From a virus, in IMG/VR virus record IMGVR_UViG_3300042475_005064, positions 1 through 21,294 of that record: a stretch of DNA of 21,294 nt. The stretch is one strand, 5' to 3'. Below, piece by piece: positions 1-21,294 of this stretch. Below the pieces are notes generated by a model, which was not told the DNA's origin, did not search any database, and worked only from the letters and a program-made list of their open reading frames with translations. The position numbers and the translations under genes are program-made. Positions within the stretch are counted from its first letter, which is position 1. Every line of letters begins with the position of its first letter.

Positions 1-26
1 AGCTTGAAGCCCAGTAGACACCTTCA

Positions 27-902
27 CTACAACTTCTGAACTAGCTGAACCGTTTGGTGCTGCCAAGCGGTTTTCCATTTATCCCAAAATACTTTACATT
101 CGTTTTGAATTTCTTCGTATAGATCTTCCTTTTCTATTTGCTTTATGAGATTTAAACAATCTTCCCAGGTGTTTTCGCACACAAAAGGAAGCGTGGGTTC
201 TCCGTAAAACACCCCATGCCAATAAGAGGGATGCACGTGCCAATAACCTGTATTTTTTAAACACACAGGTATACAACCCGCCTCCAGTGCTTCGTAAAGT
301 CTAAACGAATCCATACTGTCTTGTCCTGGGGGACAAAGTGCGTACTTACTGTTTTTTAGTAACTCTGCGTATTCTTTTGTACTGAGCCCATCTGCTGCGT
401 TGAAACCGCTGCAAGTGTGCACTCTATAGGGTTCCAACTCTTTAAATTTCTCTATAACAGTTGCTCGATCTTTGTGCGGGGTTCCTGCGAACGACCACGC
501 CAACTCGCGTTTTTCTTTTATCTCTAATTTTTTAACTAAACCTATTTTATAACCAAGCCCAAATATCGACACTTTGGGGTGCCCTAATAACATGGGATTT
601 ATATAATTTCTCATCAACCCCACACAGTGAGGGTCGTGGAGCCACTCACAAGGCTCTATAAGATTTTCGTCGCTCAGTAGAACGATTGCATATTTTTTTC
701 CTTTTTGCCTCAGTCTATTTAAAACATCTCTATACGGCACTGAGTGATTACATATCAACACGGTGTTTTCGTCTGTTTTTATTTTATCCTTTTCGAATTC
801 AACTTCTATGTAATCTTGAACTGGTTTAAATAAAAACCGTAACCAATCTATTTCCCACAGCGAGTGATCTTCCGTCAACCATTGCACTCTGGGTTTAACC
901 AT
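27..902 (-). CDS. exostosin-like (GT47-type) glycosyltransferase
   Basis: Predicted glycosyltransferase of about 291 residues. The C-terminal half carries the exostosin-type nucleotide-sugar-binding signature: a 'YALCPPGQDSMDSFRLYEAL' stretch followed by 'EAGCIPV', about 80 residues from the C-terminus. A TPHKDR segment upstream fits the family pattern of a beta-strand and loop before that motif. No signal peptide or membrane helix is visible, so a cytoplasmic enzyme acting on a sugar acceptor is likely; the acceptor (host surface glycan, virion protein or modified DNA) cannot be read from sequence. The frame stays open to a GTG at 953, but the ATG at 902 is preferred because the extra 17 residues look unlike the rest and would fill the space before the divergent speD. 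Neither start has a clear ribosome binding site. The gene is richer in A+T than most of the window, compatible with separate acquisition. Confidence 0.72.
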   Translation of the reverse strand: MVKPRVQWLTEDHSLWEIDWLRFLFKPVQDYIEVEFEKDKIKTDENTVLICNHSVPYRDVLNRLRQKGKKYAIVLLSDENLIEPCEWLHDPHCVGLMRNYINPMLLGHPKVSIFGLGYKIGLVKKLEIKEKRELAWSFAGTPHKDRATVIEKFKELEPYRVHTCSGFNAADGLSTKEYAELLKNSKYALCPPGQDSMDSFRLYEALEAGCIPVCLKNTGYWHVHPSYWHGVFYGEPTLPFVCENTWEDCLNLIKQIEKEDLYEEIQNECKVFWDKWKTAWQHQTVQLVQKL

Positions 903-981
903 GACTTTTTGTGAGTCGCTACGAACTTTAGCGGCTATACCAGTGAACCGCACTACAATTGAAACAGTTTGGGTGCGTTAG

Positions 982-1341
982 ATGGCCTGCGGCAAGCATT
1001 GTGTTCTGGAGCTTTACCGCGCCTCTGCGCAGAAACTTAACGATGAAGCTTTCATTCGCGATGCCTTGGCTGAAGCTGCCCGCGTGTCTCATGCGACTCT
1101 GATCGATATTAGAACTCACTCTTTTGTGCCTCAGGGCGTCACTGGCTTTGCGTTGCTTGCCGAGTCCCACATCTCCATCCACACGTGGCCAGAACACGGC
1201 TACGCCGCCGTTGACGTTTTTACCTGCGGGGATAAGACTGACCCGGAATTAGCCTGTTCATTTTTAGCTAAGGCTTTCGAGGCGGCGTCTAACCATATTC
1301 TTACTCTTGATCGATATCTGCCTGATTTAATTCAAGTTTGA
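982..1341 (+). CDS. speD: S-adenosylmethionine decarboxylase proenzyme
   Basis: Prokaryotic class AdoMet decarboxylase of 119 residues, a full-length single-domain form. It self-cleaves to make a pyruvoyl cofactor and supplies decarboxylated AdoMet for spermidine synthesis. The cleavage site is E61-S62-H63 in 'LLAESHISIHTWPEHGYAAV'. S62, H67 and C82 have the same spacing as the known catalytic Ser63, His68 and Cys83 of the Thermotoga enzyme, so it should be active. The start is fixed by an in-frame TAG immediately before the ATG. It lies head-to-head with the glycosyltransferase, with at most about 80 bases for two promoters. speD is an established cyanophage auxiliary metabolic gene; no spermidine synthase is visible here, so the host would have to use the product. 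Confidence 0.95.
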   Translation: MACGKHCVLELYRASAQKLNDEAFIRDALAEAARVSHATLIDIRTHSFVPQGVTGFALLAESHISIHTWPEHGYAAVDVFTCGDKTDPELACSFLAKAFEAASNHILTLDRYLPDLIQV

Positions 1342-1384
1342 CTCCTTTTAACTAGCTAAACTTTCTTTGAGCCGCACACACTGA

Positions 1385-1780
1385 GTGGGCGAACAAGATT
1401 ATGTCTTTGAACTCAAGTGTCTACAACGCAGTAAGGCTCGTAAACGATTCAGGAGAGACATTTTCGACGCTTGGAATTCTTGTGCTTATTGCGGACGCGA
1501 GAATCCGGACACTTTAGATCACGTAGTGCCGAAAGCTCGCGGGGGAACAACCGCTAGGAGTAACCTAATTGCATCATGTGCCTGTTGTAACTTAGCAAAA
1601 TCCGATTTGCATTGGTTTACATGGTATCGCGCCCAAGAGTTTTGGACCCTTGAGCGCGAAAGTAAGATTCTTAAGTGGGTTAACGACAGCCACGAAGCCG
1701 TCGAATCCGCTAAGACTTACACCGAGCTGTGTCAAATTCCGTTACTTGAACCCAGTGTCAGTCCTTTGCCAGCCGCGTGA
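1385..1780 (+). CDS. HNH endonuclease
   Basis: Small HNH-family nuclease of 131 residues with a GTG start. The treble-clef zinc site is visible as C33-x2-C36 and C65-x2-C68. Between them the catalytic core reads 'TLDHVVPKARGGTTARSNLI', with D45-H46 as the metal/general-base pair and N60 as the middle N of HNH. A basic N-terminal segment (KARKRFRRD) could bind DNA. It may be a free-standing homing-type nuclease or a DNA-processing enzyme; there is no intron or intein evidence around it, and it does not lie beside recognisable terminase or portal genes. Its last 23 bases overlap the 3' end of the convergent 58-residue gene. Confidence 0.85.
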   Translation: MGEQDYVFELKCLQRSKARKRFRRDIFDAWNSCAYCGRENPDTLDHVVPKARGGTTARSNLIASCACCNLAKSDLHWFTWYRAQEFWTLERESKILKWVNDSHEAVESAKTYTELCQIPLLEPSVSPLPAA

Positions 1781-1934
1781 CGATACCGGCTAAGATCTCT
1801 ACCACTCGGTAGTACTTAGCTACCGCTTCGTTATCTTTCTGAGTTGGCGTCAGGTTGACGATCAACAGCGCCACCCCGTGGATGGCGATAAGAATCTCGA
1901 CCAGATTTTTAACGTTACCTAGTAAGTTGTCCAT
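1758..1934 (-). CDS. 58-residue one-helix membrane peptide, holin-like candidate
   Basis: Short frame encoding 58 residues, starting MDNLLGNVKNLVEILIAIHG and ending LAKD. Residues about 12-29 (LVEILIAIHGVALLIVNL) form one plausible membrane helix, followed by LTPTQKD and a second amphipathic to hydrophobic segment (VVEILAGIVTRL). The ATG is preceded by a good ribosome binding site (AGGA, three bases before the start). It opens the way to two further small minus-strand genes and lies 0.7 kb from the endolysin on the opposite strand. Small one-helix proteins near a lysozyme are often holins, but that role is an inference from size, hydrophobicity and place. The 3' end overlaps the HNH gene on the other strand by 23 bases. 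Confidence 0.7.
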   Translation of the reverse strand: MDNLLGNVKNLVEILIAIHGVALLIVNLTPTQKDNEAVAKYYRVVEILAGIVTRLAKD

Positions 1935-1962
1935 GTTTCCTGGGACTCTGTACCAAGTTTAC

Positions 1963-2277
1963 TCACTCTTTTATGTAGGTACTGCGGATCCCCATTTCTC
2001 CACCTAGTAATTGTTGAGCTTTTGAACCGTCTGGCGGCAGTTCATAGTACTCACTTTTCTGTTTTTTTGTTTTATCCCATTCTTTATGGAGTAGCTCTAT
2101 TTGTTTATCTACATCCGCTAAAGCTGATTCTATTCGCCACAGTACCCAGTCATGTTTGCAATAAATTAATATCATTTTTATAATTTTATTTCTTTTTAAG
2201 CTTTTAAATTGTTCTGTGAGTGCTTTAGTTATTTCGTAGCAGATAGCTAGCCAAAAATTGTAATTAGTTTTTTTCAT
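1963..2277 (-). CDS. hypothetical protein, 104 residues, charged C-terminal half
   Basis: No family recognised. The N-terminal half is rich in aromatic and hydrophobic residues (YNFWLAICYEITKAL, later KMILIYCKHDWVLW), and the C-terminal half is a charged, probably helical stretch (ALADVDKQIELLHKEWDKTKKQ). Its start overlaps the end of the coiled-coil membrane protein gene by 14 bases, which suggests translational coupling. A low-GC, lysine-rich composition sets it apart from the plus-strand genes next to it. A membrane-associated partner of the two flanking small proteins is possible, but no clean transmembrane helix or lipobox is visible. Confidence 0.6.
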   Translation of the reverse strand: MKKTNYNFWLAICYEITKALTEQFKSLKRNKIIKMILIYCKHDWVLWRIESALADVDKQIELLHKEWDKTKKQKSEYYELPPDGSKAQQLLGGEMGIRSTYIKE

Positions 2278-2533
2278 TGAGCTTGCTCAGTATTAACTGA
2301 TCTAACTTATCGTTAATATGATTCAAGCGATCTCGAATATCTAATAAGCCCGCATTTAATTCGGATTTCATGGCATAAATCGCGGGAATTTCGCCAACCT
2401 TATTTTCAACATCCTCTAATCGTTTTTTTATTGAGTTAAATCGGTCGTTAATGACGCCCTGTCTCTGTTGATGCGACCATGTCAAGAAACCCAACAGTGT
2501 TGCCGCAGCGGCGACTAGAGCTTCCGGACCCAT
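2264..2533 (-). CDS. small membrane-anchored coiled-coil protein (holin- or spanin-like)
   Basis: 89 residues. Residues about 4-19 (EALVAAAATLLGFLTW) are a single N-terminal membrane helix, followed by a long charged helical region with heptad-like hydrophobics (FNSIKKRLEDVENKVGEI, then LLDIRDRLNHINDKLDQLIL). This one-helix-plus-coil build is seen in inner-membrane spanin subunits and in some holin-accessory proteins. No lipoprotein partner with a lipobox is seen beside it. It is the first gene of a minus-strand trio (89, 104 and 58 residues) that faces away from the endolysin. The call is structural; function is inferred. Confidence 0.68.
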   Translation of the reverse strand: MGPEALVAAAATLLGFLTWSHQQRQGVINDRFNSIKKRLEDVENKVGEIPAIYAMKSELNAGLLDIRDRLNHINDKLDQLILSKLNEKN

Positions 2534-2624
2534 CTGCGTGATTTCACTATTTAAATTTTAAAGGTAGCTGCTCTCGTTACATGCTTAAATTTCTACTAAA
2601 CTGTGTGTAAACGGCGGATAGATC
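2534..2624. promoter_or_regulatory. divergent intergenic region, probable promoters both ways
   Basis: A 91-base A+T-rich gap lies between the minus-strand membrane trio and the plus-strand endolysin cluster, with both neighbours reading outwards. It holds TATTTAAATTTTAAA and a TAAACT hexamer that could serve as a -10 box for the plus strand. No convincing -35 box was found at normal spacing, so the promoter role rests mainly on position. Confidence 0.3.
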
Positions 2625-3062
2625 GTGTCTCAGTTCACTAAGAATCTTGAGCTCAACACTGTAGTTAATAGCGGTCTGACTGATTCTTCTCGACGTACAG
2701 GTTCAACTCATTTCGATCAACGCCGTATTCTCGACGCGAGCGGTGTGGTTGTTGTTGATTCATCCAGCCGTACTTACGCCGCTGATGGTTCCTACGGCAT
2801 CTCCGATTACTATCCGTTAACTGTTAACGCAACCGGTATTCTTCAGGTCGACATTCGGGATCAGAACAGTTGCGGAGATGTGATCATCCTGGATTCCACA
2901 GGAACTGAAGTTATGACTGCGGCTCCCTCGAAGTTCAGCAGCCGGAATAGCAGTGTCACTCAGCAACGAATTGCTAGCAGCGGCGCTTATTACGCCTATA
3001 TTCAGCTCAAGGGTCGCTCTGGTACTGAGTACCGGATCGGTATTGATGTTCAAGTACGGTGA
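2625..3062 (+). CDS. beta-sandwich (PPC-like) protein, possible virion or secreted protein
   Basis: 145 residues from a GTG start. The region from about residue 60 to the end alternates hydrophobic and polar residues in beta-strand fashion. It shows a PPC-like order: 'YPLTVNATGILQVDI', then 'GDVIILDSTGTEV', then 'GAYYAYIQLKGRSGTEYRIGI'. By eye this resembles bacterial pre-peptidase C-terminal domains, which are calcium-binding beta-sandwiches attached to secreted enzymes. The N-terminus is Ser/Thr-rich and lacks a signal peptide. It shares a four-base GTGA overlap with the endolysin downstream, so the two are probably translated together; a structural or enzyme-delivery role is inferred, not shown. 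Confidence 0.65.
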   Translation: MSQFTKNLELNTVVNSGLTDSSRRTGSTHFDQRRILDASGVVVVDSSSRTYAADGSYGISDYYPLTVNATGILQVDIRDQNSCGDVIILDSTGTEVMTAAPSKFSSRNSSVTQQRIASSGAYYAYIQLKGRSGTEYRIGIDVQVR

Positions 3063-4297
3063 AAATCTCAGTCAAAGGTTTAAGTTTAATCAAGCGTTTT
3101 GAAGGTTGTAAATTAACTTCGTATCAGGATATCGGCGGTGTTTGGACGATTGGTTGGGGGACTACAGGCCCTTCCGTAGGCCCCAACTTAACGATTACGC
3201 AAGCGCAGGCCGACTCGTGGCTACAGACTCACGTTGATCAGTTTGCGACCCAGGTTACTGGCCTGTTAAAAGTTTCTGTTAACCAGAATCAATTCGACGC
3301 ACTTGTAAGTTTTTCTTACAACATTGGTATTACGGCTTTCCAAGGTTCTACCCTTTTACGTTTGCTTAATAACGGCGCAGATTCCTCTGTTGTCGCATCT
3401 GAGTTTCTTCGTTGGACTAAAGTCGACGGAAAGATTATCGAAGGCTTAAAAAATCGCCGAGAAGCCGAGCGGGAGCTATTTTTAACCAAGGTTTTGCATC
3501 CGCTTTTGTCTGCTTCTATCCTTGCCCAGCGGGACACCTGGCTTAAGCGCGAGCCGAAACAAGCTTCGGACTTGGCCGCCGAACAAAAGCTTTTCGTTCC
3601 TAAGGGCTCTGCGCACCGCTGGCAAGCCATCACGATGGTGCCAGGGGAGAAGCACTACAAGCTGGTTTTGGAGGCACAGCCCGACCGCCCGTGGTGGATG
3701 TGGCCTAATGATTTCAAGATCATTAACGATCCCGCCCCCGTCGAAAATGAGACCGTAGTTCACCCAGAGCCGCTGGTTCTTCCTGTCCCTTACTACAGCC
3801 AAAGGGATAATCAGATAGATCCTATGCGTACCTGCTTTTCTAGCAGTTGTGCGATGCTACTTAAGTTTCTTAAACCTAGTAGTATCTCTGGGGATGATCA
3901 GTATATTCAGACTGTTTTCAAGTACGGAGACACTACGGCGGCTCCCGCGCAAATCTCTGCGCTGGCTTCTTACGGTTTGAAGGCCGAGTTTCGGCAAGAT
4001 TTCGGTTGGAGCGATATTGATTCTCAGTTGGTTCGCGGTATTCCTGTACCTATCGGGATTCTTCATCACGGTCCCGTCAGCAAGCCAACGGGGGGCGGAC
4101 ATTGGCTCGTGATTATTGGACGTAATGAGGACAACACTCGTTATGTCGTCAATGATCCTTTCGGCGAGCTTGACCTTATTAACGGAGGTTACGTTTCCAC
4201 CAACGGTAAGGGCCTCCTGTACTCTAAGAAAAACCTCGGGCCACGATTCCTCGTGGAAGGACCGGGAACTGGTTGGGCTATTCGAGCTTTCAAATGA
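3059..4297 (+). CDS. two-domain endolysin: GH24 lysozyme plus C39-like cysteine peptidase
   Basis: Peptidoglycan-degrading enzyme of 412 residues. Residues 1-145 are a T4-type lysozyme: E15 (in KRFEG), D24 (in YQDIGG) and T30 (in WTIGWGTT) have exactly the Glu/Asp/Thr spacing of phage T4 lysozyme. Residues about 165-225 form a linker or small beta domain rich in Trp (DRPWWMWPNDFK). Residues about 240-412 resemble peptidase C39-like/papain-fold enzymes: Q248 in YYSQRDN, candidate nucleophile C259 in RTCFSSSCAML, H348 in GGGHWLVIIG and N365/D366 in VVNDPFGE. There is no signal peptide, so release needs a holin. It starts with GTG overlapping the upstream gene and ends in an ATGA overlap with the next. 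The muramidase half is near certain; the peptidase half is probable. Confidence 0.92.
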   Translation: MKISVKGLSLIKRFEGCKLTSYQDIGGVWTIGWGTTGPSVGPNLTITQAQADSWLQTHVDQFATQVTGLLKVSVNQNQFDALVSFSYNIGITAFQGSTLLRLLNNGADSSVVASEFLRWTKVDGKIIEGLKNRREAERELFLTKVLHPLLSASILAQRDTWLKREPKQASDLAAEQKLFVPKGSAHRWQAITMVPGEKHYKLVLEAQPDRPWWMWPNDFKIINDPAPVENETVVHPEPLVLPVPYYSQRDNQIDPMRTCFSSSCAMLLKFLKPSSISGDDQYIQTVFKYGDTTAAPAQISALASYGLKAEFRQDFGWSDIDSQLVRGIPVPIGILHHGPVSKPTGGGHWLVIIGRNEDNTRYVVNDPFGELDLINGGYVSTNGKGLLYSKKNLGPRFLVEGPGTGWAIRAFK

Positions 4298-4479
4298 ACT
4301 CTCTCGATTGGGATAACGTCGCACGCTGCGCTGATCAGCGCGCTGCGGCCAAAACCTTTAGCTGGGATGAAGAAGACTCTCCTTTAGGAGATTTAACAAC
4401 CCGAGAAATGGCTCGAATGTTAAGCTACAGAGCCGCCCTTATCGCCAACATGCTGGAGTGTTGGTTTCAACCGTTATGA
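4294..4479 (+). CDS. hypothetical protein, 61 residues
   Basis: Not recognised. The start is the ATG in an ATGA overlap with the endolysin stop. A longer reading from TTG at 4273 is possible but would sit inside the endolysin. The protein begins MNSLDWDNVARCADQRAA, has an acidic centre (SWDEEDSPLGD) and a helical C-terminal part (TREMARMLSYRAALIANML). No metal site or membrane helix is evident. It ends in a further ATGA overlap, making it the second gene of a coupled run with the endolysin. Confidence 0.62.
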   Translation: MNSLDWDNVARCADQRAAAKTFSWDEEDSPLGDLTTREMARMLSYRAALIANMLECWFQPL

Positions 4480-4694
4480 CTTTTGAAGGATTCGATTGGC
4501 AAGAAGTTTTAGATAATTGGGATGTCAAGGAAGAGCAAAAGAAAGCGGATTTCCTTGAGTTTTTGTACGATCTATATAAGCCGGGTGACGGGTTGTACAC
4601 CGGTTTATGGCAGCAGTTTAAGGATGATATCGCGTGGAGTATGCGCGATAAGTTCTTCGAAAAAGAACTGGTGTTCAAAAGGACAGAGCCCTAA
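4476..4694 (+). CDS. hypothetical acidic protein, 72 residues
   Basis: Not recognised. It starts at the ATG of an ATGA overlap with the previous gene, so translation is probably coupled. The sequence is rich in aromatic and acidic residues (FEGFDWQEVLDNWDVKEEQ, then ADFLEFLYDLYKPGDG, then GLWQQFKDDIAWSM) and should be mostly helical and soluble. The pattern of W, F and Y in amphipathic helices suggests a small protein-binding or inhibitory protein, but there is no direct evidence for a partner. Confidence 0.65.
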   Translation: MTFEGFDWQEVLDNWDVKEEQKKADFLEFLYDLYKPGDGLYTGLWQQFKDDIAWSMRDKFFEKELVFKRTEP

Positions 4695-4700
4695 GCACCT

Positions 4701-4721
4701 TATAATTTGTATGTGCTGAGG
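4701..4721 (+). promoter_or_regulatory. -10 box and ribosome binding site for the HNH-like gene at 4727
   Basis: TATAAT at 4701-4706 matches the bacterial -10 consensus exactly and sits in a 32-base gap between otherwise overlapping genes. GAGG at 4718-4721, five bases before the ATG, is a good ribosome binding site. No standard -35 box is present at 16-18 bases, so an activator-dependent or late-type promoter is possible. AGCAC and GTGCT flank the -10 box and could also pair into a weak five-base stem. Confidence 0.45.
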
Positions 4722-4726
4722 TTTGT

Positions 4727-4948
4727 ATGTCCCGCGATTACGACAGGGAATATAGTACTTACCATGCGACCGATGCACAGAAAAAACGCCGTGCTGCTCG
4801 TAACAAGGCTCGGCGAATGATGGAGAAAAATGGCCGCGTCTCAAAAGGAGACGGCAAAGAAGTTGATCATAAGAACAAAAACCCGTTAGATAATTCACCT
4901 GATAATCTTAGAATTAGGAGTAAGACTGCGAATCGGCGAGATCAGTAA
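4727..4948 (+). CDS. small HNH-like protein
   Basis: 73 residues, very basic at the N-terminus (QKKRRAARNKARRMMEK). The C-terminal half reads GDGKEVDHKNKNPLDNSPDN followed by LRIRSKTANRRDQ. This fits the HNH core: the VDH pair, N-PLDN-S-xNLR and the terminal N-R. It lacks the paired Cys zinc knuckles of the HNH gene at 1385. Compact HNH proteins of this type are common in cyanophages. They may nick DNA or assist packaging; no terminase is in this window to test that. A TATAAT box and a GAGG site precede it, and its stop overlaps the next start by one base. Confidence 0.75.
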   Translation: MSRDYDREYSTYHATDAQKKRRAARNKARRMMEKNGRVSKGDGKEVDHKNKNPLDNSPDNLRIRSKTANRRDQ

Positions 4949-5445
4949 TGGCGATTGTTCCAGGAACTGGTACAGGCAAGCAGCCCGAGGCCATGCCTCA
5001 GATGCAGTTTCCGCCTGGCTTACTTGGCTACAACCGAGAACCTGACCTAAGTATTCGCCGGGTCACGACGTTGGATATTCCGACCCGTGTGGCAGCTCAG
5101 CTTGAGCACGATCGGGGTGTGTATGTTCGTCCGCCTGTACAAGCCGTTGAGTACACGCCAGGCAACATAAAGACCAGTCATTATCCGATGGGCGTAGCTG
5201 GGTACAACCCGCGTGTCGTCGCAGCTCCTGACAGTGCTGACGATATGAGCCAGGCGCAGTACATGATGTCTCTGGCTCAAAACAAGCCCGAAGAGCGGTT
5301 GCGGATGCAGCAGGAACTTTTGCTAATGGCCAAGCAGAATTTTCTTAATACGCGTGCTGTTTCTACTGATTACGCTCTGAATACACATAATACCGTAAAT
5401 AATCTTATGTCTTTAGCTAAGTCCAAAAAGCAAGGTAACGCCTGA
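4948..5445 (+). CDS. hypothetical protein, 165 residues, with repeated P-x-G-x-x-GYN motif
   Basis: No family recognised. The first two thirds are proline-rich and extended; two similar segments occur, FPPGLLGYNREP near residue 21 and YPMGVAGYNPRV near residue 78. The last third (SQAQYMMSLAQNKPEERLRM, then QQELLLMAKQNFL) is strongly helical. The build of an extended N-terminus with short repeats and a helical C-terminus would fit a small virion assembly or scaffolding protein, but this is inference. It begins in a TAATG overlap with the HNH-like gene and ends in a TGATG overlap with the 44-residue gene. Confidence 0.68.
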   Translation: MAIVPGTGTGKQPEAMPQMQFPPGLLGYNREPDLSIRRVTTLDIPTRVAAQLEHDRGVYVRPPVQAVEYTPGNIKTSHYPMGVAGYNPRVVAAPDSADDMSQAQYMMSLAQNKPEERLRMQQELLLMAKQNFLNTRAVSTDYALNTHNTVNNLMSLAKSKKQGNA

Positions 5446-5579
5446 TGTATCACACGAACGACTTTCCGATTAGGATGGCCGGGCAGCGCCTGAACCTCGA
5501 TGCGGTGCGCTTAGCAGGCATTACGCCTTCTGAGATCACTCGTCGCCTCCGGTACCAGGAAGCTTTCCCGAAATCCTGA
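5445..5579 (+). CDS. hypothetical peptide, 44 residues
   Basis: Very short frame from ATG at 5445 to TGA at 5579, encoding MYHTNDFPIRMAGQRLNLDA followed by VRLAGITPSEITRRLRYQEA and FPKS. It begins with a one-base TGATG overlap with the gene before it and ends nine bases before thyX, so it fills an otherwise empty gap in an operon where genes touch. The segment DAVRLAGITPSEITRRLRY could form a helix-turn-helix-sized pair of helices. Kept because of the tight coupling at its start; function unknown. Confidence 0.5.
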   Translation: MYHTNDFPIRMAGQRLNLDAVRLAGITPSEITRRLRYQEAFPKS

Positions 5580-5588
5580 TCTTTCCAC

Positions 5589-6311
5589 GTGGATCCTAAA
5601 TTCAGGGTGGATGTACTGAATCAAACAGTGCATCCGCAGACTCTTGTTTGGTTTGCCCTTCATCAAGATTATTCCGAAACTTACGTATTTACAGAAAATC
5701 CCCCGAACGAATCCCGAGCCGGCGAAGTCATCACAAAACGCTTGCTTGCCGGTGAGCGCGGACATTACGGCCCTCTCGAACATCCCTCCATCACGTTTAG
5801 CTGCGGGTTTTTTCCCCACTCCGTGATGCAGCAGGCCCGTACGCACCGCGTGGCCGTATCCTTCGACGTCCAATCGATGCGCTACACCGGCAATCGAATT
5901 TGCCAGGTCGCGGATGGTTTGCTGGACATGGAGGATGTTTTCTACCTACGCCCTGTAGGCACCTACTCCGATCGTCAAGGTAAAAAATACACCTACACGG
6001 AGGAGCACCGCAGTGAGGATGTGATCCTCTGTAAAGCTGCCGCTCAACGGTACTGCCATATGGTCCGGTACTTAGGACTCGCAGAAGAGCACGCGCGAGG
6101 CATTCTGCCCTTTGATTTCCGGCAGCACTTTGTCGTAACGTTCAGCATGCGGTCGTTCCTGCACTTCATGGACCTGCGCAGCAAACTTGATGCTCAGGAG
6201 GAAATCCGCAATCTGTGCGACTTGATGTGGCCTCACTTCGCCGCGTGGGCACCTGAAATCGCTGCTTGGTACGAGAAGTCCCGTCTGCACAAAGCGCGTT
6301 TAGCTCCCTAA
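5589..6311 (+). CDS. thyX: flavin-dependent thymidylate synthase
   Basis: ThyX makes dTMP from dUMP using FAD/NADPH and methylene-tetrahydrofolate, supplying thymine nucleotides for phage DNA synthesis. The 240-residue length is typical. The family signature is seen as 'RTHRVAVSFDVQSMR' (residues about 84-98), a variant of RHRxxSxNxxSxR in which the first Arg is Thr, the Asn is Asp, and the histidine-arginine pair is one residue further from the serine. GPLEHPSITFSC before it and LPFDFRQHFVVTFSMRSFLHF near residue 173 onward, including the conserved nucleotide-binding 'R-x-F-x-H-F' stretch, also fit ThyX. GTG start, with no alternative ATG nearby. It is the last gene of the plus-strand run and is followed by a hairpin. 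Confidence 0.93.
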   Translation: MDPKFRVDVLNQTVHPQTLVWFALHQDYSETYVFTENPPNESRAGEVITKRLLAGERGHYGPLEHPSITFSCGFFPHSVMQQARTHRVAVSFDVQSMRYTGNRICQVADGLLDMEDVFYLRPVGTYSDRQGKKYTYTEEHRSEDVILCKAAAQRYCHMVRYLGLAEEHARGILPFDFRQHFVVTFSMRSFLHFMDLRSKLDAQEEIRNLCDLMWPHFAAWAPEIAAWYEKSRLHKARLAP

Positions 6312-6316
6312 AGCGA

Positions 6317-6341
6317 AAGCCGGGGTTCATGGCCCCAGCTT
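6317..6341. terminator. stem-loop between convergent genes
   Basis: AAGC-C-GGGG, a seven-base loop, then CCCC-A-GCTT: an eight-pair stem broken by one mismatch. It lies in the 54-base gap between thyX (+) and the membrane protein gene (-), which end towards each other. Neither side has a proper run of T after the stem, so it is a weak or factor-assisted terminator, or an RNA-stabilising hairpin. Confidence 0.45.
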
Positions 6342-6365
6342 ACTTCGCCTTCGCGCGTTCTTTAA

Positions 6366-6959
6366 TTATAACAGTTTCGTCCAGGGATCTACTGATTCTT
6401 GGACGTTTTCTTTTTTAGGTATTGTCGGTGTCTGCGGTTTAGGCATTGCCGGCATCTGCATGAGGATGCTTTGCATGGTTGCTACCTGCTGTTTGAGAGT
6501 CGTATTTTCAGCAACTAACGCCTCCGCTTGATTGCGTGCCCACGCTGTGGCGTTTGCCGTGAGCTGATCGAGTACATTTTCTGGATGCGGGAACTTGTAG
6601 AAAGTCCCCCCTTCCGTCAGCACCTTCTGCCCGCCTTGGTTTTCGGCCAGCGATTCCAGAAAAGTCTCGATTCGCTCTAGGTCTACGCCTGTTTCAAATG
6701 CGAGCTCTTGGGGGACAAGCATCCCCATGTTTTTCGCGTAGAGCGCTGTAAATTTTTGAGCTACTCGTAAGCTCTCTGCTCGATCTTCTTTTTCTTTTCG
6801 TGTTAGTTCGCTTGCTGACGCAGCTCCGGCCAACAATCCGCCAGCGGCCGCAACCGCCGTGGATAGATGAGCAGGCTGAACCAGGGCGACGGTAAAGGTT
6901 AGTACACCGCCGAACAGCAAGGTTGCGCCGTTAAGCAGACTCGACGGGGAGTTGATCAT
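6366..6959 (-). CDS. two-helix membrane protein with C-terminal coil
   Basis: About 197 residues from ATG at 6959. A GTG at 6989 would add ten residues; the ATG gives a 29-base overlap with the primase gene and is preferred. Two hydrophobic helices are visible at about residues 8-27 (LLNGATLLFGGVLTFTVALV) and 33-50 (AVAAAGGLLAGAAS), followed by a charged cytoplasmic-type domain with possible HTH-like helices (LVPQELAFETGVDLERIETF). A helical stretch (AWARNQAEALVAENTTLKQQ) and a Met/Pro-rich tail (MQMPAMPKPQTPTIP) follow. It is co-oriented with and overlaps the primase-helicase, so a role in anchoring replication at the membrane can be imagined, but no homology is recognised. Confidence 0.72.
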   Translation of the reverse strand: MINSPSSLLNGATLLFGGVLTFTVALVQPAHLSTAVAAAGGLLAGAASASELTRKEKEDRAESLRVAQKFTALYAKNMGMLVPQELAFETGVDLERIETFLESLAENQGGQKVLTEGGTFYKFPHPENVLDQLTANATAWARNQAEALVAENTTLKQQVATMQSILMQMPAMPKPQTPTIPKKENVQESVDPWTKLL

Positions 6960-9699
6960 GCGCTTCAAAAGCCGGTTTCCAGAGAACACTGTCAGGGTTA
7001 GAGGCCCACTCGACCGGAGACGGTAGGCGGTTTGAACCGGCCGCCGCTCGGTCAGTCGAGGGGTCGTACGGCTTCAATCGTAGTCCGGTGAACACGGCTT
7101 TGCCATTCACAAACTTAGGTCCAACACCTTCAACTTTTAGCACGTTCCTAATAGTCTCCTTGAGTCGATCGACGAAGCGAGGTTTAGCTGAATGCTTGTA
7201 TCCGTTTGACTTACAGAAATTGACATAGCTCGCATACAGTTCTGCATATGCGTTTTTGACGAACATACCTTTTTCCGCTTCGTCTGTGTTCGGCCTGAAA
7301 GCACCAGCCCCGATCAACGCGTTGCTATTAGGTGCGTACATCGTGCACTCCGCCAGCCACGCTACGTAGGGATTGTTAAAGATCAATGCTTCTAGGTTGG
7401 TCGCGTTAAGTGAGGGCACGTGCTTAACGGGGTTGGCTAGCACGTCCCGCATTTCGTCGAAGGGCATGTCGAGAGCCCATGAGACCACACCGCTAAGCTC
7501 GGGAACTAGGTCGCCTTCCAGTCGATCCGCGTAAATGTTCAGCAGATCTCGCCGTTGGGAGGGCGGCACTACTTTGTCCATGATGATCGTCAGTCGACGA
7601 CGCTCCAGACCGCTGCTGATGTCGGAGGAACTGATGTGCTCGTTAGAAGCGATACATACTAATACCTCGGGTTTGAAGTTTATTACTTCTTTTCCGTACT
7701 TACGCTCTGCTCTTAAGGTATCTGATGCGGATGTAATTTTTTTAAGAACGTCTAAGCGCTTGTTGAAGTTAGCTTCGTCTGTAAGCAGCAGAAGCTTCTT
7801 ACCGATCAGGTTATAGCATTCAAACTTGTTGGTTTCGATTGTTTCCAGGTTGCTGGTGTGCGTGCCGGAGAACCCAGCCAGCGCGATCAGGAGCTGCTGC
7901 ATTGTCGATTTGCCGGTTCCGCCCGGACCCACTAGATGCAGGAAACGCTCGCCCGTCGTGTAGCCGGTCAGAAGCGCACGGCAGAATGCCCGGATGATGA
8001 TTTTCTTGTCTTGCCCAATGCAGGAATCCAGCCACGCGTGGAAATTCGGGCACTGGGCAGCTTTGTCATACGGGAATGCGAGCTTGCTGCGAAGGTAGAG
8101 TTCCTTCTGGCAACCTTCTTGGAACCCCATCGAGTCCCCGTTTAGCACACCGTTTTTAAACGGGATCTTGCCTTTGCTGCTGCTCCAGATGGATACCCGA
8201 CCGCCGTTAACGGACTTAAGTAGTTTGCCCTTCAGAATCTGAAAAACTGAGCTAACGGTTGATGCGCTGTAACGCGGCATCACGCCCGCGGTCACAAAAG
8301 TATCCAGTGTTTTTATAATTCGTCTTTTGATGTGCTGTTCGTCCTGTACGTACCAGATACCCTCGTCTAAGTCGTACGTGAAGAACTCGTCCAGAGATGA
8401 ATCAAATAGAAATTCGTTACCGTAGTTATTTACGATGATGTCTGCGACATCGTTCTCGGAGAACTGACGATTTCCTTGCTGCAGCTGCACCAGCTGAGCT
8501 GGAGTTGACGGCGTGGAAGCCATGGGATCTGGGGGTGTTGATGTTGGTGTTGATGTTGCTGTCGGCTTCGCATCCATCTCTCGAACGAGATCGTCGAAAG
8601 TCAGGACGGAGTTAGTCGGCTTGGGCTTCTTTGACGCAATTTCTGTACGTACTTTTTCCGTACAGGTGGTCTCAAAGATTTCTCGATGGGTGCTCTTGAG
8701 TCTTTTCCATGCAGCTAGAGACCTGTCCTCTGATGCCATGACCACGGCGGGCTGCAGAGCGTCTGGATCTGTGATGCTGTTCAGGATCCGATTAAATTTG
8801 CCATCCAGCACAGGGTCGTATTCGTAGATATTCTCGAACACCCGGTGTGCGATTGTCAAGGGGGGTTCGCGTGTTGCAATCCCCTGAGCGTTCAGCCAGT
8901 TGCTCCAGCCGATGATCTCCTTCAGGGCTATCGCCAAGGCGAAGGAGCGATCCTCCACTTCCTCGCCGTCCAGCATCGACCTGACTGTTCCGCTTACTAA
9001 GCGCTCTAGGTCGACTCCTTCTGGAGACTGTTGAGTGCTCAGGTGCTGCTCCGCGTCTCTCGCGGTCTCTTCCGGCGGAGGCAGCGTGGCGTAGACCGCA
9101 TAAGCTTCGTCAATTTTTGAAGCCGGTATGAATCTATCTGTGACTACCAGTAAGCTAGAAGTTCCCTTTCCGCCGTAAAATAAATTGACGGCTTGGGTAG
9201 CACGTCGGTCTGATCCTGGTATTTGCTGCGCAATATGCCTGGTGAACCACTGGTAGAAGCCAGCATCAATAATTGGCTTCTCTAAACCAAACACCAGTCG
9301 GAATCTGGGCCACGTCTCTGTGTGAGACGGAGATAAATAAGCAAGACTCAGATATTTGTCACATATATCCAGCTCTAGTGCTTGAGCTACGTCCAGTTCT
9401 TGTTTTTGTATCTTGTTGCCGTCTTTATCTTTCCCGTCTGCTTGGTTGTCAATGTCGATGATTATGACACCGGCTTTGATTGCGCCCGTGTTTCCTTCAC
9501 GTCTTCGTCCATCGACCAGATGCCAGGCACATAAACCAGCCTGCTGCGTGGTGACAGCGTCGGCTAGAGCCGCAATGTCCTTCTCTTGGGGAAGCCAATT
9601 GTTGTTGAAAGCGGCAAAGTTGCCTCCTGCCGCAATCTTACCCGTCGCAGGGTTGACGTACTCAGAGACTGCGTAGTTGATCGAGAAGAAAAAGTCCAT
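6931..9699 (-). CDS. AEP-type primase fused to D5-like SF3 helicase
   Basis: Replicative primase-helicase of 922 residues. The N-terminal 230 residues resemble archaeo-eukaryotic-type primases: IDID at 81-84 (metal aspartates D82, D84), a SxH-type motif SPSHT at 123-127 and PRFRLVF after it. A Ser/Thr/Pro linker occupies about 378-402. The C-terminal half is a superfamily 3 helicase: Walker A GPGGTGKS at 591-598, Walker B LLLLTDEAN at 636-644, sensor ASNE at 684-687 with N686, and an arginine-finger region GLERRR near 697-702. The D5_N-like region lies before Walker A. ATG start with a strong AGGAG site three bases upstream. It would prime and unwind DNA ahead of the family A polymerase encoded 7 kb away on the same strand. 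Confidence 0.92.
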   Translation of the reverse strand: MDFFFSINYAVSEYVNPATGKIAAGGNFAAFNNNWLPQEKDIAALADAVTTQQAGLCAWHLVDGRRREGNTGAIKAGVIIIDIDNQADGKDKDGNKIQKQELDVAQALELDICDKYLSLAYLSPSHTETWPRFRLVFGLEKPIIDAGFYQWFTRHIAQQIPGSDRRATQAVNLFYGGKGTSSLLVVTDRFIPASKIDEAYAVYATLPPPEETARDAEQHLSTQQSPEGVDLERLVSGTVRSMLDGEEVEDRSFALAIALKEIIGWSNWLNAQGIATREPPLTIAHRVFENIYEYDPVLDGKFNRILNSITDPDALQPAVVMASEDRSLAAWKRLKSTHREIFETTCTEKVRTEIASKKPKPTNSVLTFDDLVREMDAKPTATSTPTSTPPDPMASTPSTPAQLVQLQQGNRQFSENDVADIIVNNYGNEFLFDSSLDEFFTYDLDEGIWYVQDEQHIKRRIIKTLDTFVTAGVMPRYSASTVSSVFQILKGKLLKSVNGGRVSIWSSSKGKIPFKNGVLNGDSMGFQEGCQKELYLRSKLAFPYDKAAQCPNFHAWLDSCIGQDKKIIIRAFCRALLTGYTTGERFLHLVGPGGTGKSTMQQLLIALAGFSGTHTSNLETIETNKFECYNLIGKKLLLLTDEANFNKRLDVLKKITSASDTLRAERKYGKEVINFKPEVLVCIASNEHISSSDISSGLERRRLTIIMDKVVPPSQRRDLLNIYADRLEGDLVPELSGVVSWALDMPFDEMRDVLANPVKHVPSLNATNLEALIFNNPYVAWLAECTMYAPNSNALIGAGAFRPNTDEAEKGMFVKNAYAELYASYVNFCKSNGYKHSAKPRFVDRLKETIRNVLKVEGVGPKFVNGKAVFTGLRLKPYDPSTDRAAAGSNRLPSPVEWASNPDSVLWKPAFEAHDQLPVESA

Positions 9700-9704
9700 G
9701 GTCT

Positions 9705-9716
9705 CCTGACGTCAGG
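9705..9716. promoter_or_regulatory. perfect palindrome CCTGACGTCAGG over the primase ribosome binding site
   Basis: Twelve-base perfect inverted repeat. On the minus strand it overlaps the AGGAG ribosome binding site of the primase-helicase gene, so a protein bound to DNA or a short RNA fold here could limit expression. The inner TGACGTCA occurs once more, at 11561-11568 before nblA. An operator role is inference. Confidence 0.3.
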
Positions 9717-9772
9717 TCATTCTGCCATGAAACCCCTTGCGGCGCAGTGGAAGGCGCCCTTAAGAAGGTGTT

Positions 9773-10549
9773 TCACTTGTTGACAGATTCATAAAATTGC
9801 CGCAGGACCTGCAGCCATTGTTCGATATGTTTTTCGACTTGAGCCCTGCTGAAAGTGAAAACTTGAACAGGATATTCCGGTAATGGCGTCGACACGATTA
9901 TCTGAGTTTTGTCTACTTTTAGGTCCAGACAAGTTTCAGCTGCCAGTGTGTATGCAGCTAATTGTAGTTGTGTTTTCTTTAACTTAAACACTCCGCTTGT
10001 TAAGGCTTTTTTGACATTATCTGGAAGGTTATCTTTAGCTTTTGGGAAGTTAGCTGAATAAGGACCTACTGAAGTTTTAAAGTCTCCCAGTATTATTTCT
10101 CCGTTTACATCCCTGTAGATAATGTCGCAACAACCGGCATATCCGTGCCCCGTACTCTCGTTGTAATAATGGATTCTGCCTACACCGTCCTCTCCGACGT
10201 ACCGAGACCATTGCGGCTGGTTGTACGGTTTTTCGCTCCAGAGGACAGTTCCTTCGTTTAGCAGATCGTCCAGTTTTTCTGGCATACCCTTCCAGTATGC
10301 GAGAACGTCATCTCCAGGGTGGACGGCAAGCCCCCTGATGTAATTCTCTACCGCGTTGTGAATAAATGAACCTCTTGCAGCTGCGTTTTCTAGCGCACCA
10401 GGATTCATTAGATTCCAGTGCGCTAGTTTTTTCCGCGTTTCCTCGGTTTGCGTGGCCGAGAGGACACTCGTAACAGATGGAAGAGGTTTGGGTACTCCTG
10501 CGCAGTTGTAGTGCCGTAAACCGTTTAGAGTAACTCGTGTTTGGGACAC
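9773..10549 (-). CDS. PD-(D/E)XK exonuclease, RecB/Cas4-like
   Basis: 258 residues, GTG start. The nuclease core is clear: H64 in ARGSFIHNAVENY, D142 in GYAGCCDIIY, D156 and K158 in EIILGDFKTS, and the helix KKTQLQLAAYTLA (Q194). This H...D...D-x-K...QLxxY order is that of RecB-family and Cas4-like exonucleases. C-terminal Cys residues of the Fe-S cluster found in true Cas4 are not evident, so 'RecB-like' is the safer name. In phages such enzymes make 3' single-stranded ends for recombination or process replication intermediates. It lies between the primase-helicase and the acidic-tail protein on the same strand. Confidence 0.88.
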   Translation of the reverse strand: MSQTRVTLNGLRHYNCAGVPKPLPSVTSVLSATQTEETRKKLAHWNLMNPGALENAAARGSFIHNAVENYIRGLAVHPGDDVLAYWKGMPEKLDDLLNEGTVLWSEKPYNQPQWSRYVGEDGVGRIHYYNESTGHGYAGCCDIIYRDVNGEIILGDFKTSVGPYSANFPKAKDNLPDNVKKALTSGVFKLKKTQLQLAAYTLAAETCLDLKVDKTQIIVSTPLPEYPVQVFTFSRAQVEKHIEQWLQVLRQFYESVNK

Positions 10550-10587
10550 ACTTTCGTGTCGATTAACCTTTAGTTTACTATTTGAAG

Positions 10588-10953
10588 TCAGAACGACATC
10601 TGAAATGGTCGAGAGTCTGTATCTTCATCATCGTCGTCATCTTCTTCGTCGTTTCCCACACTGTCTTCATCTTCGTCGGAATCCAAAAAGAATTCAGATT
10701 TTTGGTAGTCGAAGTCGCGGTTGTGGCTGCTCAGCTCTTCGGCGAGGCAAAGACCTGCGCAATAAGAGTCGGTAATAATCTCCGCGCACTCAGCGGCAGA
10801 TCTAGCGGTTCCCTCCGGTGAGACACACTCCTGGAGAAGTTGGTCGGACACCAGTAGGGCTGTGACTTTTTCGAGAAGTGTATTTGTTTTTGTGAGTTGA
10901 TCCAGAACATCGCGTTGGAACTTGTCAAATTTTTGCCGCCGAGTCATTGTCAT
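10588..10953 (-). CDS. small protein with coiled N-terminus and extreme acidic tail
   Basis: 121 residues from the ATG at 10953, which forms an ATGA overlap with the stop of the gene upstream; a longer frame to 11022 exists but would run inside that gene. Residues about 5-40 are helical (FDKFQRDVLDQLTKTNTLLE). From about residue 90 the chain is almost only Asp/Glu (DSDEDEDS, then NDEEDDDDDEDTDS) and ends RPFQMSF. An acidic tail ending in Phe is characteristic of bacterial SSB and phage T7 gp2.5, where it recruits replication proteins; here no OB fold accompanies it. It could be a partner-recruiting adaptor, a DNA mimic or an SSB-tail competitor. Function inferred only from composition and place between a nuclease and a methyltransferase-like gene. 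Confidence 0.75.
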   Translation of the reverse strand: MTMTRRQKFDKFQRDVLDQLTKTNTLLEKVTALLVSDQLLQECVSPEGTARSAAECAEIITDSYCAGLCLAEELSSHNRDFDYQKSEFFLDSDEDEDSVGNDEEDDDDDEDTDSRPFQMSF

Positions 10954-11492
10954 GTTAAAGAAGGCAGAGGGTCTACACGATCCCAGTCCAGACCAAAGGT
11001 TATCTGAGTTCCGTCGTGCCACTGCTCGGGGCGTTGGAAGACAAACCAGCAGCTGGTGACGGAATCCCGCGTGGAACCAATGGCGCGAAATTTGGGACGC
11101 GGATTAAGGACAATCATATTGCTGATCTTGTTTGCTAACAGAAAGCTTTTACGTTTGGCTACTGGTTCTATGAACGACAGTCGGTCTAGTACAGCTATGC
11201 CTTGTGTTGCAATTTGGATGCCGTATTCAAGTATATACTCTGTGTAGTCTCCTAAGCCTGTTGTTGCTGCTATGACCCAATCAAACTTTTTCTCTTTCTG
11301 ACCGACCCACCAGACGGGATCCATTAAGTTTGTTTCATCCTTGTTTTCAACGACGTTAAAGTTATGACGTCGCAGTTGGTCACTCAGTATCGACAATGGA
11401 TCAAATGGGACTAAGACTGAGCCTGTGATAAAACTGTGTTTTATGAGCGCGTGGGTGACCCCGTTTGGGAGTTGATAAAAAGAATCTGCCAT
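10950..11492 (-). CDS. degenerate SAM-methyltransferase-like protein
   Basis: 180 residues. The order of parts fits the phage N6-adenine/Rossmann methyltransferase type: N-terminal LPNGVTHALIKH, a strand where motif I should be (SVLVPFDPLS, residues 25-34), FDWVIAATTGLG (70-81) where the catalytic (D/N)PP(Y/F) should be, then AVLDRLSFIEPVAKRKSFL (100-118) and a closing VTSCWFVFQRPE strand. The glycine-rich SAM loop and the NPPY motif are both absent, so it is probably not a catalytic methyltransferase. It may have become a binding or structural protein, or be a family I misplace. It is coupled by ATGA overlap to the acidic-tail protein and diverges from nblA. Confidence 0.65.
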   Translation of the reverse strand: MADSFYQLPNGVTHALIKHSFITGSVLVPFDPLSILSDQLRRHNFNVVENKDETNLMDPVWWVGQKEKKFDWVIAATTGLGDYTEYILEYGIQIATQGIAVLDRLSFIEPVAKRKSFLLANKISNMIVLNPRPKFRAIGSTRDSVTSCWFVFQRPEQWHDGTQITFGLDWDRVDPLPSLT

Positions 11493-11584
11493 TGGTCGGG
11501 TTGTAGGACTGTCAGAGTTTAACCAAAATTTCCGGTCTACCCGGTAAATGCTGCCTATTATGACGTCAGTGCATTCTGTAGATT
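11493..11584. promoter_or_regulatory. divergent promoter region before nblA
   Basis: A 92-base gap between a minus-strand gene and nblA. TATTAT at 11556-11561 is a fair -10 box for nblA, 23 bases before its ATG; on the other strand the overlapping CATAAT is a -10 candidate for the methyltransferase-like gene. TGACGTCA (11561-11568) overlaps the -10 and could be an operator. CCGG-TCTAC-CCGG at 11532-11544 is a small inverted repeat. No good -35 was found. Confidence 0.35.
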
Positions 11585-11833
11585 ATGTTAAATCTGGAAT
11601 GGCTGAACACGGAACAAGAGTTTTTACATAAGCGAGTTTGCGGAGATTTTGCCAAGCTCGACCGAGAACAAATGAAAGATGTTTTTGAATCGGTGCATAA
11701 ACAGTATTTAATCAGGAACAGCTTGTTTTCTCGTTTGGCCTCTTGGTGCGCCCGCAACGGAGTGGTCTTGCCTGCCTTTGAGGAGTTGCTTTCCCCGAAA
11801 GAAGTTCAGCATCCGACTCCCTTGGAGGAATAA
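11585..11833 (+). CDS. nblA: NblA-like phycobilisome degradation protein
   Basis: 82 residues. The core fits the NblA family: LNTEQEFLHKRV near residue 7, then LDREQMKDVFESVHKQYLIR and NSLFSRLASW, matching the family's 'L-x-x-EQ-F ... (M/L)SREQ ... L..LY.Q.M.RENLY..L' pattern of two helices. Cellular NblA is about 55-65 residues; this copy has about 20 extra residues at the C-terminus (ending PTPLEE). NblA binds phycobiliproteins and hands them to Clp protease, dismantling the light-harvesting antenna. Phage copies are known in freshwater cyanophages. It is the only plus-strand gene in a 15-kb block of minus-strand genes, with its own putative promoter and hairpin terminator. Identity rests on pattern recognition without a profile search. 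Confidence 0.8.
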   Translation: MLNLEWLNTEQEFLHKRVCGDFAKLDREQMKDVFESVHKQYLIRNSLFSRLASWCARNGVVLPAFEELLSPKEVQHPTPLEE

Positions 11834-11835
11834 AA

Positions 11836-11857
11836 AAAGCGGTCGTGAGACCGCTTT
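11836..11857. terminator. bidirectional rho-independent terminator
   Basis: Nine-base-pair perfect stem AAAGCGGTC / GACCGCTTT with a GTGA tetraloop. On the minus strand the stem runs into seven T residues, a strong terminator for any transcript passing from the gene that ends at 11884. On the plus strand it follows the nblA stop by two bases and has only TTTG, a weaker terminator. Confidence 0.85.
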
Positions 11858-11883
11858 GTACCTTGGCTTTCCTTAACGTTAGC

Positions 11884-12699
11884 TCAAAAGTCGATACCTA
11901 GAGCTTTTGCTTGTTCCGCCGTAAGTTCGATTGGTTTTTTCGCCTTCGCACTAGGTGGTTCGTTCTCGACTTTTTCGTCCGCTTCCGCAGACTTCAGAGC
12001 CTTTGCTGGCCCTGCGCTAGCGAATGAACGTTCCGGGGGCGCGCCTCGCTCGGCAGCAAATCGAGCTTTGATCTCAGTGTGATCTGCACCCAAGGGCAAT
12101 TCGACCAAATCTGAGCCGGGGATGTGGGACTTGAGTGCCGATGCACACAGAGTGCCTCCCTTGTCGACAAGCCAACTGTTAACGTCTTCAATCAATTTGA
12201 TTTCCTCCTCGTTCGCCGGCGGTCTGTCGGAAAATTCGAGAGCATTAAAATTGATCTTCGCGCCATCGGCGCCGGTCATTGGATCCCGCTCATTAAAGCT
12301 GCGAGTCACGAATTTCGTCGTGGTGATCACCGACGCGCAGTTGATTCGATTGTTGTAGAGCGTCTGGAAGTAACTGATGAAGTTCTTCTGAGAAGACTTG
12401 CCTGAAATCATCGAAGTCGTTACGCAACGCGGAGGCAACAACCTGTGATTTGGGCTGACTCCGATGTAAGCAATGCGCAGAAATTCTTCTTGGTTGCGCA
12501 TACCTAGGTTGCCGAAGTAAGGAGTAAATCCCACCAGGACAAACTCAATAGGGATTCCGTTGTCGTTCCTATCAACAATCGCAGAGTCTGGGTCGACATC
12601 AGATTTCCAACGTCGAGCCTGTAGATCTATTCGAAGTGTGTGCGGCGGTACATTACACAGAATTTCGTCTTGGGAGAATTGACCAGCAATGAAAACCAT
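11884..12699 (-). CDS. hypothetical protein, 271 residues, replication region
   Basis: No family named with confidence. The first 140 residues look like a compact mixed alpha/beta domain (HTLRIDLQARRWKSDVDPDS, EFVLVGFTPYFGNLG, FLRIAYIGVSPNHRLLPPRC). From about residue 205 it becomes a disordered, charged region with Ala/Glu/Lys, and it ends in a short helix PIELTAEQAKALGIDF. A terminal IDF after a flexible tail recalls replication proteins with C-terminal recruiting peptides, and the next gene upstream ends similarly. It is 13 bases downstream of the SSB-like gene and ends 27 bases before the bidirectional terminator, so it is the last gene of its transcript. A single-strand-binding or recombination accessory role is a guess from context. 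Confidence 0.65.
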   Translation of the reverse strand: MVFIAGQFSQDEILCNVPPHTLRIDLQARRWKSDVDPDSAIVDRNDNGIPIEFVLVGFTPYFGNLGMRNQEEFLRIAYIGVSPNHRLLPPRCVTTSMISGKSSQKNFISYFQTLYNNRINCASVITTTKFVTRSFNERDPMTGADGAKINFNALEFSDRPPANEEEIKLIEDVNSWLVDKGGTLCASALKSHIPGSDLVELPLGADHTEIKARFAAERGAPPERSFASAGPAKALKSAEADEKVENEPPSAKAKKPIELTAEQAKALGIDF

Positions 12700-12712
12700 G
12701 GTTAGTACTTAA

Positions 12713-13357
12713 TCAGAGGGAGAAGTCAATAGAACCGATAGCAGCAGCAGCTACTTTACCTTTTTCAGGGTCGACAGCTTTTTTTGGAGCTTGTTTAGAG
12801 GACTTGGGGAGGTAGAGGATCTTATCTACAGTGTAGTTGAGATAATTCCTATCATCCTTTTCACTTGTTGAGACCTTGCCTACTGCGATAGTAGGTGTGC
12901 CCGGTGCGAGTTCAGAGAGCTGTTTAGACAGTTCACCCCATGCTGTCATCTTGAACCAAGCTGTTTCGTTTTCTTCCGTTTGCCATGCAAGTGAACGATT
13001 AGTTACCGTCGTATCTGAAAGTTCTACTTCATCGGCTTTAGGGCCGAGACCGCCCGTCGCCATGAAAACGTTGATGGCGAGGAGATCTTCGAAGTTATCT
13101 TCTGTCACAATCAACATGGGTTGCATTTTCAGCACACCGTCAATTGTTGGTTTAGTAGGTCCGAGTGCGAGAACGGTTTGTCCTACTTCGAGTTTTTTAA
13201 GTAGTTTTCCTACATAGTGACTTGCTTGTTGGAGGAGTTGAAATTTTGTTTCGACTCTTTTGTCATTTGACGGAAGGGATTCGGCTAGAACGTTCACGAT
13301 GCCGTCGTTATCATCCGCTGCGGCGGTGATTTTCAGGCCCATTAGAAACAGATTCAT
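12713..13357 (-). CDS. SSB-like protein with two tandem OB folds
   Basis: 214 residues. Residues 95-184 fit a single-stranded-DNA-binding OB fold: INVFMATGGLGPKADEVEL, then TAWFKMTAWGELSKQLSEL, then APGTPTIAVGKVSTSEKDDR and YLNYTVDKILYL. Residues 1-90 read as a second, more diverged copy: NLFLMGLKITAAADD, KFQLLQQASHYVGKLLKKL, EVGQTVLALGP and KMQPMLIVTED in the same order. A Lys-rich linker follows and the end is IGSIDFSL, an SSB-like hydrophobic tip without much acidity. The ATG at 13357 is preferred over the ATG at 13342 because it keeps the first strand of OB fold 1. It overlaps the upstream regulator gene by 47 bases and precedes the 271-residue gene by 13. Confidence 0.72.
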   Translation of the reverse strand: MNLFLMGLKITAAADDNDGIVNVLAESLPSNDKRVETKFQLLQQASHYVGKLLKKLEVGQTVLALGPTKPTIDGVLKMQPMLIVTEDNFEDLLAINVFMATGGLGPKADEVELSDTTVTNRSLAWQTEENETAWFKMTAWGELSKQLSELAPGTPTIAVGKVSTSEKDDRNYLNYTVDKILYLPKSSKQAPKKAVDPEKGKVAAAAIGSIDFSL

Positions 13358-13889
13358 TGCTTAGCTGTCTGTAGATGGTTGATCGGTGGACTTTGAGAGC
13401 CGCGGCGATCTGGGTGACCCCGACGCCTTGGCCCCGGTAGGCTACTACCAATTTTCTGTCACCGCATGAGATTTTCTCGTTTTTGCCCTGAACGTACGTA
13501 AAGTGATACGGATTTACACATTGTTTGCAGAAACACTTCGGTTTTGCTGTGACACCGTCTTTGGGTATATCTAAGTATTTAAGAATTATTGTTCGGATGT
13601 ACTGTCTGGAACCCAGTACGTAGGTGCACGGAACCCCATTTGTAAATTTTCCTCCCCACTTGCAACATTCACCGTGGGTGAAATTGTTTTCAGCTAAGTC
13701 TTTGAAAAGCTGCGCCAACAGATTTTGTTCGCAGCTTCCATAGCTGAGATTGTACCTCTCTGCTCCTAGAGCTTTCGATATATCGCCCGCCTGTGCCTGC
13801 GCGTGTCCGCTGTCTTTTGCTGTTATCTGTAGCTCTAATTTTTTGTCTTCTTTTACCAGGGACAGTATGTAATTATCTTTAAAGACCAT
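13311..13889 (-). CDS. zinc-site plus helix-turn-helix protein, probable regulator
   Basis: About 192 residues from ATG at 13889 (a TTG at 13907 would add six). Two cysteine clusters are seen: GECCKWGGKF-x4-C around 73-88, and KPKCFCKQCVNPYHF around 116-130. The latter resembles the C-x-C-x2-C-VNPyH end of HNH/zinc-finger homing-type proteins. Residues 146-176 (KLVVAYRGQGVGVTQIAAAL, KVHRSTIYRQL) are a resolvase-type helix-turn-helix. The combination suggests a DNA-binding regulator derived from an HNH endonuclease, or a nuclease with an HTH targeting domain. It precedes the SSB-like gene with a 47-base overlap and is the start of that small group. Confidence 0.7.
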   Translation of the reverse strand: MVFKDNYILSLVKEDKKLELQITAKDSGHAQAQAGDISKALGAERYNLSYGSCEQNLLAQLFKDLAENNFTHGECCKWGGKFTNGVPCTYVLGSRQYIRTIILKYLDIPKDGVTAKPKCFCKQCVNPYHFTYVQGKNEKISCGDRKLVVAYRGQGVGVTQIAAALKVHRSTIYRQLSNESVSNGPENHRRSG

Positions 13890-13909
13890 AAGGCGAGTTT
13901 TTAGCAAGC

Positions 13910-15064
<1,155 letters not shown>

Positions 15065-15066
15065 AT

Positions 15067-15942
15067 TTATTTCCTCTTACCGCCTCTTGCTGCTGGACGT
15101 GCTGCCGGACGTGCTGCCGGACGTGCTGCTGGACGTGCTGCTAGACGTGCAATTGGTGTCGATGCTGTGCGAGCAATGGTTTTTCGCGCCGTTGTGGTTA
15201 ATGTCTGCGCCTGGTTTGTTGCAGTTGGTTTGGTGCTGCTGGCTCTGGGCTTCAGTTGATCAATTAGTTTTTGTGCTGATGTGGAAATCCTCTGACCACC
15301 CGCAGCAGCTTTTTTCGAAAGGTTTTTTATTTGCGAAGCAGTCCAACCTTGCTTTTGTAGATACCGGATGTCGTCTCCGCCTAAAGCCGCACCTCCTTTA
15401 GTGCCTAGGTTGTAGTTTTTACCGCCGACGTTTAATGTTGCTCCTTTTTTAGGTCTAGGTTGAGCGGGGCCGCTCACCGCCGCATTCACCGTATCCTCCG
15501 CCGTTCCCTCCGCGGCTTGCTGCGGCATGTATTGACTCAACAGATTCTCCCAATCCGGCATCTCGAACTGAGGCGTCTCGAATTCAGGCATCTCGAATTG
15601 CGGCATTTCAAATTTAGGCATCTCCATCTGAGATCCGTACATGCCTGCGTTCCCTAATGCCGACATCAACTGATCGATACCTAAAGCGGATCTCAGCCCC
15701 GCGATGTCAGTAGCAGGGGCTTGTTGTGTTGTTGTTACAGGAGTTGTTGATGCGGTTGGTAGCGCGGGCACAGCTTTAGCGCCTTCGTCTCTTTCTGTCT
15801 GCGTCCCACCCCCGAGTCGGCCGCCTCGAGAACCTTTTAGTGAAGCTTGAGCTTGTTTTAGCGCTTCCGTGGCGGCAGCCAGCGTATCCGCGGGCAGCGC
15901 CGCTCCCTCACCTAAAGCTTGCCCCGCAAAGCGCCGCCGCAT
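15067..15942 (-). CDS. low-complexity paralogue with FEMPx and AARP repeats
   Basis: 291 residues. It shares three segments, in order, with the polyglycine protein: GSR..G...TER-EG (about 37-58), a D(I/L)..LR..LGID.L...L helix (80-96), and the module TLNVGGKNYNLGTKGGAALG followed by DIRYLQKQGWTASQIKNL (168-208). Between these lies a five-residue repeat EMPKF-EMPQF-EMPEF-ETPQF-EMPDW at 107-131. The C-terminus has AARP four-residue repeats and ends GGKRK. It is basic at both ends. The repeat regions look surface-exposed or fibrous, and the shared module may be the folded anchor. No family recognised; a structural role is inferred. It lies two bases upstream of its paralogue and is probably co-translated with it. 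Confidence 0.78.
   Translation of the reverse strand: MRRRFAGQALGEGAALPADTLAAATEALKQAQASLKGSRGGRLGGGTQTERDEGAKAVPALPTASTTPVTTTQQAPATDIAGLRSALGIDQLMSALGNAGMYGSQMEMPKFEMPQFEMPEFETPQFEMPDWENLLSQYMPQQAAEGTAEDTVNAAVSGPAQPRPKKGATLNVGGKNYNLGTKGGAALGGDDIRYLQKQGWTASQIKNLSKKAAAGGQRISTSAQKLIDQLKPRASSTKPTATNQAQTLTTTARKTIARTASTPIARLAARPAARPAARPAARPAARGGKRK
15088..15147. repeat. five 12-base tandem repeats encoding AARP
   Basis: Five units of TGCTGCYRGACG type (two bases vary) in phase with the reading frame, coding on the minus strand for alternating Arg-Pro/Ala-Ala. The units differ only at synonymous positions or one residue, which points to recent expansion. Confidence 0.8.
15557..15631. repeat. five 15-base tandem repeats encoding (F/W)-E-M-P-x
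   Basis: Five in-frame 15-base units beginning GGCATCTCGAATT on the plus strand, coding on the minus strand for EMPKF, EMPQF, EMPEF, ETPQF and EMPDW. The variable third and fifth positions show the units have diverged while keeping the aromatic, Glu and Pro positions. Confidence 0.85.
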
Positions 15943-15968
15943 CGTACTTTAAGCCGTATGCTTCAATG

Positions 15969-16472
15969 TTAACTGGTCTGCTGGGAATCTGTTCGGGTGA
16001 AGTATCTACGTAAACTATGCCCTTTTTTTACAACCATATCTAAGGTTTTTACATAGTCTGCTGCATCTTCGTATGATTTAAACGACTTAGCTTCCTTGTT
16101 ATTGTCAGTATATTCTACTACTTTATTATCCTGCATTACTTTTTTTACATAACCGCCCTTTGGCGCGCAGATCAACCAAGTCTCACGAAACCTTAAATGG
16201 GCGAGCTTGGCCACTTCAGCCTCGGTGTATAAAACACATTTTGGTTGCAGTTTACTTTGTGCGGCAGGTTTCTTTGTCTTTTTTAGATTTACTTGAATTT
16301 TGTGTTGCCGCTTCAGAGCTCTGGCTTTGTTGCTCGCTACCAGAGGAGACTCGAAGGATTCCTCTAACAGAAATATATCTTCTTCTCCTGTGATGAACGC
16401 GAAGTATCGGTCTCCCGCCCGGACTGTGAAAATTTCCTTTTCCGGCCCCCGTGGGATTCGTACCAGTTCCAT
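15969..16472 (-). CDS. hypothetical basic protein, 167 residues
   Basis: Not recognised. Two halves: residues 1-50 look like a beta-rich domain (EIFTVRAGDRYFAFITGEED followed by IFLLEESFES), then a basic linker (KIQVNLKKTKKPAAQSK), then a second beta/alpha domain (CVLYTEAEVAKLAHLRFRET, WLICAPKGGYVKKVM). The C-terminus is helical with a SYEDAADYVKTLDMVVKKGH segment, and the overall charge is positive. It sits 24 bases downstream of polA, in the same direction. A nucleic-acid-associated role is possible on charge alone. Confidence 0.65.
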   Translation of the reverse strand: MELVRIPRGPEKEIFTVRAGDRYFAFITGEEDIFLLEESFESPLVASNKARALKRQHKIQVNLKKTKKPAAQSKLQPKCVLYTEAEVAKLAHLRFRETWLICAPKGGYVKKVMQDNKVVEYTDNNKEAKSFKSYEDAADYVKTLDMVVKKGHSLRRYFTRTDSQQTS

Positions 16473-16496
16473 TTTGTGTGCCTTGCTGGGGGAACT

Positions 16497-18395
16497 TTAC
16501 TTCGCCGACCAGTCATCGCCTATGCCCGGTTCCGCTACTAATCTCGTTTTTTCGAACACAGACGCACCAGCATTTACCATGATTTCGGCAAGCTTATCTT
16601 TCCAGAAATTCTCCAATCCTTCTCGGACTTCTAGTACGCATTCATCGTGTACCACTGCGATTAAACGCACATCGTTGTTTAGATGGTCATTAAGCTCGCC
16701 GAGCGCTACTTTTAAAATGTCCGCACCTGTCCCCTGGATTAGTGTGTTAGCTGCGATTGTCATTCGAGCATCGTCGTACGACAACAACCGACGCCGCCCC
16801 AGAGCGGTTCGCGTGTAACACCAGCCGTCTTGGACTAAAGCGCCGCGTTGACGGTGCCATTCCCTCAGGCGCGGGTACGCACTGTGGAATTTACTGTGCA
16901 GTATCTTGCTCTCCGACAGACTTAGCTGTACGCCGAACGAAGCCGCTGCGTATGTTTTGAACTTACGGAACCCAATTCCATAAATAAACCCGAAGTTGGC
17001 TCCTTTAGCCATCTGCCTCTGTTGCTTTGTGACGTCTGATATATCGCAGTCATTTACTAAGCTTGCTGTGAGTGTGTGCAAATCTATGTCGGTATTGTAC
17101 GCTTCTTGCATTTGAGGGATGTTAGCTAACTCCGCGAGTAGGCGTAATTCCATCTGCGAGTAGTCCGCGATGATCAGTTTGTACCCAGGAGACGCTACAA
17201 AGGCTTCCCGAAATAGTTTTGATCGCGGAACCTGCTGAAGATTCACAGCGAACGTTGTTTTTGTTTTAGTCTTAGCCGTTTTCGGCGCCCCTGCGCACGT
17301 AAACCGACCACTGTTGGCGCCCACTTGATTGTAGAAGCTGTGGATCCTGTGAGTTACTGGGTTTATGTTCTGAATCAGCTTTTCAGCATGCTCTAGACTT
17401 GTTTCAATTTTTACGCGTTCTCGGTACAGCAGAAGCACTGCATCTTTGCTATCAAACTCCGCCAGCGATATTTGGTTCAGTGTGCTTTTTCCTGTCTCTT
17501 CGTTCTGAGGCAACGCGATACCGCACAGGTCAAAAGCCTTTGCCACTTGCGTGGTCGAACCGGGGTTAAATTCCTTGTTTGCCTTCTTGCCCACGGCTAC
17601 CGCGCCGTCCACTGTCCGAGGCAGTTTGTTTTCTGCGGGGAGTTTCGCGTCTAATGCTTCTACAAATTCTGTTGTTTTTTCGTTTAATTGTGTCTCCAAA
17701 CTTACCTTAAGTTTATGTAAACGTTCAGTATTAACGTTGAATCCTGTGTAACTCATTTTTGCTACGGGGCGTATGCACTTTGATTCAATACTGTAGACTC
17801 CTATTAAAGCTTCCTCGTTCAGTTCTTTTAGCTGCTCCGCTGCGATTTTTGGAAGAATATCGACGTCTGTCGCCGCATACTCGACTTGGTCGAGTGTCAA
17901 AGTTTCTGCGCTCCAGTCCGTTTTGCGTTGTTCTTTATCTAGTTCTATCTCTAGTCGACGTTCAGCGACTGCCTTGAGCGAGCAGGATACGTCGGCGAAA
18001 TAAGGTTTGTTGGATTTAGGTGAGTATTTTTTCTCTTGAAATCCCGCCCTTAAAACTCTTTCGGCTATATACGTGTCAAATATTTTATTCTTGTAGTCGA
18101 TACCTAAAGAGTAGAAAAACTGTAAATCGAAACCTAAGTTGTGCCCTAGAAGTAGTTCTCGACTCTCGATTAAAATTTTTAACTCATTTAGAACAGATGT
18201 TTTGAAGATATCGAATACGTGAATCGTTCGGTCTTCGACAGCGGGGGAGGCGTCGCAGAGCTGAACCAACCGACATTTTGACACCGTGGCCTGAAGCCCT
18301 GTTGTTTCTGTATCAGCACATAGTTTGCTGAACTTGTCCAACTCGTTTATCGCCTTTAGTGCTTCTGCGTCTTCGGTGATGTAATTGATTTTCAT
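16497..18395 (-). CDS. polA: family A DNA polymerase with 3'-5' exonuclease
   Basis: Replicative DNA polymerase of 632 residues from ATG at 18395. A longer frame to 18515 would translate through a terminator hairpin and add 40 residues unlike the family, so it was rejected. Exonuclease motifs: CADTETTG (D28, E30), GHNLGFDLQ (N86, D90) and YAATDVD (Y173, D177). Polymerase motif A is ADYSQMELR (D411), motif B is RQMAKGANFGFIYG (K464, F468, Y472), and motif C is VVHDECV (H583, D584). All catalytic residues are present; the 5'-3' exonuclease domain is absent, as usual in phages. The position equal to E. coli Phe762 is Phe. A short TKTKT insert lies just before the finger region (about 374-380). 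It would work with the primase-helicase and the SSB-like protein. Confidence 0.96.
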   Translation of the reverse strand: MKINYITEDAEALKAINELDKFSKLCADTETTGLQATVSKCRLVQLCDASPAVEDRTIHVFDIFKTSVLNELKILIESRELLLGHNLGFDLQFFYSLGIDYKNKIFDTYIAERVLRAGFQEKKYSPKSNKPYFADVSCSLKAVAERRLEIELDKEQRKTDWSAETLTLDQVEYAATDVDILPKIAAEQLKELNEEALIGVYSIESKCIRPVAKMSYTGFNVNTERLHKLKVSLETQLNEKTTEFVEALDAKLPAENKLPRTVDGAVAVGKKANKEFNPGSTTQVAKAFDLCGIALPQNEETGKSTLNQISLAEFDSKDAVLLLYRERVKIETSLEHAEKLIQNINPVTHRIHSFYNQVGANSGRFTCAGAPKTAKTKTKTTFAVNLQQVPRSKLFREAFVASPGYKLIIADYSQMELRLLAELANIPQMQEAYNTDIDLHTLTASLVNDCDISDVTKQQRQMAKGANFGFIYGIGFRKFKTYAAASFGVQLSLSESKILHSKFHSAYPRLREWHRQRGALVQDGWCYTRTALGRRRLLSYDDARMTIAANTLIQGTGADILKVALGELNDHLNNDVRLIAVVHDECVLEVREGLENFWKDKLAEIMVNAGASVFEKTRLVAEPGIGDDWSAK

Positions 18396-18396
18396 G

Positions 18397-18431
18397 AGAG
18401 GAAAAGAAAAAACCCCAGCATGCTGGGGTTT
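18397..18431 (-). terminator. strong hairpin terminator abutting the polA start
   Basis: A perfect 22-base palindrome (18410-18431; arms AAACCCCAGCA and TGCTGGGGTTT) is followed on the minus strand by TTTCTTTTCC. It lies between the stop of the gene upstream (18461) and the polA ATG (18395), leaving almost no room for a separate promoter or ribosome binding site. It closes the upstream transcript; partial readthrough would be needed to express polA from the same promoter. Confidence 0.85.
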
Positions 18432-18460
18432 GATGATAGGACCTTTTTGTTTCCTGGTCG

Positions 18461-19273
18461 TCAGCTGTTGTGACTCGCAAAGACACGGTCGATGTAGTCG
18501 TCGATGTCTCCCCATGAATCAACCATGGAGCTTCCTTTTTCTGTCGCGCGGACCTTGTAGTACACGCGCTGCATGTACTCCGCCTTTGTGTGTGCGTCGT
18601 CCCTCAGGCTGCCAACCGAGACGGCTTTCTCCTGCTCGACCAAGCCGTGATTCCGGCACCAGATCAGCCCCTCGCGCATACCGATATACACCGGTGACAC
18701 GTGGAACGTACGCTTCCGATCCGCACTGCCTGCGGTATCTACAGGTTCCCACTCCCCTACGTTTAAATTTCGTTCGAACCCTTTGAAAGCCAGACAGGTT
18801 TCTCGGACGCTTGTATTACGCCAGAGCATGTTGACGTAATCAGTAGCTGCTTCTCGGAGGGTCACCCAATCGCTTGAGCAACTGCGTAGTAACAACGCAG
18901 CTCCTGCAGACCAATAGCTGCTGTGGGCGTTGAGCTTTTCGATCAGCTCTTCAGTAGTTGCTCCTTCCTTAAGAACTTTTGCGTGAGCTCCGTTCCTTAC
19001 GACAGGTGCTGAGCGTCTGTTGCTTAAGTTACCTTGTCCCTCTCCAGACTTTTGGATAGATATTTTCCAGGCCAAGGAAGCGAGATCTTGATTCTGTTCT
19101 CTGACTGAGAGCTCGAAGAGTCGCTGACTGTCGAGCTTCCTCAAGTCGAAGATCTTGGTCAATTCAATCTCGATAGGACCTTGACCGTATTCCCCCGTGG
19201 CAGCCAGGAGCGCCACCGCTTCGGTCTGTTTGATTGGGGTATTCCCCAGCAAGAATTGGAAAGGCATGTTCAT
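18461..19273 (-). CDS. winged-helix-like protein, 270 residues
   Basis: Starts at the ATG at 19273 (another ATG two codons on; a TTG at 19291 is less likely). The first 75 residues are helical and resemble a small folded domain (TEAVALLAATGEYGQGPIEI, ELTKIFDLRKL). A Ser/Gly/Asn-rich linker follows near residues 75-95. The C-terminal part shows a winged-helix-type pattern: LIWCRNHGLVEQEKAVSV as a recognition helix, then YYKVRATEKG as the wing strand. A DNA-binding regulator or replication accessory protein is a reasonable guess. It has its own promoter-like sequence upstream and a strong terminator downstream, so it may be a single-gene transcript directly before polA. Confidence 0.65.
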   Translation of the reverse strand: MNMPFQFLLGNTPIKQTEAVALLAATGEYGQGPIEIELTKIFDLRKLDSQRLFELSVREQNQDLASLAWKISIQKSGEGQGNLSNRRSAPVVRNGAHAKVLKEGATTEELIEKLNAHSSYWSAGAALLLRSCSSDWVTLREAATDYVNMLWRNTSVRETCLAFKGFERNLNVGEWEPVDTAGSADRKRTFHVSPVYIGMREGLIWCRNHGLVEQEKAVSVGSLRDDAHTKAEYMQRVYYKVRATEKGSSMVDSWGDIDDYIDRVFASHNS

Positions 19274-19310
19274 GTGAGTGGAACGTTGCAAGAGTAAGCA
19301 AATACAGGTC

Positions 19311-19340
19311 AGTATACAAGCCCTTTGAGATTTTTTTCAG
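19311..19340 (-). promoter_or_regulatory. sigma70-type promoter candidate for the gene at 19273
   Basis: On the minus strand, CTGAAA (19335-19340) and TATACT (19311-19316) are separated by 18 bases; they match the -35 and -10 consensus at four and five of six positions. The expected transcription start is near 19304, about 30 bases before the ATG. The -35 box overlaps the stop codon of the gene upstream. Confidence 0.5.
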
Positions 19341-19744
19341 ATTTCAGCGCCGAATCCTTCCAGCCTCGTCACCCAGATACAGATATCATCCGTAATTCTT
19401 TCCGCCATTTGCATGACGTCGACATAACTGATGTCAATAGACATTAATAAATCATCCGTGATCGGTACTCCGAATTCTTCCATAACATACGTAGCTAACG
19501 GCATACACACGTCTATACACTCTCCGTCCGCACTATTTTTATAAATGCAGAACATTTTTTTAACGTCTATAAAATCTATGTAAGCTTCTTGGTACCTAAC
19601 CGATCTGTCTAGTGTGTTGGTCGGATGACCGGACATACACTCATATAATCGATCCCGTATCCAAGAACATAGTTCTACATCTGTTATGCCGTTTGATTTA
19701 TATTCGTTGTATACCGATCGTATGATGTACGCTATTTCTTTCAT
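19337..19744 (-). CDS. hypothetical helical protein, 135 residues
   Basis: Not recognised. An acidic, probably all-helical protein with several Cys (CSWIRDRLYECMSGHP, MFCIYKNSADGECIDVCMPL) and a conserved-looking C-terminal half (VMEEFGVPITDDLLMSIDIS, VDVMQMAERITDDICIWV). No catalytic motif, signal peptide or membrane helix is seen. It starts in an ATGA overlap with the 74-residue gene, so the two are translationally coupled, and its stop lies next to the promoter of the following gene. Confidence 0.62.
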   Translation of the reverse strand: MKEIAYIIRSVYNEYKSNGITDVELCSWIRDRLYECMSGHPTNTLDRSVRYQEAYIDFIDVKKMFCIYKNSADGECIDVCMPLATYVMEEFGVPITDDLLMSIDISYVDVMQMAERITDDICIWVTRLEGFGAEI

Positions 19745-19965
19745 GTAGGTCTAGCCCTGCTCCAACGTGCTTGTCCGTGAATGTGCCCAACGCACACCCA
19801 TAGTTCGTTGTTGGTGGTGTCGTACCAGATATGTCCCACCCTAGGTCTGGGAGGTTGAGCCGCTGTGGAAATCAGCTCACCCTGTTCGAGATCGACTTCG
19901 GTTTCCTCAGTGCCACAGTACTCCTCTTTAACTCTAGAGATTTCATCAGCAGGGTTGCTTTTCAT
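19741..19965 (-). CDS. small protein with tail-fibre-type GxxWYDTTNNxLW motif
   Basis: 74 residues. The second half reads RPRVGHIWYDTTNNELWVCV followed by GHIHGQARWSRARP. The pattern G-x-I/L-W-Y-D-T-x-N-x-x-L-W/Y is familiar from phage tail-fibre and baseplate-distal proteins, where it is repeated many times in long chains. Here it stands alone in a short, acidic-then-basic protein. It may be a small tail component, a truncated descendant or a chaperone. It lies nine bases downstream of the VWA gene and overlaps the next by four bases (ATGA). Confidence 0.65.
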   Translation of the reverse strand: MKSNPADEISRVKEEYCGTEETEVDLEQGELISTAAQPPRPRVGHIWYDTTNNELWVCVGHIHGQARWSRARPT

Positions 19966-19974
19966 GGCGTCAAC

Positions 19975-21201
19975 TTAGCGGAGACACTTTTGAATCGCAT
20001 CCACAGCTTTCTCTGTGTTGTAAACGTTCACGGAATACACCTCATCGCTAAATCCTCGGCACACATCCGGGATGTCCGTGTTTATGCAGACAGTTGACCA
20101 CTGGGTACCTGTTGCTGCTTTGAATGTGTTTACCTTTCGTTTGAGGGTTTCGTTGATGTCCGAGTGACCGTCCGTAATCATCAGAATGTCTGCTCGCGAA
20201 TCTCGACAGCCTTTGTCGACCGCGTGGCTTAGTACGGCATTGAAGCTCGTCCCTCCGCCGAGAATCCAGGTTCCTATGAAATCCAGCATCGTCGAGAGGT
20301 TGTTGCTCTTGGGGATTAGTTCGACTGTGTGCTCTATGCGCGTATCGAACAAGTTTATGAAAACTTTTCGGTTTTCTTTCAGTGCTTCTTCCGCGACCAC
20401 AAATGCGATGGCCTTGCTCCAGAGCTCAGGTTCTCCGCTCATAGAACCGGAGACATCGATATACATAACAACAGGACCTTTGCCTAGATTTTTTTGCTGA
20501 GCTGTGTAGTCTTTTGTGAGTATAGTCTTTTGGGAGAATTTCAGGGCAAATAATGCGCGCCCCTGGGGGGTTCCTGCCAGCGCGAGCTCTGCTGGAAAAG
20601 CTTTGGTGACATCGTTGCTGAAGGTTGCTCCTGTGATTGCCTCGTAGTTTGCCGAAGCGCTCTTAGCCCTCTTTCGTTGAAGCCACACGCGACGCAGAGC
20701 CCCGAGTTTTTTTGTCAGTGCGCGAAGCTGTTTACTGTTCTTGAGCCTGTTAGCTAATTCTTTTTTCTCCTTGAGGTCGTTTGTTTGCCTGCCTTGACCG
20801 GGCTGCAACCCGTGGAGAGTAGACAATGCCTCTTCCGTTTCGTCGCTTTCCTTTATTACTTGATCGATAATCTGGCTCGCTTGCGGTTGGAGTCTTTCCG
20901 CAGCTTGTTGGATAGCGTCGTTGATCGCCTGATTCAGTGCCTTGCCTGCTCGCCGCGCTTCGTTTGCTTTTTGAGTGTCTCCCTCTTTCTGGGCTTTTTG
21001 AAACTGTTCCCTAAGTTCCTGCAGTTTTTTGCCTGCTGCTGTAAGGAGTTCGACGTCGAATTGATTCTCCTCTATCGCTTTTTGAATAACTTCAGATAGT
21101 TTGTTGAGGATATTTACGGAGTTGTTCCCAGAGTTGAACTGGTTACCCACGCAACGCGTGAGTAGCTCTGTCCAGCCAGCAGCTTGGGATAAGTCAGCCA
21201 T
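19975..21201 (-). CDS. VWA-domain protein, ViaA/CoxE-like
   Basis: 408 residues. Residues about 30-125 and 145-180 form long charged helices (coiled-coil-like). The C-terminal part, from about 243, is a von Willebrand A domain with an intact metal-ion site: D249-x-S251-x-S253 in MYIDVSGSMSG, T318 in GGGTSF and D344 in MITDGHSD. The overall build, with a helical N-terminus, a basic middle (LRRVWLQRKRAK) and 'ENRKVFINLFDT' after the MIDAS, is like bacterial ViaA. ViaA is the partner of the MoxR-type ATPase RavA. Such a pair would remodel or insert metal into a phage or host protein. The ATPase partner is not in the window; it would be expected upstream, beyond 21294. The frame stays open above the ATG at 21201, so an earlier start is possible. 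Confidence 0.8.
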   Translation of the reverse strand: MADLSQAAGWTELLTRCVGNQFNSGNNSVNILNKLSEVIQKAIEENQFDVELLTAAGKKLQELREQFQKAQKEGDTQKANEARRAGKALNQAINDAIQQAAERLQPQASQIIDQVIKESDETEEALSTLHGLQPGQGRQTNDLKEKKELANRLKNSKQLRALTKKLGALRRVWLQRKRAKSASANYEAITGATFSNDVTKAFPAELALAGTPQGRALFALKFSQKTILTKDYTAQQKNLGKGPVVMYIDVSGSMSGEPELWSKAIAFVVAEEALKENRKVFINLFDTRIEHTVELIPKSNNLSTMLDFIGTWILGGGTSFNAVLSHAVDKGCRDSRADILMITDGHSDINETLKRKVNTFKAATGTQWSTVCINTDIPDVCRGFSDEVYSVNVYNTEKAVDAIQKCLR

Positions 21202-21294
21202 GATTGCATACCATATTCCATTCTCTGGTTTATACCCTTCTGGTATTGCCGCGCTATCGCCGTCGCAAACCTTTCGGAAATACTGTTCGTAGGC
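21202..21294 (-). other. end of window: upstream of the VWA gene, gene content undecided
   Basis: Two minus-strand frames are open across these 93 bases. One is in phase with the VWA gene and would extend it (…GYKPENGIWYAI-M…). The other would overlap the VWA start and stop about 90 bases inside it (…ERFATAIARQYQKG…). The third is closed by a TAG. The sequence is too short to tell an upstream extension from the end of a different gene. Confidence 0.3.

Follow-up and report, generated by a model that had tools for sequence, protein, structure and literature searches.

Introduction

NblA links phycobilisomes to ClpC, and the NblAs known so far carry a ClpC-binding motif near the N terminus and a phycobiliprotein-binding one near the C terminus, according to the available excerpts of six papers (PMC9602691, PMC5332604, PMC9382816, PMC4103541, PMC7966870, PMC5780444). 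The same excerpts place phage-borne nblA in Ma-LMM01, MaMV-DC, PaV-LD, marine viral metagenomes and marine isolates, and describe activity of phage nblA upon heterologous expression; one variant from a marine metagenomic phage is reported as active in the excerpt of PMC9602691. Among the annotated cases, Ma-LMM01 encodes an NblA of 79 aa and PaV-LD one of 54 aa, and both genes, like the one studied here, are phage-borne and located near replication or nucleotide-metabolism genes. The NblAs of marine cyanopodoviruses and cyanomyoviruses, including S-SCSM1, and of uncultured marine cyanophages are likewise cyanophage NblAs, a likeness that we draw by description. The NblA of uncultured marine cyanophages was reportedly treated by Nadel et al. 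in 2019, and an uncultured lineage carrying NblA, an integrase and a split polymerase is said to have been described by Flores-Uribe et al. in the same year. Phage-borne NblA as such is already known.

In this work, we examined a virus contig of 21,294 bases (IMG/VR record IMGVR_UViG_3300042475_005064, positions 1 to 21,294), referred to as the window, that is, the whole stretch of DNA analysed; megablast of the window against the phage collection gave no match. An original prediction made from the letters of this DNA had proposed an NblA-like gene, isolated on the strand opposite to a replication block, equipped with its own -10 box and terminator, extended at the C terminus, and acquired late from a host.

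Results

Gene layout

The features of the locus are collected in Table 1. As predicted, nblA is a plus-strand ORF flanked by minus-strand genes; further candidate plus-strand ORFs are listed in the block. The opposite-strand placement sets it apart from the two annotated phage genes: Ma-LMM01 has nblA co-oriented with the neighbouring nrdA and nrdB, and PaV-LD has it co-oriented with thymidine kinase. Regarding the two flanking genes, gp180 displayed a partial match to a DNA methyltransferase family (phrog_799, E 2.8e-6, residues 95-158), and no family match was found for gp271 in the profile searches. Elsewhere in the window, a S-adenosylmethionine decarboxylase gene (982-1341, plus strand; Pfam E 7.6e-40) is common to many related contigs, and the C-terminal end of gp384 (13910-15064, minus strand) consists of long proline/alanine and poly-glycine tracts, relatives aligning to this protein only partly.

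Table 1. Coordinates of the nblA locus and of other features of the window used in the analyses.
Feature	Coordinates	Strand	Basis or use
nblA-like gene, 82 aa plus stop	11585..11833	+	ATG ORF; Pfam NblA E 5e-5; codon-position bias
NblA core, residues 10-51	11612..11737	+	PF04485 match on the record; E10, Q11, F13 and L51 kept
Conserved C-terminal segment past the NblA core, residues 54-69 (W54 C55 ... L62 P63 ... L68)	11744..11791	+	Residue counts in 40 relatives; predicted short helix 65-69
Variable tip, residues 70-82, ending PTPLEE	11792..11830	+	Weakly conserved
gp180, divergent neighbour of nblA	10950..11492	-	Flank in the synteny count
gp271, convergent neighbour of nblA	11884..12699	-	Flank in the synteny count
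SSB-like protein, upstream of gp271	12713..13357	-	Pfam SSB match at E 3.1e-4 with 21.2 bits (under the cut-off, 26)
Primase/helicase	6931..9699	-	phrog_1156 E 2.5e-41
63-aa ORF antisense to the nblA region	11566-11757	-	ORF list
Intrinsic-terminator-like hairpin abutting the nblA stop	11836..11857	-	Terminator scan; T-tract lies on this strand
92-nt divergent region between gp180 (-) and nblA (+), candidate promoter region	11493..11584	.	Conserved blocks 11509-11533 and 11553-11584
TATTAT, candidate -10 element	11556..11561	+	Inside conserved block 11553-11584

Assignment to the NblA family

The best Pfam family of the 82-aa protein was NblA, with an E of 5e-5 and a score of 24.1 bits over residues 10-51 (cut-off 25), and the whole record searched with PF04485 gave 24.2 bits at the same place, under the cut-off as well. 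A family profile constructed from 27 distinct NblA-like proteins of the first relative sets retrieved 3cs5 (E 3.7e-4) and 1ojh (E 6e-4) from the PDB, both of them NblA and the top two among the 7 matches listed. Aligned by hhalign against 11 Nostocales NblAs, the phage family matched over residues 3-53 without gaps (E 1.7e-5, probability 78.6); these 11 sequences were gathered with a 1ojh-derived query, so that the hhalign and PDB tests are not independent of each other. The family profile also scored 17-24 bits at NblA in 80 of 80 isolated Nostocales loci, and it gave no match at the nblA locus when run on three whole Nostocales genomes. A match to NblA, as called for by the original prediction, was obtained with the family profile and by hhalign, the single protein lying just short of the Pfam cut-off, and the sequence comparisons support the ORF as real and NblA-like.

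Pfam NblA matched 15 of the 27 relatives at E up to 1 (best 6e-9) and left 12 without a match, and NCBIfam NblA matched 3 of 27. For the window protein itself, no match was obtained in NCBIfam or, at E up to 0.01, in PHROGs, and phmmer with this single sequence found no NblA among PDB sequences. Matches to DUF4158 (11 of 27 relatives, best E 0.0036) and to a Tn3 transposase (4 of 27, best 0.045), which overlap this stretch in part, were regarded as chance. By tblastn against 50,697 phage records, the window protein yielded weak matches only (26 records, best E 0.3), and a Nostoc NblA and the L040 protein none; PaV-LD and Ma-LMM01 nevertheless carry annotated nblA genes, and absence is not to be inferred from this search.

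Predicted structure and the conserved C-terminal segment

The AlphaFold2 model of the window protein displays helices at residues 9-23, 27-58 and 65-69 (mean pLDDT 84.1, pTM 0.56), and a Nostoc NblA model used as control has helices at 12-25 and 30-58, numbered with three residues before its Met. The first two predicted helices stand in the NblA register of the control, in agreement with the two-helix fold expected beforehand. The window-protein model was compared with PDB and BFVD by Foldseek, and with the three chains that Foldseek offered by VIA-align, and no meaningful match emerged; these negatives were set aside because the positive control failed too, the Nostoc NblA model likewise missing 1ojh.

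Across 40 relatives, the NblA core is strongly conserved at E10 (40/40), Q11 (38/40), F13 (39/40) and L51 (38/40). The N-terminal EQxF motif of NblA is accordingly kept in the phage family, and we infer that E10, Q11 and F13 form the ClpC motif. Position 53, adjoining the end of the core, is variable (S in 10, K in 9 and N in 5 of 40), and conservation resumes immediately after it, at W54 (35/40), C55 (36/40), L62 (39/40), P63 (40/40) and L68 (37/40). Conservation drops again past residue 69: the last residue is missing in 20 of the 40 dereplicated relatives, and the 27-member consensus keeps only H76 and P77 in the tip. The C-terminal excess noticed in the original prediction, which tentatively gave it a binding function, is real, but a role for the PTPLEE ending is unsupported, this ending not being conserved; the conserved part comprises residues 54-69.

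This segment is a new point. The cyanobacterial NblAs (PF04485; 1ojh, 3cs5) resemble the phage protein in the ungapped homology over 3-53, the EQxF motif and the two-helix register, and differ from it in that the phage NblA, at 82 aa, bears the conserved residues 54-69, which by eye are absent from the 37 cyanobacterial sequences compared. The NblAs of Ma-LMM01 and PaV-LD likewise lack the W-C...LP-x-F segment. A literature search on cyanophage nblA with the wording 'C-terminal extension', and that wording only, found nothing. Three of the 37 cyanobacterial sequences (L299-L301), rare NblA-like proteins in the family of genome G188, have longer C-termini unlike the phage segment.

Selection on the coding frame

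Nucleotide differences between the nblA of the window and those of five relatives, counted at codon positions 1/2/3, were 6/5/36 for L008, 23/10/44 for L012, 16/12/35 for L020, 19/11/46 for L023 and 23/20/37 for L033 (first 69 codons). The NG86 dN/dS was 0.03 against L008 and 0.08 against L020, dS being saturated and not computable for L012, L023 and L033. The antisense frames of nblA contain stops in the relatives, with the exception of one open frame in L008. The nblA ORF is under purifying selection.

A fixed position across relatives

Relatives were collected mainly with the primase/helicase, a bait picked regardless of nblA. A scan with the window protein gave 12 loci, a primase scan 50, and a ten-member primase alignment 258 relatives, of which the best 80 were used; pooling yielded 108 distinct contigs, or 109 sequences with the window. 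All contigs were found by primase except L007, L012 and L013, and the set was therefore not selected for nblA; 55 of the 108 were gathered later than the sets supplying the profile. We use 'lineage' for a primase identity of about 53% or more among the matches listed (best 80 of 258).

Both gp180 and gp271 are spanned by 105 of the 109 sequences, and 104 of these 105 carry exactly one nblA-like match between the two genes, on the opposite strand. When the window is excluded together with L007, L012 and L013, which nblA alone had retrieved, the regular slot was present in 100 of 101. The exception is L059, where the nblA match comes in two overlapping pieces; at this locus (L059:1666-1901) the primase match is also partial, and the split may result from sequencing error or decay. 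Among the four contigs that do not span the region, L034 and L127 have an nblA match beside gp180, and L090 and L133 gave none within the available stretch. L044, L046 and L059 were missed by tblastn and all three were recovered by the family profile. In L036, about 3.6 kb separate gp271 from nblA, versus 0.3-0.9 kb elsewhere, and a 518-aa ORF lies within this interval. The fixation of nblA in one slot across a broad S-EIV1-related lineage is, to the best of the comparisons made here, the second new point of this work.

Co-inheritance and age of the gene

Pairwise distances were compared in the 79 of 109 sequences having all five proteins complete, L059 being left out. NblA distances correlated with those of primase (r 0.79), gp271 (0.85), gp180 (0.78) and SSB (0.73), and none of 999 permutations reached any of these four values. 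After dereplication at 95% primase identity, the correlation of NblA with primase across the remaining 40 sequences was 0.70 (0/999 permutations); for comparison, primase correlated with SSB at 0.74, with gp271 at 0.80 and with gp180 at 0.78. Since 104 of 105 sequences have nblA in one slot and one orientation, and the gene has diverged together with its neighbours, the late insertion of a host gene suggested by the original prediction is contradicted within the sampled lineage, of which nblA is a standing component rather than a recent capture.

In the NblA tree, the 27 phage sequences formed one split with a support of 55, too weak for dating the gain of nblA. Either this gain predates the radiation of the sampled lineage, or S-EIV1 has lost the gene. 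No prophage relatives were found in a partial genome sample: searching genome contigs with the primase alignment gave 153 stretches by two peptide patterns, none of which was confirmed. Matches to the window polymerase in 266 of 295 genomes of the G188 family, with at most 41% identity among the matches listed, were taken as host polymerases.

Flanking regions

The 92-nt divergent region is 0.78-0.96 identical to that of six relatives, versus 0.71-0.82 for the nblA coding sequence. Four patterns derived from its conserved blocks were sought in the window and in an 86-kb relative, allowing at most two substitutions; they recur at the orthologous site, the only off-site recurrences being three inexact matches, all of the 12-base pattern. 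A two-hexamer (sigma-70-type) scan of 10900-12800 returned no plus-strand site and one on the minus strand, with 1.6 expected by chance. As for the proposed -10 box, the TATTAT hexamer is indeed located within a conserved block, but no plus-strand two-hexamer promoter accompanies it. A promoter in the divergent region is plausible. As to the independent timing of antenna breakdown suggested by the original prediction, the layout makes it plausible that nblA is a separate, divergently read unit.

The scanned region holds 4 terminator-like sites, 2.2 being expected. The hairpin next to the nblA stop, which had been predicted as the gene's own terminator, proved to have the opposite polarity: its minus-strand tail is TTTTATTCCT, and read on the plus strand it has A's before it and GTACC after it. 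Of 70 distinct nblA 3' junctions, the script assigned 22 to minus-strand polarity and 0 to plus-strand polarity, labelled 13 as 'neither' and found no stem in the other 35; L023 was counted as 'neither' by the script and by eye has the same A-tract and hairpin, the count being kept as computed. The hairpin would serve the SSB/gp271 side, ending transcripts that come through gp271.

In wide-gap contigs, an extra gene of 117-138 aa was observed on the strand of gp271, reading toward nblA, in 11 of 11 examined (L026, L028, L030, L031, L037, L060, L095, L109, L129, L076 and L082), overlapping the 3' end of nblA tail-to-tail by 1-89 nt. By eye this gene comes in two unrelated flavours, with a CxxC zinc-ribbon-like start in L076 and L082.

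Phage lineage and hosts

The 86-kb contig (G004, L006) carries an NblA identical to that of the window, and its virion genes, which the window itself lacks, have Synechococcus phage S-EIV1 as nearest annotated relative (major head 67.8%, TerL 51.8% and portal-like protein 45.9% identity). S-EIV1 came from a high arctic lake, with Synechococcus sp. PCCC-A2c as the isolation host. The window virus very probably infects cyanobacteria, and based on this link we infer a Synechococcus-type host. S-EIV1 differs in several respects: identity is only 28.5% for the primase and 38.7% for the exo258-like protein, an ssDNA-binding protein of its own is annotated, and tblastn of gp271 and SSB214 against it gave no match at E up to 1. 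No nblA was found in S-EIV1 with the NblA profile up to E 10, and a 22-residue tblastn match of NblA (E 0.07), lying within the major-head-protein stretch, was taken as chance. In the available excerpt of PMC5332604, the genome group with S-EIV1 is listed with hli and ptoX, and nblA is absent from that list.

Photosystem genes were searched with PF00124, which we take to be the psbA/psbD type: 0 of 10 lineage contigs, possibly incomplete, gave a match, nor did S-EIV1, and the S. elongatus control did.

On the host side, 292 genomes were sampled from the phylum to which a Nostoc genome belongs, and NblA exceeded the cut-off in 102 of them. In the family of G093, the negative control, NblA exceeded the cut-off in 0 of 239 genomes (41 of 239 at E up to 0.05; 32 of 239 at the same threshold with the family profile, best 0.0018), and a phycobiliprotein search in G093, G010, G016 and G027 gave no match. 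G188, a genome of 2.4 Mb, has 11 phycobiliprotein matches; in its family, 7 of 300 genomes had an NblA profile match with E no higher than 0.01 and 2 exceeded the cut-off, a low count that profile insensitivity may explain. The phage profile gave one stop-interrupted match in this family (E 0.0067) and none at E 0.001 or better in the 300 genomes. In three cyanobacterial genomes of about 3 Mb (L294-L296, from G154, G190 and G275), the NblA match is broken by stops and there are only a few, likewise interrupted, phycobiliprotein matches, as would be expected if the antenna had decayed along with its degradation factor.

Discussion

The locus combines NblA homology, the helix pattern of the family, a fixed position, a conserved C-terminal segment and purifying selection, and we consider the gene an NblA-family phage gene, ordinary in kind. 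Its product is likely a two-helix Clp adaptor, made in the infected, probably Synechococcus-type, cell, where it would lead to the dismantling of the phycobilisome antenna. By analogy with known NblAs, it would deliver proteins of the phycobilisome to ClpC/Clp of the host, and it may also loosen the phycobilisome rods; dismantling the antenna would lower light input and free amino acids for phage proteins. The gene would be read from the divergent region, shielded from antisense read-through by the minus-strand terminator at its 3' end, and residues 54-69 may provide a lineage-specific extra contact or cap.

Other explanations were weighed against the same evidence. A Clp adaptor derived from NblA could have been re-aimed, keeping the N-terminal docking and presenting some other host or phage protein through residues 54-69; this would suit the retention of E10, Q11 and F13 in 38 to 40 of 40 relatives, the variability of position 53, which adjoins the core, and a C-terminal segment absent from the canonical NblAs compared. 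However, 38 of 40 relatives retain L51, where helix 2 ends, NblA homology is most simply read as NblA function, and known phage NblAs act on phycobilisomes in the available excerpt of PMC9602691, and we judge such a change of target unlikely. Still less probable is an unrelated small helical phage protein with a convergent likeness to NblA. Two-helix proteins readily give weak chance matches, the single-sequence score falls below the curated cut-off (24.1 versus 25), and DUF4158 is weakly matched by 11 of 27 relatives (best E 0.0036); yet the profile comparisons agree on one ungapped register and place NblA first in the PDB among the matches listed, and the NblA family model is not promiscuous in the G093 family, scoring over its cut-off in 0 of 239 genomes of this family, whose four tested members lack phycobiliproteins.

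A recent insertion of a host nblA into the window phage would account for a gene opposite in strand to its surroundings and missing from S-EIV1. We give this almost no credence: slot and strand are shared by 104 of 105 spanning sequences, NblA distances follow those of primase, gp271, gp180 and SSB, the 27 phage sequences form one tree split (support only 55), and among 300 genomes of the G188 family none is matched by the family profile at an E of 0.001 or lower. A bolder variant, rather unlikely though somewhat less so than a change of target, would be a phage-specific class of NblA, with residues 54-69 as a second docking surface, supplying antenna degradation (or that of other Clp substrates) to picocyanobacteria that mostly lack a recognisable canonical nblA. 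If true, a function lacking in the host would have been retained throughout a lineage for which the searches gave no psbA.

Returning to the antenna-dismantling adaptor, which we favour, the conserved segment 54-69 makes the role of the extra C terminus testable by truncation. If NblA function holds, these phages would rely on antenna removal and not on the maintenance of photosystem II. Host-like phage genes are often patchy in their distribution; here, an antenna-degradation gene behaves like a core gene.
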